Shown here: positions 1-59,287 of the stretch, in pieces
Position numbering within the stretch: position 1 is the stretch's first letter
Layout: every line of letters begins with the position of its first letter
Source of the DNA: Chloroflexota bacterium
GTDB lineage: Bacteria > Chloroflexota > Limnocylindria > Limnocylindrales > CSP1-4
DNA: 59,287 nt
Reading direction: 5' to 3'
Assembly (NCBI GenBank): GCA_021802585.1
Contig: JAJZRQ010000009.1
Coordinates: 1 to 59,287, forward strand
Notes under the pieces: generated by a model
Told to the model about the DNA's origin: nothing
Databases searched by the model: none
The model's input: the letters and a program-made list of their open reading frames with translations, nothing else
Made by a program: the position numbers and the translations under genes

Positions 1-578
1 TCGCCTTCCACCTCGGGCGGCGCCTCGGCCTCCCGGACGTGGAGCTCGAGCGGCTGCGGATCGCCGCGCTCCTCCACGACGTCGGCAAGCTCGCCCTCCC
101 CGAGGACATCCTGGAGAAGCCGGCGGCCCTCACCTCCCACGAATGGCAGGCGATCGTCCAGCACCCCCGGATCGGCCAGGTGATCCTGGAGCAGGCGGCG
201 GCGATCAAGGACGCGGTCCCGATCGTCCTCCACCACCACGAGCGGTACGGCGGCGGCGGCTATCCGCACGGCCTCCGCGGCCAGGAGATCCCGCTCGGGG
301 CCCGGATCGTCGCCCTCGCCGACGCCTACGACGCGATGATCCAGGACCGCCCCTACAAGCTCGCGATGTCGCACCCGGAGGCGATCCGCGAGATCTGCCG
401 CCACGCCGGCTCGCAGTTCGACCCGGATCTCGTGGAGGCCTTCGTCGAGCTCTTCGCCGACGGGATCCCGGCGCTCGACCCCCGGCTCGCGGCCCTCGTC
501 GCGGGCGGCCCGACGCCGCTCCGGGAGTCCGCCGGCGGCCGCCCCCGGACGTCGCGCCGGGGCACGGCGGCGGGCTGA
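1..578 (+). CDS. HD-GYP domain phosphohydrolase, 5' end cut by window edge
   Basis: The reading frame is open to the left edge (codons from base 3), so only the C-terminal 191 residues are visible. They carry the HD-GYP signature in order: HDVGK (metal-binding HD), then [17 protein letters not shown], which matches the HHExxDGxGYPxG signature, then ADAYDAM. HD-GYP proteins usually hydrolyse cyclic di-GMP and are often fused to sensory or receiver domains. Any such domain would lie outside the window. One difference from the textbook motif is the run YGGGGYP, where many members have D in the DGxGYP part. The last 40 residues are a Pro/Arg/Gly-rich tail without recognisable fold. The substrate is inferred from the family only. 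Confidence 0.88.
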
Positions 579-622
579 CGGGCTGCGTCCCGGCCCGGCG
601 GCCGGCGACGCGTCGGGCGCCA

Positions 623-662
623 GGTGAGCGCGGGGTGAGCCGCCGATGAGCTCCCGATGAGC
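623..662 (+). promoter_or_regulatory. Four phased 7-bp direct repeats (GRTGAGC, 11-bp period), putative response-regulator operator
   Basis: GGTGAGC, GGTGAGC, GATGAGC and GATGAGC begin at 623, 634, 645 and 656, each separated by exactly 4 bases. This is the layout of an OmpR/PhoB-type binding array (7-bp direct repeats with 4-bp spacers). The last repeat ends 9 bases before a -10-like TAGGGT (672-677), where such activators replace the -35 element. The controlling regulator is not in the window. Confidence 0.5.
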
Positions 663-671
663 GCTCCCCGC

Positions 672-677
672 TAGGGT
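672..677 (+). promoter_or_regulatory. Putative -10 element of the ssb promoter
   Basis: TAGGGT fits the TAnnnT pattern of other candidate -10 elements here. No good -35 is visible; the repeat array at 623-662 occupies that position. The predicted transcript would have a leader of about 120 bases before ssb. Confidence 0.4.
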
Positions 678-803
678 TCGCCTCCGGCGGGTCCGCCCCG
701 GTCGTTCACGGCGGGCCCGCCGCCACCCCGCCGAGACCCAGCCCGCCGCCCAGCACGAGAGGCCGCCCCCGGCGCCGCCGGGCCGGCCAGGAGGGAACGG
801 ACC

Positions 804-1256
804 GTGAACAGGGTCCTCTTGACCGGGCGCCTGACCCGGGATCCGGAGATGCGCGCGCTCGCCTCCGGGAAGCACGTCACGACCTTCTCCGTGGCGACGA
901 ACGAGTACGTCGGCAACGGGCGCGAGAAGGCCGAGTACCACGCGGTCATCGCCTGGGACCGCCTCGCGGACATCGCCGCCCAGTACCTCGGCAAGGGGGC
1001 CATGGTCGCCGTGGAGGGCCGCCTCCAGACGCGCCAGTGGGACGACGACGCGGGCAAGCGCCACTGGAAGACCGAGGTCGTCGCGGCCTCGATCGAGATG
1101 CTCTCCGGGCGCCGCAAGAAGGACTACGCGGCCGACGCGCTCGCGGCCCAGGCCGATGCCTTCGGGCTCGTGGCGGCGGCGGGCGACGAGGACGGCACGA
1201 CGATCGCGGCCGCTGATCCGGAGGCGGACGAGATCGAGGTCGCGGCCGTCGCCTGA
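804..1256 (+). CDS. ssb: Single-stranded DNA-binding protein
   Basis: This 150-residue protein begins with a GTG codon preceded by AGGAGG at good distance. It opens MNRVLLTGRLTRDPEMRALA, the classic start of the bacterial SSB OB-fold, and continues with FSVATNEY and YHAVIAWDRLADIAAQYLGKG, all typical of the family. SSB protects single-stranded DNA and recruits replication and repair proteins. The C-terminal third is acidic and Ala-rich, but it ends in EIEVAAVA rather than the usual DDDIPF-type tip, so this may be a paralogue with altered partner binding, as seen in bacteria with two SSBs. It is a single gene, not beside rpsF or rpsR. The possible phased-repeat operator upstream is unusual for ssb. 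Confidence 0.93.
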   Translation: MNRVLLTGRLTRDPEMRALASGKHVTTFSVATNEYVGNGREKAEYHAVIAWDRLADIAAQYLGKGAMVAVEGRLQTRQWDDDAGKRHWKTEVVAASIEMLSGRRKKDYAADALAAQADAFGLVAAAGDEDGTTIAAADPEADEIEVAAVA

Positions 1257-1272
1257 GGCCGGCGCTTCTCCC

Positions 1273-1305
1273 GCGGCGGGCGCCGTCCTCCCCGGCGCCC
1301 GCCGC
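1273..1305. terminator. Strong hairpin between convergent ssb and cax
   Basis: A perfect 12-bp inverted repeat (1273-1284 with 1294-1305) with a 9-base loop lies between the stops of two converging genes. There is no clear T tract, so it would act as a bidirectional stem-loop or 3'-end protector rather than a textbook terminator. Confidence 0.6.
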
Positions 1306-1342
1306 CTTCGCGCGCCCTCGCGGGCGGGCCTGCGGACCCGCG

Positions 1343-2449
1343 TCAGCGGAGCTCGAAGAACGAGACGGCGAGGATGACGTAGACGATCATGAGGAGCGCG
1401 CCCTCGAGCCAGTTCGACTCGCCGTCGAGGGCGATGAGCGCGCTGATCCCCACCGCCGCCCCGACTGCCGCGACTTCGAGCGGGTGGAACACGAGGTCCA
1501 TCGGCTGCCCGGCGAGGGCCCCCAGGACGACGAGGACGGGGCCCACGAAGAGCGCGACCTGGAGGCTCGAGCCGTAGGCCACGGCCATCGAGAACTCCAT
1601 CCGGTTCTTCCACGCGAGCTGGACGGCGACGACGTGCTCGGCGAGGTTGCCGATCGTCGGGATGAGGACGACCCCGACGAAGAACTCGGACAGGCCGAAC
1701 GTCGCGATGAACGGCTCGATCGAGCTGACGAGGATCTCCGAGAGGACGGCGAGGAGCGCGGCCGCGCCGAGGAGGACCCCCACCGCGGTCGCGCGGCTCC
1801 ACGGGGGGCCGCCGTGCTCGCCGGCCGGCTCGTGGCCGCCGAGCGTCCGGTTCGCGTTCCGGAACGAGTACACGAGCGAGAGGACGTACCCGACGATGAG
1901 GAGGAGGGCGACGAGGACGGACTCCTCCGTGATCGTGCCCTGCCCCTCGGTCGCCGCGCTGGCGGCGAAGATCGCGGGCACGAAGAAGCCGATCGCCGCA
2001 ACGACGAGGAGCGCCGCGTTCGATCCGGCGACCCGCGGGTCGAAGCGCTGGATCCCGTTGCGGATCCCGCCGCAGAGGACGCTCGCCCCGAGGACGAGGA
2101 GGAGGTTCCCGATGATCGACCCGGTGAGCGAGGCCTTGACGACCGCCGTGAGGCCGGCCTGGAGGGCGAAGAAGGCGATGATGAGCTCGGCGATGTTCCC
2201 GAACGTCGCGTTGAGGACCCCGCCGACCTGCGGCCCGGTGAGCGCCCCGAGGCGCTCCGTCGCGAGGCCGATGAGCCAGGCGAGGCCGAGGATCGCGGCC
2301 GCCGCGACGACGAAGAGGAGGGTCGGGTCGGCGCCGACGAGCCAGGCGAGCCCGATCGTGACGACCGAGATCGCGACGGTGGCGACGAGGAACGCCCGGG
2401 CGAACGGGCGGAGGACGCCGACGACGGGGACGCGCGCGAGACCGTCCAC
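1343..2449 (-). CDS. cax: Ca2+/H+ antiporter (CaxA-type, CaCA superfamily)
   Basis: This 368-residue integral membrane protein has about eleven hydrophobic segments. Both inverted halves show the CaCA alpha repeats: the first contains NATFGNIAELIIAFFAL, and the second contains PTIGNLAEHVVAV with the acidic residue needed for cation binding. The family exports Ca2+ (or other divalent cations) in exchange for protons. The start is GTG at 2449. A -10-like TAGGAT ends only 6 bases upstream of it, so the transcript may be leaderless. The gene follows rsmI on the same strand by 9 bases but seems to have its own promoter. Confidence 0.9.
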   Translation of the reverse strand: MDGLARVPVVGVLRPFARAFLVATVAISVVTIGLAWLVGADPTLLFVVAAAAILGLAWLIGLATERLGALTGPQVGGVLNATFGNIAELIIAFFALQAGLTAVVKASLTGSIIGNLLLVLGASVLCGGIRNGIQRFDPRVAGSNAALLVVAAIGFFVPAIFAASAATEGQGTITEESVLVALLLIVGYVLSLVYSFRNANRTLGGHEPAGEHGGPPWSRATAVGVLLGAAALLAVLSEILVSSIEPFIATFGLSEFFVGVVLIPTIGNLAEHVVAVQLAWKNRMEFSMAVAYGSSLQVALFVGPVLVVLGALAGQPMDLVFHPLEVAAVGAAVGISALIALDGESNWLEGALLMIVYVILAVSFFELR

Positions 2450-2455
2450 GCCCCG

Positions 2456-2461
2456 ATCCTA
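2456..2461 (-). promoter_or_regulatory. -10 element of cax, overlapping the rsmI stop codon
   Basis: TAGGAT on the minus strand; its first three bases are the TAG stop of rsmI. The 6-base gap to the cax GTG places the start point at or on the start codon. No strong -35 is visible. Confidence 0.4.
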
Positions 2462-3427
2462 GTCGCCCGGCCCGGCGCCGTAGAGGCGGCGGCGCGGGAT
2501 CCCGGTCGCGGCGGCGACCCGCCGGGCGGCCTCCCCGCGGGCGATCCCGGTCGTCGCGAGGCGCTCCACCTCGCCGCGCGCCCGGGCCAGGGCAGCGTCG
2601 TCCGCCGGGCCCCCGTCGACCGCGCCGGGTCGCCCCGTCGCCGCGTCGCCGACGACGACGACGATCTCACCCCGGGCCGCGAGCGCGCCGTCCGCGACGG
2701 CCGCCGAGAGCTCGCCGAGGGAGCCCCGCCGGACCTCCTCGTGGAGCTTCGTGAGCTCGCGGCAGACGGCCGCCGGGCGGTCCGGTCCGCAGGCGGCCGC
2801 GAGGTCGGCGAGCGTCGCGGCGAGCCGTCCCGGCGCCTCGAAGAGGACGGCCGTCCGGGGATCGGCCGCGAGCCGCTCGAGCCGTGCGCGCCGTTCGCGG
2901 CCGGCGCGCGGCAGGAAGCCCTCGAACGACCAGCGGGGACCGGCAACCGCCGCCGCCACGAGCGCCGCGAGGACGGCGGAGGGGCCCGGCAGCGGCACGA
3001 CGGACCCGCCCTCCCCGGCCCACGCCGCGACGAGCTCGGCGCCGGGATCCGAGACGAGCGGCGTCCCGGCGTCCGTCACGAGGGCGAGGTCCGCCCCGCC
3101 GCGGAGATGGGCGAGGAGCTCCGGGCCGCGGGCCGCGGCGTTCCGGGCGTGGTAGCTCACGAGCCGCGCCGGGACCGCATGGCGGGCGAGGAGGCGCCGG
3201 GTCATCCGGGTGTCCTCCGCCGCCACGAGTGGCACCGCCGCGAGGACCTCGAGGGCGCGGAGCGTGACGTCACCGAGGTTCCCGATCGGCGTCGCGACGA
3301 CGAACAGCGTCCCCCGCGGCGGCGGGCCGTCGCCGGGGGCGGTCTCCTCCGGGCGGGGCCGCCCGTCCGGCAGCGGTCGCGCCGCCTCCGGGCGCCGCCG
3401 CGTCACGTCCGGGCGCCGCCGCGTCAC
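2459..3427 (-). CDS. rsmI: 16S rRNA (cytidine1402-2'-O)-methyltransferase
   Basis: The protein has about 322 residues. It contains GTLFVVATPIGNLGDVTLRA near residue 36, then AEDTRMTRRLL, VTDAGTPLVSDPG, PLPGPSAVLAAL and FEGFLPR, in the order typical of RsmI in the tetrapyrrole methylase fold. RsmI 2'-O-methylates C1402 in the ribosomal decoding centre together with RsmH, which is also encoded in this window. The chosen start is GTG at 3427, which shares GTGA with the nadE stop; a second in-frame GTG lies at 3406. The choice gives an Arg/Pro-rich N-terminal extension of about 35 residues produced partly by a 21-bp tandem repeat, so the true start may be the later GTG. Confidence 0.9.
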   Translation of the reverse strand: MTRRRPDVTRRRPEAARPLPDGRPRPEETAPGDGPPPRGTLFVVATPIGNLGDVTLRALEVLAAVPLVAAEDTRMTRRLLARHAVPARLVSYHARNAAARGPELLAHLRGGADLALVTDAGTPLVSDPGAELVAAWAGEGGSVVPLPGPSAVLAALVAAAVAGPRWSFEGFLPRAGRERRARLERLAADPRTAVLFEAPGRLAATLADLAAACGPDRPAAVCRELTKLHEEVRRGSLGELSAAVADGALAARGEIVVVVGDAATGRPGAVDGGPADDAALARARGEVERLATTGIARGEAARRVAAATGIPRRRLYGAGPGD

Positions 3428-3431
3428 GTCC
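3390..3431. repeat. 21-bp tandem repeat, two copies, at the nadE/rsmI junction
   Basis: A 21-base unit occurs at 3390-3410 and again at 3411-3431, followed by a partial third copy with one mismatch. It spans the nadE stop and the two candidate rsmI GTG starts, so each copy supplies one possible start codon. Confidence 0.85.
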
Positions 3432-4338
3432 GGGCGCTGCCGGGCCGCCGACGCGGGTAGAGGTAGTCGACGCCGGCCGTCCGCGGCCCGAGCTTCGCGA
3501 TCGGCGGGACCTGGCGCTTGAACTCCGAGGCCGCGACCATCCGGTCGACGCGGGCGATCGTCGACGCGTCGAACCCCATCGCGACGAGCTCCACGTCGCT
3601 CCGCCGCCGGTCGATCATCCAGTAGAGGAGCCGGTCGAGCTCGTGGTACGTGAACCCGGCCTCGGCCTCGTCCGTCTGGCCCGGCCAGAGGTCGGCCGAC
3701 GGCGCCTTGCGGACGATCGCGTCGGGCACGCCCATCTCCATCGCGAGCTGGCGGACCTGCGTCTTGTAGAGGTCGCCGATCGGGTTGAAGGCGCACGCGC
3801 TGTCCCCGAAGAGGGTCGTGTACCCGATGAGCGTCTCCGTCTTGTTGGCGGTTCCCACGACGAGCCCGCCCCACGTCACCGACGCGTCATACAGGACGAT
3901 CATCCGCGCGCGGGCCATGAAGTTGCCGCGCCGGAGCGGGGCGGCCGCGAGCGCCTCCGTCCCGCCGGCGCCCGGCACCGCCGGCGCGCCCGCCGTGCCC
4001 GCCGCGCCGAAGTAGCCGTCGACGACCGGGCTGATGTCGACGACCCGGCTCGCGCAGCCGAGGCGTCGGACGACGTCCTCCGCGTCGGCGCGCGACGCCG
4101 GCGACGACGTCCGGTACGGCAGGAGGACCGCGAGGAGCCGCTCCGCCCCGATCGCCTCGGCGACGAGGTACGCGACGAGCGCGGAGTCGATCCCGCCGGA
4201 GAGCCCGACGAGGGCCCGCTCGAAGCCCGCCTGCCGGAGCTGGCCCCGGACGAAGCCGCCGATGACCCGGCGGGCGACGGCCGCGTCGATCCGCAGCTCG
4301 GCGGGGAGCTCGAAGGGCGGCGCCGCCGCCTCGCTCAT
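3424..4338 (-). CDS. nadE: NAD+ synthetase, synthetase subunit of a split glutamine-dependent enzyme
   Basis: This 304-residue protein has the ATP-pyrophosphatase loop LSGGIDSALVAYL near residue 45. It then has LPYRTSSPASRADAEDV, GNFMARARMIVLYD, LVVGTANKTETLIGYTTLFG and KAPSADLWPGQTDE, all NadE hallmarks. It amidates deamido-NAD to NAD+ in the last step of NAD synthesis. Unlike the fused enzyme of many bacteria it has no N-terminal glutaminase, but the gene just upstream encodes one and overlaps it by ATGA. The two probably form one complex with ammonia transfer; this is inferred. An Ala/Gly/Pro-rich insert near residues 110-135 is unusual. Confidence 0.92.
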   Translation of the reverse strand: MSEAAAPPFELPAELRIDAAVARRVIGGFVRGQLRQAGFERALVGLSGGIDSALVAYLVAEAIGAERLLAVLLPYRTSSPASRADAEDVVRRLGCASRVVDISPVVDGYFGAAGTAGAPAVPGAGGTEALAAAPLRRGNFMARARMIVLYDASVTWGGLVVGTANKTETLIGYTTLFGDSACAFNPIGDLYKTQVRQLAMEMGVPDAIVRKAPSADLWPGQTDEAEAGFTYHELDRLLYWMIDRRRSDVELVAMGFDASTIARVDRMVAASEFKRQVPPIAKLGPRTAGVDYLYPRRRPGSART

Positions 4339-5237
4339 CGCGCCGCCTCGCCGTCGCCGGTCGCGTCGGCCGCGAGGCCGGCGCGCTCCCCGACGATCCG
4401 TTCGAGCTCGCGGACGAGGAGCTCGGGGCGCTCGTCGCGGAGGAGGGGCAGCGCGATCCGCTCGCGTCGGACGTCCGCCGGTGCCACGTCCGCGTAGACG
4501 AGCGCCTCCTCGTAGAGCGGCGCCCGGACGAGGGTCTCGCCCCCCGGCCCGATGACCTCGCTCCCGCCCCAGAAGCTGATCGACTCGTCGACGCCGACGC
4601 GGTTGCAGAAGACGACGACGCTCGTCGTCAGCTGGGCGTACGTCCGCAGGAGCGCGCGCCAGGAGGCGGCCGTGCCGAGGCCCTCGGCGTGGGTCGCGGC
4701 GAGGTCGCGGCCCGGGGACGACGACACGTTCACGAGGAGCTGCGCCCCGTCGAGGGCGAGGACCTGGGCCGTCCCCAGGTGCCAGAAGTCCTCGCAGATC
4801 CCGATCCCGACGCCGAGCCCGAGGCTCGACGGGACGGCCCGGAGGGCGTCGCCGGCGGCGAAGAAGCGGCGCTCGTCGAAGAGGCCGTACGTCGGGAGGT
4901 GGACCTTCCGGTGGACGTGGCGGACGCGGCCGCCCTCGAGGAGGGCCGCGGCGATGAAGAGGCGGTGATCGCCGGATTCCTCGACGAAGCTCACGACGGC
5001 CGACCCGTCGCCGGCCTCCGCCGCGAGCGCGACGAGCCGCGGGTCGTCCGCCCGGATCGCGACCTCCGCGGCGAGGTCCTGGAGGAGGTAGCCGGTGAGG
5101 CCGAGCTCGGGGAAGACGACGAGGCCGGCACCCCCGCGGCGCGCCTCGCGGATGAGCTCCGCGTGGCGGACGAGGTTCGCCTCGAGGTCACCGAGGTGGG
5201 GGGCCGTCTGGGCAAGGGCGACGCGGATCGGCTGCAC
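4335..5237 (-). CDS. Carbon-nitrogen hydrolase, probable glutaminase subunit of NAD synthetase
   Basis: This 300-residue nitrilase-superfamily protein shows the full catalytic triad: Glu in VVFPELGLTGYLLQD, Lys in HRKVHLPTYGLFDE, and Cys in GIGICEDFW. The phrases PTYGLFDERRFF and ICEDFW are typical of the glutaminase domain of glutamine-dependent NAD synthetases. Its stop overlaps the nadE start (ATGA), so the two products are probably made in equal amounts and work together, this subunit releasing ammonia from glutamine. The start is GTG at 5237, with a -10-like TAGACT 6 bases upstream and no Shine-Dalgarno, consistent with leaderless translation. An independent amidase role cannot be excluded. 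Confidence 0.85.
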   Translation of the reverse strand: MQPIRVALAQTAPHLGDLEANLVRHAELIREARRGGAGLVVFPELGLTGYLLQDLAAEVAIRADDPRLVALAAEAGDGSAVVSFVEESGDHRLFIAAALLEGGRVRHVHRKVHLPTYGLFDERRFFAAGDALRAVPSSLGLGVGIGICEDFWHLGTAQVLALDGAQLLVNVSSSPGRDLAATHAEGLGTAASWRALLRTYAQLTTSVVVFCNRVGVDESISFWGGSEVIGPGGETLVRAPLYEEALVYADVAPADVRRERIALPLLRDERPELLVRELERIVGERAGLAADATGDGEAAR

Positions 5238-5243
5238 GACCGG

Positions 5244-5249
5244 AGTCTA
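5244..5249 (-). promoter_or_regulatory. Putative -10 element of the NAD synthetase operon
   Basis: TAGACT on the minus strand ends 6 bases before the GTG start at 5237. The same spacing is seen at cax (2456-2461). No convincing -35 is visible. Confidence 0.35.
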
Positions 5250-5325
5250 TCCCGCGGGGCGCCGCCCCGGACCCGCCGGGGCCCGATCGAACCCGCGCCC
5301 CGCCCGGGGCGTATGTTCGGAAGGC

Positions 5326-5355
5326 GTGACGCGCCGGTCCGGCCGGTGCTAGGCT
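5326..5355 (+). promoter_or_regulatory. Putative promoter of the first peptide-transport operon
   Basis: GTGACG (5326-5331), an 18-base spacer, then an extended -10, TGCTAGGCT, with hexamer at 5350-5355. The 11-mer GGTGCTAGGCT recurs exactly at 49344-49354 upstream of another gene. The predicted leader is about 85 bases. Confidence 0.45.
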
Positions 5356-5406
5356 GGCGCGCACCCGGGCGGCCCGAAGGAGAGCGGGTCGTCGCCCGTG
5401 CGTGAC

Positions 5407-5426
5407 CGCCCCCCGCGGGGGGGGCG
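5407..5426 (+). other. GC hairpin just upstream of the binding-protein ribosome binding site
   Basis: An 8-bp C/G stem (5407-5414 with 5419-5426) lies a few bases before the GAGGAGG ribosome binding site of the binding-protein gene. It could affect mRNA stability or translation; no regulator is implied. Confidence 0.35.
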
Positions 5427-5446
5427 AGAGAGGAGGAGCACAGAGC

Positions 5447-7180
5447 ATGCCCGGACGTCCGTGGCGCGCCCGACTGGCTGCCCTCGGCGCTGGCACCGCG
5501 ATCCTCATCGCGGCATGCGGCGGCGCGGCGAGCCCGTCCCCCACCCAGGCACCGACGCAGGCCCCGACGCAGGCCCCCAGCGCGACTCCGTTCGAGGCCA
5601 TGTCGTACCCGACGGCCGGCGAGGTCGACTGCGCGGCGGGGACCTACAACGGCAAGCCGTACACCGGCATGATCAAGTCGATCAAGGCCCTCGACGCGAA
5701 GACGGTCGAGTTCACCCTCTGTGGGTCGGACCCGGCCTTCCTCTCGAAGGTGGCGTTCAGCCCCTTCGCGATCAACGACACCGCCTACCTCGAGAAGGCG
5801 GCGGCGGACGGCTCGATCGTCCGCAACCCGAACGGCACCGGCCCGTACAAGCTCAAGGAGTGGGTCCAGGGCGACCACATCACCCTGGAGGCGAACCCGA
5901 CGTACTGGGGCACCGCGCCGCTCGTCCCCGAAGTCGTCTTCAAGTGGAGCACGGAGGCCGCCCAGCGGCTCGTCGAGCTCCAGTCCGGCAACGCCGACGG
6001 GATCGACAACCCCGGCCCGACCGACTTCGCGACGATCGCGAACGACCCGAACCTGAAGCTCTACCCGCGCGAAGGCCTCAACGTCTTCTACGTCGGGATG
6101 AACAACACGTACCCGCCGTTCGACAACGAGAAGGTCCGCCAGGCGGTCGCGATGGGCATCGACCGGCAGCGGATCGTCGACAACTTCATGCCGCCCGGCT
6201 CGACCGTGGCGAGCCACTTCACGCCGTGCGCGATCCCCAACGGGTGCGTCGGCCCAGAGTGGTACTCCTTCGACGTCGCGGCCGCCAAGAAGCTCCTCGC
6301 CGAGGCCGGCTTTCCCGACGGCTTCCAGACGACGATCCACCTCCGTGACGTCGTCCGCGGCTACCTCGCCCAGCCGGTCATCGTCGCCCAGGACATCCAG
6401 GCCCAGCTGAAGACGAACCTGAACATCGAGGCGAAGATCGACGTCCAGGAGTCGGGCACGTTCATCGACAACGCTGACGCCGGCAAGCTCGACGGGATCC
6501 ACCTCCTCGGGTGGGGCGCCGACTACCCCGACGTCACGAACTTCCTCGACTACCACTTCGGCGCCGGCTCGAGCGCCCAGTTCGGCAAGAAGTACCCTGA
6601 CATCGTGGCGGCCCTCCAGGAGGGCGCGAAGGGCGCCAACGACGACGTCCGGAAGCCCGCCTACGAGCAGGCCAACACCCTCATCAAGCAGCACGTGCCG
6701 ATGGTCCCGATCTCGCACGCCGGCTCGGCGACGGCCTTCAAGGCCGACGTGGAGGGCGCCCACAGCTCGCCCCTCACGAGCGAGGTGTTCTCGGTCATGA
6801 AGCCCGGCGACCGCAGCCAGCTGGTCTGGATCCAGAACGGCGAGCCGGCGGGCATCTACTGCGCCGACGAGACCGACGGCGAGGCCCTCCGGGTCTGCGA
6901 GCAGATCACCGAGGCCCTCTACGGCTTCGAGGTCGGCGGCACGAAGGCGATCCCGGTCCTCGCGACCGCCTGCACGCCGAACACCGACCTCGCGGTCTGG
7001 ACGTGCACCCTCCGCGACAACGTGACGTTCGCCGACGGCGCGACGCTCGACGCGAACGACGTCGTCCTCTCCTATGCGGTCCAGTGGGACGCGGCGCACC
7101 CGCTCCACAAGGGCCGGGACGGCAGCTTCACGTACTTCCCGAGCCTCTGGGGAGGCTTCCTCAACCCGCCGGCGCAGTAG
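5447..7180 (+). CDS. Peptide-type ABC transporter substrate-binding lipoprotein, apparently circularly permuted
   Basis: The 577-residue product starts at ATG 5447 after AGGAGG. It has a lipoprotein signal (Arg-rich start, hydrophobic stretch, IAAC with Cys24) and a PTQA-repeat linker. The mature domain belongs to the family-5 (DppA/OppA) binding proteins, but its parts are reordered. It opens with the block that usually follows the first 130 residues (KSIKALDAKTVEFTL), then NGTGPYKLKEW near residue 129, NNTYPPFDNEKVRQAVAMGI and AEAGFPDGF. The usual C-terminal part follows. After it, residues about 455-577 carry what is normally the N-terminus: LVWIQNGEP, then EQITEALYGFE, then TCTLRDNVTFADGATLDANDVVLSY. 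The paralogue at 15789-17783 keeps the normal order. It should capture peptides outside the membrane and hand them to the permeases encoded downstream. Confidence 0.9.
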   Translation: MPGRPWRARLAALGAGTAILIAACGGAASPSPTQAPTQAPTQAPSATPFEAMSYPTAGEVDCAAGTYNGKPYTGMIKSIKALDAKTVEFTLCGSDPAFLSKVAFSPFAINDTAYLEKAAADGSIVRNPNGTGPYKLKEWVQGDHITLEANPTYWGTAPLVPEVVFKWSTEAAQRLVELQSGNADGIDNPGPTDFATIANDPNLKLYPREGLNVFYVGMNNTYPPFDNEKVRQAVAMGIDRQRIVDNFMPPGSTVASHFTPCAIPNGCVGPEWYSFDVAAAKKLLAEAGFPDGFQTTIHLRDVVRGYLAQPVIVAQDIQAQLKTNLNIEAKIDVQESGTFIDNADAGKLDGIHLLGWGADYPDVTNFLDYHFGAGSSAQFGKKYPDIVAALQEGAKGANDDVRKPAYEQANTLIKQHVPMVPISHAGSATAFKADVEGAHSSPLTSEVFSVMKPGDRSQLVWIQNGEPAGIYCADETDGEALRVCEQITEALYGFEVGGTKAIPVLATACTPNTDLAVWTCTLRDNVTFADGATLDANDVVLSYAVQWDAAHPLHKGRDGSFTYFPSLWGGFLNPPAQ

Positions 7181-7199
7181 CCGGACCGCGCACCGTCCC

Positions 7200-7233
7200 G
7201 ACGGGGGGCGCCGCTCGAGCGGCGCCCCCCGTC
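7200..7233 (+). terminator. Perfect 34-base palindrome between binding-protein and permease genes
   Basis: Bases 7200-7216 are the exact reverse complement of 7217-7233, forming a very stable stem. It lies 19 bases after the binding-protein stop and 33 bases before the first permease. Such stem-loops often protect the upstream mRNA or partly terminate transcription, giving more binding protein than permease. Confidence 0.6.
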
Positions 7234-7266
7234 GCTTCCTCCCCCATGGAGCCCGCCTGACCCGGA

Positions 7267-8343
7267 ATGAGCCGCTTCATCATCCGGCGCCTGCTCCTCA
7301 GCATCCCCGTCCTGCTCGGCGTCGTGACCCTCGTCTTCGTCCTCGCCCGGGTCATCCCGAGCGACCCCTGCCGGGCCGCGCTCGGGGAGAAGGCGACCGA
7401 CGCGATCTGCGCCGCCTTCAACACGCGGTACGGCCTCGACCGGCCGATCGTCGTCCAGTACGTCGGCTACATCGGCCAGATCCTCGGGGGCGACCTCGGC
7501 ACCTCGATCCGGTTCAACCGGACCGTCGCCGAGATGCTCGTCGAGCGGCTCCCCGTCACCGTGGAGCTCACCCTCTACGCCCTCCTGTTCGCGACGGTCG
7601 TGGGGATCACCCTCGGGCGGATCTCGGCGATCCGGCGGAACTCGCCGGCGGACGTGGGGACGATGATCATCGCCAACCTCGGCGTCTCGATCCCCGTCTT
7701 CGTCCTCGGCCTCATGCTCGCCTACCTCTTCGCGGTCGTGCTGAAGGGCTCGCCGATCGCGCTGCCGCCGTCGGGGCGGCTCTCGCCCGGCGTCGACGTC
7801 GTGCCCCTCGCCGAGGCGTGGGGCCTCCAGGGGCTCGGCGGGCCTCCGCGCCTCATCCTCGACTTCGTGTCGAACATCAACACGTTCAACGCGGTCCTCA
7901 CGCTCAACGGACCGCTCCTCGTCGACACGCTGCGGCACATGGTCCTGCCGGCCATCGCCCTCGGGACGATCCCGATGGCGATCATCGCCCGGATGACGCG
8001 CTCCAGCCTCCTCGACGTCCTGGGGCTCGACTACATCCGGACGGCGCGGGCGAAGGGCGTCTCGGAGCGGCGCGTCGTGAGCGCGCACGCGATGCGGAAC
8101 GCCCTCCTGCCCGTCGTCACCGTCATCGGGCTCTCGCTCGGCGGGCTCCTCTCGGGCGCGGTGCTCACCGAGACGATCTTCAACCTGACGGGAATCGGGA
8201 AGACGATCGTCGAGGCGATCACCGGCCGCGACTACATCGTCATCCAGGGGGTCGTCATCGTCGTCGCCGTGATCTACGTCGTCGTGAACCTCGTCGTCGA
8301 CGTGTCGTACGCGATGCTCGACCCGCGGATCCGCCTCGGGTGA
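7267..8343 (+). CDS. Peptide-type ABC transporter permease (DppB/OppB family)
   Basis: This 358-residue inner-membrane protein opens MSRFIIRRLLLSIPVLLGV, the standard DppB/OppB first helix. The second half contains the binding-protein-dependent transport signature: DYIRTARAKGVSERRV, then HAMRNALLPVVTVIG. This EAA-like loop contacts the ATPases. The chain is longer than the usual 310-330 residues because of an insert between helices, about residues 165-205. It pairs with the next gene to form the membrane channel. The start is ATG at 7267, with only a weak ribosome binding site, after the palindrome. Confidence 0.93.
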   Translation: MSRFIIRRLLLSIPVLLGVVTLVFVLARVIPSDPCRAALGEKATDAICAAFNTRYGLDRPIVVQYVGYIGQILGGDLGTSIRFNRTVAEMLVERLPVTVELTLYALLFATVVGITLGRISAIRRNSPADVGTMIIANLGVSIPVFVLGLMLAYLFAVVLKGSPIALPPSGRLSPGVDVVPLAEAWGLQGLGGPPRLILDFVSNINTFNAVLTLNGPLLVDTLRHMVLPAIALGTIPMAIIARMTRSSLLDVLGLDYIRTARAKGVSERRVVSAHAMRNALLPVVTVIGLSLGGLLSGAVLTETIFNLTGIGKTIVEAITGRDYIVIQGVVIVVAVIYVVVNLVVDVSYAMLDPRIRLG

Positions 8344-8356
8344 CGGGGAGCCGCCG

Positions 8357-9304
8357 ATGACCGCGACGGTCGGGAAGGTCCCGGACGCGCTCGCCGACCC
8401 TCTCGCCGCCCAGAAGCCCTCGAGCCTCTGGCGCGACACCCTTTGGAACATCCTCCGCCAGCGCTCGGCGGTCGTCGGCCTCACCTTCCTCGTCTTCCTC
8501 GTCGCGGTCGCGGTGTTCGCGCCGGTCATCGCCACGTACAACCCGAACGAGCCGATGATCGGCGTGCAGGCCGGGGCGAAGGTCCGGATGCCGCCCTGCA
8601 TCCACCTCCTCGGCTGCCCGGCGAACCTGCCGCAGCACCTCATGGGCCTCGACGGCAACGGCCGGGACGTCTTCAGCCGCGTCGTCTACGGCGCCCGGGT
8701 GAGCCTCCAGATCGGGATCCTGACGGTCGGCTTCGCGATCATCCTCGGCGCCCTCATCGGGGCGATCGCCGGCTACTTCGCGGGGAAGACCGACAACGTC
8801 CTCATGCGCCTCATGGACGTCGTCCTCGCGTTCCCGAGCCTCCTCCTCGCGATCGCGATCGTCACGGTCCTCGGCCAGGGCCTCATCAACGCCCAGCTCG
8901 CGATCGGCATCGTGGCGATCCCCGTCTACGCCCGTGTCATGCGCGCGTCCGTCCTCTCGATCCGCGAGCAGGAGTTCGTCGCCGCGTCGCGGGCGCTCGG
9001 CGAGTCGCGGGGGGGCATCCTCGTCCGGCGGGTCGTCCCGAACGCCCTGACGCCGCTCATCGTCCAGGGGACGCTCGGGATCGCGGCCGCGATCATCGAC
9101 GTCGCCGCCCTCTCGTTCCTCGGCCTCGGCGCGCAGCCGCCCCTCGCCGAGTGGGGCTCGATGATCGGGATCGAGCGGAATGCCGTCTTCGCGGCGCCGC
9201 ACCTCATCATCTTCCCGGGCCTCGCGATCGTCGTGACCTGCCTCGCCTTCAACCTCCTCGGCGACGGCGTGCGCGACGCGCTCGACCCGAGGCTGAACCG
9301 ATGA
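8357..9304 (+). CDS. Peptide-type ABC transporter permease (DppC/OppC family)
   Basis: The 315-residue protein has the DppC layout: a cytoplasmic N-terminus, a first helix at VVGLTFLVFLVAVAVFAPVI, an extracytoplasmic segment ending in GLDGNGRDVFSRVVYGARVS, then five helices. The ATPase-coupling loop reads EFVAASRALGESRGGILVRR, followed by VVPNALTPLIV. A Shine-Dalgarno GGGGAG precedes ATG 8357. The periplasmic segment before the GLDxxGRD motif is slightly enlarged and contains two Cys (PPCIHLLGC). The stop overlaps the next gene by ATGA. Confidence 0.93.
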   Translation: MTATVGKVPDALADPLAAQKPSSLWRDTLWNILRQRSAVVGLTFLVFLVAVAVFAPVIATYNPNEPMIGVQAGAKVRMPPCIHLLGCPANLPQHLMGLDGNGRDVFSRVVYGARVSLQIGILTVGFAIILGALIGAIAGYFAGKTDNVLMRLMDVVLAFPSLLLAIAIVTVLGQGLINAQLAIGIVAIPVYARVMRASVLSIREQEFVAASRALGESRGGILVRRVVPNALTPLIVQGTLGIAAAIIDVAALSFLGLGAQPPLAEWGSMIGIERNAVFAAPHLIIFPGLAIVVTCLAFNLLGDGVRDALDPRLNR

Positions 9305-10416
9305 CCCTCCCGGTGGACCGCACGGACCTGCCCGGCGGGGCCGTCATCGAGGAGCTCGCCCCCGTCGCCGCGCGGCGCGTGGCGCGGAGCCGCTCCGACC
9401 GGCCGCTCCTCGAGGTCCGGGGGCTCCGGACGTCGTTCCACACCCGCGACGGGATCGTGCGGGCGGTCGACGGGATCGACTTCCACGTCGATCGCGGCGA
9501 GGTCCTCGGGCTCGTCGGCGAATCCGGCTGCGGGAAGAGCGTGACCTCGCTCTCCGTCCTCCGCCTCGTGGCGAAGCCCGGCCGGATCGAGGCCGGCGAG
9601 GTCGTGTTCGACGGCCGCGACCTCCTGACGCTCCCGCCGGACGAGATGCGGAAGATCCGGGGCGAGCAGATCGCGATGATCTTCCAGCAGCCGACCTCGT
9701 CGCTCAACCCGGTGTGGGATGTCGGGCGGCAGATCGCCGAGGTCCTCGAGATCCACCGGGCGATGAAGCGGAAGGCCGCCCGGGACCGGGCCCTCGAGCT
9801 CCTCCGGATGGTCGGCATCCCCGATCCCGAGCGGCGCCTCCGCTCGTACCCGCACGAGCTCTCGGGCGGGATGGCCCAGCGGGTGATGATCGCGATGGCC
9901 CTCGCCTGCGAGCCCGACCTCCTCATCGCCGACGAGCCGACGACCGCCCTCGACGTCACGATCCAGGCCCAGATCCTCGACCTCATGCGCCACCTCCGGC
10001 GCGAGACGGGCACGGCGATCATCCTCATCACCCACGACCTCGGGGTCGTGGCGGAGATGTGCGACCGCGTCGCGGTCATGTACGCCGGCGAGATCGTCGA
10101 ACAGACTGACATCCACACGCTGTTCGCGAGCCCGAGCCACCCGTACACCCGGGGGCTCATTGGCTCGATCCCCGTCCCGGGCATCATCCGCGACTCCCTC
10201 GAGGTCATCCCGGGGAGCGTGCCGAACCTCATCGCCCTGCCCGCGGCCTGCCGGTTCGCGCCACGCTGCCGGATCCGCGAGGAAGAGGGGGTCGCCGGGT
10301 GCGTCGACGTCCATCCCGAGCTGCGGGAGCTCGCGCCCGGCCACGACGTCCGCTGCTTCCGCTACCACGACGCGGCCGGGACCCCGCTCCGGGGCCCGGA
10401 CGGGCGCGTCTCGTGA
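9301..10416 (+). CDS. Peptide-type ABC transporter ATPase (DppD/OppD family)
   Basis: This 371-residue nucleotide-binding subunit has Walker A GESGCGKS, a Q-loop in [12 protein letters not shown], signature LSGGMAQR, Walker [13 protein letters not shown] and the switch His in LITHDLG. The C-terminal oligopeptide-transporter extension contains the CRFAPRCRI Cys motif. The start ATG at 9301 overlaps the upstream permease stop (ATGA), which fixes it despite the open frame upstream. It forms the ATPase pair with the next gene. Position 4 of the signature (GGMAQR) has Ala where many DppD proteins have Arg. Confidence 0.94.
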
Positions 10417-11459
10417 CCGCCCTCGCCCCGCCGGCCCGGGGGCCGGACACGGCCGCGGTCGGCGCGCCGCTCGTCGAGGTGACGGGCCTCGTGAAGCACT
10501 TCCCGATCAAGGGCGGGATCCTCCAGCGCCAGGTCGCCACGGTGAAGGCCGTCGACGGCGTCGACCTCCTCGTGCGTCGCGGCGAGACCCTCGGCCTCGT
10601 CGGCGAGTCCGGCTGCGGGAAGACGACCGTCGGCCGCCTCCTCCTCCGCCTCATCGAGCCGACGGCCGGGACGATCCGCTTCGACGGCGTCGACATCACC
10701 CACCTCCCCGACCGCCAGCTGAAGCCGTTCCGGCGGCGGATGCAGATCGTCTTCCAGGACCCCTTCGCGAGCCTCGACCCGCGGGCGCCGATCGGCGACA
10801 GCATCGGGGAGGGCCTCCGGATCCACGGGCTCGGGAACGCCCGGGAGCGGGCGGCACGGGTGAAGCGGATCATGGACATGGTCGGGCTCCAGCAGTACCA
10901 CGCGCGACGGTACGCTCACGAGTTCAGCGGCGGGCAGCGGCAGCGGATCGGGATCGCCCGGGCGCTCGTCCTCGAGCCCGACCTCGTCGTCTGCGACGAG
11001 CCGGTCTCGGCCCTCGACGTCTCGATCCAGGCCCAGGTCCTCAACCTCCTGAAGGACCTCCAGCGCGAGCTCGGCCTCACGTACCTGTTCATCGCCCATA
11101 ACATGGGTGTCGTCGAGCACATCAGCGACCGGGTCGCGGTCATGTACCTCGGTCGCGTCGCGGAGATCACGGACCGCGAGCGGATCTTCGCCGAGCCGCG
11201 CCATCCGTACACCCAGGCGCTCCTCTCGGCCGTCCCGATCCCTGACCCCGAGCTCCGCCGGTCGCGCGTCATCCTGGGGGGCGACGTCCCCTCCCCTGTC
11301 AATCCGCCCGAGGGCTGCCGGTTCCACCCCCGCTGCCCGCTCCGCGCGGAGCTCGGCAACCCGGAGCGCTGCAGCCGCGAGACCCCGCAGCTCGTCGACG
11401 CCGGCCGCGACCACCTCGTCGCGTGCCACTTCCGGGGCCCGGACGCGCCGGCCTCCTGA
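10413..11459 (+). CDS. Peptide-type ABC transporter ATPase (DppF/OppF family)
   Basis: The 348-residue protein carries [17 protein letters not shown] (Walker A), [12 protein letters not shown] (Q-loop), [15 protein letters not shown] (signature), [16 protein letters not shown] (Walker B) and FIAHNMG (switch region). The C-terminal CRFHPRCPL motif belongs to the oligopeptide ATPase family. The start is GTG at 10413, sharing GTGA with the dppD-like stop. It completes the first importer operon; a small hairpin follows the stop. Confidence 0.94.
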
Positions 11460-11478
11460 GGGTTCGGACGCCCGGGCC

Positions 11479-11494
11479 CCCGCCCGTCGGCGGG
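11479..11494. terminator. Hairpin between the two convergent transport operons
   Basis: CCCGCC at 11479-11484 pairs with GGCGGG at 11489-11494 around the loop CGTC, inside the 66-bp gap between converging stops. There is no T tract, so efficient termination is uncertain. Confidence 0.4.
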
Positions 11495-11525
11495 AGTGGC
11501 TCCAGGCGGGGCGAGCCGTCGCTCG

Positions 11526-12674
11526 TCAGCTCGCGACGGGCCCGCCCGTCCGGGCGGCCGCCCCGATCGTGTCCGGGGTGACCTCCTCGGCGAAGTGGCA
11601 GGCCACGGCGTGGCCCGGCTGGATCTCCCGGAACTCCGGGACGACCGTCGTGCACTGCTCGGGGTTGCCGAGGCGCTCGCGCAGCCAGCACCGCGTGTGG
11701 AAGCGGCACCCCGACGGAGGGTTCGCCGGCGACGGGATGTCGCCCTTGAGGATGACCCGCCGGCGCCGGTTGCGAGGGTTCGGGTCCGGCACGGCGGAGA
11801 GGAGGGCGACCGTGTACGGGTGGGCCGGACGGACGTAGATGTCGTCGACCTCGGCGAGCTCGACCATCATCCCGAGGTACATGACCCCGACGCGGTCGCT
11901 GATGTGCTCGACGACGGCGAGGTTGTGGGCGATGAACAGGTACGTGAGCCCGAGCTCCTGCTGGAGGTCGTCGAGCAGGTTCAGGACCTGGCTCTGGATC
12001 GAGACGTCGAGCGCCGAGACCGGCTCGTCGCAGACGACGAAGTCGGGGTTGAGGGCGAGGGCCCGGGCAATCCCGATCCGCTGCCGCTGCCCGCCGCTGA
12101 ACTCGTGCGGGTAGCGGTGGATGTGGCTCTGGTTGAGGCCGACGCGGGCGAGGAGCTCGCGCACGAGGTCCTCGCGCTTCCCCTTGTCGGTGAGGCCGTG
12201 GACGAGGGGCCCCTCGCCGACGATCTCGCCGACGGACATCCGCGGGTTCAGGCTCGCGTACGGGTCCTGGAAGACGACCTGGAGGTCCCGGCGGGCCTTC
12301 TTCATCTCGCCGGCGTCGAGGACCGTCGCCCTGCGGCCGGCCTTCCGCTCCTCCTCGGTGGGGATGTCGAAGAGGACCCGGTTCTTCACCGTCACCTTCC
12401 CCGAGGTCGCCGGGATGAGACGGAGGATGACCTTGCCGAGCGTCGTCTTCCCGCAGCCGGACTCGCCGACGAGGCCGAGCGTCTCGCCCTTGCGGACGCT
12501 GAAGGAGACCCCGTCGACCGCCCGCACGGCCCCGATCGTCGAGATGCCGAGGAGGCCGCCGCGGATCTCGAAGTGCTTGACGAGGTTCTCGACCCGCAGG
12601 AGGGTCTCCCCGGCGGCGGGGGCCGCGGCCGGCTGCGCCCCGGGGTTCGTGGTCTCCATCTCGACTCCGCTCAT
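11526..12674 (-). CDS. Peptide-type ABC transporter ATPase (DppF/OppF family), second operon
   Basis: This 382-residue ATPase has [71 protein letters not shown] and [11 protein letters not shown], ending with the family Cys motif CRFHTRCWL. An insert of roughly 25 residues between Walker A and the Q-loop ([20 protein letters not shown]) is typical of DppF-like proteins from several non-proteobacterial phyla. ATG 12674 overlaps the preceding gene's stop (ATGA). It is the last gene of the second importer operon and partner of the next-upstream ATPase. Confidence 0.93.
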
Positions 12675-13732
12675 GCTTCGACGGTCAGGGCTGCCGCCGC
12701 CGCGACGGCGGTCTCGGCCTCGGCGTCGGCCCCGATCTCCGGTGGCTCCCCGGCGGGCGTGAGCCAGCAGCGCGACAGGTGTCCCGGCTGGATCTCCTGG
12801 AGGGGCGGCGGCGTGTCGCACACGGGCATCGCGGACGGACAGCGCCGCTTGAAGAGGCAGCCCTTCGGCAGGTTCAGGGGGTTCGGGACGACGCCCTGGA
12901 TGACCTCGAGGCGGTGGCGCTTCTCGCCCAACCTCGGGATCGACGCGAGGAGGCCCTTCGTGTACGGGTGGTGCGGCTGCTCGAAGACGGTGTTCACGTC
13001 GGAGGACTCGACGACTTTGCCCGAGTACATGACGACGACGTCGTCCGCCATCTCGGCGATGACCCCGAGGTCATGGGTGATGAGCATGATCGCCATCCGG
13101 TTCCGCTCCCGGAGGGCCTTCATGAGCTCGAGGATCTGCGCCTGGATCGTGACGTCGAGGGCGGTCGTCGGCTCGTCGGCGATGAGGAGCTCGGGGTTCG
13201 TCGAGAGGGCCATCGCGATCATCACGCGCTGGCGCATGCCCCCGGAGAGCTGGTGGGGGTACTCGCGGGCGCGCCGCTTCGCGTCCGGGATCCCCACCTG
13301 GCTGAGCATCTCGATCGCGCGGTCGCCCGCCTCCCGGCGGTGGATCCCCTCGTGGAGCGAGATCGCCTCCGCGATCTGGTCGCCGCACGGGTAGACCGGG
13401 TTGAGGGAGGTCATCGGCTCCTGGAAGATCATCGAGATCGCGTTGCCGCGGACGTCCCGCATCTCCTCGTCGGACAGGGCGAGGAGGTCGCGGTCGGCAA
13501 GGCGGATCGAACCCGCGACGATCCGCCCGGGCCGCTCGATGAGCCGCATGACGGAGAGCGCGGTGATGCTCTTCCCGCAGCCGGATTCGCCGACGACGCC
13601 GAGGGTCTCGCCGTTCCTGATGCCGAAGCTCACCCCGTCGACGGCCTTCACGACGCCGTCCTGGGTGTAGAAGTGGGTCTTGAGCCCGTCGATCGAGAGG
13701 AGCTCGCCGGTGCGCGTCGGGCGCTGGGTCAT
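12671..13732 (-). CDS. Peptide-type ABC transporter ATPase (DppD/OppD family), second operon
   Basis: The 353-residue protein has [67 protein letters not shown] and [15 protein letters not shown], and the C-terminal CLFKRRCP motif. It ends in an Ala/Glu-rich tail. Its start codon overlaps the permease stop by one base (TGATG). It hydrolyses ATP with its DppF-like partner to power peptide uptake. Confidence 0.93.
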
Positions 13733-14658
13733 CAGTTGGTCTCGACGCGCTGGCGCGGATCGAGCGCGTCGCGGAGGCCGTCACCGAGGAAGCTCGCCGC
13801 GAGGACGACGAGGACGAGCGTGATCCCCGGGTACCAGGCGAGGAGCGGGTTCCGATAGAAGTAGTCCTGGGCCTTCGTGAGCATGTTGCCGAGGCTCGCC
13901 TCGGGCGGCGTGATCCCGAAGCCGAGGAACGAGAGGGCCGCCTCGACGACGACGGAGTCGGCGATGCCGAGCGTCGCGGCGACGACGACCGGGGCCATCG
14001 CGGAGGGGATCATGTGGCGCATGACGACGCGCCGGTCGCCCGCGCCGAGGGCCTTCGCCGCCTGGACGAAGTCGGCCTCGCGGAGGGACAGGAACTCGGC
14101 CCGGACGAGCCGGGCGGCCGTCGTCCACCCCGTCAGCCCGATCGCGATGATGATGACCCAGACGTTGCCGGTCCCCCAGAACGCGACGAGCATGAGGATG
14201 AGGAAGAACGTCGGGATCGAGAGGACGATGTCGACGACGCGCATGAGGGCGTTGTCGACCCACCCCCCGAAGTAGCCGGCGGTCGACCCGACCGTCACGC
14301 CGATGAAGACGATGACGAGGACCGCGGCGAACCCGATGAAGAGCGAGGTCTGGAGGCCCTTCATGAGGCGCGCGAACGTGTTGATCCCGAGCGAGTCGTA
14401 GCCGAGGGGGGCGGTGAGGGAGGCCGGCTGGTTGATCCGCTCGAGCGATGTCTCCTTCCAGGCGTCGCCCGAGAGGAGCGGGATCGCGATCGCCGCCGTG
14501 ACGAGGATCGCCATGAGGAAGAAGGCGATGACCGCGAGGCGGTGGCGGACGAAGCGCTGGCGGACGAGCTGCCAGTAGGTCCGGACCGGCGTCAGGTCGA
14601 CCTCGTCGACCGCCGGGATGGCGCCACCGGGGATCCGGGTGACCTGCGTGCCTTCCAT
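13732..14658 (-). CDS. Peptide-type ABC transporter permease (DppC/OppC family), second operon
   Basis: The protein has 308 residues, with an N-terminal cytoplasmic stretch, a first helix at RLAVIAFFLMAILVTAAIA and the extracytoplasmic signature LGYDSLGINTFARLMKG, which replaces the usual LGTDxxGRD. The coupling loop reads EADFVQAAKALGAGDRRVV, followed by HMIPSAMAPVVV. It forms the channel with the DppB-like protein encoded 10 bases upstream. The divergence of the GTDxxGRD motif to GYDSLGINTF sets it apart from the first operon's DppC. Confidence 0.92.
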   Translation of the reverse strand: MEGTQVTRIPGGAIPAVDEVDLTPVRTYWQLVRQRFVRHRLAVIAFFLMAILVTAAIAIPLLSGDAWKETSLERINQPASLTAPLGYDSLGINTFARLMKGLQTSLFIGFAAVLVIVFIGVTVGSTAGYFGGWVDNALMRVVDIVLSIPTFFLILMLVAFWGTGNVWVIIIAIGLTGWTTAARLVRAEFLSLREADFVQAAKALGAGDRRVVMRHMIPSAMAPVVVAATLGIADSVVVEAALSFLGFGITPPEASLGNMLTKAQDYFYRNPLLAWYPGITLVLVVLAASFLGDGLRDALDPRQRVETN

Positions 14659-14668
14659 CGTCGCGCCC

Positions 14669-15631
14669 CTAGTACTTGATCCGCGGATCGACGACCGCGT
14701 AGAGGATGTCGGCGAGCAGGTTGCCGATGATCACCATCGCCCCGCCGATCATCGCGAAGGCCAGCACGACGGGGTAGTCGCGCTCCGTCACCGCCGAGAC
14801 CCCGAGGTAGCCGAGGCCCGGCCACGAGAAGACGGCCTCCGTGATCGCCGCCCCGGCGAGGAGCGTCGGGATCGTGAGCCCGAGGAGGGTGACGATCGGG
14901 ATGAGGGCGTTGCGCAGCGCGTGCTTGAAGATGACGCGCGAGGACGCGAGGCCCTTGGCCTTCGCCGTCCGGATGTAGTCCGCCCGCAGCACCTCGAGCA
15001 TCGAGGCGCGCATGTAGCGGCTCCATCCCGCGACGCCGACGATCGTGATCGTCATGGCAGGCAGGGCGAGGTGCCAGAGGAGGTCGAGGATGTCGCCCTC
15101 CTTGCCGAACGTGTACTTCCCGAAGAGCGGGAAGAGGTCGAGCTGCTGGGCGAAGATCTGGCGGAGGATGATGCCGAGCCAGAACGTCGGGAGCGCGTAG
15201 CCGATCGTCGTGATGACCGCGATCACCTTGTCGGCGATGCTGTACTGCTTCACGGCGCCGAGGATCCCGACGGGGATCGCGATGATGATCGTCAGGATGA
15301 GCGACGTTCCCATGAGCTGGAGCGTGCTCGGAATCCGCTCGAAGATCTTGTCGCGGACCGGGAGCCCGTCGGTGATCGAAAAGCCCCAGGCGGTGTTGTC
15401 GAAGGGGAAGCTCCAGAACGCGGTGAACCACTTCACGAACTGGATCGGGAGGGGCTGGTCGAGCCCGTAGACGCGCCGGAGGTTCGCGATGACCTCCGGG
15501 GAGACCTTGTTCGAGCGGAAGCGGTCGAACGGGTCGCCGGGCGCCGAGTACACGATGAAGAACGCGATGATGCTGATCCCGACGATGATCGGGATGGCCT
15601 GGATCAACCGGCGAACGACGTAGCGGGCCAT
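14669..15631 (-). CDS. Peptide-type ABC transporter permease (DppB/OppB family), second operon
   Basis: This 320-residue membrane protein opens MARYVVRRLIQAIPIIVGIS and contains APGDPFDRFRSNKVSPEVIA, the usual DppB extracytoplasmic segment. The C-terminal coupling loop reads DYIRTAKAKGLASSRVIFKH, followed by ALRNALIPIVTLLGLTIP. It is of normal family length, unlike the longer permease of the first operon. The gene lies after the strong hairpin at 15721-15754 and starts at ATG 15631. Confidence 0.93.
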   Translation of the reverse strand: MARYVVRRLIQAIPIIVGISIIAFFIVYSAPGDPFDRFRSNKVSPEVIANLRRVYGLDQPLPIQFVKWFTAFWSFPFDNTAWGFSITDGLPVRDKIFERIPSTLQLMGTSLILTIIIAIPVGILGAVKQYSIADKVIAVITTIGYALPTFWLGIILRQIFAQQLDLFPLFGKYTFGKEGDILDLLWHLALPAMTITIVGVAGWSRYMRASMLEVLRADYIRTAKAKGLASSRVIFKHALRNALIPIVTLLGLTIPTLLAGAAITEAVFSWPGLGYLGVSAVTERDYPVVLAFAMIGGAMVIIGNLLADILYAVVDPRIKY

Positions 15632-15720
15632 GGCTCAGCCTCGGGCGTGGGACGGCAGGGGCCGGCCGAGGTTGCGGTCGGCGATCGGTCGGTTCATCCG
15701 GTCCTTCCGGGATACAACAT

Positions 15721-15754
15721 CGGCCGGCGGCGGCCGTGGGGCCGCCGCCGGCCG
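15721..15754 (-). terminator. Perfect 15-bp stem-loop between binding-protein and permease genes, second operon
   Basis: 15721-15735 is the exact reverse complement of 15740-15754 with a 4-base loop. It follows the binding-protein stop (15789) and precedes the permease start (15631). Its position matches the palindrome at 7200-7233 in the other importer operon, suggesting the same expression-balancing role. Confidence 0.6.
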
Positions 15755-15788
15755 TGGTTCCGTCAGCGCAGAAGCGCCGGCGCGAGGG

Positions 15789-17783
15789 TCACTGGGGCGA
15801 GACGATCCAGCTGTCGTTGTTCCAGTAGTAGAGCGGGCTCGCGAGGTCGATGCCGCTCGTCGTCGACGAGACGGACTTCGTCAGGCCCGCGTGCGCCGTG
15901 TCGGACCACAGGAAGTAGTACGGCAGGTCGTTGTGGGCGAGGATCTGGAACTGGAAGTAGATCGCCTTCCGCTTCGCCTGGTCCAGCGTCTGGCGGCCCT
16001 CCTCGAGGAGCTTGTCGGCCTCCGGATTCTGCCAGCAGACGAAGTTGTTGTCGTCCGGGTTCTCCTTCGTCACGCACTTGGACGAATGGAAGATCGAGTA
16101 GTCGTCGGGGTCGATCGAGGTCGACCAGCCGCCGAGGTACGTGTCGAAGTTGTTCGGGTAGCTGAGGAGCGGGAGGAGGACCGTCGCGAAGTCGCCTTCC
16201 TTGACGGTCAGCCCGATGCCGCACTTCTTCAGCTGGTCGGACGCCAGCTGGGCGAAGGCGACGCGCTGGGGCTTGCCGGCGCGGACGTACATCTCGGACG
16301 AGAGCTTCTTGCCGTCCTTCTCGTAGATGCCATCGCTGCCGAGGGTCCAGCCGGACTTCTCGATGAGCGCCTTGGCGCCCGCGACGTCGAGGACGTAGTG
16401 CGGGACGTCCGGGTTGAACGCCCACGAGGCCGGTGGCGTGTTGGCGTAGATCGGGATGCCGTTGCCCTCGGTCGCGGCCTTCACCGTCGCGTCGTGGTCG
16501 ATGCACATCGAGAACGCCTGCCGCAGGGCCAGGTCGCTGTAGAGGCGGCCCGGGCGGAGGTTGAACGCGATGTAGTAGTAGCCGAAGTCGGCGAACGAGG
16601 CGATCTGGAGGTTCGGGTCGGCCGACAGCGCGGCAAGCGCGTCGGAGGTGACCTCGGTCTGCCAGTTGATGTCGCCCTTCTGGAGGGCGGCCGACGCCGC
16701 GGCGGCGTCCTTGATGATCGGGATGAAGACCTTCGCCGGGCCGACCTTCACCTGCTGGGGGCCGCCGAAGTAGTCGTCATTCCGGGCGAGCTCGACGCTC
16801 TGCGCCGTCGTGTACTTCACGAGCTTGTAGGGGCCCGTGCCCACCGGGGCGCGCTGGAAGTCGAGGATGCGGAACGAGGCCGCGATCTGGTCGATGTCCT
16901 TCGAGGACAGCGTCGTGTTCAGGTCGCGGAGCTGGTCGTACAGCGCGGAGCCGTACGACGAGTTGTCGACGGTCCCGTCGGCGGAGGTGAACTGCGCCTT
17001 GTCGGGGAGGGTGATGCCGGCCTTCTGGAGGATCGCCTCGAGGTCGGTCACGTACGTCGCGTAGTCGCAGGTCGCGGGCGGGGCGTCGCCGCCGCACGCC
17101 GCGTCGTTGACCGCCGCGTCGATCTTGTCGTAGAGGGCCTTGACGTCCGTCGGGTTGACGGCGCCGGAAGCGGCCTGGAGGCGGCCGAACGAGTCGCGGA
17201 CGGCCTTCTCCGGGACGATGACGACGGAGAGGCCGGAGACGAGGAACGGCGCGTACTTCTGCTTGAGCTTGAAGACGACCGTGCTGTCATCCGGCGCCGT
17301 CACCGACTCGACGTTGTCCTGGAGCGACGAGCAGCCGTCCGGGATGTACGTGCAGTTCGGCGAGAGGCCGAGCTGGTACGTGAAGACGACGTCCGAGGCC
17401 TTGAGGGTCGTGCCGTCGGAGAACTTCACGCCGGGGCGGAGCTTGACGGTCCACGTCAGCCCGTCGGCCGACGTCTCGGGGAGGTCCGCCGCGATGTCGG
17501 GGACCATCTCCAGCTTGTTGTTGGCCCGGTAGAGGCCGTTGTACAGGAGCCCCACGACCCAGCTGGTCGGCAGGTCGGTGTACGCGTACGAGAAGTAGGT
17601 GGGCTCGCCGTCGAGCGCGAACTTGAAGTCCGCGGACGTCGGCGCCGCAGATGCGGATGGGGCCGGGGTCTCGCCGGGGGCGGGCGTGGCCGGGGCCGGG
17701 GTCGGCGACGCGGATCCGCCGCAGGCCGCAACGCCGATGGCGAGCGCCCCGAGCAGGCCGAGACTGCGCCGTCTCAAGCTCAT
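15789..17783 (-). CDS. Peptide-type ABC transporter substrate-binding lipoprotein with a large insertion
   Basis: The 664-residue product has a lipoprotein signal (RRRSLGLLGALAIGVAACGG, Cys near 21) and a Pro/Ala/Ser linker. A family-5 binding domain follows in normal order: GLYRANNKLEMVPDIAADLP, RPGVKFSDGTTLKASDVVFT, VVIVPEKAV (about residue 190), PVGTGPYKLVKY (about 310), RLYSDLALRQAFSMCIDHDA and PYYFLW. Between residues about 195 and 310, where most members have only 15-25 residues, there is an insertion of roughly 100 residues containing two Cys (ACGGDAPPATCDYATYV). The Shine-Dalgarno AGGAGG precedes ATG 17783. It leads the second importer operon and should bind peptides or similar ligands outside the membrane. 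Confidence 0.92.
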   Translation of the reverse strand: MSLRRRSLGLLGALAIGVAACGGSASPTPAPATPAPGETPAPSASAAPTSADFKFALDGEPTYFSYAYTDLPTSWVVGLLYNGLYRANNKLEMVPDIAADLPETSADGLTWTVKLRPGVKFSDGTTLKASDVVFTYQLGLSPNCTYIPDGCSSLQDNVESVTAPDDSTVVFKLKQKYAPFLVSGLSVVIVPEKAVRDSFGRLQAASGAVNPTDVKALYDKIDAAVNDAACGGDAPPATCDYATYVTDLEAILQKAGITLPDKAQFTSADGTVDNSSYGSALYDQLRDLNTTLSSKDIDQIAASFRILDFQRAPVGTGPYKLVKYTTAQSVELARNDDYFGGPQQVKVGPAKVFIPIIKDAAAASAALQKGDINWQTEVTSDALAALSADPNLQIASFADFGYYYIAFNLRPGRLYSDLALRQAFSMCIDHDATVKAATEGNGIPIYANTPPASWAFNPDVPHYVLDVAGAKALIEKSGWTLGSDGIYEKDGKKLSSEMYVRAGKPQRVAFAQLASDQLKKCGIGLTVKEGDFATVLLPLLSYPNNFDTYLGGWSTSIDPDDYSIFHSSKCVTKENPDDNNFVCWQNPEADKLLEEGRQTLDQAKRKAIYFQFQILAHNDLPYYFLWSDTAHAGLTKSVSSTTSGIDLASPLYYWNNDSWIVSPQ

Positions 17784-17909
17784 CGAGTTCCTCCTGTTCC
17801 CGAGGTCCCGGCAGCTCCTCCGCGCCGGCTCCTCCTCGCTGGATGACCGCCGCCTTCCTCCCGCGCAGGGCGCGCGGTACCGGTCGGTGCGGCTCGCAGA
17901 CTGCCGCGC

Positions 17910-17940
17910 ATTATAGGTCGCGGCCGTCGGCGGGCGTCAA
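17910..17940 (-). promoter_or_regulatory. Promoter of the second peptide-transport operon
   Basis: On the minus strand TTGACG (17935-17940) and a perfect TATAAT (17910-17915) are separated by 19 bases. It lies in the 220-bp gap after the anti-sigma gene and would give a leader of about 120 bases. It is one of the best housekeeping-type promoters in the window, though the spacer is long. Confidence 0.6.
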
Positions 17941-18003
17941 TCGCGCCGGGGGGCCCGCGAGGGGCTCCGTCCTCCGGCCGCGTCCATCACGATCGCCTCC
18001 GGG

Positions 18004-18642
18004 TCACCTCCTCCCAACCTGGCGACGGGCGGTGGAATCGTCCGCGGCGGCCGCCGAGGCGACCTGGGACGCGGGTGTCAGCTCCTCGACGACGAAGCGC
18101 TGCCGCCGCTCCCAGGACGGCAGGCCGGTCGCGAGCGGCGGGAGGGTCGCCCGGGGAACGCCCTGCACCGAGAGGACGCGGGCGGGGACGGGCAGGAGTC
18201 CCTCGCTCCGGGCACGCTCGCGGCTCTCCTCGAACGCGACGTAGCCGGGGGCAAGGTCGCGGGGCGCCTCGTTGTAGATGCGGGGCGGTCCTCCGGGCGT
18301 GACCGCGCCGGGCCCGGCGAGGGCCGCGCAGAGAGCGGCGGCCGCCACGATCCCCGGCATCCCCGAGAGGAGGCGCGAGGGCTCCCGGCGGGTGGCCGCG
18401 AGACGGGCGCGCAGGCGCGACCAGCCGTCGGGCGCCGGCTCGGCACGCCGGGCGTCCTCGTGGAGCCCGCGCAGGGCGTGGAGGACGAGCGTCGTCGCCG
18501 CGAGGTCTTCCTCGCACGAGCGGCAGCGCTCGACGTGGTCGAGGGCCCGCCGGACGTCCGGGCCGCCCGTGCGCTGGGCGGCGAACTCGAGGAGCGCGGC
18601 CCGGTGGGCGCGACACCCGCGGCGGCCACCGATCGGGATCAC
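18004..18642 (-). CDS. Putative anti-sigma factor with zinc-finger-like motif
   Basis: This 212-residue protein starts at GTG 18642, coupled to the sigma gene by GTGA. Its N-terminal cytoplasmic part contains ALDHVERCRSCEEDL, that is H36-x3-C40-x2-C43, the ZAS-type anti-sigma motif. A single membrane helix follows at about residues 112-135 (LLSGMPGIVAAAALCAALAG). The outer domain of about 80 residues has no recognised fold. Such proteins hold an ECF sigma factor at the membrane and release it on a signal. The partner is almost certainly the adjacent sigma factor. Confidence 0.8.
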   Translation of the reverse strand: MIPIGGRRGCRAHRAALLEFAAQRTGGPDVRRALDHVERCRSCEEDLAATTLVLHALRGLHEDARRAEPAPDGWSRLRARLAATRREPSRLLSGMPGIVAAAALCAALAGPGAVTPGGPPRIYNEAPRDLAPGYVAFEESRERARSEGLLPVPARVLSVQGVPRATLPPLATGLPSWERRQRFVVEELTPASQVASAAAADDSTARRQVGRR

Positions 18643-19322
18643 GGCTCGCCGTCCGCCGCGACGATCGCGCGGGCGCCTCGCGTCGGCTCGTAGGCCCCGC
18701 CGAAGCGGCGATCCTCCTCGAGGCGGGCACGGAGGGCCCGCAGGCCGAAGTGGAGCCGCGACTTCACGGTGCCCGGCCGGATGTCGAGGATCGCCGCCGT
18801 CTCGGCGATGCTCCGGCCGTGCAGGTAGAAGAGGACGATGACGCCGCGGTGCTTCGGGGGGAGGGCCGCGATCCCGTCGCGGACGATCGCCCGGAGCTCC
18901 TCGCGCTCCGCCTTGTCGGCGGGCCCGGCCTCGCGATCCCGCACGAGGCGCGCGACTGCCTCGCTGATCGGCTCCCAGGGGACGCGCCGCCGCCCGAGGC
19001 GGCTGTACGAGAAGTTCAGGGCGACGCGGTGGAGCCAGGGCAGCGGCGACGCGTCCGGATGGAGGCGGCGGCGCCACTCGTACGCCTTGGCGAACGTGTC
19101 CTGGAGGACCTCCTCGGCGGCCTGCCGGTCCCCGAGGAGGGCGTACGCCGTCGCATAGACCGGGCCGCGGTACCGCGTGAAGAAGGCCTCGAACGCCTCG
19201 AGGTCGTCCACCCGGATCCGGACGAGGAGCGCCTCCTCGTCGGGATCGAGCGACCGGCCGGCCTGCGTGGTCGTCGTGGATGCCTCCTCGTTCGGGCGCG
19301 CGGGCGCCGGGGGGCCCGTCAC
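18639..19322 (-). CDS. ECF-family RNA polymerase sigma factor
   Basis: The protein has about 227 residues. Region 2 is visible as FEAFFTRYRGPVYATAYALL and AAEEVLQDTFAKAYEWRRRL, and region 4 as ALPPKHRGVIVLFYLHGRSI, then ILDIRPGTVKSRLHFGLRAL. Regions 1.1 and 3 are absent, as in ECF sigma factors. The start is taken as GTG 19322, behind AGGAGG though with short spacing. The first 25 residues are Pro/Thr-rich. It lies between the glycine cleavage operon and its anti-sigma gene, and a promoter resembling ECF targets lies just upstream (19339-19366), pointing to autoregulation. Confidence 0.9.
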   Translation of the reverse strand: MTGPPAPARPNEEASTTTTQAGRSLDPDEEALLVRIRVDDLEAFEAFFTRYRGPVYATAYALLGDRQAAEEVLQDTFAKAYEWRRRLHPDASPLPWLHRVALNFSYSRLGRRRVPWEPISEAVARLVRDREAGPADKAEREELRAIVRDGIAALPPKHRGVIVLFYLHGRSIAETAAILDIRPGTVKSRLHFGLRALRARLEEDRRFGGAYEPTRGARAIVAADGEP

Positions 19323-19338
19323 GACCCTCCTGGCCGAG

Positions 19339-19366
19339 AATACGCCCGCATCGCGGGAGAGGTTCA
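19339..19366 (-). promoter_or_regulatory. ECF-type promoter upstream of the sigma factor gene
   Basis: On the minus strand TGAACC (19361-19366), a 16-base spacer and CGTATT (19339-19344) match the TGAAAC-N16-CGTA shape of ECF sigma promoters. The TGA is also the gcvPB stop codon. The spacer contains a small inverted repeat, CCCGC-GAT-GCGGG. Confidence 0.5.
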
Positions 19367-20851
19367 GTCGACCTGCGCCGCCGGGCGCCAGCGAAGGTCG
19401 GGCTGGCGGGCGGCGGTCGCCTCGTCGAGGCGCCGGACGGGCGCCTCGTGGGGGGCGCCCTTCACGAGGTCCGGGTCGTCGTGGGCCTCCCGGGCGATCT
19501 CGAGCATCGCGTCGGCGAACGCGTCGAGCGTCTCGAGGCTCTCGGTCTCCGTCGGCTCGATGAGCATCGCCTCTTCGACGGTGAGGGGGAAGTAGATCGT
19601 CGGCGGGTGGTACCCCTTGTCGATGAGACGCTTCGCGACGTCGAGGGTCCGGACGCCCGTCCCGGCCCGCAGCGTCGCGGCACTCGCCACGAACTCGTGC
19701 ATGCACGGCCGGCCGAACGGGACGTCGTAGGCGCCGGCGAGGCGGTGCTTCAGGTAGTTCGCGGCGAGGACGGCGTCCTCGCTCACCTCGCGGAGGCCGT
19801 CGGCGCCATGGGCCCGGATGTACGCGTACGCGCGGACGAGGATCCCGACGTTGCCAGCGAACGACCGCATCCGGCCGATGCTCGCCGGGCGCTCCCCCGT
19901 CCGCTCGAGGCGGAACGCGCCGTCGGGCTCGCGGAGGACGAGCGGCTCCGGCAGGAACGGGACGAGGTGGTTCCGCACCCCGACAGGCCCGGCGCCCGGG
20001 CCGCCGCCGCCGTGGGGCGTGGAGAACGTCTTGTGGACGTTGAAGTGCATGACGTCGAAGCCCGCGGCGCCGGGCCGGAAGTGGCCGAGCATGGCGTTGA
20101 GGTTCGCCCCGTCCATGTAGGCGAGGGCGCCCGCGGCGTGGACCAGCTCCAGGAGCTCGACGACGCGCGGTTCGAAGAGCCCGAGCGTCGAGGGGTTCGT
20201 GATCATGACGGCGGCCGTCGCCGGGCCGAGCGCGGCACGGAACGCCTCGAGGTCGACACCCCCGTCCGGCGCCGACGGGATGTTCACCGTCCGGAAGCCG
20301 GCCATCGACGCCGTCGCGGGGTTCGTCCCGTGCGCCGAGTCCGGCACGAGGACGTCGGTCCTGGCGAGGTCTCCGCGCGCCCGGTGGTACGCCCGGACCA
20401 TGAGGATCCCCGTGAGCTCGCCCTGCGCGCCGGCGGCCGGCTGGAGGGTCACGGCGTCCATCCCGCTGATCTCGGCGAGGTCCTGCTCGAGGCGCCAGAG
20501 GAGCTCGAGCGTCCCCTGGGCGGCCTCGTCGGGGACGAGCGGATGGAGGGCGGCGAACCCGGGGAGGCGGGCCGCCCACTCGTTCACCTTCGGGTTGTAC
20601 TTCATCGTGCACGACCCGAGGGGGTAGAAGCCCGTGTCGACCGACCAGTTCAGGTGGGAGAGGTTGACGTAGTGGCGGACGACGGTCGCCTCGTTCAGCT
20701 CGGGAAGCGCCGGGGGCGTCGCCCGCAGCGCCGCCGCCGGGAGCCGCGCGAGGGCGCCGGCCGGGGCGGCGGGGAGCCGCGTCCCGGCGCCGCGGCCGGG
20801 CCGGCTCAGCTCGAGGAGGGTCGGCTGGAGGGGGTTGCCCGTGACGCTCAT
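19364..20851 (-). CDS. gcvPB: Glycine dehydrogenase (decarboxylating), subunit 2
   Basis: This 495-residue protein is the C-terminal half of the P protein. It contains [49 protein letters not shown] and [18 protein letters not shown], whose Lys binds pyridoxal phosphate. With GcvPA it decarboxylates glycine and passes the aminomethyl group to the lipoyl arm of GcvH. The start ATG 20851 overlaps the gcvPA stop (ATGA). It is the last gene of a complete gcvT-H-PA-PB operon. Split P proteins are common outside Proteobacteria. Confidence 0.96.
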
Positions 20852-22245
20852 CGGACGGCCCCCGCGGCCGTCGCGGCGGGCCGTGCGCCGAGCTCCGCCG
20901 CGAGGGCGGCCCCGAAGCGCCCGATCTCGTCGCTCGTCGTGACCTCGGTGGCGCAGACGAGGAGCCCGTTGGCGAGCGCGGGGTCGCCGGGCTCGAGACG
21001 GGCGAGCGGCACCCCGGCGAGGATCCCGCGCGCGAGGAGGCGGCGGTGGACCGCCGGCGCGTCGGGGACCCGGACGGCGAACTCGCTGAGGTACGGGCCG
21101 GGATGGAGGCGCGGGGCGCCGGCGGCCGCGAGGGCCGCTTCGAGCTCCGCCGCGCGCGCGGCTCCCGTCGCCGCCACGTCGGCCAGGCCCCCCGGCCCCA
21201 GCGCCGCGAGGTAGATCGACGCGGCGAGGGCGCAGAGCGCCTGGTTCGTGCAGATGTTGGAGGCCGCTCGCTCGCGGCGGATGTCCTGCTCCCGGGCCCG
21301 GAGGGTCATGACGTACGCCGTCCTCCCCTCGAGGTCCGTCGTGCGCCCGATGAGCCGTCCCGGGATCTGGCGGACGAGCGGCTCCCGGCAGGCGACGATC
21401 CCGAGGTACGGCCCCCCGTACTGGAGGGGCATCCCGAGGGGCTGGCCCTCGCCGGTCGCGATGTCGGCGCCGTACGCGGCCGGCGGCGCGAGGACGGCGA
21501 GGGAGACGGGCTCGACGACGGAGACGAGGAGGGCCCCCGCGGCGTGGGCGAGGCGGCCGATCTCCTCCATCGGCTCGAGGAGTCCGAGGACGGACGGCTG
21601 GGCCGCGACGACGCCGGCGACGGGGCGCTGGGGGTCGGCGAGGAGCCGCTCGAGGGCCGCGAGGTCGGTCGTACCGGCGGCGGGGCCGTCGGCGACGAGG
21701 GGGACCTCGTCCCAGGCAAGGTTCGCGCCCCCGAAGTACGTGGCAAGCGTCTCCCGGTAGTGGGGGTGGACCCCCCGCGACACGAGGACATGCTCGCGAC
21801 GCGTCGCCCGGCACGTCATGAGGGCGCCCTCGGCGGTCGCGGCGGCGCCGTCGTAGTGGGAGGCCGAGACGACGTCGAGCCCGGTCAGCTCGGCGAGGAG
21901 CGACTGGTACTCGTAGATCGTCTGGAGGGTCCCCTGGCTGATCTCCGGCTGGTACGGCGTGTACGCCGTGTAGAACTCGCCGCGGAGGAGGAGCTGGTCG
22001 ACGACCGGTGGGATGTGGTGGCGGTAGACGCCCGCCCCGAGGAACGAGGCGAGGTCCGTCCGGTTCCGCCCCGCGAGCGCGGCGAGGTGCCCGGTCAGCT
22101 CCATCTCCGTGAGGGCCGGCGGGAGGCGGAGCCCGGCCGCCCGCACGGCCGCCGGGATCACGTCGAAGAGCGCGTCGACGGCGTCGATCCCGAGCGCGCC
22201 GAGCATCCGCTCCCGCTCGCCGGCGGTGTGCGGTCCGTACGCCAT
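20848..22245 (-). CDS. gcvPA: Glycine dehydrogenase (decarboxylating), subunit 1
   Basis: The 465-residue protein is the N-terminal half of the P protein. It contains [74 protein letters not shown] and [15 protein letters not shown], all diagnostic. It forms a heterotetramer with GcvPB. A ribosome binding site GGAGGG lies just before ATG 22245, 3 bases after the gcvH stop. Confidence 0.96.
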
Positions 22246-22248
22246 CGG

Positions 22249-22629
22249 TCAGCCCTCCGCGACCAGCGCCTCGTACGCCGCCGCGTCGAGCAGCCCGTCG
22301 AGCTGGCGGGGGTCGGCGAGGCGGAGCCGGAGCATCCAGCCGCCGCCGTACGGATCGCTGTTCACGACCTCCGGCGTCGCGCCCAGCGCCGCGTTCGCCT
22401 CGAGGACCTCGCCCCCGACGGGAGCGAAGAGGTCGCTCACCGCCTTCACCGATTCGACGACCCCGAACGTCGCGAACTGGCGGAGGACGGTCCCGACGGC
22501 CGGGAGCTCGACGAAGACGATGTCACCGAGCTGGTCGGCCGCGTGGTCGGTGATCCCGACGGTCGCCGCGTCGCCCTCGACGCGGACCCATTCGTGCTCC
22601 TTCGTGTAGCGCAGGTCGGCCGGGATCAT
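22249..22629 (-). CDS. gcvH: Glycine cleavage system H protein
   Basis: The 126-residue protein opens with [13 protein letters not shown] and has [20 protein letters not shown] and [19 protein letters not shown]. Lys in ESVKAVSD is the lipoylation site. It shuttles the aminomethyl group and electrons between the P, T and L proteins. AGAGGAG precedes ATG 22629. No L protein (dihydrolipoyl dehydrogenase) is in the window. Confidence 0.96.
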
Positions 22630-22695
22630 GCGGCGCTCCTCTCGTCCCCGGCGGGCGCCGGGGGTCTCCTCGCCGGCCGGGCCGGCGGTCTCGGG

Positions 22696-23799
22696 TCAGC
22701 GGGGCCGGGCGTAGAACGGGAGCGGGACGACCTCGGCGGCCACCCGCGCCTCGCGGATCTCCACGTCGAGCATCGTACCGGGCGGCGCGTCACCCGGCGC
22801 GACGTACGCCATCGCGATCGGGATCCCCAGCGTCGGGGACATCGTCCCCGAGGTGACGGCACCGGTCGCCCGGCCCCCGGCGAAGACCGGGTGCCCGTGG
22901 CGGGCGATCCCCCGGCCACGGACCGCCAGACCGACGAGGAGCTTCCGCGGGCCGGCGTCGGCGGCCTTCGCGAGCGCGTCGCGACCGACGAAGCCGCCGT
23001 CCTTGGCGAGCTTCACGACCCGCCCGAGGCCCGCCTCGAAGGGGGTCGTCGAGCGGTTCAGCTCGTTCCCGTAGAGCGGCATCCCGGCCTCGAGCCGGAG
23101 GGTGTCGCGCGCGCCGAGGCCGACCGGGACGAGGCCGGCGCCGGCGCCCGCGGCGGCGAGGGCGTCCCAGAGTGCCGTCGCCGCGCCGGCCTCGACGAAG
23201 ACCTCGAAGCCGTCCTCGCCGGTGTACCCGGTCCGGGCGACGAGGGCGGGGATCCCGGCGACCGACCCCTCGGCGATCCCGTAGTAGTGGATCGCGTCGA
23301 GGTCGAGCCCGGCGAGCGGGGCGAGGATCTGGCGCGCGGCGGGGCCCTGGATCGCGACGAGGGCCGTCGCGAGGGACCGGTCGTCGAGGACCGCCCGCCG
23401 GCCGTCGATCCGCTCCGCCAGGGCGTCCGACACGACGGCCGCGTTCGAGGCGTTCGCGACGACGAGGAAGCGGTCGTCGGCGAGGCGGTAGACGATGAGG
23501 TCGTCGAGGATGCCGCCATCGGGGGCGCAGATCATCGAGTACTGGGCGCGCCCGACGGCGAGGGCCCGGGGGTCCGTCGTCACCGCGTGGGCGAGGGCCG
23601 CCCCGGCCTCGGGGCCCTCGACGAAGAGCTCGCCCATGTGGCAGAGGTCGAACAGGCCGGCCCGCTCGCGGACGGCCCGGTGCTCCTCGATGATCCCGGC
23701 GTACTGGATCGGCATCCGCCAGCCCGCGAAGTCGACCATGCGGGCGCCGAGCGTCTCGTGGCGCTCCTCGAGCGGGGTGGAGCGGGGCTCCTCCGTCAT
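22696..23799 (-). CDS. gcvT: Aminomethyltransferase, glycine cleavage system T protein
   Basis: This 367-residue protein has TPLEERHETLGARMVDFAGW, MPIQYAGIIEEHRAVRERAG, FDLCHMGELFVEGP, RTGYTGEDGFEVFVEAG and GARDTLRLEAGMPLYG, the standard GcvT landmarks. It transfers the methylene group to tetrahydrofolate and releases ammonia. The start ATG 23799 is preceded by GGAGG. In FDLCHMGE, Cys stands where most homologues have Ser (FDxSHMG); that site is usually not catalytic. No glycine riboswitch is evident upstream, since the NUDIX gene ends 16 bases away. Confidence 0.96.
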   Translation of the reverse strand: MTEEPRSTPLEERHETLGARMVDFAGWRMPIQYAGIIEEHRAVRERAGLFDLCHMGELFVEGPEAGAALAHAVTTDPRALAVGRAQYSMICAPDGGILDDLIVYRLADDRFLVVANASNAAVVSDALAERIDGRRAVLDDRSLATALVAIQGPAARQILAPLAGLDLDAIHYYGIAEGSVAGIPALVARTGYTGEDGFEVFVEAGAATALWDALAAAGAGAGLVPVGLGARDTLRLEAGMPLYGNELNRSTTPFEAGLGRVVKLAKDGGFVGRDALAKAADAGPRKLLVGLAVRGRGIARHGHPVFAGGRATGAVTSGTMSPTLGIPIAMAYVAPGDAPPGTMLDVEIREARVAAEVVPLPFYARPR

Positions 23800-23815
23800 C
23801 GACGGTCCTCCCTGT

Positions 23816-24271
23816 TCAGGCACGGGCCTCCGGGCCAGCCGCCGCGAGTGCGGCCGCCCGCTCGACGAGCGCCCGCTCGGTTTCGAACGTGAGGAGGGCC
23901 GGGGCGTCGGCGAGCGCGACCCAGCGGACCTCGTCGAACTCGTGGTCGTGGCCCGCGAGGTCACCGCCGACCGGTTCCATGAGCCAGAAATGGACCGTCT
24001 TGTGGATCCGCGCCCCGCCCTGCACGAACGTGTACTGGATCGCGTCGAGGGGGGCGACGAGGCGGACCCGCAGGCCGGTCTCCTCGGCGACCTCCCGGAG
24101 GGCGACCTCCTCGAGCGTCTCGCCGGGGTTCGGCGTCCCCTTCGGGAGCGTCCAGGTCATGCCGTCGCGGGCCCGGCGCCGGCGGCCGGCGACGAGGTGC
24201 GGGACGCCGTCGATCGACCGGATGACGATCCCGCCGGCGGAGGTGGCGGTGGCGTGCTTCAGGCGCGCCAC
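23816..24271 (-). CDS. NUDIX hydrolase
   Basis: This protein of about 151 residues has a complete Nudix box, GETLEEVALREVAEETGL, which matches GX5EX7REUXEEXGU when read from the Gly of GTPNPGE. It is preceded by WTLPKGTPNPGE, a form seen in diadenosine-polyphosphate/MutT-like hydrolases. WTLPKG and KTVHFWLM suggest the Ap4A hydrolase/MutT1-like subgroup; the substrate is not determined. The chosen start is GTG 24271, which overlaps the upstream small gene by 13 bases. Confidence 0.88.
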   Translation of the reverse strand: MARLKHATATSAGGIVIRSIDGVPHLVAGRRRRARDGMTWTLPKGTPNPGETLEEVALREVAEETGLRVRLVAPLDAIQYTFVQGGARIHKTVHFWLMEPVGGDLAGHDHEFDEVRWVALADAPALLTFETERALVERAAALAAAGPEARA

Positions 24272-24582
24272 GGCGCCGCGGCCGCCCGGGGCCGGCGACC
24301 GGCGGGGCGGGCGCCGAGCTTCGCCCAGCGGACGGGAGGGCGCGGCGCGAGGAGGCCGGCCGGGGTGCCGTGCGCCTGCGGCAGGGTGACGGCACGCCAG
24401 TCCGCGCGGAGGAGCGCGACGGGGCCGAAGTCGGGGCGCCGGAGGAGCGTCGGCCGGTCGCTCACCGTCCGGAACCGGACGTGCCGGCCGAGCCCGAGCC
24501 GCGGCTCGCGGGCCCGGGGCGCCGCAGTCGCGAAGTGGGCCACCGGCCGGACCCCGTAGCGGGCGGCGATGTTGCGCTTCAT
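24259..24582 (-). CDS. Small basic protein of unknown function
   Basis: This is a 107-residue frame starting at ATG 24582, with a GAGGGAG-like sequence about 12 bases upstream. It lies in the gap between the DUF2520 gene and the NUDIX gene, on the same strand, and fills it exactly. The product is strongly basic (many Arg, few acidic residues) and has no domain that I recognise. The first two thirds (MKRNIAARYGVRPVAHFATA onward) look protein-like and the tail is low-complexity Arg/Pro/Ala. The position supports a real gene, but the composition could also arise by chance in such GC-rich DNA. Confidence 0.45.
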   Translation of the reverse strand: MKRNIAARYGVRPVAHFATAAPRAREPRLGLGRHVRFRTVSDRPTLLRRPDFGPVALLRADWRAVTLPQAHGTPAGLLAPRPPVRWAKLGARPAGRRPRAAAAPWRA

Positions 24583-24599
24583 GGGCAGATCGTACTCCC

Positions 24600-25676
24600 T
24601 CAGGCGAGCCTTGTGAACGCGGCCCGGAGGCGCGCGGCGGCTTCCGGTGCAAGCCCGCGCCGCGCCTCCGCGAGCGTCACCTGGCGGAGGCCGAGCGCCC
24701 GGAAGACGGCGAGCGCTTCGTCGCCCGCCGCCGCGACGGCCGGGACGTGCGCCGCGACCGTCCCCGCGTCCCCGCGGACGGCGGGGCCGGTGAGGGCCGG
24801 GCCCGTCCCGAGCGCCCGGGCGTTCGCGAGGGCCTGCGCGGCGAGCGGCCCGTACACCGCGAGCGCCCCGGGCTCGTCGAGGCCCGTCGGCGCAGCGACC
24901 GCGGCGACGACGTCGAGGAGCGCGGTGAGCCCGCCCGCCGCGAGGACCGCCGCGGCGTGGTACGCGGCCTTCGAGCCCGGGGCGAGCCGGACGGGGGTCG
25001 CGCCGATCGACGTCGCCATCTCGGCGAGGAGGTCGATGAGCCCCTCGTCCCCCTCGATCGCGACCGTGGCCCCGGGAAGCGCCGCGAGGGCCCGGTCGAG
25101 ATCTGCGAAGGCGACGAGCGGGTGGAACGACCCGCCGCTCGTCCCCGCGGCGAGCGCCGGCGCGAGGACGTCCGCCCCATGGAGGCCGCTCGTGTGGACG
25201 ATCGCCTGGCCCGAGTAGAGGCGGAGGGTCGCCGCGAGCGGGCCGATCGCGTCGTCCGGGACGGCGACGATCGCGAGGTGGCATTCGTCGAGAATCGCGG
25301 CCGCCTCCGGGAAGGCGCGCGAGCCGGGCACGAGGGACCGGAACCGCTCGCGGCGGGCGGGGTCCCGGCTGGCGACCGCCCCGACCTGCCAGCCCGCCCG
25401 GTGGAGCGCGACCCCAAGGGCCGTCCCCACGGCCCCCGCGCCGATGATCCCGATGACCGGCCGCCCGTCGGCGGGCGGTCCGCCGTGGGGGTGGGCGTGG
25501 GCCTCGAGGTGGAGCTCGTCGCCGTGGCGATGCGCCCCCGGGGGGAGCGCCCCGTCCGGCTCCGCCGCGGCGCCCGGGGCGGCGGCGGCGGATTCGCCCG
25601 TCCGCCGCCGGACTTCCTCCATCGTCGCCGGGTCGCCAGGGGGCGGCAGCGCCCGGTCGCGGCGCCACGGTCGCAT
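24600..25676 (-). CDS. Rossmann-like and DUF2520 domain oxidoreductase
   Basis: The 358-residue protein has an N-terminal extension of about 75 residues including a His/Gly-rich patch. A dinucleotide-binding fold follows, IGIIGAGAVGTALGVALHRA, then VASRDPARRERF, IVAVPDDAIGPLA and HTSGLHGADVLAPA. The DUF2520 helical domain includes GSFHPLVAFADLDRALAALP and GSKAAYHAAAVLAAGGLTAL. This resembles the 6-phosphogluconate/ketopantoate-reductase-like group, but the substrate is unknown. The HxHxxxxDELHLEAHAHPH stretch at residues 45-65 could bind metal. It is divergent from acnA, and ATG 25676 follows a GGAGAGGGA site. Confidence 0.8.
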   Translation of the reverse strand: MRPWRRDRALPPPGDPATMEEVRRRTGESAAAAPGAAAEPDGALPPGAHRHGDELHLEAHAHPHGGPPADGRPVIGIIGAGAVGTALGVALHRAGWQVGAVASRDPARRERFRSLVPGSRAFPEAAAILDECHLAIVAVPDDAIGPLAATLRLYSGQAIVHTSGLHGADVLAPALAAGTSGGSFHPLVAFADLDRALAALPGATVAIEGDEGLIDLLAEMATSIGATPVRLAPGSKAAYHAAAVLAAGGLTALLDVVAAVAAPTGLDEPGALAVYGPLAAQALANARALGTGPALTGPAVRGDAGTVAAHVPAVAAAGDEALAVFRALGLRQVTLAEARRGLAPEAAARLRAAFTRLA

Positions 25677-25759
25677 CGTCCCTCTCCACGCTACTCTTGG
25701 GGTGACAGCGTAGCGCCACCGGCGGCCCGTCCGCCGCCCCGAGCCAGCGAGGACGATCC

Positions 25760-28429
<2,670 letters not shown>

Positions 28430-28523
28430 CGGCCCGCGCGCGGGCCCGGGGTCCCGGCCCGCTCCACGAGGCCCGCATCGCCACGGCGTCACGCGCGGCG
28501 GCGCCGCCCCGTCGCAGTCGCAG

Positions 28524-29486
28524 ATGCACGACGACCCCTGGGACCAGGTCCCGCCCGGCCCGCCCCGGAGCGCCGCCACCGCCGGCGATGTCCTCTTCGC
28601 CCTCGGCGTCGCGGCGCTCGGGATTCTCCTTGCCGGTGCGCTCCTCGCGGCCGGCGGCGGAGGCCCCTGGCTGGCCGGGCTCGTCACGAACCCGGGAGGC
28701 GACCGACCGGCGGGCGAGGCCGGCGGCCCGGCCGCCACCGCGACCGGCGGGTCGTCCCCTGCCCCGAGCCCCTCGCCGCCCGCCTCGGCGGCGCCCGGTT
28801 CGGGCTCTCCGACGCCGCCAGCCGCCACCGCCGCCGTCCCGGCCGCGAACCCATCCCCCGCTCCGCCGGGCGAGCCCTTCATGATGAACCTCTACCGGGA
28901 CGGCGTCTTCGTCCACCAGGCCGACAAGGAGTGGTGCGTCGCGGCGGCCGTCCAGAACATGCTCAACGTCATCCGGGTCGGCGAGGACGGACGCGACCCG
29001 GACGTCACGGCGGAGACCCAGCAGGCCATCGACGATCGCATCGTCGAGCTCACCACTTCCGAGGACTCCCACAACGGCGGGACCGGCCCCGGGGGCTGGG
29101 CTGCCTACCTGACCGAGGCCGGCTACCCCTACGAGGTCCGCGTCTACCCGTCGCGCCTGGCTGCCCTGCGGGCTGCGGCGACCGCTCTCCGCGAGACCGG
29201 CCGCCCGGTGGGCATCCTCGCCTGGGCCGGCGTCCACTCCTGGGTGCTGACGGGCTTCACGGCGAGCGCCGATCCCGCCACCGCGAGGATGTTCGCGGTC
29301 AGCGAAGCCTACGTCCTCGACCCCTGGTACCCCTGGATCTCGACGCGCTGGCCGCGCTCCGAGCCGCCGAACGCGCCGCGCGACCTCCGGGACCTCGTCG
29401 CGAACGTCCTCCCCTGGAACCTCGCCTCGGGGCCATACCCCGGGCGGGACGGGAGGTTCCTCCTCGTCGTGCCCCTCGAGGGCTGA
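28524..29486 (+). CDS. Membrane-anchored or secreted C39-like cysteine peptidase-fold protein
   Basis: The 320-residue protein has a cytoplasmic N-terminus and one membrane helix at about residues 22-45 (VLFALGVAALGILLAGALLA). A long Pro/Ser/Ala/Gly linker follows (about 55-115), then a globular domain. That domain has the papain-like C39 triad pattern: Cys in KEWCVAAAVQNMLNVI (about residue 138), His in GVHSWVLTGF (about 237) and Asp in AYVLDPWYPW (about 265). Proteins of this type often act on extracellular peptides or are inactive relatives that bind them. No ribosome binding site is obvious before ATG 28524. The gene stands alone after acnA; its substrate is unknown. Confidence 0.75.
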   Translation: MHDDPWDQVPPGPPRSAATAGDVLFALGVAALGILLAGALLAAGGGGPWLAGLVTNPGGDRPAGEAGGPAATATGGSSPAPSPSPPASAAPGSGSPTPPAATAAVPAANPSPAPPGEPFMMNLYRDGVFVHQADKEWCVAAAVQNMLNVIRVGEDGRDPDVTAETQQAIDDRIVELTTSEDSHNGGTGPGGWAAYLTEAGYPYEVRVYPSRLAALRAAATALRETGRPVGILAWAGVHSWVLTGFTASADPATARMFAVSEAYVLDPWYPWISTRWPRSEPPNAPRDLRDLVANVLPWNLASGPYPGRDGRFLLVVPLEG

Positions 29487-29637
29487 ATGGGCGCCGCCCG
29501 CGCCGAGAACACGGCGTCGGGGTCCGACGCGGTGGGTCATGCCCGGCCGAAAGCTCGGGCCTTCCGGTGATCGGGTCGCGCGGCCAGCGGGACTCCGCAG
29601 GAACGGTGCGCGTGTCCTCGCATCCTGGCAACCGGGG

Positions 29638-29714
29638 TGGTGGGCGATACTGGGCTCGAACCAGTGACCTCACGGATGTGAACCGTGCGCTCTGACCGAC
29701 TGAGCTAATCGCCC
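29638..29714 (-). tRNA. tRNA-Val (anticodon CAC)
   Basis: On the minus strand GGGCGAT at the 5' end (to 29714) pairs with ATCGCCC, followed by discriminator A and an encoded CCA (29638-29640). The D arm TAGCTCAGTCGGT, the anticodon stem CACGG/CCGTG with loop TTCACAT (CAC at 29678-29680) and the T arm with GGTTCGAGCCC are all present. Confidence 0.97.
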
Positions 29715-29724
29715 GTGCCGGGGG

Positions 29725-29730
29725 AGTATA
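29725..29730 (-). promoter_or_regulatory. Putative -10 element of the tRNA-Val gene
   Basis: TATACT on the minus strand lies 10 bases upstream of the mature tRNA 5' end, giving a predicted primary leader of only a few bases. No clear -35 is seen. Confidence 0.45.
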
Positions 29731-29829
29731 GCGCGGGCGCCCGGCCGCTCCGCGACCACTGTCCGCTTCGGCGACCACCCTCCGGCCGCCTGATCGGCCC
29801 CGATCCCCGGCCGCCCCCCGGCCCGGATG

Positions 29830-31038
29830 TCAGCCCCGGTCGTCGAGCCAGGAGACCCTCCACGGGCGCCAGAGCGCCGCCGGGTCGCTCAGCGGGTCGC
29901 CGTGGACGAGGACGAGGTCACCGGGCCCACCCTCGCGGAGGCGGCCCGCCTCGGCCTCGCCGAGGACCTCGCCACCGCGCCACGTCGCCGCCCCGAGCGC
30001 CTCCCACGGCTCGAGGCCGGCCCCGACGAGCGCCTCGACCTCCCAGGCGAGCTGGTTCGCCCGCGTCGAGCCGCCCCCGAAGTCCGTCCCCGTCGCGATC
30101 CGGACGCCGGCGGCGCGGGCAAGCCGGAGGCTCTCCTCGGCCCGCTCGCGCCGCGCCGCGATCCGCGCGCGCCCCTCCGGATCGGCGAAGCGCGGGAGGT
30201 GCGTCGTCCGCCCGAACGACTCCCACGAGCGGAAGATCGCGAGCGTCGACACGAGGAACGTCCCCCGCCGGGCCATCTCGGCGGCGACGTCGGCGTCGAG
30301 CTCCATCCCGTGCTCGAGTGCGTCGACGCCGGCGACGACCGCGACCCGCGCCCCGGCGAGGGTCCCCGAATGGGCCGTCACGCGCGCCCCCCGGGCATGG
30401 GCGAGGACGACGACCCGTTCGACTTCGGCGACGCTCCACGGCGCCGCCCCGGGGTCCGGGCCGTCGAGGTAGAGCTTCACGAGGTCGGCCCCGTCGTCGA
30501 GCTGGGTCGCGGCGGCCGCGAGGAGCCCGTCGGCGTCATCCGCGGAGACGGTCCGCGGCGTCGGCAGCGTCCCGGCCCGCATGAGCCACGTGCCGGCAGC
30601 CCGGACGTACGGGACATCCACCCGGCTCCGCCACGCGTCCCGGAGGTCGAGGGCGAGCGCGCGCGGGCGAGCATCCGCCCCGCGTGCCACGCGGGCCGAG
30701 CCGACGTCGCGGATCCAGCGGACGCCGGCCCGCCCGAGGAGCCGGGCGTTCTGCTCGGCGGCCGCGATGAGGTCCTCGACCGGGTCGTCGATCCGGGCGA
30801 TCCAGGCCGCGCCGCCGGGGAGGGTGAGGTGCGCATGGCAGTCGACGAGCCCGGGGACGATCGTCGAGCCGATCGCGTCGACGACGTGCGGCGCGCCGCC
30901 CTCCGGGAGAGGGCCCTCGTCGTCGGCGGGGCGGATCCAGGCGATCCGTCCGTCGGCGACGAGGACGCTGACGTCGAGGAGGAGGCAGTCCGTGGTCCCG
31001 TCGGCGAGGGCGGCGCGGCGGTAGAGGGTCGCGCTCAC
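29830..31038 (-). CDS. Metal-dependent amidohydrolase (imidazolonepropionase-like)
   Basis: The 402-residue protein has the amidohydrolase-superfamily metal ligands in order: HxH in VPGLVDCHAHLTLPGG, the carboxylated-Lys candidate in ADLVKLYLDG, His in VTAHSGTLAGA, His in ALEHGMELD and Asp in IATGTDFGGGSTR. It closes with GGPGDLVLVHGDPL, the usual C-terminal beta-sandwich strand. It probably hydrolyses a cyclic amide or a peptide-like bond; the substrate cannot be read from the sequence. GTG 31038 overlaps the upstream DUF167 gene by GTGA, so it is the end of the ftsZ-yggS-yggT operon. Confidence 0.87.
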   Translation of the reverse strand: MSATLYRRAALADGTTDCLLLDVSVLVADGRIAWIRPADDEGPLPEGGAPHVVDAIGSTIVPGLVDCHAHLTLPGGAAWIARIDDPVEDLIAAAEQNARLLGRAGVRWIRDVGSARVARGADARPRALALDLRDAWRSRVDVPYVRAAGTWLMRAGTLPTPRTVSADDADGLLAAAATQLDDGADLVKLYLDGPDPGAAPWSVAEVERVVVLAHARGARVTAHSGTLAGARVAVVAGVDALEHGMELDADVAAEMARRGTFLVSTLAIFRSWESFGRTTHLPRFADPEGRARIAARRERAEESLRLARAAGVRIATGTDFGGGSTRANQLAWEVEALVGAGLEPWEALGAATWRGGEVLGEAEAGRLREGGPGDLVLVHGDPLSDPAALWRPWRVSWLDDRG

Positions 31039-31316
31039 GGCCGGCCCGCCCCGACGCCCGGCCAGGCCGCGGCGAGGACGTCCGCCGCGACGACGATCTC
31101 GACGACCTTCCGCCGGCCGGTCGCGCCGGCGACGATCCGGACGGCACCGCGCGCGACCCCGAGCTCGCGCGCGACGAGGCGGCAGAGCGCCTCGTTCGCC
31201 GCACCCTCGACGGGCGGGGCCGCGACCCGGACCTGGAGGGCGCCGTCCTCCCCCACCCCGTCGACCCGGTCGGAGCCGCCGCGCGGCGTGAGGCGGACCG
31301 CGACCCGGACGCTCAC
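31035..31316 (-). CDS. yggU: DUF167 family protein (YggU)
   Basis: This 93-residue protein has VRLTPRGGSDRVDGV, LQVRVAAPPVEGAANEALCR and RIVAGATGRRKVVEI, the complete DUF167 pattern (YggU). The biochemical role is unknown. The start GTG 31316 overlaps the yggT stop (GTGA), and its own stop overlaps the amidohydrolase start. The yggS-yggT-DUF167 order next to ftsZ is conserved in many bacteria. Confidence 0.9.
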   Translation of the reverse strand: MSVRVAVRLTPRGGSDRVDGVGEDGALQVRVAAPPVEGAANEALCRLVARELGVARGAVRIVAGATGRRKVVEIVVAADVLAAAWPGVGAGRP

Positions 31317-31558
31317 GGCGCCACGATCCGGAGGAGGAGGCCGAGGCCGAGCATGAGGACGAGCGGCGAGAAGTCGATCATCCCGGTCGACGGGAGGACG
31401 CGCCGGATCGGCGCGAGGAGCGGCTCGGTCAGCGTCACGAGCGTGCGCGACACGCCGTTCCGCGCCATGGGATCGACCCAGCTCACGAGGACGCGCCCGA
31501 GGACGAGGAGCCAGAGGACGAGGACGACGGCCTCGACGAAGTTGCGGAGGAAGAACAC
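31313..31558 (-). CDS. yggT: YggT family membrane protein
   Basis: The 81-residue protein has two hydrophobic helices (about residues 8-26 and 62-80) around RVLVSWVDPMARNGVSRTLV, then LTEPLLAPIRRVLPSTGMID, the YggT/YlmG signature. The family is linked to cell division and envelope or chloroplast nucleoid organisation; its biochemistry is unclear. It follows yggS by 9 bases. Confidence 0.93.
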   Translation of the reverse strand: MFFLRNFVEAVVLVLWLLVLGRVLVSWVDPMARNGVSRTLVTLTEPLLAPIRRVLPSTGMIDFSPLVLMLGLGLLLRIVAP

Positions 31559-31567
31559 GACCCAATC

Positions 31568-32302
31568 CTACAGCGCCGCCGGCCGCTCCCCGAAGAGCGC
31601 GCGGCCGACCCGGACGATCGTGGCCCCCTCCTCGACCGCGACCTCGAAGTCGTCGGTCATCCCCATCGACAGGTCGGGGCCGAGGCGCGGGTGGGCCCGC
31701 CGGAGGTCGGCGGCGAGCGCGCGGAGCGCGGCGAACGTGCGCCGGGCGTCCTCCGCGGTCGCGGCGAGCCGGCCGATCGTCATGAGGCCCCGCACGTCCA
31801 GGTTCGGGAGGTCGAGGAGGCCCGCGAGGGCGGCGCGGGCGGCATCCGCGAGGAAGCCGGCCTTCGCGGGATCGGCGTCGATGTTCACCTCGAGGAGGAC
31901 GGGCAGCCGGCGTCCCGGTCGGACCTCGCCGGCAACGCGGTCGAGGCGCCGGGCGAGCTCGGCCGAGTCGACCGCCTCGAGGACGTCGAACAGCTCGACG
32001 GCCCGCCGCGCCTTGTTCGCCTGGAGCGGCCCGACGAGGTGCCAGCGCGGGCCGGGGACCTCGGGGATCTTCGCGGCCGCCTCCTGGACCCGGTTCTCCC
32101 CGAGCACGTCGTGGCCGGCGGCGACGGCCGCCCGGAGCCGCTCGGGGGGGACGGTCTTGCTGACGGCGACGAGGGTCACCGCCCGCGGATCGCGGCCGGT
32201 GCGGGCGCAGGCGGCGGCGATCCGCAGGAGGACCGCCGTGCGCGCCTCGGCGAGCCGGGCGACCTCGAGCGGGTCGGGGGCGGGAGGCGGGCCGGCGCGC
32301 AC
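31568..32302 (-). CDS. yggS: Pyridoxal-phosphate homeostasis protein (YggS/YlmE)
   Basis: This 244-residue single-domain alanine-racemase-like barrel has VTLVAVSKTVPPERL (the PLP Lys), HDVLGENRVQEAAAKI, RWHLVGPLQANKARRAVELF, LLEVNIDADPAKAGF and DLSMGMTDDFEVAVEEG. It buffers free PLP and influences amino-acid and keto-acid pools; no catalytic reaction is established. The start is GTG 32302, 9 bases after ftsZ. Confidence 0.95.
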   Translation of the reverse strand: MRAGPPPAPDPLEVARLAEARTAVLLRIAAACARTGRDPRAVTLVAVSKTVPPERLRAAVAAGHDVLGENRVQEAAAKIPEVPGPRWHLVGPLQANKARRAVELFDVLEAVDSAELARRLDRVAGEVRPGRRLPVLLEVNIDADPAKAGFLADAARAALAGLLDLPNLDVRGLMTIGRLAATAEDARRTFAALRALAADLRRAHPRLGPDLSMGMTDDFEVAVEEGATIVRVGRALFGERPAAL

Positions 32303-32311
32303 CGGCGCGGA

Positions 32312-33541
32312 CTACTTGCGGCGGAGGAAGCTCGGGATCTCGAGGTCGTCGGCGTCGTACTGGCGGCGGACGCTCGCGGGCGCGGGCTCCGGGGCGACGG
32401 TCCGCTCGGTGCGCGACGACTCGATCGCCGGGCGGTCGACCGGCCGCGCCTCGGGGGCCTGCCGGGTCCCGACGTCTGCGGCGGCGCGGCGGACCTCGAG
32501 CTCGCCGACGTAGTCGCGCTCCGGGCGGCTCGCCCGCGGCATCTCGAACGGCGACGCCGCCGCCTCGCGACGGACGCCGTCCCGGCGCCGGCTCGAGTCG
32601 AACCCGGTGGCGATGACGGTGATGACGACCTCGTCGCCGTGGCGCTCGTCGAAGCTCGTCCCGAAGATGATGTTCGCCTCCGGGTCCGCGGCCGCCTTGA
32701 TCTCCTCGGCCGCCTCGGTCACCTCGAAGAGGGTGAGGTTCGAGGAGCCCGAGATGTTGAAGAGGATCCCCTGTGCGCCGGTGATGTTCACCTCGAGGAG
32801 CGGGCTCGCGATCGCCTGGCGGGCGGCCTCCAGGGCCCGGCTCTCGCCGGACGCCCGGCCGATCCCCATGAGGGCCGATCCCGCGTCGTGCATGATCGCC
32901 TTCACGTCGGCGAAGTCGAGGTTGATGAGGCCGGGGACCGTGATGATGTCGCTGATCCCCTGGACGCCCTGGCGGAGGACGTCGTCGACGACGCGGAAGG
33001 CGTCGAGGATCGAGGTGTTCTTCTGGACGACGTCGCGGAGGCGGTCGTTCGGGATCGTGATGAGCGTGTCGACCTTCGCCTTCAGCTGCTCGGCCGACTT
33101 CTCGGCGATGAGCTTGCGGCGGTTGCCCTCGAAGCTGAACGGCTTCGTCACGACGCCGATCGTGAGGGCGCCGAGGTCCTTCGCGATCTCCGCGATGACC
33201 GGCGCGCCCCCGGACCCGGTGCCGCCCCCGAGGCCGGCCGTGATGAAGACCATGTCCGAGTCGCGGAGCGCCTCGGTGATCTTCTCCGTGTCCTCCTCGG
33301 CGGCCCGCTGGCCGATCGCGGCGTCGCCGCCGGCGCCGAGGCCGCGGGTGATCTTGTCGCCGATCCGGATCTTGTGAGGCGCGTCCGACTGGAGGAGCGC
33401 CTGGGCATCGGTGTTCACGCCGATGAACTCGACGCCCATCATCTCGGCCCGGATCATCCGGTTCACGGCGTTGCTGCCGCCCCCGCCGACGCCGACGACG
33501 CGGATGAGCGCGAAGTTCTCCGAATCCGATCGCAGCGGCAT
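32312..33541 (-). CDS. ftsZ: Cell division GTPase FtsZ
   Basis: The 409-residue tubulin homologue begins [20 protein letters not shown]. It has the GTP loop [32 protein letters not shown] and [20 protein letters not shown] (T7 loop). The variable linker is rich in Arg/Pro/Glu, and the last residues, [12 protein letters not shown], are the conserved C-terminal peptide that binds FtsA. It polymerises into the Z ring at midcell. GGAGG lies 8 bases before ATG 33541. A candidate promoter (33680-33685) lies in the 231-bp gap after ftsA. Confidence 0.98.
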
Positions 33542-33679
33542 CGATGCGTCCTCCGGTTCGCGACCGCCGGGGCGGCCATCCGGGCTCCCGGGCCCGGGAA
33601 GGGGCTGAGCGTCTCGTACGCGGGCTGGTGACCGATCCGGCGTGCGGGGCACGGCGCGCTGGAGCGGGGACTGGCGCGG

Positions 33680-33685
33680 AGTATA
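33680..33685 (-). promoter_or_regulatory. Putative ftsZ-specific -10 element
   Basis: TATACT on the minus strand stands out in the GC-rich 231-bp ftsA-ftsZ intergenic region and predicts a leader of about 130 bases before ftsZ. A good -35 is not seen. Nothing else is recognisable in this gap. Confidence 0.4.
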
Positions 33686-33772
33686 CGCCTGCGACGCGCG
33701 GCGGGAATCGCGGTCCCTCCCGCCGACCGCCCGGTCCGGGCGGGCGGCCTCGTCCGCGGCGCCCGGCCACGG

Positions 33773-35002
33773 TCAGGGGAAGACGCTGCGGAACGCCGCG
33801 CGGATCCGGGCCAGGAGGCCGCCGCCGGGAGCCGACTCGTACGTCGTCAGCTCGGCCGCGGCGACGTGGCGCGCGCCCCACAGGAGGAGCCCGATCGCGG
33901 TCGCCGAGCCGGGCTCGAGGAGCCCGTCGACGAGGCCTCCGACGTCGACCGGGGCGGCCACCCGGACCGGCATCTCGAGGACGTCGCGCCCGAGGACCGC
34001 GGCGCCGGCGAGCTGGGCGCCGCCGCCCGTGAGGACGAGGCCGGCGGGGAGCATCCCCGGCGCGGCCGCCAGGATCTCCGTGCGGATCATCTCGAACGTC
34101 TCGCGCATCCGCGCCTCGATGATCCGGCAGACGTCGAGCCGCTCGACGGTCCGCCCCGCCTCGTCGCCGAGGACCGTGACGCTGATGACCTCGTCGGGGT
34201 CGACCCCGGCGAGGTCGCAGGTCCCGTGCTCGACCTTGAGGGCCTCCGCGACGTGGAGGCTCGTCTTGAGCCCGATCGCGACGTCGTTCGTGACGTTCGC
34301 GCCGCCGACGGGGAGGACCGCGGTGTGGAACGGCGATCCCTCGGCGAAGAGGGTCAGGTCGATGGTGCCCGCCCCGATGTCGGCGACGGCGACGCCGAGG
34401 TCGCGCTCCGTCGGCGAGAGGACGGCCTCCGCCGAGGCGAGCCCCGCCGCCACGAGCTCGTCGATCCGGACGTCCGCCGCGGTCACGCACTTCGTGAGGT
34501 TCTGGACGGCGGTCGCCGACGCGGTGACGATGTGGGTCTCGACCTCGAGGCGGACGGCGCTCATCCCGAGCGGGTTCATGACCCCTTCCTGGCCGTCCAC
34601 CGTGTAGCCCCGGGGGATGACGTGGAGGACCTCGCGGGTCGACGGAATCGAGACGGCCCGGGCGACCTCGATCGACCGGTTCACGTCCTCCTGGGCGACC
34701 TCGCGGCGGGGACCCGCGACGGCGACCTGGCCGGGCGAGTTCAGGCCCTCGACGTGCTGGCCGCCGACGCCGACGAACGCCCGCTCGATCTTGTAGCCCG
34801 CGTGCCGCTCCGCCTTCTCGACGGCAGCCGTGATCGAATGGACCGTCTGGTCGATGTTGACGACGATCCCCTTGCGGAGCCCGGAGGCCGGCACGATCCC
34901 CTTGCCGATGATCGTCAGTCCGCCGTCCCGGGCGACCTCGCCGATGAGCGCCACGACCTTCGTCGTGCCGACGTCGATCCCGACGAACGTCTCGCGTTCC
35001 AC
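33773..35002 (-). CDS. ftsA: Cell division protein FtsA
   Basis: This 409-residue actin-fold protein has FVGIDVGTTKVVALIGEV (phosphate 1), ADIGAGTIDLTLF (phosphate 2), GLVLTGGGAQLAGA (adenosine) and the inserted 1C domain region GGQHVEGLNSPGQVAVAG. The last residues GGGLLARIRAAFRSVFP form an amphipathic membrane-targeting helix. It anchors FtsZ filaments to the membrane. The start is GTG 35002, chosen because the fold begins directly after it. Confidence 0.96.
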   Translation of the reverse strand: MERETFVGIDVGTTKVVALIGEVARDGGLTIIGKGIVPASGLRKGIVVNIDQTVHSITAAVEKAERHAGYKIERAFVGVGGQHVEGLNSPGQVAVAGPRREVAQEDVNRSIEVARAVSIPSTREVLHVIPRGYTVDGQEGVMNPLGMSAVRLEVETHIVTASATAVQNLTKCVTAADVRIDELVAAGLASAEAVLSPTERDLGVAVADIGAGTIDLTLFAEGSPFHTAVLPVGGANVTNDVAIGLKTSLHVAEALKVEHGTCDLAGVDPDEVISVTVLGDEAGRTVERLDVCRIIEARMRETFEMIRTEILAAAPGMLPAGLVLTGGGAQLAGAAVLGRDVLEMPVRVAAPVDVGGLVDGLLEPGSATAIGLLLWGARHVAAAELTTYESAPGGGLLARIRAAFRSVFP

Positions 35003-35040
35003 TCGTCCCGTTCCTCTCCCGTCGTCGCGGCCGCCCCGGC

Positions 35041-35442
35041 CTACAGGAAGTGCCGGCGGATGAGGGCCACGTTCTGGAAGATCCGCAGCCCGAAGGTGAT
35101 GAGCGCCACCAGGTAGAGGTCGAGGCCGAGCCGGTCGCCGATGAACGTCAGGAGGACCGCCACGACGGCGTTGACCACGAACCCGCTGATGAAGATCCGG
35201 TTGTTGTAGACCCCTTCCAGCTCGGCCCGGACGGCCCCCAGGACGGAGTCGAGTGCAGCGAGGATCGCCACCGCCGAGTAGCGGGAGGCCTCGAACCCGA
35301 CGTTGACGTTGAGCACGAGCCCGAGCAGGACCCCGACGAGCAGGCCCGCCAGCGGCAGGAGCACAGGCCGGCTTCCCCTCCACGACTGCGTTTCCCGAAG
35401 GCTACCCGAAGGGGGCGCCGGTCGCACCACGGTTCTCGTCAC
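35041..35442 (-). CDS. sbp: Small basic membrane protein, SbpA/DUF1290 family
   Basis: The 133-residue protein has three hydrophobic segments and the DUF1290 landmarks FEASRYSAVAILAALDSVLG, VRAELEGVYNNRIFISGFVV and GLDLYLVALITFGLRIFQNV. The family is encoded between ftsQ and ftsA in many Gram-positive-type and Chloroflexota genomes; a link to the division apparatus is inferred from context. The start is GTG 35442, 2 bases after the ftsQ stop. The gene is on the same strand as, and 38 bases before, ftsA. Confidence 0.87.
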   Translation of the reverse strand: MTRTVVRPAPPSGSLRETQSWRGSRPVLLPLAGLLVGVLLGLVLNVNVGFEASRYSAVAILAALDSVLGAVRAELEGVYNNRIFISGFVVNAVVAVLLTFIGDRLGLDLYLVALITFGLRIFQNVALIRRHFL

Positions 35443-35444
35443 GC

Positions 35445-36287
35445 CTACGACCCCGGCTTCTCGGTGAACGTCCCCTCGCGCTCTCCGGCGAGGACGACGC
35501 GGAGCATCCGCGCCTCGCGACCCGCGAGGAGGCTCCGCAGGGAGCGCACCTGCTCGGGGATCATCGCGGGCTGGCGGACCTGGGGACCGTAGAAGCCGAA
35601 CACCGCGACCCACGGGTTCGCAACGTCGGGCGCGACCGTCCAGCCATCGCGGTCGTCGACGGCGACGACGAGCGCGGGGGCGGAGGAGCCGACGTCGGCC
35701 GGGGTGAGCGACAGGAGCCGCGTCGCGACGTCGAGGTCGAGGGGGTCGACCTGCTCGCCGATGGCCTGCCCGACCCCCGAGGCCCGGCGGTCCTCGACGA
35801 CGGGCAGGCCGTCCGCCGCGGTGGCCGCCGCCGGGGCGCCCGGGGCCGCCGCGTCGGCGAGGACGCGCCCGTCGCGGTCGACGAGCCAGAGTGACCTGCC
35901 GCGGCGCCACGCGAGGACGGGCGCCCGCTCCGCGACCCGCGCCCGGATCGTGCCCGGGAGGCCGACGCTCACGTGGGCGTCCGCGACGGCCGGCAGGGCG
36001 AGGAGGCGGGCCCGGAGCTCGTCGGTCGCGAGGACGAAGGCGTTCGGGGCGGGGCTCGGCAGGGCGAGGGCGGCTCGGATCGCGTCGTCGCCGGTGAGCG
36101 TCGCCCCCTCGACCTCGACGGTCGTCACGTCGAAGACCGGCGAGGCGACGACGCCCCACGTGGCGCCGGCCGCCGCGAGCATGACGAGCGCGGCGAGGGC
36201 GCGCCGCGGGGAGAAGCCGCCCGACGCGCGGCGCGGCCCGCCGCGCCGCCGGACGCGGCCGCCGCGGACCGGGAGCTCGGCGCTCAC
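35445..36287 (-). CDS. ftsQ: Cell division protein FtsQ/DivIB
   Basis: The 280-residue protein has an Arg/Gly-rich cytoplasmic tail and one membrane helix at about residues 25-45 (ALAALVMLAAAGATWGVVAS). The POTRA domain begins at VFDVTTVEVEGATLTGDDAI, and LRARVAERAPVLAWRRGRSLWLVDRDGRVL marks the FtsQ beta domain in two parts. It links early and late divisome proteins. GTG 36287 overlaps the ddl stop (GTGA). Confidence 0.9.
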   Translation of the reverse strand: MSAELPVRGGRVRRRGGPRRASGGFSPRRALAALVMLAAAGATWGVVASPVFDVTTVEVEGATLTGDDAIRAALALPSPAPNAFVLATDELRARLLALPAVADAHVSVGLPGTIRARVAERAPVLAWRRGRSLWLVDRDGRVLADAAAPGAPAAATAADGLPVVEDRRASGVGQAIGEQVDPLDLDVATRLLSLTPADVGSSAPALVVAVDDRDGWTVAPDVANPWVAVFGFYGPQVRQPAMIPEQVRSLRSLLAGREARMLRVVLAGEREGTFTEKPGS

Positions 36288-37450
36288 CGGGGAAGGTCGT
36301 CCGGCGTGAGCCGGCGCACCGGGCGCGCCGCCCGCGCCGCCGCCCCGAGGTCGACGATCCGGGCGCAGAGGTCGGCGAAGTCGAGGCCGCCCTCGGCCAT
36401 GATCCGGGGGAAGAGGCTGATCGGGGTGAAGCCGGGGATCGTGTTTATCTCGTTGAGGTACACCCGGCCGCTCCCGCGGTCGAGGAGGAGGTCGACGCGG
36501 GCGAAGCCCTGGGCCCCGATGAGCGCATAGACGGCGCCCGCGATCGACTGGCATCTGGCCGCCGTGGCCTCGTCGACCTCGGCCCGGGAGAGGACCCGGG
36601 CGTCATCCACGACGTACTTGTCGATGTAGTCGTAGAAGTCCCGGCTCGGGATCACCTCGCCCGGGCCCCCGACGAGGAGCTCGCCCGGGGGATTGCCCAG
36701 GACCGCCACCTCCAGCTCGCGCGGGGTGGGCAGGCAGGGCTCGACGAGGACGCGCGCGTCGTAGCGCAGGGCCAGCTCCATCGCCGGCTCGCGATCGGCG
36801 GGCGACCAGGCGATCGACATCCCGACCGACGAGCCGAGGCAGGCCGGCTTGACGATGACCCGGCGGCCGGGCGCGTCGGCGGCGAAGGCATCCATGGCCG
36901 CGAGCGTCCCGGACCGGTCCGCCGCCCATTGCCCTGCCGTGACGTCCAGCCACGGCAGCACGGGCAGCCCGGCGCCGCGGGCGAAGCGCTTGAAGAGCGG
37001 CTTGTCCATCCCGATCGCCGAGGCGGCGACGCCGGAGCCGGTGTACGCGAGGCCGGCCTCCTCGAGGATCGCCTGGACCGTGCCGTCCTCCCCGAACGGG
37101 CCATGGAGGGCGACGAAGACGACCGGCCGCGGACGCGCGCCGGCGATCCCCGCGGCGGCCTCCCCTGCGCCGAACGGGCCGGCCGCGCCGAGGGCGCCGG
37201 GGTCGTCGTAGTCGGCCGGCCGGCGGCCCTCGCGCCGGTGACCCGCGGGCAGGAGCCACCAGCCGCCGGCGAGGTCGATGCAGAACTGGCTCACCGGCCG
37301 CCCGCCACCGGCGAGGGCCTCCGCGACCGCGGTGCCGGACACGATCGAGACGTCGTGCTCCGCCGAGGGGCCGCCAAAGACCACGGCGACCGCCCGCGGC
37401 GTGCCGTTCCGCGGCTCGCCCGCCAGGCCCGCGGGTTCTCCGCCGTTCAC
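36284..37450 (-). CDS. ddl: D-alanine-D-alanine ligase
   Basis: This 388-residue ATP-grasp enzyme has VVFGGPSAEHDVSIVSG, VFVALHGPFGEDGTVQAILE, YTGSGVAASAIGMDKPLFKR, VIVKPACLGSSVGMS and YLNEINTIPGFTPISLFPRI. It joins two D-Ala for peptidoglycan precursor synthesis. The start is GTG 37450, sharing GTGA with the murB stop. About 20 extra residues precede the fold. An insert near residues 65-95 (WWLLPAGHRREGRRPADYDD) is typical of the longer Ddl class. Confidence 0.96.
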   Translation of the reverse strand: MNGGEPAGLAGEPRNGTPRAVAVVFGGPSAEHDVSIVSGTAVAEALAGGGRPVSQFCIDLAGGWWLLPAGHRREGRRPADYDDPGALGAAGPFGAGEAAAGIAGARPRPVVFVALHGPFGEDGTVQAILEEAGLAYTGSGVAASAIGMDKPLFKRFARGAGLPVLPWLDVTAGQWAADRSGTLAAMDAFAADAPGRRVIVKPACLGSSVGMSIAWSPADREPAMELALRYDARVLVEPCLPTPRELEVAVLGNPPGELLVGGPGEVIPSRDFYDYIDKYVVDDARVLSRAEVDEATAARCQSIAGAVYALIGAQGFARVDLLLDRGSGRVYLNEINTIPGFTPISLFPRIMAEGGLDFADLCARIVDLGAAARAARPVRRLTPDDLPR

Positions 37451-38448
37451 GCCCCCTCCTCCGCCCATCCGGACCAGTCGCCGAGGAACACGACCTCGAA
37501 GGCGAGGCGGACGCCCGTCTCGCGCTCGACCGTCGCCCTGACCCGCTCGGCGAGCCGGCGCACGTCGGCGGCGCTCGCGCCGCGATCGTTGAGGATCCAG
37601 TTCGCGTGGCGCTCCGAGACGACGGCGCCCCCGATCCGCGACCCCTTGAGCCCGCAGCCGTCGACGAGGGCCCCCGCCGCGGGGCCGGCGGCCGGGTTCC
37701 GGAAGACGCTCCCCGCGCTCGGGATCCCGAGGGGCTGGTGCTCGCGCCGCCAGCGCCGGATCTCGTCGAGCCGGGCGCGGATCACGGCCGGGTCCGCGGA
37801 CGCGAGGCGGAACGTCGCCGCGAGGACCACCTCCGGCGGCGCGCCTGCGGCCGGGTGCTTGAGGCGGCTCTCGCGGTAGGAGAGGCCGAGCGCCGCGGCG
37901 TCGAGCGCGGCCTCGGTCCCGTCGGCGGCGAGGACGAGGGCCGACTCGAGGACCGCCGCGACGTCCGAACCGTGGGCGCCCGCGTTCGCCCACACGGCGC
38001 CGCCGACGTTCCCCGGGATCGCCAGGCCGAACTCGAGGCCGGCGAGCCCGGCCTCCGCCGCCACCGTCGCCGCCTTCGCCATCGGAAGGCCGGCCTCGGC
38101 GACGAGGCGACCCTCGACGATCTCGTGGCCCTCCGCCCGGACATGGATGAGGAGCCCGCGGACCCCCGCGTCGGAGACGACGACGTCGCTCCCCCGCCCG
38201 AGGAGCGTCATGGGGATCGCGCGCGCGCGCGCGAGCTTCACGAGCCCGCGGAGCTCGAAGCGGTTCCGCGGGGCGGCGTAGAGGTCCGCGGGGCCGCCGA
38301 CGCGCATCGTCGTGTGCCGCGCGAGCGGCTCGTCGCGCGACGTCCGGATCCCGAGCCGCCGCGCGATCTCGGCGCCGATGCGCACCGCGTCGAACCCCGC
38401 CGCGTCGAACCCCGCCGCGTCGGGCCGTGCCGCGCCGGGCCGCTCCAT
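37447..38448 (-). CDS. murB: UDP-N-acetylenolpyruvoylglucosamine reductase
   Basis: The 333-residue flavoenzyme has HTTMRVGGPADLYAAPRNRF, TLLGRGSDVVVSDAGVRGLL, GLEFGLAIPGNVGGAVWANA, GLSYRESRLKH and PSAGSVFRNPAAGPA, the latter with the catalytic Ser. It reduces the enolpyruvyl group to lactyl, forming UDP-MurNAc. The start ATG 38448 overlaps the murG stop by one base. The first 20 residues contain a short DAAGF repeat from a 15-bp DNA repeat (38386-38415 approximately). The usual neighbour murC is missing. Confidence 0.96.
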   Translation of the reverse strand: MERPGAARPDAAGFDAAGFDAVRIGAEIARRLGIRTSRDEPLARHTTMRVGGPADLYAAPRNRFELRGLVKLARARAIPMTLLGRGSDVVVSDAGVRGLLIHVRAEGHEIVEGRLVAEAGLPMAKAATVAAEAGLAGLEFGLAIPGNVGGAVWANAGAHGSDVAAVLESALVLAADGTEAALDAAALGLSYRESRLKHPAAGAPPEVVLAATFRLASADPAVIRARLDEIRRWRREHQPLGIPSAGSVFRNPAAGPAAGALVDGCGLKGSRIGGAVVSERHANWILNDRGASAADVRRLAERVRATVERETGVRLAFEVVFLGDWSGWAEEGA

Positions 38449-39599
38449 CAGCGCACCTCCCGCCCCGCGGCGATCGCGGCGATCGCGGCCGGGTCCGGCC
38501 ACGACGCGCGCTCGGCGGCGGCGGTCACGAGCCGCGCCACCGCGTCTGCGGCCCCCGGTCGGGCAGCGTCGCGGGCCGCCGCACTCATCGCGAGATGGGT
38601 CGGCGGGTCCTCGAGGATCCGGCTCGCGTCGAGGAGGGCGGCCGCGTCGAACTCCTCGTCCTCGACGAGGCGCGCCGCCCCCGTCGCCGCGTACGCCTCG
38701 GCGTTCGCCCGCTGGTGGCCCGCCGCGTGGGGGTACGGGACGCAGACGAGCGGGAGCGCGAACGCCGCGCACTCGGCGAGCGTCGAGGATCCCGCGCGCC
38801 CCACGACGAGGTCGGCCGCGGCGAGTGCCGCCGTCATCTCCTCCGCGAGGAACGGCACGGGCCGGTAGCGGCCGCGCCGCTCCGGCGGGAGCGCCTCGCG
38901 CGCGGCGAGTGCCTCCGGATACCCGTCGTCGCCCGTGACGTGGAGGACGCCGCACCGCTCGACGAGGCGTGGGAGCGCCTCCGTGACCGCCGCGTTGAAC
39001 CGCCGGACCGCCTGCGAGCCGCCGAAGACGAGGAGGAGCCGCTCGCCGGGAGGGATCCCGAGGCGCTCGCGGGCGGCCGAGCGGTCGACGGACCGCGGGT
39101 CGCGGATCGGCGTCCCCGTCTCGTAGCAGCGCCGCGCGGCGAGGGCCGCGCAGGTCCGGGGGTCGGAGACGGCGACGGCGCCGGCGAGGCGGGCCGTGGC
39201 CCGGACGCTCCGGCCCGGGACGACGTTGCCGTCCCACAGGACGACCGGGATCCGGAGGAGCCGCGCCGCGGCCATCACCGGGATCGCGACGTACCCGCCG
39301 GTCGTGAAGACCGCGGCAGGGCGGCGGCGGAGGAGGAGCCAGGCCGCCTGGGGGAAGGAGGCCGCGAGGCGCAGCGGGTCGAGGACGAGGTGGACGTCGC
39401 GGCCCGTGCTGCGGAGCGAGCGCAGGACGAGCCGCCCGAGCCGGATCCCAGAGGGCGGGACGAGCTCGGCCTCGAGGCCGCGCCGGCCGCCGATCCAGGC
39501 GAGCTCAGGCGGCGCCGGGCGTGCGCGCAGGGAGCGGGCGACGGCGAGAGCCGGGTAGATGTGCCCGCCCGTTCCGCCGGCCGCGATCACCACTCGCAT
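38448..39599 (-). CDS. murG: UDP-GlcNAc:lipid I N-acetylglucosaminyltransferase
   Basis: This 383-residue GT-B glycosyltransferase opens MRVVIAAGGTGGHIYPALAV. It has AVFTTGGYVAIPVMAAARLL, LLVFGGSQAVRRFNAAV and DLVVGRAGSSTLAECAAFAL, then LVCVPYPHAAGHQRANA, all MurG signatures. It converts lipid I to lipid II at the inner face of the membrane. Its first 95 bases are shared with the ftsW 3' end in another frame. Confidence 0.97.
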   Translation of the reverse strand: MRVVIAAGGTGGHIYPALAVARSLRARPAPPELAWIGGRRGLEAELVPPSGIRLGRLVLRSLRSTGRDVHLVLDPLRLAASFPQAAWLLLRRRPAAVFTTGGYVAIPVMAAARLLRIPVVLWDGNVVPGRSVRATARLAGAVAVSDPRTCAALAARRCYETGTPIRDPRSVDRSAARERLGIPPGERLLLVFGGSQAVRRFNAAVTEALPRLVERCGVLHVTGDDGYPEALAAREALPPERRGRYRPVPFLAEEMTAALAAADLVVGRAGSSTLAECAAFALPLVCVPYPHAAGHQRANAEAYAATGAARLVEDEEFDAAALLDASRILEDPPTHLAMSAAARDAARPGAADAVARLVTAAAERASWPDPAAIAAIAAGREVR

Positions 39600-40914
39600 G
39601 CATCCAACCTCCCTGGACCGCCGTCTCTCGCGAGATCGACAGGAGGATCCCCGCCGCGCCGAGGCTGACGATCAGCGAGGAGCCGCCAGCCGAGACGAAC
39701 GGGAGCGTGATCCCCGTGACGGGGAGCAGCGTCACGACGACGCCGATGTTCACGAAGGCCTGGAGGCAGAGCCACGCCGTGATCCCCGCCGCGAGGAGCC
39801 CGCCGAACGTGTCGGGCGCCGCGAGGGCGACCCGGATCCCGCGGTACGCGAGGAGGCCGAAGAGGCCGATCACCGCGACGGCGCCGAGGAACCCGAACTC
39901 CTGGCCGATGACGGCGAAGATGTAGTCGTTGTGGGCGTTCGGGAGGACGATCCCGCGCGCGGCGGCCCGCTCCCCGAGCCCCGACCCGAAGAGGCCCCCG
40001 AGCCCGAGCGCGAGGAGCCCCTGGACGGCGTGGTAGCCGGTGTTCGCCGGGTCGGCGAACGGGTCGAGGAACGACTTCAGCCGCTCGACCTGGTAGCTCC
40101 GCAGGAGGATCGCCGCGGCGCCGACCGCGGCGCCGGCGAGGCCGACGAGGTAGAGGGGGTTCGCCCCGGCGAGGAAGAACATGACCGCCGCGGTGAGGCC
40201 GAGGATCCCTGCCGAGCCGATGTCGGGCGACTTGAACACGAGGAAGACGAACGGGGCCACGATGACGACGAACGGGAGGAGGCCGGTCGTGAGCCCGGCG
40301 ACGGCGGTCCCCCGGCGGGCGGCCCAGTGGGCGAGGTAGACGACGAGGGCGAGCTTCGCCAGCTCGCCCGGCTGGATCGCGGGGAGGCCGGGAAGCTTGA
40401 GCCACTGCGCCGAGCCGCCGACCGAGACCTGGAACGCGGGCACCTGGACGAGGACGAGGAGGGCCCCGGCGAGGAGGACGAGGGGCAGCGAGACGAGCCG
40501 CAGCCAGCGGTAGTCGACGCGCGTGGCGGCGAGCATCGCGACGAGGCCCACGGCCGCCCACTGGAGCTGCGGGCCGAGGGTCGCGAACGTGGCGCCGAAG
40601 CCGCCGCCGCCCCCGAGGTAGCCGTCCATCGCCGAGGAGGAGTAGACGACGAGGAGCCCGAGGGCGGTGAGGGCGAGGACCGCGAGGACGATGACGCTGT
40701 CGGGGCCGTGGCGGTGGATCGCGCCGGCCGGCGGCGCGACCGGGACGGGCTCGGACCGGACGACCGCCGGGGCGCGCGTGAAGGGCCGCGGGGCGGGCGG
40801 GGCGGCACCCCCGCGCGGCCGCGGTCCCGGCGCCGCGGCGACCCGCGCCCCGATGCGGGGCGACACGGCCGCGGTGCGGCGGGCGGGCGGGCGGGCGCGG
40901 TCCGAAGGGCCCAT
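39505..40914 (-). CDS. ftsW: Lipid II polymerase FtsW (SEDS family)
   Basis: The 469-residue protein begins with an Arg/Pro-rich cytoplasmic extension of about 75 residues, then has about ten membrane helices. SEDS motifs include LALGLGGLFGSGLGERAAA, NAHNDYIFAVIGQEFGFLGA and GITLPFVSAGGSSLIVSLGA. It polymerises septal glycan together with the class B PBP encoded by ftsI. Start: ATG 40914, or GTG 40920 which overlaps the murD stop (GTGA). The tail after SISRE runs about 45 residues, the last 31 encoded inside the murG start region. Confidence 0.95.
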   Translation of the reverse strand: MGPSDRARPPARRTAAVSPRIGARVAAAPGPRPRGGAAPPAPRPFTRAPAVVRSEPVPVAPPAGAIHRHGPDSVIVLAVLALTALGLLVVYSSSAMDGYLGGGGGFGATFATLGPQLQWAAVGLVAMLAATRVDYRWLRLVSLPLVLLAGALLVLVQVPAFQVSVGGSAQWLKLPGLPAIQPGELAKLALVVYLAHWAARRGTAVAGLTTGLLPFVVIVAPFVFLVFKSPDIGSAGILGLTAAVMFFLAGANPLYLVGLAGAAVGAAAILLRSYQVERLKSFLDPFADPANTGYHAVQGLLALGLGGLFGSGLGERAAARGIVLPNAHNDYIFAVIGQEFGFLGAVAVIGLFGLLAYRGIRVALAAPDTFGGLLAAGITAWLCLQAFVNIGVVVTLLPVTGITLPFVSAGGSSLIVSLGAAGILLSISRETAVQGGWMHASGDRGRRNGRAHLPGSRRRPLPARTPGAA

Positions 40915-40916
40915 CG

Positions 40917-42488
40917 TCACTTCCTGCTCCCGGCGCCACGCGCGGCGGCGGCACGGGCGGCGCCGAGCGCCGCCACCCCGTCCTTGAAGGCGCGGCCGCG
41001 GGCCGCGTAGTCGGCGAACTGGTCGAAGCTGGCGGCGGCCGGCGACAGGAGGACCGTGGCGACCGTTCCGTCCGGGGCGCCGCGCAGGAGCTCGCGGGCG
41101 ATCGCGTCCGCCCGCGGGAGGGCGACGTCGAGCGTGCCGGCCACCTCGACCCGCGGGACCCCCGCCGTGCGGAGGAGGCCGGCGAGGGCGGGGCCGGTCT
41201 CCCCGATGAGGACGGCCGCGGCCGCCCTCCGCGCGGCGACCGGCCCGAGGGCGGCGAGGTCCACCCCCTTGTCGCGACCGCCGGCGATGAGGACGAGCGG
41301 CGCGGCGAAGCTCTCGAGCGCGGCCGCGACGGCGTCCGGCTGCGTTCCCTGCGAGTCGTTCACGAAACGAACGCCGTCGATCTCGGCGACGACCTCGAGA
41401 CGGTGCTCGACGCCGCGGAAGCTCCCCGCCTGGCGCCGGATCGCGTCCGGGGCGACGCCGAAGAGGAGCGCCACGCCGACCGCGGCGAGGAGGTTGGAGA
41501 CGTTGTGCCGTCCCGGGAGGGACAGCTCGTCGACCGGCAGGATCCGGCCCCCCGGGCCGCTCGCCGCGACACCACCGCCGGCGAGCGGGAGGCGCTCGAC
41601 CCCCGCCGCGACGACCCAGCCGTCGACGACCCCCAGGCCCCCCGCGATCGGCCGGTCGAGCCGGTAGCAGACCGCGGGCGCCGTCCCGAGGCCCGCGTAC
41701 GCGCCGACGACCGGGTCGTCGAGGTTGAGGACGAGGGCCCCCTCGGGATCGACGAGCTCGGCAAGGCGGCGCTTCGTTCGCCGGTACGCCTCGAGCGAGC
41801 CGTGGCGGTCGAGGTGGTCGGCCGTGACGTTCGTGTAGGCCGCGACTGTGGTCCCGCGGGTGAGGCTCGGCAGCTGGAGCTCCGAGAGCTCGACGACGAC
41901 CCGATCGCCGGGCCCGATCCCGGCGAGGCGGTCGAGGAGGGGGCTCCCGATGTTCCCGCCGAGCGCGACCGGGTGCCCGGGGTCGCCGGCGAGGAGGTGG
42001 GCGGCGAGGGCGGCGGTCGTCGTCTTGCCCTTCGTCCCGGTCACGCCGACCGTCGGGGCCGGGCAGAGGCGGAGGAAGAGGTCCGGCTCCGACACGAGGG
42101 CCGGCGCGCCGGGTCCGCCGGCCGCGGCGCGCGCGGCGAGGGCCGCGAGGGCGGCGCGGAGGCGGGGCTCGGTCGTCGGGAAGCCGGGGGTGATCGACGG
42201 GCTGAACGCGACGATCGCGGCGTCCGCCCAGGCCGCCTCCGGGTCGACGTCCGGCCCGCAGGCCAGGGCGACCGCACGGCCCTTGAGCGCGGCGATCGAC
42301 CCGCCGAGGGCCTCGGTCGGCTTCCCGTCGTACGCGGTGACGCGGGCCCCGGCGTCGGCGAAGAAGCGGGCAAGGGCGACCCCGGTGCGGGCGAGGCCGA
42401 GGACGGCGACCGGCACCCCCCGGAGGGCGCCGTCGCGGACCGCCGCGAGGGTGAGGGCGTCGAGGTCGACCCGGGCCGTGGCGCTCAT
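40917..42488 (-). CDS. murD: UDP-N-acetylmuramoyl-L-alanine-D-glutamate ligase
   Basis: The protein has 523 residues, about 70 longer than usual. It has a Rossmann N-domain (VAVLGLARTGVALARFFADA), the ATP loop GVTGTKGKTTTAALAAH, YTNVTADHLDRHGSLEAYRR, GRHNVSNLLAAVGVALLFG, HRLEVVAEIDGVRFVNDSQG and LIAGGRDKGVDL. It adds D-Glu to UDP-MurNAc-L-Ala. The usual SSFQL motif reads SELQL. Extra length is mainly Ala/Gly-rich stretches. ATG 42488 overlaps the mraY stop (ATGA). Confidence 0.95.
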   Translation of the reverse strand: MSATARVDLDALTLAAVRDGALRGVPVAVLGLARTGVALARFFADAGARVTAYDGKPTEALGGSIAALKGRAVALACGPDVDPEAAWADAAIVAFSPSITPGFPTTEPRLRAALAALAARAAAGGPGAPALVSEPDLFLRLCPAPTVGVTGTKGKTTTAALAAHLLAGDPGHPVALGGNIGSPLLDRLAGIGPGDRVVVELSELQLPSLTRGTTVAAYTNVTADHLDRHGSLEAYRRTKRRLAELVDPEGALVLNLDDPVVGAYAGLGTAPAVCYRLDRPIAGGLGVVDGWVVAAGVERLPLAGGGVAASGPGGRILPVDELSLPGRHNVSNLLAAVGVALLFGVAPDAIRRQAGSFRGVEHRLEVVAEIDGVRFVNDSQGTQPDAVAAALESFAAPLVLIAGGRDKGVDLAALGPVAARRAAAAVLIGETGPALAGLLRTAGVPRVEVAGTLDVALPRADAIARELLRGAPDGTVATVLLSPAAASFDQFADYAARGRAFKDGVAALGAARAAAARGAGSRK

Positions 42489-43462
42489 ACGAGCCTCTGG
42501 AGCGACGCGAGGAAGAGGGTGACCCCGAGCAGCCCGGCGAGGGCGGCGACGATCCAGAACCGGAGGGTGATCTTCGTCTCCGGCCAGCCGCCGAGCTCGT
42601 AGTGGTGGTGAAGCGGCGACATCCGGAGGACCCGCTTCCCGCCGGAGACCCTGAAGTAGCCGATCTGGACGACGACGGAGAGTGTCTCGAGGACGAAGAC
42701 GAGGCCGATGAGGGGGAGGATGAGGATCTGCCCGGTGATGAGGGCGATGACGGCGAGCGCCGCCCCCATCGAGAGGGAGCCGGCGTCGCCCATGAAGATC
42801 TGGGCCGGGTGCGCGTTGAACCACAGGAAGCCGAGGAGCGCGCCGATGAGGAGGGCGCAGAGGATCGCGAGGTTCGGCTGGGCAGGGCTGTTGAGGAGGG
42901 CGATGATGAGGAAGGCGACGAACGAGAACACGAGCGTGCCCCCGGCGAGGCCGTCGAGGCCATCGGTGAGGTTCACCCCGTTGCTCATCGCCACGATCGA
43001 GAACGCGGCGAAGGCGATGTAGACCCACCGGTCGATCGCCACCGGCCCGACGAAGGGGACGGCGATCGCCGCGATGTCGTACGTATCCTGGATCTGCCAC
43101 GCGGCGAAGACCGCGACGACGATCTGCCAGAGGAGCTTCTGGCGGGCCCGGATCCCGTCGCCGGTCCGGGCGTTCAGCCAGTCGTCGGCGAGCCCGAGGC
43201 CGCCGACGAGGGCGAGCGTCGCGAGCGGCGCGAACGTCGAGGCGTCGACGTGGCCGAAGGCGATCGTGAGCCCGATGACGACGATGAGGATGAGGGCGCC
43301 GCCGGCCGTCGGCGTCCCGGCCTTCGCCTGGTGCGCCTCGGGCCCCTCCTCGCGGATCTGCTTGGCGAACCCGCCCCAGCGGACGAGGCGGATGAACGCC
43401 GGCATGACGATGACGACGATCGCGAAGGCGAGGAGCATCCCCTGGATGAGCTCGACGGTCAT
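42485..43462 (-). CDS. mraY: Phospho-N-acetylmuramoyl-pentapeptide transferase
   Basis: The 325-residue polytopic protein has EAHQAKAGTPTAGGALILIV, GLGLADDWLNARTGDGIRAR, NLTDGLDGLAGGTLVFSF, PAQIFMGDAGSLSMGAAL and LRMSPLHHHYELGGW. These are the Asp-rich and HHH motifs of MraY. It transfers phospho-MurNAc-pentapeptide to undecaprenyl phosphate, giving lipid I. ATG 43462 overlaps the murF stop (ATGA). Confidence 0.97.
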   Translation of the reverse strand: MTVELIQGMLLAFAIVVIVMPAFIRLVRWGGFAKQIREEGPEAHQAKAGTPTAGGALILIVVIGLTIAFGHVDASTFAPLATLALVGGLGLADDWLNARTGDGIRARQKLLWQIVVAVFAAWQIQDTYDIAAIAVPFVGPVAIDRWVYIAFAAFSIVAMSNGVNLTDGLDGLAGGTLVFSFVAFLIIALLNSPAQPNLAILCALLIGALLGFLWFNAHPAQIFMGDAGSLSMGAALAVIALITGQILILPLIGLVFVLETLSVVVQIGYFRVSGGKRVLRMSPLHHHYELGGWPETKITLRFWIVAALAGLLGVTLFLASLQRLV

Positions 43463-44985
43463 CGGGCGTCTCCCGCACGCTCGCGGGTGTCTCCCCTGCC
43501 CTCGCGCGCGCCCGCGATCCCGTCCCGGAGCGCGTCGACGAGCGACTCGAGGGCCGCGCCCCGCGACGCCTTGACGAGGATCGCGTCGCCGGGGCGGAGG
43601 ATCCCCCGGAGGATCCGGAGGGCGTCGTCGCGATCGGCCGCGCCGTGGACCCGGGACGGCCGGAGGCCGGCCTCGATCGCGCCCGCGGCGATCCCGACGG
43701 CCCCCGCCCCGACGACGACGAGCTCCGCCGCGACGCGCGCCGCGGCCGCGCCGACCTCGCGGTGGCCCGCCTCGTGGAGCGCCCCGAGCTCGCGCATCTC
43801 GCCGAGGACGGCGACGGGGCGTCCGGGGAGCGACGCGAGGACCTCGAGGGCGGCGATCGTCGACGTCGGCGAGGCGTTGTACGTGTCGTCGAGGATCGTG
43901 AGGCCCGGCGCCGCGACGAGCGCCCCGCGGTGCGCCGAGGCCCGTCCCCACGGCGCGGCGAGCCCGGCCGCGAGCTGCTCGTCGGTGACGCCGGCGACGA
44001 GGCCGGCGGCCACCGCCGCGAGGGCGTTCTGGACGCTGTGCCGCCCGAGCGCGGCGATCGTGACGGCGACGCGGGTCCGGCGCGGGGCGCGGGCGACGAC
44101 CTCGAAGGTCATCCCCCCGGCGCCGCGGGCCTCGATGGCCTCGGCGGTCACGTCCGCCGCTGCCCCGAGGCCGTATGTCAGGGACCGGGCGCGGGTCCGG
44201 GACGCGAAGCGGCGGACCCGGGGGTCGTCGCCATTGAGGATGGCGATCCCGTCGGCCGGGAGCGCCTCCACGAGCTCCGCCTTCGCGTCCTCGATCGCCT
44301 CGAGCGAGCCGGCCCGCTCGAGGTGGACGGGCGCCACCGCCGTCACGATCCCGACGCGCGGCCGCCCGAGGGCGGCGAGCGTCGCGATCTCGCCGCCGAC
44401 GTACATCCCCATCTCGAGGACCGCCGCGCGGTGCCCGGGGGCGAGGCGCAGGAGCGTGAGCGGCAGGCCGATCTCGTTGTTCTGGTTGCCCTCGCTCGCG
44501 AGCGTGGGCATCGCCGCCCCGAGGACGGCCGCGGTGGCGTCCTTCGTCGACGTCTTGGCGACGCTGCCGGTGATCCCGACGACGAGCGGGTCGAAGCGAC
44601 CCCTCCAGGCGGCAGCAACCGCCTGCAGAGCGGCGAGAGTGTCGGGGACGCGGACGACCGTCACGTCACCGAGCGCCGCCAGCTCTGCTTCGGCGAAGGG
44701 CCGCGCCACGAGGAGCGCCGCGGCGCCCCGGGCCGCCGCCTCGCCGACGAAGCGGTGGCCGTCGGTCCGCTCACCGGGCAGGGCCGCGAAGAGGCAGCCC
44801 GGTGTCACGAGGCGGGAGTCCACCGCGCCGCCCCGGACGGGTCGGTCGGAGCGCCGCAGGAGGCTGCCCCCCGTGACCGCGACGAGCTCGGCGGCGGTCA
44901 GGGGGGCCGCGGGAGACGGCTCGACGTCGTCCCGCGCGGCCGGCACGGGGGTCACGCCGGGGAGTGTCGCACAGGCCGGGCTCAC
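43459..44985 (-). CDS. murF: UDP-N-acetylmuramoyl-tripeptide-D-alanyl-D-alanine ligase
   Basis: This 508-residue Mur ligase has an N-domain with GGAVDSRLVTPGCLFAALPG and FVGEAAARGAAALLVAR. The ATP loop is VVGITGSVAKTSTKDATAAV, then come NQNNEIGLPLTLLRL, GRHSVQNALAAVAAGLVAG, LDDTYNASPTSTIAAL and AVLGEMRELGALHEAGHREV. It adds D-Ala-D-Ala. The P-loop reads SVAKTST where most MurF proteins have a Gly before Lys. The start is GTG 44985, coupled to ftsI by GTGA. murE, normally just upstream, is absent. Confidence 0.95.
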   Translation of the reverse strand: MSPACATLPGVTPVPAARDDVEPSPAAPLTAAELVAVTGGSLLRRSDRPVRGGAVDSRLVTPGCLFAALPGERTDGHRFVGEAAARGAAALLVARPFAEAELAALGDVTVVRVPDTLAALQAVAAAWRGRFDPLVVGITGSVAKTSTKDATAAVLGAAMPTLASEGNQNNEIGLPLTLLRLAPGHRAAVLEMGMYVGGEIATLAALGRPRVGIVTAVAPVHLERAGSLEAIEDAKAELVEALPADGIAILNGDDPRVRRFASRTRARSLTYGLGAAADVTAEAIEARGAGGMTFEVVARAPRRTRVAVTIAALGRHSVQNALAAVAAGLVAGVTDEQLAAGLAAPWGRASAHRGALVAAPGLTILDDTYNASPTSTIAALEVLASLPGRPVAVLGEMRELGALHEAGHREVGAAAARVAAELVVVGAGAVGIAAGAIEAGLRPSRVHGAADRDDALRILRGILRPGDAILVKASRGAALESLVDALRDGIAGAREGRGDTRERAGDAR

Positions 44986-46820
44986 GGGGTCGCCGGGCTC
45001 GCCGGCGGCGACGCCACCGGAGCGGCCGGGGCGAGGTCGAGCGTCGTCATCGCGTCGGTCGCGATCCGCCGGAACAGCTCGAACGACTCGACCGGCATCT
45101 CGATCTGGCCGACGCGGAGGACCGTCGGGCGACCCTCCTCGATCCGCACCGCGACGACGACGTCGGGGCTCCGGCGCCCCACGAACCCGACGAACGAATA
45201 GTTGAAGACGTTCGCCTTCCAGGCCTTTGCCTTCGCATCCCAGATCTGTGCGGTGCCCGTCTTGCCGCCGACGTCGTAGCCCGGGATGAGCGTGCGATCC
45301 CGGTAGAACGGGACGGCGAGGGGGACGTTCCGCATGATCTTGACGAGGTCCGCGGCGAGCGCAGTCGTGAGGACCCGCCCCCGGTCGCCCGCCACGACGG
45401 CCTCCTGGCCGACGCGCTCGACGACGTGGGGGGTCGGCAGGATCCCCCCGTTCACCATTGCGCTGTACGCCGTCGCCAGCTGGAGGAGCGTGACGGCGAC
45501 GCCCTGCCCGAACGACCCGTTCGCCACGTCGATCTGGCGCCACGTCGTCGTCGCCGGGTCCCGGACGAGGCCGGGCACCTCGCCGGCGAGGTCGATGCCG
45601 GTGAGGGCGCCGAACCCCAGCTTCGCCCACGTCTCGTGGAGGACCTCGGCGGCGGCCTGCGCCGTCCGGCCGAGCCGGAGGGCCGTCTTCGCCATGACGA
45701 CGTTCCGCGACCAGGCGACCGCGTCCTGGAACGTCAGGTGGCCCTTCGAGCCGCGGTCGGCATTCGTGACCTTCGCCGTCCCCCCGTCGAGGCGGAGGAC
45801 GGCCTGGTCGTTGACCCCCGACGTCCGCGTCACGACGCCGGCCCCGATGACCGCCGCCGAGGTCACGAGCTTGAACACCGAGCCGGGCTCGTAGACCGAT
45901 GCGATGACCGGGTCGACGAAGCGCCCCGGGTCCGCGCTCGCGACCGCCGCGTACGCGTTCGCGTCATACGCGGGGTACGTGGCCTCGGCAAGGATCTCGC
46001 CGGTCGAGGGGTCCATGACGACGGCGGAGACGCTCTTCGCGCGATCCGCCACCCACGCGGCGTAGATCTCGCGCTCGACGGCCAGCTGGAGGCTCGCGTC
46101 GATCGTAAGGGTGAGGTCCGCGCCCGGGCTGCCGGCCTCGATGATCGTCGCTGTCGCGAGGTTCGCCTGGTTCGAAGCGTCGCGCTCGGCGAGGAGGACC
46201 TGGGGCGAGCCGGCGAGCGTGTCCTGCCAGCGACCCTCGACCCCGTACTGGCCGGCTCCGTCGCGGTTGACGAAGCCGAGGACCTGCGAGGCGAGCGTCG
46301 TCTTGGGGGCTCCGCCCTCGAGCGGGTAGACGCGGATGGCCTCGGGCTCGAGGCGCACCGCCGCGAGGTCGCGCGACGCGATCGCCGCGCGCACGGCGGC
46401 CGACTGGTCGGCGGCGAGGCCGCGGGCAAGGACGACGTAGGCCCGGCCCGAGTCGATCCGCTCGCGGAGCGTGCCGGCGGCCCCGGCGTCGAGCCCGAGG
46501 ATCGAGGCGAGGCGGGCCGCGATCGCGCCGCGCTTCGCGACGGCCGCGGCGGCATCGCCGGCGAGCTGGGCCGGGAACGCGACGAGGCGATCCCGGGAGA
46601 CGGAGGTCGCGAGGGCCACCGTCCCCGTCCGGTCATAGATCGTCCCGCGCGTCGAGGGGACCTCGGTGCGGACCTGGATCTGCTCCTGGGCGCGGGCGAC
46701 GAGCCAGTCGTGCCGGACGAGCTGCCAGTAGCCGAGGCGCGCCGCCGCCGCCGTCCCGAAGGCGAGGAGGACGACGAGGAGGATGCGCGCGCGGAGGCGG
46801 CTGTCCGTCCGGCCGAGCAT
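44982..46820 (-). CDS. ftsI: Class B penicillin-binding protein (FtsI-type transpeptidase)
   Basis: The 612-residue protein has one N-terminal membrane helix (RARILLVVLLAFGTAAAARL), a dimerisation domain with PSTRGTIYDRTGTVALA, and the transpeptidase triad. The triad comprises SVFK in YEPGSVFKLVTSAAVI (about residue 315), SRN in WSRNVVMAKTAL (about 373) and KTG in DVGGKTGTAQIW (about 517). No PASTA repeats are seen. It crosslinks septal peptidoglycan with FtsW. It lies directly after the FtsL-like gene, as expected. Confidence 0.95.
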   Translation of the reverse strand: MLGRTDSRLRARILLVVLLAFGTAAAARLGYWQLVRHDWLVARAQEQIQVRTEVPSTRGTIYDRTGTVALATSVSRDRLVAFPAQLAGDAAAAVAKRGAIAARLASILGLDAGAAGTLRERIDSGRAYVVLARGLAADQSAAVRAAIASRDLAAVRLEPEAIRVYPLEGGAPKTTLASQVLGFVNRDGAGQYGVEGRWQDTLAGSPQVLLAERDASNQANLATATIIEAGSPGADLTLTIDASLQLAVEREIYAAWVADRAKSVSAVVMDPSTGEILAEATYPAYDANAYAAVASADPGRFVDPVIASVYEPGSVFKLVTSAAVIGAGVVTRTSGVNDQAVLRLDGGTAKVTNADRGSKGHLTFQDAVAWSRNVVMAKTALRLGRTAQAAAEVLHETWAKLGFGALTGIDLAGEVPGLVRDPATTTWRQIDVANGSFGQGVAVTLLQLATAYSAMVNGGILPTPHVVERVGQEAVVAGDRGRVLTTALAADLVKIMRNVPLAVPFYRDRTLIPGYDVGGKTGTAQIWDAKAKAWKANVFNYSFVGFVGRRSPDVVVAVRIEEGRPTVLRVGQIEMPVESFELFRRIATDAMTTLDLAPAAPVASPPASPATP

Positions 46821-46823
46821 CGG

Positions 46824-47234
46824 TCAGCGCGCGGGGACGACGAGCGGGTCGACAAGCTGGCCGAGCCCGGCGTCGAGCGCCTGCTTGCGGACCGCGGGCT
46901 CGCTGCCGAGGCGGTAGAGGTCCGACTCGATCTCCTGCTGCTCGCCCTGGAGGATCGTGAGGTCGCCGGCGAGGCGGTCGAGCTCCACGCCGTCGGTCGA
47001 GAGGCGCACCGTCTGGGCGAGGGAGACGAAGGCGAGCCCGAACGTCACGACGATCGCCGCGACGAGGATCCCCGTCCGGCTCGACCGGCGCCGGGCGCGG
47101 CTCGCCACCCCGCCGCGCACCCGCCGGCGGGGCATGCCCGCGTCGCGCGGGTCGCGCACGACCTCGCGGGTCGGCGCGGCGGCGCGGCGCCAGGGGAAGC
47201 CCGAGCGCGGGCGGGCGCCCGCGTAGCCCGCCAC
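46824..47234 (-). CDS. ftsL: FtsL-like septum formation protein
   Basis: The 136-residue protein has an Arg-rich cytoplasmic part of about 60 residues, one membrane helix (TGILVAAIVVTFGLAFVSLA), and an outer helix likely to form a coiled coil (DRLAGDLTILQGEQQEIESD). It ends in LGSEPAVRKQALDAGL, the FtsL/DivIC-type motif. Sequence conservation is weak in this family, so the call rests on topology and position between rsmH and ftsI. GTG 47234 overlaps the stop of the preceding small gene by one base (TAGTG). Confidence 0.75.
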   Translation of the reverse strand: MAGYAGARPRSGFPWRRAAAPTREVVRDPRDAGMPRRRVRGGVASRARRRSSRTGILVAAIVVTFGLAFVSLAQTVRLSTDGVELDRLAGDLTILQGEQQEIESDLYRLGSEPAVRKQALDAGLGQLVDPLVVPAR

Positions 47235-47431
47235 TACTCGAGCCCGAGCCAGGTCGCGCCGTACGGCAGCGCCCGGTGCTCGACGACGATCGCCTCGGGG
47301 CCGGCGAGGCCCTCGTCGGCGAGGTCGTGATCCACGCCCCCGGCCGGCCACGGGCGCTCGCGACGCTCGCGGACCTCGTGCTGGCGGCGGCCGTACGTGC
47401 GGCGCCGGTTCGCCTGGTGGCGCTTGCTCAT
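47234..47431 (-). CDS. Small basic protein of unknown function in the dcw cluster
   Basis: This 65-residue product begins at ATG 47431 behind a near-perfect GAGGAGG site 8 bases upstream. The first half is very basic (MSKRHQANRRRTYGRRQHEV, then RERRERP), as in nucleic-acid-binding or ribosome-associated peptides. The second half is acidic to neutral and ends ALPYGATWLGLE. It lies 31 bases after rsmH, and its stop overlaps the ftsL start, so it is translationally coupled. I recognise no family. The strong ribosome binding site and tight packing argue that it is real. Confidence 0.7.
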   Translation of the reverse strand: MSKRHQANRRRTYGRRQHEVRERRERPWPAGGVDHDLADEGLAGPEAIVVEHRALPYGATWLGLE

Positions 47432-47462
47432 CGTCGATCCCTCCTCGCGGCGACGGCGCGGC

Positions 47463-48407
47463 TCATGCTGCGAGCCGCTCGGCGGTCCGGAGCCGGGCGC
47501 TCCGGGCACGGGGGTTGGCGGCGACCTCCTCCGGGCTCGGGACCGCCGGCTGGGGGCCGACGGGGCGGAGGCGGGGCGCCCGGCCGCACACGCAGACGGG
47601 GAAGCTCGGCGGGCAGGTGCAGCCGCGACGCTCGGCGGCGACGAACCGCTTCACGAGGCGGTCCTCGAGCGAGTGGTAGCTCAGAACGACGAGCCGGCCA
47701 CCGGGCCGGAGCAGGCTCACGGCCGCGGGCAGGACCGCCTCGAGCGCCTCGAGCTCGCCGTTCACCGCGATCCGGAGCGCCTGGAAGACGCGGGTTGCCG
47801 GGTGCGTCCGGCCACGCGGGCCGGGGCGCCGGGGCACGACGCGCTCCACGAGCGCCGCGAGCTCGCCGGCCGTCGCCACCGGGGCCGCGCGGCGAGCCTC
47901 GACGATCGCCCGCGCGATCCGCCGCGCCTGGGGCTCTTCGCCGTAGCGCCGGAACAGGTCCGTGAGGGACGCCTCGTCGAGCCGCGCGAGGAGGGCGGCC
48001 GCCGGCTCCCCGCGCGACGCGTCGAACCGCATGTCGAGGGGACCCCCCGTCCGGAACCCGAAGCCGCGGCCGGCGTCGGCGAGCTGGTGCGAGCTCAGCC
48101 CGAGGTCGAGAAGAATCCCGTCGACCGCGGGAAAGCCGGCCGGCGGCGCGACGTCGCCGAGCTCCTGGAAGTTCGCCCGCCGGAGGACGAGCCGGTCGCC
48201 GAACCGGGCGAGCCGCGCCCCCGTCCGCGCGATCGCGGCGGGGTCGGCGTCGAGCCCGAGGACGCGGCCGTCCGGGCTGGCGGCCTCCAGGATCCGCTCG
48301 GTGTGCCCACCGCCGCCGACGGTGCAGTCGACGTGGAGGCTGCCGGGGCGCGGGGCGAGCATCGTTACGACCTCCTCCGCGAGCACCGGCAGGTGCCCTT
48401 CCTCCAT
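47463..48407 (-). CDS. rsmH: 16S rRNA (cytosine1402-N4)-methyltransferase
   Basis: The 314-residue protein begins with GHLPVLAEEVVTMLAPRPGS. It has VDCTVGGGGHTERILEA (SAM binding), FPAVDGILLDLGLSSHQLAD, RTHPATRVFQALRIAVN and VVLSYHSLEDRLVKRFVA. It methylates C1402 of 16S rRNA at N4, at the same nucleotide whose ribose RsmI modifies. The C-terminal CTCPPSFPVCVCG adds a four-Cys cluster seen in many homologues. GGAG precedes ATG 48407. Confidence 0.97.
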   Translation of the reverse strand: MEEGHLPVLAEEVVTMLAPRPGSLHVDCTVGGGGHTERILEAASPDGRVLGLDADPAAIARTGARLARFGDRLVLRRANFQELGDVAPPAGFPAVDGILLDLGLSSHQLADAGRGFGFRTGGPLDMRFDASRGEPAAALLARLDEASLTDLFRRYGEEPQARRIARAIVEARRAAPVATAGELAALVERVVPRRPGPRGRTHPATRVFQALRIAVNGELEALEAVLPAAVSLLRPGGRLVVLSYHSLEDRLVKRFVAAERRGCTCPPSFPVCVCGRAPRLRPVGPQPAVPSPEEVAANPRARSARLRTAERLAA

Positions 48408-48465
48408 GTCGTCTCCACCGTCCGCGTGCGGATCCCGAGCGGATCCTGGAAGCGCATGTCGTGCG

Positions 48466-48897
48466 CTAGATGCCCAGCCCCGAGAAGGCCTTCGCCAGGC
48501 CGTCCGGCTCGTCCAGCGCCTTGCGGTACGCGTCCCAGGCGCGTGGCGCCCAGATCTCGGCGTGGTCGAGCGACCCGACGATCACCGCCTCGCTCTCCAG
48601 GCCGGCCGCCTCGCGGAGGTAGGACGGCAGGACGAAGCGTCCCTGGGCGTCCCAGACGACCTCGACGGCGTTCCCGAACAGGAAGCGAGCAGCCAGGCGG
48701 GCTCCAGCGTTCTCCACGGTCGGGAGCGCCGCGACCTTGCCGGCGAGGCGCTCCCATTCCGCGCGGGGCCAGATGGCAAGGCAGGCGTCCATCCAGCGCG
48801 AGACGAATGCCCCGCTCTCGAGCTGCGCTCGGAGCTTCGCGGGGACGGCGAGCCGCCCCTTCGCGTCCACCGAGTGCCGGTACTCGCCGGTGAACAC
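48466..48897 (-). CDS. mraZ: Transcriptional regulator MraZ
   Basis: The 143-residue protein starts at GTG 48897, giving MFTGEYRHSVDAKGRLAVPA, exactly the family start. The second half repeats the motif as VWDAQGRFVLPSYLREAAGL. These two SpoVT/AbrB-like halves assemble into a ring that binds its own promoter. Longer upstream in-frame starts would add a Gly/Pro-rich leader unlike the family and are rejected. MraZ commonly regulates the dcw cluster. Three candidate binding repeats lie at 48974-48999. Confidence 0.96.
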   Translation of the reverse strand: MFTGEYRHSVDAKGRLAVPAKLRAQLESGAFVSRWMDACLAIWPRAEWERLAGKVAALPTVENAGARLAARFLFGNAVEVVWDAQGRFVLPSYLREAAGLESEAVIVGSLDHAEIWAPRAWDAYRKALDEPDGLAKAFSGLGI

Positions 48898-48973
48898 CTG
48901 CCCGGGATCCCTCTGGTCCGCTCCGGGCGGCCCTGGAGCCCCGCCGCCGGGACCGCCGGGACCGCCGGATTCA

Positions 48974-48999
48974 CCACTTGGCACCACTTTGTGCCACCG
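48974..48999 (-). promoter_or_regulatory. Three MraZ-box-like direct repeats (GTGGN, 10-bp period)
   Basis: On the minus strand GTGGC, GTGGT and GTGGT occur with 5-base spacers: CCAC cores on the plus strand begin at 48974, 48984 and 48994. Known MraZ operators are short G-rich direct repeats with the same 10-bp period. They begin right at the predicted transcription start of the dcw operon. Confidence 0.65.
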
Positions 49000-49006
49000 A
49001 TGTGGG

Positions 49007-49034
49007 ATCATACACCGCGGGAGGTGCCAGTCAA
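49007..49034 (-). promoter_or_regulatory. Promoter of the dcw operon
   Basis: On the minus strand TTGACT (49029-49034), a 16-base spacer and TATGAT (49007-49012) form a near-consensus promoter in an unusually AT-rich patch. The start point would be near 49000, with a leader of about 100 bases to mraZ. Confidence 0.7.
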
Positions 49035-49351
49035 TGGGCAAATCGGCATCGCGAGGCGCGATCGGACGACCGGCCAACCTCGCCGGAGGGATCACGGCGG
49101 GCGTTGCGTCGTCCCCGGCCGCGCCGGCATCGGGGGCGGCTGTGTCTCAGGCGGCGGCATCGTCCGGTCCTCGGGCCGCGGCCGCGTCCGGCGCCGCGCC
49201 GGCATCGGGGGCGGCGGCGCCGTCCCGAGCGGAGATGACGGAGCACCCGACTGCTGCGTCCGCGGCGGCGTCGGCGGCGGCCCGCAGCGCCATGCCGCAG
49301 GCGGGCGGCAGTACCTTCTTCGCCTTGCGGATGGGAGGACCGCGGTGCTAG
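49034..49351 (+). CDS. Possible small Ala-rich protein, uncertain
   Basis: A 105-residue frame starts at ATG 49034 behind GGGAGG and runs divergently from mraZ. The product is mostly Ala, Ser, Gly and Pro with a short basic start (MGKSASRGAIGRP) and no recognisable domain. A 23-bp direct repeat (49118-49140 and 49193-49215) is in frame and encodes AAPASGAA twice. Codon use is less uniformly GC-ending than in neighbours. It may be a real low-complexity protein or a chance frame; the ribosome binding site is the main support. Confidence 0.3.
   Translation: MGKSASRGAIGRPANLAGGITAGVASSPAAPASGAAVSQAAASSGPRAAAASGAAPASGAAAPSRAEMTEHPTAASAAASAAARSAMPQAGGSTFFALRMGGPRC
49118..49215. repeat. 23-bp exact direct repeat, 75 bp apart
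   Basis: The same 23 bases occur at 49118-49140 and 49193-49215. The 75-bp offset is a multiple of three, in frame with the candidate gene at 49034-49351. Confidence 0.85.
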
Positions 49352-49354
49352 GCT
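49325..49354 (+). promoter_or_regulatory. Putative promoter of the small gene at 49399
   Basis: TTGCGG (49325-49330), an 18-base spacer and an extended -10 TGCTAGGCT (hexamer 49349-49354). The 11-mer GGTGCTAGGCT is identical to that at 5345-5355. A leader of about 38 bases is predicted. Confidence 0.45.
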
Positions 49355-49398
49355 CGGCCGCCGATCGACCCACCGCGCCCTCGAGGACCCGCACGCCG

Positions 49399-49638
49399 AT
49401 GGCCTTCGCCGAGCCGACCGCCGCCCCGCTCCCGGAGCCGCTCCTCGCGGCCCCCCGGATCCGGCGCTGCACGTTCCGGCGGGTCACCGCCGTCGAGCGG
49501 TCACGCGAGCGGACGTTCGAGGTCGACTGCCTCTTCCCGGACCGCGCCCTGCCGATGCCCCTCGGCGACCTCGAGACGGCGCTCCCGATCTGCAACGCCT
49601 GCGCCGCGGCGGGGATCTTCCGGGCCGACGAGGACTGA
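49399..49638 (+). CDS. Small Cys-containing protein of unknown function
   Basis: This 79-residue frame starts at ATG 49399; an in-frame GTG at 49345 lies inside the candidate promoter and is less likely. The product has a basic, strand-like core (RRCTFRRVTAVERSRERTFE), then VDCLFPDRALPMPLGDLETA and ICNACAAAGIFRADED. The four Cys (RRC, VDC, ICNAC) could form a small zinc-binding unit. I do not recognise the family. GC-ending codons and an ordered sequence support a real gene. It is divergent from the dcw operon and convergent with rnpB. Confidence 0.55.
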   Translation: MAFAEPTAAPLPEPLLAAPRIRRCTFRRVTAVERSRERTFEVDCLFPDRALPMPLGDLETALPICNACAAAGIFRADED

Positions 49639-50167
49639 GAGCGGACGCCGCGGGCCCCGTGCCCGCCGCCGCCTCTCGCGGACCCGCCCGTCGCCGCGCC
49701 CACGCTCGCGCACCCGCCGTCCCGACCGACATCCTCTCCGCTGCTCGTCCCCTGATCCTTGCGCGCGACGCGGGGTCGGCGGACCGGGCCGGGACGCCCG
49801 CGGTCGCGGCTCGGGCCCCGGCAGCGCCTCGCCGATGCATCCGGTGGCGGGCAGCGGAGAGGAAGGACTCCGCCGCGGGCCGCTCCGGGCGGGCCCCGCG
49901 TCGCGGAAGGATCGTGGGGGCCGCATTGGAGAGGATGCGCGGGGCGGCCCGACCCGTCCGCCCGTCCCGGGGCGGCCCGGCACCACGGGACGCCGCTCCG
50001 CCGCGGTCGGCACGTCCGCCGGCACGCCGCTCCACCGCCACGTCGCGACGCGGCCCGTCGCAGCCTGCGGGCCGAGGCAGCCCCCACCCTCCGCCGCCAC
50101 GGCCAGGCGTCGCCGCAACGGGCCGCGGCAACGGCAGCCGCGGAGGCACCGATGAGCGGTGCGGGAG
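49639..50167. other. Stretch of about 530 bp without a recognisable gene
   Basis: All frames are open here because stops are rare in such GC-rich sequence, but translations are low-complexity Arg/Pro/Gly/Ala with no motif. I see no tRNA, no clear promoter and no insertion element. It may hold the 3' ends of the converging small gene and rnpB. Confidence 0.5.
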
Positions 50168-50522
50168 GCGCCAGCGAGGCGGCCTGTACGCCGGGTTCTG
50201 TGCCGCTCCCCGAGGGGCGCGGCGACGGTCATCCATCTGGGGCCGCCGGTCGCCCGGCGGCTCATGCAGCCGACCCGAGAGCTCCGGCGGCGCGCCGGTG
50301 TCCCGGCGGACCGGGACGCGCTCTCCTATTTGGCCTTGCTCCGGGTAGAGCTTGCCGCGTTTCACCCCGCCGCCGGTCGCCCGGCCGCGGGCTCGTCTCT
50401 GTGGCGCTGGTCCTCGCCTCGCGGCGGACGGGCGTTACCCGCTACCCTGCGCCGTGGAGCCCGGACGTTCCTCACGCCGCCGGTTGCCCGGCGACGCGCG
50501 ACCGTCCGGCCGCCTCGCTGAC
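50168..50522 (-). ncRNA. rnpB: RNase P RNA, bacterial A type
   Basis: On the minus strand the conserved P4 5' block GAGGAACGTCCGGGCTCC (50456-50473), the core GAGCAAGGCCAAATAGG (50325-50341) and the 3' ACAGAACCCGG (50191-50201) occur in the right order. Helix P1 closes perfectly: 50508-50519 pairs with 50173-50184 over 12 bp. Length is about 355 nt; exact ends are estimated. It is the ribozyme that trims tRNA 5' leaders. A -10-like TAGAAT (50529-50534) lies 6 bases upstream of the predicted 5' end. Confidence 0.93.
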
Positions 50523-50528
50523 GCCGCG

Positions 50529-50534
50529 ATTCTA
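50529..50534 (-). promoter_or_regulatory. -10 element of rnpB, overlapping the SGNH hydrolase stop codon
   Basis: TAGAAT on the minus strand; its TAG is the stop codon of the SGNH hydrolase gene. The predicted start point, near 50522, matches the RNA 5' end expected from helix P1. Confidence 0.5.
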
Positions 50535-51182
50535 CCCCGCCGCCCCGAGGAGCTCCGCGACCGCGGTCGCGATCGCCCGACCGAGGACTCCGTGCGCGGC
50601 CCCGTCGAGGTGGACGCCGTCCGCCGCGTCCGTGGCGACGAGCGCGCCGGCGTCGAGGAACGCGGCACCTGATTGGCGGGCCGCTTCGCGGTAGAGGGGG
50701 GCGAGCCGCGTCGACGCCGCATGCGCCGCCCCGAAGCCCCAGAGCTCGGCGGCGACCGTCACCTCGCCGAGCGGCGGCGGGGCGACGAGGAGGACGGCCG
50801 GCGGGCCCCCGCCGGGGCCGGACCCGCCGTCGCGCGCGAGGTCGACGAGGCTGCCGGCGCCGGCGGCGATCTCCGCCGGCCCGAGGCGGAGGACCGCCTT
50901 CAGGTCGTTCGTCCCGAGCATGATCACGAGAACCGCCACCGGGGCGTGCGAGGCGAGGCACGGGAGCAGGTACGTGCGTCCGTTCCGGCCGGCACAGAAT
51001 GGGTCCTCCCAGACGGTCGTCCGGCCGCTGAGGCCCTCCTCGACGACGTGCGCCCGCCCGGTGAGGAGGGCGGCGGCGACGCCCGGCCAGCGGACGTCCC
51101 GGGGGTGGCGCTCGTGCGTCGCGCCGATCGCGCCCCAGGTGTTCGAGTCGCCGTAGCAGACGACGGTCGGCAGGTCGGTCAC
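50532..51182 (-). CDS. SGNH/GDSL-type hydrolase
   Basis: This 216-residue protein has the four SGNH blocks: VVCYGDSNTWGAIG (nucleophile Ser), VVEEGLSGRTTVWEDP (Gly), VLVIMLGTNDLKAV (Asn) and ATDAADGVHLDGAAHGVLG (Asp-x-x-His). It is probably an esterase, lipase or carbohydrate deacetylase acting in the cytoplasm, since no signal peptide is seen; the substrate is unknown. GGAGGG precedes GTG 51182. It follows the RNase HI/MBL gene by 11 bases in the sdh operon. Confidence 0.9.
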   Translation of the reverse strand: MTDLPTVVCYGDSNTWGAIGATHERHPRDVRWPGVAAALLTGRAHVVEEGLSGRTTVWEDPFCAGRNGRTYLLPCLASHAPVAVLVIMLGTNDLKAVLRLGPAEIAAGAGSLVDLARDGGSGPGGGPPAVLLVAPPPLGEVTVAAELWGFGAAHAASTRLAPLYREAARQSGAAFLDAGALVATDAADGVHLDGAAHGVLGRAIATAVAELLGAAG

Positions 51183-51193
51183 GGCACCCTCCG

Positions 51194-52612
51194 TCAGCGC
51201 GGGACGCGGAGCTCGAGCCCGTCGGTCGCGATGTCGACGCCCGCCGGCAGGCGGGCGGCGAGCGGAGCGTGGCGGAGCTCGTGGTCGAGGTGGACGAGGT
51301 ACGTCCGGCGCGGCCGGAGCGCGTCGACGACGGCGAGCGCCTCGGCGACGGTCTGGTGGGCCGGGTGAGGCTCGTCCCGCACGGCGTTGAGGACGAGGAC
51401 GTCGAGGTCCTGGAGGAGCGCGAGCGACGGCGCCTCGATTCGCTTCACGTCCGGGAGGTAGGCGAAGGAGCCCGTCCGATACCCGCAGACGGGCCCCTCA
51501 CCGTGGATGACGGGGACCGGGACGAAGCGCCGCCCGGCGATCTCGAACGGCCCCTCCACGGCGACCGGCCGGAGCATCGGCAGGCCGCGGAACGCGTCCT
51601 GCCCGGGGACGAAGGCGTAGGCGAACCGGGCGACGACGACGCCAAGGACGCCCGGGAGGCCGTGGACGGGGAGGTACGCGTCGGCGATCTCGTTGAAGCG
51701 GCGCAGGTCGTCGAGGCCGCCGACCGCGTCGTGGTGGGAGTGCGTGAGGAGGACCGCGTCGAGGCGGTCGAGGTCCGCGGCGAGCGCCTGGGCCCGGAAG
51801 TCGGGGCCGCTGTCGACGACGACGCGCCGCGCCCCCCAGGCGAGGAGCGCGGACGCCCGGAGGCGGCGGTCGCGCGGGTCGGCAGAGGTGCAGGTGGCGC
51901 AGTCGCAGGCGATCCGCGGCAGGCCCTGGCTCGTGCCGGAGCCGAGGATCCGGACGCGGAGCTCGCCGGCCTCGGGGCCTGCGTCGCCGGGGTCGAAGCC
52001 CGGCTCGAGGCCGAGCGGGATCTGGTCCCGCACCGCGGCCCGGCGGGCCCGCGCCGGCGGCGCTCCCGGGCGCGCGTCGCCCACGTCCGCCGGCGCGTCC
52101 GCGAGGCGTGTCGCCGCCTCGGCCCGGATCCCCTCCCCCGGCCGCCGGACGACGACCGCCGGGCCCCCGGCGGCGACCCGGTCGAGGGCCTCGTTCGCGA
52201 GCGCGTCGGCCGCCCGGTTCTCGCTCCGCGGGACGTGGCGCGCGCTCCACCGCCGGAACCGCCCGAGGCGGGCGAGCGCCTCTGCGTGGAGGACGGCGAG
52301 CCGCGCGTCCCGGACCCGCCAGCGCCCCCGAAGCTGCTCGACGACGAGCATCGAGTCGAGGAGGAGCGCGACCTCCTCGGCCCCGAGCTCCTCGGCGAGC
52401 GCGAGGGCGCGGAGGAGCCCCGTGTACTCCGCGACGTTGTTCGTCTGGCGGCCGAGCGCCTCGGAGATCGTGGCGACCGGCGGGGCGTCGGGCCGCTCCG
52501 CGCCGGGCGCGTCGGCGTCCACGAGGACCGCGCCCGCGGAAGCCGGGCCGGGATTGCCCCGGGCCGCCCCGTCGGAGCGGACGATGAGCCGGCGCGGACC
52601 GCCGCCGCTCAG
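51194..52612 (-). CDS. Fused RNase HI-like and metallo-beta-lactamase-fold hydrolase
   Basis: One uninterrupted frame of about 472 residues encodes two enzymes. Residues about 10-140 are an RNase HI domain: IVRSDGAARGNPGPASAGAV (catalytic Asp), RQTNNVAEYTGLLRALALAE (catalytic Glu), VALLLDSMLVVEQLRGRW (Asp) and VPRSENRAADALANEAL (His/Asp region). After a charged linker of about 75 residues comes an MBL fold like PhnP: VRILGSGTSQGLPRIACDCA, VVVDSGPDFRAQAL, LTHSHHDAVGGLDDLRRFN, PVIHGEGPVCGYRTG and TYLVHLDHEL. The sixth position of the HxHxDH motif is Ala. No ATG, GTG or TTG lies before the catalytic Asp; CTG 52612, overlapping the sdhB stop as CTGA with GGAG upstream, is the best start. An internal GTG before the MBL part could give a second product. 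Confidence 0.8.
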   Translation of the reverse strand: MSGGGPRRLIVRSDGAARGNPGPASAGAVLVDADAPGAERPDAPPVATISEALGRQTNNVAEYTGLLRALALAEELGAEEVALLLDSMLVVEQLRGRWRVRDARLAVLHAEALARLGRFRRWSARHVPRSENRAADALANEALDRVAAGGPAVVVRRPGEGIRAEAATRLADAPADVGDARPGAPPARARRAAVRDQIPLGLEPGFDPGDAGPEAGELRVRILGSGTSQGLPRIACDCATCTSADPRDRRLRASALLAWGARRVVVDSGPDFRAQALAADLDRLDAVLLTHSHHDAVGGLDDLRRFNEIADAYLPVHGLPGVLGVVVARFAYAFVPGQDAFRGLPMLRPVAVEGPFEIAGRRFVPVPVIHGEGPVCGYRTGSFAYLPDVKRIEAPSLALLQDLDVLVLNAVRDEPHPAHQTVAEALAVVDALRPRRTYLVHLDHELRHAPLAARLPAGVDIATDGLELRVPR

Positions 52613-53307
52613 GCGGACCGCTCCACCGCCGCCCGCGAGACCTCGAGGATCGCGCGGGTGATGTTGATCCCGCGCGGGCAGGCGTCGACACAGTTGAACA
52701 CGGTCCGGCAGCGCCAGACGCCGTCGCCGTCGGCAAGGAGCTCGAGGCGCTCCTCGCCCGCCTCGTCGCGGTCGTCGAAGACGAAGCGATGGGCGTTGAC
52801 GATCGCGGCCGGGCCGACGTACGACGGGCGTGCCCAGAACGAGGGGCACGCGGTCGTGCAGGCCGCGCAGAGGATGCACTTCGTCGTGTCGTCGTAGCGG
52901 GCGCGGGCGGCCGGGCTCTGGATCCGCTCGCGGGGCGGAGGCGGACTGTCGTTCACGAAGAACGGCAGGACGCTCCGGTACTTCGCGAAGAACCCTTCCA
53001 TGTCGACGACGAGGTCCTTGACCACGGGGAGGCCGGTGAGCGGCGCGACCGTGATCTTCGTTCCCAGCTGGTCGACGCGGATCTTGCAGGCGAGCCGGTT
53101 CCGATTGTTGATGAGCATCGCGTCGGAGCCGCAGACCCCGTGGCCGCACGAGCGGCGGAACGTGAGGCTCCCGTCCTGCTCCTCCTTCACGACGTGGAGG
53201 AGGGTGAGGACGCGGTCCATCGGGTCCGCCTCGACCGTGTACCGCTCCCAGTGCGGGGCGGGGTCGCGCTGGGGATCGAAGCGGAGGATGCGGAGGTCGA
53301 CCTGCAT
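52609..53307 (-). CDS. sdhB: Succinate dehydrogenase iron-sulfur subunit
   Basis: This 232-residue protein has the [2Fe-2S] ligands in RRSCGHGVCGSDAMLINNRN followed by RLAC, with Asp in the third position as in other SdhB. The [4Fe-4S] motif is CILCAACTTACPSFW, and the [3Fe-4S] site is CRTVFNCVDACPRGINITRA. It passes electrons from SdhA to the membrane subunits. The start is ATG 53307, 18 bases after sdhA. Confidence 0.97.
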   Translation of the reverse strand: MQVDLRILRFDPQRDPAPHWERYTVEADPMDRVLTLLHVVKEEQDGSLTFRRSCGHGVCGSDAMLINNRNRLACKIRVDQLGTKITVAPLTGLPVVKDLVVDMEGFFAKYRSVLPFFVNDSPPPPRERIQSPAARARYDDTTKCILCAACTTACPSFWARPSYVGPAAIVNAHRFVFDDRDEAGEERLELLADGDGVWRCRTVFNCVDACPRGINITRAILEVSRAAVERSA

Positions 53308-53325
53308 GTCGCGTTCGCTCCCGGC

Positions 53326-55074
53326 TCAGTACGTGCGAGGCTTCGGCTCGAAGCGGGTGACGGTCACCGGCTTGTACCGCAGCGTCGGGCCGGGCTCGCC
53401 CCGGTAGGCGAGCGTGTGGGCGAGCCAGTGCGCGTCGTCGCGCTCGGGGAAGTCCTCCCGCGAGTGCGCCCCCCGGCTCTCGGTGCGGGCGAGGGCCGAG
53501 TGGGCCATGGCCTCCGCGCCGTCGAGGAGGTAGCCGAGCTCGCGGGCCTCGAGGAGGTCGGTGTTGAAGACGCTCCCGCGGTCCTCGACCCGCACCCGCT
53601 CGTAGCGCTCCTTGAGCGAGGCGACGTCGCGGACGGCCGTGGCGATCATCTCGCCGGTCCGGAAGACGCCGACGTTCGCCATCATCGTCGCCTGCAGCTC
53701 GGTCCGCAGGACGGCCGGGCTCTCGCCCCGGGGTCGCCCGCGGAGGTCGTCGAGCTCGGCCCGGACCGGGGCCGGTGCGTCGGCGGCGACCGCCGGCATC
53801 TCCGCCACCCGGCAGTACGCTGCCATCTCCCGCCCGGCCCGCCGGCCGAAGACGAGGAGGTCGACGAGCGAGTTCGTGCCGAGGCGGTTTGCTCCGTGGA
53901 CCGAGACGCAGGCCGCCTCGCCGGCGGCGAAGAGGCCGTCGACGACGGCGTTCCGCTCGTCGCGGACGACGCGGGCCCGGAGGTCGGTCGGGATCCCGCC
54001 CATGGCGTAGTGGGCGGTCGGCACGATCGGGACGGGCTCCTTCAGCGGCTCGACCCCGAGGTAGACGCGGGCGAAGTCGGTGATGTCGGGGAGCTTCTCC
54101 TCGATGACCTGGCGGCCGAGGTGATGGACGTCGAGATAGACGTAGTCGCCGTCCGGCCCGGCGCCCCGCCCGTCGCGGATCTCGAGGTAGATCGCCCGGC
54201 TCACCATGTCCCGGGGCGCGAGCTCCATGAGCTTCGGGGCGTAGCGGCTCATGAAGCGCTCGCCGTCCCTGTTGAGGAGCGTGCCGCCCTCGCCGCGGGC
54301 CGCCTCCGAGAGGAGGATCCCGAGGCGGTAGAGGCCCGTCGGGTGGAACTGGTAGAACTCCATGTCCTCGAGCGGGATCCCGTGGCGGTAGACGAGGGCC
54401 ATTCCGTCGCCGGTCAGGGAGTGCGCATTCGAGGTGATCCGGAACATCCGGCCGTTGCCCCCGGTCGCGAGGAGGACGGCCTTCGCCCGGAACGTGTGGA
54501 GCTCGCCGTCGGCGATCCGGTAGCCCACGACGCCGGCCGCCCGGCCGCCGTCGCCGCCGTCGCCGCCCTCGAACAGGAGGTCGACGACGTGGTACTCGTC
54601 GTAGAAGCGGACACCGGCCTTGATGCAGTTCTGGTAGAGCGTCTGGAGGATCATGTGGCCGGTCCGGTCGGCGGCGAAGCACGCCCGCCGCACGGGCCCC
54701 TCGCCGAAGTTCCGGGTGTGGCCGCCGAACCGCCGCTGGTCGATCTTCCCGTCCGGCGTCCGGTTGAACGGGAGGCCCATGTGCTCGAGGTCGATGATGC
54801 ACTCGACCGCCTCGCGGGCGAGGACCTCGGCGGCGTCCTGGTCGACGAGGTAGTCGCCTCCCTTCACCGTGTCGAACATGTGCCACTCCCAGTGGTCCTC
54901 CTCGACGTTTCCGAGGGCAGCGCAGACGCCGCCCTGGGCGGCGCCGGTGTGGGAGCGGGTCGGGTAGAGCTTCGTGAGGACGCCCGTGGAGACGCCGGAC
55001 TTGGCGAGCTCGAGGGCGGCGAAGAGGCCGGCGCCGCCGGCGCCGACGACGAGGGCGTCGTGGTCGATCTGCAT
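53326..55074 (-). CDS. sdhA: Succinate dehydrogenase flavoprotein subunit
   Basis: The 582-residue protein begins DHDALVVGAGGAGLFAALEL (FAD binding). It has LYPTRSHTGAAQGGVCAALG, whose His carries covalent FAD, then MEFYQFHPTGLY, PTAHYAMGGIPTDL and GANRLGTNSLVDLLVFGRRA. The catalytic Arg region is near SRGAHSREDFPERDD. It oxidises succinate to fumarate. GGGGAG lies upstream of ATG 55074. Order sdhC-D-A-B is typical of aerobic enzymes. Confidence 0.97.
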   Translation of the reverse strand: MQIDHDALVVGAGGAGLFAALELAKSGVSTGVLTKLYPTRSHTGAAQGGVCAALGNVEEDHWEWHMFDTVKGGDYLVDQDAAEVLAREAVECIIDLEHMGLPFNRTPDGKIDQRRFGGHTRNFGEGPVRRACFAADRTGHMILQTLYQNCIKAGVRFYDEYHVVDLLFEGGDGGDGGRAAGVVGYRIADGELHTFRAKAVLLATGGNGRMFRITSNAHSLTGDGMALVYRHGIPLEDMEFYQFHPTGLYRLGILLSEAARGEGGTLLNRDGERFMSRYAPKLMELAPRDMVSRAIYLEIRDGRGAGPDGDYVYLDVHHLGRQVIEEKLPDITDFARVYLGVEPLKEPVPIVPTAHYAMGGIPTDLRARVVRDERNAVVDGLFAAGEAACVSVHGANRLGTNSLVDLLVFGRRAGREMAAYCRVAEMPAVAADAPAPVRAELDDLRGRPRGESPAVLRTELQATMMANVGVFRTGEMIATAVRDVASLKERYERVRVEDRGSVFNTDLLEARELGYLLDGAEAMAHSALARTESRGAHSREDFPERDDAHWLAHTLAYRGEPGPTLRYKPVTVTRFEPKPRTY

Positions 55075-55087
55075 CGCTTCGGCTCCC

Positions 55088-55486
55088 CTACCGCACCGGG
55101 AAGCCGAGGGTCGCGACGGCGAGCGTCCCCATGGCGAAGAGGGCGAGGGCGCCGCCGGCGAGGAGGAGCGAGAGCGCGAGGCGAAGGCCGCCGTGGGTGT
55201 AGTCCTGGACGACCGTCCGGACGCCGAGGAACGAGTGAAGGATCACCGTCGTCAGCATCGCCCAGTCGACGGTCCGCCAGAGGAGGCTCCCCCAGCGCGT
55301 GTCGACGATCCACTGCGAGGTCTGCTCCGCGGGGTCGAAGAGGAAGTGGGTGATGCTGAAGTGCGAGAGGGCGAGGACGAAGAGCGCCAGCCCGGTGAGG
55401 CGCATGACGTACCAGACGCCGAGCTCGAAGCCGCCCCCGCGGGGGCGCGCGCGACCCGCCCGCGTCCGTTCGATCCCGGCGCTCAT
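55088..55486 (-). CDS. sdhD: Succinate dehydrogenase membrane anchor subunit
   Basis: This 132-residue protein has three hydrophobic helices: [40 protein letters not shown] and [20 protein letters not shown]. His residues in [10 protein letters not shown] and ILHSFLG are candidate haem or quinone-site ligands. It overlaps sdhC by ATGA (ATG 55486). The assignment as the D subunit follows its place between sdhC and sdhA. Confidence 0.85.
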
Positions 55487-55857
55487 GCCGGCACCCCGTT
55501 CCAGATCGGGCTCAGGATGATGTAGGCGCCCGGGATCCCGAGGCCGAAGAAGACGACCCAGGCCGCATACCACATCTGGCGGTGGTAGACGGTCGTCGCC
55601 GGCCAGAAGTCCATGACGATGATCCGCAGGCCGTTGAGGGCGTGGTACAGGAGCGCCGCCCCGAGGAGCGTCTCGCCGACGCGCCCGAGCGGGCTGGCGT
55701 AGAGCCGGAGGACCTCGTCGTAGAGCGGCGGGTTTGCCCCGGCGAGCCAGATGTCCAGCACGTGGAGCAGGATGAAGAGCCAGACGGCCACGCCGGAGAT
55801 GCGGTGGAAGGCCCACGCCAGCATCCCCTCGCCGCCGCGGTACTGCAGGTAACGCAC
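55483..55857 (-). CDS. sdhC: Succinate dehydrogenase cytochrome b556 subunit
   Basis: The protein has about 124 residues and three helices. It has [20 protein letters not shown], the SdhC signature with HRxSG and the following His ([11 protein letters not shown]), and [19 protein letters not shown] with the haem-ligand-type His. It anchors SdhAB and reduces quinone. The start is uncertain: GTG 55857, with AGGAGG 11 bases upstream, is preferred; GTG 55887 is an alternative adding ten residues. Confidence 0.88.
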
Positions 55858-56205
55858 CGGGAGTGTCGCCTCCTGGCCGACGCGCACGAGGGCGCCGGCG
55901 GTTGTCCACTGCGCGCGCCGTCCGCCCGCGGGCGACGGCTGCCGTCGTCTGTCGCCGTCGGGCCGGAGGCCGGGGGCGGCGCCCCGCATTGTACGCGGCC
56001 GGCCGGATGGGCCGAGTCGCCGGCCCGCCCCGCGCGCCGTCCGGCTGCTTCCGGCGCCCTCGCCCGGGCGCCCGCAGGGAGACGAGCGCCCGCCGGCCCG
56101 CCCCCCGCGGTACCATCGCCGCGCGCCCGGCCCCGGGGGCCCGCGCCGCCTCCCGGCGGCGCCCCGCGCGGCCGCGTGGGCTCGCCGCACCAGCAGGAGT
56201 CGCCC
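55858..56205. other. Divergent intergenic region between sdhC and sucC
   Basis: These 348 bp should hold promoters for both TCA operons. On the minus strand TACAAT (55988-55993) is a good -10 candidate for sdhCDAB. On the plus strand TACCAT (56111-56116) is a weaker candidate for sucCD. I see no good -35 for either and no gene. Confidence 0.45.
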
Positions 56206-57387
56206 GTGAAGATCCAGGAAGCCGACGCGAAATCGCTCCTCGCCGCGGCCGGGCTCCCCGTGCCGCCGTGGTCCGTCGCCCGTGCCCCGGCCGAGGCGCG
56301 GGCCGCCGCGGAGCGGTTCCTCGGCGACGGCGCGGGCCGGGTCGTCATCAAGGCCCAGGTGCTCGTCGGCGGCCGCGGGAAGGCCGGCGGCGTGAAGCTC
56401 GCGGGCTCGCCCCGGGAGGCCGAAGAGGTCGCCGGCCGGATCCTGGGGATGGACATCAAGGGGATCACGGTCCGCAAGGTGCTCGTGGGGCCCGCGGCGG
56501 TCATCGTCAAGGAGTTCTACCTCGGGGCGATCCTCGACCGGGCCAGCCGGCGGATCGTGCTCATGGCCTCCGCCGAGGGCGGCGTGGAGATCGAGGAGGT
56601 CGCGAAGGCGACCCCCGAGGCGATCCACCGTGTCGAGGCCCACCCCCTCCTCGGACTCCTCGACTACCAGGCCCGCGAGCTGGCCTTCGCGATCGGCCTC
56701 GGCGGCCCTCACCTCCGCGACTTCGTGCGGATCGCGAGGGGCCTCGTGGCGACGATGAAGGCGAACGACGCCGACCTCGTCGAGGTGAACCCGCTCGCGA
56801 TCATCCGCGAGAGCGGGCCCGAGGGCCACGTCGAGCGCCTCGCCTGTCTCGATGCGAAGGTCACCCTCGACGACTCGGCGCTCCCCCGCCACCCGGACCT
56901 CGAGAAGCTCCGCGACCTCGACGAGGAGGACCCTGCGGACGCCGAGGCCCGCCACTACGACATCAGCTTCATCCACCTCGACGGGTCGATCGGCTGCATG
57001 GTGAACGGCGCCGGCCTCGCGATGACGACGATGGACCTCGTGAAGCGGGCCGGTGGCGAGCCGGCGAACTTCCTCGACATCGGCGGTGGCGCGAAGGCCG
57101 ACCGGGTCGCGGCGGCAATGCGCCTCATCCTCGCCGACCCGAAGGTCCGGGCGATCCTCGTGAACATCTTCGGCGGGATCACCCGCGGCGACGAGGTCGC
57201 CCGGGGGCTCATCGAGGCCCGCAGCCGCCAGGAGCGCGAGGTCCCGATGGTCGTCCGGATCGTCGGGACGAACGCCGAGGAGGCCGGCCGCCTCCTCGAG
57301 GAGGCCAGCTTCGAGACCGCCGCGACGCTCGACGAGGCGGCGACGAAGGCAGTGGCGGCCGCGCGCGCCGCCGGAGGTGCCGCGTGA
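56206..57387 (+). CDS. sucC: Succinyl-CoA ligase (ADP-forming) subunit beta
   Basis: The 393-residue ATP-grasp protein begins [20 protein letters not shown]. It has [50 protein letters not shown] and [20 protein letters not shown], then [19 protein letters not shown]. It couples succinyl-CoA hydrolysis to nucleotide phosphorylation with SucD. The start is GTG 56206 with AGGAG 6 bases upstream. It is divergent from sdhC. Confidence 0.97.
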
Positions 57388-58268
57388 GCATCCTCATCGG
57401 CCGCGACACGCGGCTCGTCGTCCACGGGATGACCGGCCGGGAGGGCGAGTTCCACTCCCGCCAGATGCTCGACTTCGGGACCCGCATCGTCGCCGGGATG
57501 ACGCCGGGCAAGGGCGGCCTCTACGCCCTCGACAACCGGGTGCCGGTCTTCGACACGATCGCCGAGGCCGCCCGGGAGACGGGTGCGAACACGTCGTGCA
57601 TCTTCGTCCCGGCGGCGGGGGCGCCGGACTCGATCCTCGAGGCCGTCGGCGCGGGGATCCCGACGATCTTCTGCATCACCGAGGGGATCCCCGCCCTCGA
57701 CATGCTCCCCGTCGTCGAGGTCGTGCGGGCCGCCGGCGCGCGCCTCATCGGCCCGAACTGCCCGGGCGCGACCTCGCCCGGCCGGGCGAAGGTCGGGATC
57801 ATCCCCGGCTCGATCCACCGCGAAGGCTCGGTGGGGGTCGTGTCGCGTTCGGGCACCCTCACGTACGAGGCCGTCCAGGCGATGACCGACGCCGGGATCG
57901 GGCAGAGCACGTGCGTCGGGATCGGCGGCGACCCGATCATCGGGACGACGTTCCTCGACGTCCTCCGGCTCTTCGCCGCCGACCCCGAGACGGAGGCGAT
58001 CGTCCTCATCGGCGAGATCGGCGGGAGCGCCGAGGAGGAAGCCGCGGCGTGGGCCGCGGAACACCTCCGGGGCGTCCCGATGGCCGCCTTCATCGCCGGC
58101 CGCACCGCGCCGGAGGGGAAGCGGATGGGCCACGCCGGGGCGATCATCTCCGGCGGCCGCGGCACCGCGGCCGAAAAGGTCGCGGCGCTCGAGGCGGCGG
58201 GGATCCGGGTCGCCTCGTCGCCGACGGAGATCCCCGCGCTCCTCCGCGCGGCGGGATACCGCGGTTGA
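57384..58268 (+). CDS. sucD: Succinyl-CoA ligase (ADP-forming) subunit alpha
   Basis: The 294-residue protein has the CoA-binding start [74 protein letters not shown] and [20 protein letters not shown], whose His is phosphorylated. GTG 57384 overlaps the sucC stop (GTGA), and its own stop overlaps a TTG start. Confidence 0.97.
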
Positions 58269-59110
58269 CCGCCGGCGAGCCGGCCGCGACCGAGCGGGCG
58301 ATCCGCGAGAACAACGCCCTCTGGGACGAGTGGGCCGACCTCCACGCGGCGTCCAGGTTCTACGACCTCGACGGCTTCCGGCGGGGCGGCATCCGGCTGT
58401 CGGCCGAGGAGGTCGCCGAGATCGGCGACGTGGCTGGGCGCGACCTCCTCCACCTCCAGTGCCACCTCGGGATCGACACCCTCTCGTGGGCCCGCCTCGG
58501 GGCGCGGGTCACCGGCGCCGACTTCAGCGCGCGGGCGGTCGCAATCGCCCGCGCGCTCGCCGACGAGCTCGGCTTCCCCGAGGCCCGGTTCGTCCGGTCC
58601 GACCTCCACGACCTGCCGGCCGTCCTCGCCGGCGACTTCGACGTCGTCTACACGTCGCGCGGCGTCCTCGGCTGGCTCCCGGACGTCCGGCGCTGGGCGG
58701 AGGTCGTCGCCCACTTCCTGCGCCCGGGCGGCACGTTCTACGTCGCCGAGATCCACCCGGTCGCGCAGGCCTTCGAGAACGAGGGGGTCGCGCCGGGCGA
58801 GCTCCGCCTCGCCTACCCGTACTGGGAGCACACCGAGCCGCTCACGTTCGCGGTCCACGGCTCGTACGCGGACCCCGGCGCGCAGGTCGCCGCCGAGCGC
58901 GAGCACGGCTGGGACCATGGCCTCGGCGAGATCGTGACGGCCCTCGTCGACGCGGGCCTCCGGATCGAGAGCCTCCGCGAGTACCCGTTCGTCGAGTGGA
59001 AGCTCGACTTCCTCGTCGAGGGACCCGACGGGCGCTTCCGGCTCCCCGGCGGCACGCCCGGCGAGCTGCCGCTCTCCTTCTCGCTCCGGGCGACGAAGCC
59101 GGCCACCTGA
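58265..59110 (+). CDS. Class I SAM-dependent methyltransferase
   Basis: The protein has about 281 residues. It has the SAM-binding motif [20 protein letters not shown], then [50 protein letters not shown] and [17 protein letters not shown], the type 11 methyltransferase order. The substrate is not evident. The start is taken as TTG 58265, sharing TTGA with the sucD stop. Coupling to sucCD may be only positional. The C-terminal [20 protein letters not shown] is shared with uncharacterised homologues of this class. Confidence 0.87.
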
Positions 59111-59166
59111 CCCCGATCCGGCGCTGCGCGGACGCGCCGTCGCGCGCCCCGCCGGGTGCACCCCCA

Positions 59167-59181
59167 GGGCGCTATGCGCCC
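59167..59181. terminator. Small hairpin between convergent genes
   Basis: GGGCGC (59167-59172) pairs with GCGCCC (59176-59181) around a 3-base loop. It overlaps the stop codon of the minus-strand gene at 59172-59174. There is no T tract. Confidence 0.35.
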
Positions 59182-59287
59182 GGGGCCCGGAACCCGTCGG
59201 GGTAGAGCGACGCCCAGGCCGGCCCGCCCGGGGCCTCGATGAGCTCGACGAGGACGCCGTGACAGCTCCGCGGGTGGAGGAACGCGA
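59172..59287 (-). CDS. Methylmalonyl-CoA epimerase/VOC-family protein, C-terminal end only
   Basis: Only the last 38 codons are in the window. They read AFLHPRSCHGVLVELIEAPG and end in a short Pro/Gly tail. FLHPxSxHGVLxEL with a metal-binding Glu is the closing motif of methylmalonyl-CoA epimerase in the vicinal-oxygen-chelate fold. That enzyme would feed propionyl-CoA carbon into succinyl-CoA, fitting the nearby sucCD. Identification rests on this short motif alone. Confidence 0.7.
   Translation of the reverse strand, partial: AFLHPRSCHGVLVELIEAPGGPAWASLYPDGFRAPGA

Follow-up and report, generated by a model that had tools for sequence, protein, structure and literature searches.

A gene in the stretch of Chloroflexota DNA analysed here (the window, 59,287 nucleotides in all) encodes a substrate-binding lipoprotein whose two sequence blocks stand in swapped order. 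We consider it best explained as a natural circular permutation of a cluster-C, DppA-like receptor that arose once and works in a peptide importer, a reading to which we give a probability of roughly 0.85. The sequences were already public; new here is the recognition of the topology, of its single origin and of the traits linked to it.

The features of the gene and its surroundings are collected in Table 1. SBP_bac_5 is the sole Pfam family in the 577-residue protein (257.5 bits vs a cut-off of 32.4), and the match falls into two stretches. The better one, residues 68–375, covers profile positions 61–365, while the C-terminal 129 residues taken alone (window 6791–7177) match positions 2–52 with E = 2.1e-10, which is far from chance. 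In a phmmer search against solved structures, residues 484–565 likewise matched 36–123 of the HbpA2 chain (3tpa) and residues 74–443 matched 129–502. The canonical SBP_bac_5 order, with the N-terminal strands and the (F/H)xDG...A.DVV motif first and domain II after them, was not found; the motif block is C-terminal. This displacement had been recognised in the sequence-only reading, but its boundary, set there at about residue 455, lies nearer residue 457. The displaced block terminates at an FGGFLN-type loop, which forms the new C-terminus (stop codon at 7178–7180), and the larger block ahead of it contains R304 and D359, which correspond to R355 and D408 of mature DppA, both of them residues that contact its ligand. 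When residues 457–577 were placed in silico before residues 71–456, the rotated sequence gave one SBP_bac_5 stretch of 267.5 bits over profile positions 2–365 (221.9 and 40.7 bits for the pieces apart), and HbpA2 and DppA were each matched in a single stretch. Comparison of the whole native chain with solved structures by sequence gave no collinear full-length match, nor was a normal-order alignment of the entire protein obtained, the matches staying split and swapped until the chain was rotated. Judged from these matches, the permuted protein is a topological variant of SBP_bac_5 and homologous to it.

Table 1. Positions in the window of the permuted gene, its parts, its operon and the normal-order paralogue.
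Feature	Position	Strand	Basis or remark
AGGAGG ribosome binding site	5431-5436	+	10 nt ahead of ATG at 5447; read from sequence
Circularly permuted family-5 substrate-binding lipoprotein gene, 577 aa	5447-7180	+	split/swapped Pfam SBP_bac_5, AF2, collinear homologues
Signal peptide, lipobox LIAA-C24	5447-5518	+	sequence
Low-complexity Thr/Pro/Ala linker leading into new N-terminal tail with C62 (5630-5632)	5519-5656	+	
Second-in-normal-order block, residues 71-450: rest of domain I, domain II, return	5657-6796	+	Pfam profile 61-365, 1dpp alignment, conservation
Junction of old C-terminus and old N-terminus, residues 451-456, MKPGDR	6797-6814	+	4-6 residues between aligned blocks, 90/90 members
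First-in-normal-order block, residues 457-577	6815-7177	+	Pfam profile 2-52, junction lists, cysteine pairs
GC-rich hairpin, 16-bp stem, between binding-protein gene and dppB	7199-7234	+	-51.6 kcal/mol, z -4.1 for intergenic stretch
DppB-type permease	7267-8343	+	Pfam BPD_transp_1; alignment to E. coli DppB 8z1v
DppC-type permease	8357-9304	+	Pfam BPD_transp_1, OppC_N
DppD-type ATPase	9301-10416	+	Pfam ABC_tran, oligo_HPY
DppF-type ATPase, start approximate	10410-11459	+	Pfam ABC_tran, oligo_HPY
Normal-order family-5 binding protein (internal control paralogue)	15789-17783	-	Pfam order, block-order count

The source is a draft genome of 141 contigs, and collapsed repeats can fuse the middle of one gene copy to the start of the next, so that the order could be an assembly artefact, namely a normal-order gene whose tandem duplication was collapsed. 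We reject this explanation and grant it next to no probability, since the same end-to-end order recurs in independent assemblies from many genera and two phyla, some of them single whole-genome contigs, and since the homologues, at 35–69% identity, have a junction of 4–6 residues every time. Collinear homologues were found in Chloroflexota, in Actinomycetota and in public contigs. Among 400 Chloroflexota genomes, 53 (about one in eight) have a match at E<=1e-100, nearly always spanning the whole protein, and the single-contig genomes G005, G208 and G337 each carry a collinear homologue. Named public contigs, partly from the same genomes, gave about 45 strong matches in Anaerolineae, Chloroflexales (Candidatus Oscillochloris fontis), Candidatus Thermoflexus japonica, Promineifilum, Ardenticatena, Aggregatilineales and Acidimicrobiia. 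A full-length permuted match is present in 6 of 397 Actinomycetota genomes; the other 51 matching genomes of this phylum align with the larger block only, at far lower scores, and all four that were fetched proved to have the normal order.

Altogether, order and break point are identical in about 95 distinct Chloroflexota and Actinomycetota relatives, and their junction hardly varies. Block order was scored with a separate profile for each block, which put the small block after the large one in 99 open reading frames, before it in 45 and on both sides in none; the nearby paralogue proposed as an internal control does have the normal order. The two groups are sharply separated by score, and the few exceptions are fast-evolving or broken copies. 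In all 90 distinct permuted sequences the blocks are joined by 4–6 residues, and in 86 of them the chain ends 0–9 residues past the small block. Normal-order relatives end about five residues past the large block, hence the joining turn must be very short. The break lies in one loop, which in normal proteins reads ...FEYYEYMWGGFDDDSVITAVTALDEYT..., whereas permuted proteins end in ...YFSSLWGGFLNAPAE and begin with ...CDYGGEFKSIEAVDELT...; this opened loop connects the conserved 'YF..(L/W)FGGF' helix to the 'IKSIEAVD..TV' strand, at about DppA mature residue 120. The family thus shows the general marks of a natural circular permutation, that is rotated blocks, fused old termini, new termini in one loop and collinear relatives.

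Some loci deviate from the simple arrangement. Permuted paralogues occur as tandem pairs within one locus in three cases (L084, L120, L121), and in three others the gene is split over two frames by sequencing error or decay (L083, L138, L139). Fast-evolving permuted copies lacking an adjacent permease of their own were seen in L115 (reverse strand, 5453–7681), L116 (6939–8903) and L042 (11346–13727) and are possibly sensors or orphan receptors. Those of L115 and L116 lie beside an operon with a normal-order binding protein, in divergent orientation to it, and carry long low-complexity C-terminal tails.

AlphaFold2, given the native order and an 81-row alignment of the permuted family, returned a model with pLDDT 92.4 and pTM 0.88 (pLDDT 38.7 with the single sequence as input). 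In a Foldseek comparison, which aligns in chain order only, this model found DppA (5f1q) at probability 1.0 (TMt 0.70). The match spans about 400 columns rather than the whole chain, as expected for a permutant, and the rotation leaves roughly that much of the chain in common order. The best 50 Foldseek matches are all family-5 type structures. The native-order protein is therefore confidently predicted to adopt the two-lobed cluster-C, family-5 fold; we know of no purified or solved member of the permuted family.

Trees were built on the two blocks arranged in canonical order, at first with 85 rows and then, more carefully, with 59. All permuted sequences form one clade (SH-aLRT 99 with 85 rows, 100/99 with 59), which, when rooted on Bacillota, is nested within normal-order proteins and adjoins three of them from Chloroflexota (L100, L102 and L104). 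An exception to the placement beside these three is L002, a long-branched row from the source genome whose position is unsure. Hence, one permutation is enough to account for the family, and an ancient, single event in or near Chloroflexota is the best explanation. That the fold was opened several times independently, the loop being an easy place for it, is very improbable: the divergent permuted copies L115, L116, L117 and L118 might point that way, but break point and junction are shared by all permuted sequences, which fall into a single clade, and the trees contain no permuted protein that is well supported inside a normal-order clade. From a single event, the permuted gene would have been kept by descent and by transfer to Actinomycetota, whose sequences stand at two places within the clade (L066 at one, L145/L147/L149 at the other), pointing to two or more transfers. 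Circular permutations usually arise when a gene is duplicated in tandem and copy one then loses its first block and copy two its second. Such a duplication-then-trimming origin, as put forward in the sequence-only reading, is plausible here too, although none of about 100 permuted open reading frames was an intermediate carrying the block on both sides. The proposal in that reading that the protein represents a permuted binding-protein family is borne out by the homologues of shared order, their single clade and the confident fold prediction, and the existence of independent genomes, some in one contig, disposes of the collapsed duplication that it had raised as an objection.

Permuted proteins also share cysteines that occur in pairs and are for the most part missing from normal-order kin. 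C62 and C92 (5720–5722) are both Cys in 80 of 81 family members, and the C92 column holds Cys in none of 30 normal-order sequences; C472 and C484 are both Cys in 78 of the 81. Two further pairs are present or absent as a unit among the 81 sequences, with no singletons: C261/C267 (both present in 56, both absent in 25) and C509/C520 (45 and 36). The total of cysteines in the mature domain is even in all family members but two. Since the cysteines co-occur in this pairwise manner, we infer that C62–C92, C472–C484, C261–C267 and C509–C520 would form disulfides. The C472/C484 pair is also found in one normal-order protein (L102) and C509/C520 in three, so these two pairs are not wholly specific to the clade. 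As for their location, the new N-terminal tail contains C62, C92 sits where the second strand after that tail ends, and a bond between them would probably pin or brace the new N-terminus; C472 and C484 lie just past the joined ends, a region that their bond would probably brace.

The gene is followed by dppB, dppC, dppD and dppF in the order of the DppABCDF importer. The operon is complete, with permease and ATPase genes intact by Pfam, and the ribosome binding site and lipobox are present as well, all as noted in the sequence-only reading. The hairpin between the binding-protein gene and dppB probably marks a 3' end or acts as a partial terminator, and so would favour the binding-protein mRNA over the permease mRNA. 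DppB lies directly downstream of the permuted gene in 90 cases, and these permeases form a clade of their own (SH-aLRT 99), apart from the normal-order-associated DppBs, of which the tree contains only 11. The DppB of the window aligns without gaps to E. coli DppB up to and across E41–K42, which line up with the E. coli GER. In E. coli, scoop-loop residues E41–R42 of DppB enter the DppA cleft and bond to the residues that hold the dipeptide (PMC12136057). Position 41 is E in 74 of 77 and position 42 K or R in 75 of 77 distinct permuted-associated DppBs. In the window, C35 (7369–7371) and C48 (7408–7410) flank this scoop; C35 occurs in 77/77 of the permuted-associated permeases and both cysteines in 76/77, as opposed to 1/30 of the normal-order-associated ones. 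Thus, receptor and the permease tip entering it both bear paired cysteines, and a C35–C48 disulfide would probably brace the scoop. Two normal-order-associated permeases (L105 8268, L115 10195) have occasional cysteines near the scoop, which may be convergent.

R304 and D359 align with R355 and D408 of mature DppA (1dpp), which are R383 and D436 in precursor numbering, and are kept in 86/90 and 87/90 permuted members, respectively. In DppA, the dipeptide is bound at its carboxyl end by R383 and at its amino end by D436 (PMC12136057). Both residues are also present in many normal-order kin, so the substrate is not fixed by them. Family 5 binds many ligands, and the top PDB sequence matches include HbpA2/GbpA besides DppA; the same permuted fold might thus bind a non-peptide compound such as an opine, a sugar, a metal chelate or a glutathione-like molecule. 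We regard this as rather unlikely, given that both dipeptide-end residues are kept, whereas HbpA2, which is thought to bind neither dipeptides nor glutathione, is without the Asp (PMC3295651). Since the end-binding residues are kept and the BCDF operon is intact, short-peptide import is the best reading of the protein's role, and a probable one. In a short-peptide importer, the permuted protein would fold like DppA and act as the receptor, tethered by its N-terminal lipid or, in some Anaerolineae, secreted. A short peptide would be clamped at its amino end by D359 and at its carboxyl end by R304; the receptor would then dock on DppBC, and the scoop loop E41–K42 would enter the cleft and free the peptide.

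The permutation also moves the point at which the chain is anchored. Pull from the tether at the new N-terminal exit would act away from the first strand, which lies next to the ligand. A simple pattern, which misses a few more, picked out a lipobox in 61 of 86 scored members, and most of the remainder are either fusions or proteins with a signal peptidase I site of AQ type; several from Anaerolineae carry plain AQ signal peptides. Lipid tethering is hence not the whole reason why the order was kept, and these lipobox-less members likewise weaken tethering as a sufficient reason for the permutation itself. Since the N-terminus now exits in the middle of domain I, added domains are tolerated there. 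A complete SBP_bac_3 domain lies in frame ahead of the permuted protein in three cases (L059, L081, L122); another protein (L063) has two Peripla_BP_6 stretches in frame at this place, and L047 has one, truncated where its contig stops. In L125 and L069, by contrast, the long open frames upstream were rejected as fusions, as they look like unused frame. We put forward, tentatively and at somewhat less than even odds, that a whole 'cluster Cc' import lineage was remodelled after one permutation, with disulfide-stapled ends and join, a braced permease scoop and an N-terminal socket for fusions. If so, the SBP_bac_3 and Peripla_BP_6 fusions would be multi-receptor lipoproteins feeding one or more transporters.

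Whole ABC-importer receptors are rarely permuted circularly in nature. The present case falls within the large DppA/OppA class and has normal-order relatives at 35–38% identity as a natural control, which makes testable how a moved tether point affects docking and transport and how fold and permease adapt after such rewiring. For annotation, it matters that profile searches score permuted proteins as split domains; for engineering, nature has pointed out a place where the DppA fold tolerates a break and takes up fusions. The open-access literature yielded no account of a permuted family-5 protein, which, for a search of that scope, is weak evidence of absence.

With the DppA/OppA family 5 (cluster C, PF00496), the permuted proteins have in common the sequence blocks, the predicted fold, lipoprotein export, the dppBCDF operon and the ligand-end residues; they differ by an order rotated by about 120 residues, by joined old termini, by new termini in domain I and by clade-specific cysteine pairs. 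The nearest well-supported normal-order clade is formed by the Chloroflexota proteins L100, L102 and L104 (~35–38% identity), which occupy the same position before dppB and dppC but have the normal order and lack C62/C92 as well as the permease scoop cysteines, while C472/C484 is present in L102. A 'domain dislocation' between periplasmic binding protein classes was described by Fukami-Kobayashi 1999, as cited in PMC10601554. Here, too, the strand order of binding proteins was rearranged in evolution. That dislocation, however, altered the core sheet from one class to another at an ancient date, rather than being a whole-chain rotation within one family. The one clear precedent that we found is the permuted glucose-binding protein TpMglB-2 (Tp0684) from Treponema pallidum. 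The name 'type Ic / cluster Bc' was proposed for it, and its authors consider tethering a possible reason for the permutation (PMC4990184). TpMglB-2 and the present proteins are both natural, clade-wide circular permutations of the binding protein of an ABC importer, found in tethered lipoproteins, yet TpMglB-2 belongs to another fold class (type I/cluster B, glucose-binding), differs in break point, ligand and taxa and stems from an unrelated event. Its type I/cluster B fold with permuted N-lobe was not found here, Pfam giving SBP_bac_5 only and the best 50 Foldseek matches being of family-5 type. The permuted family would thus be the cluster-C counterpart of TpMglB-2, brought about by an independent event.
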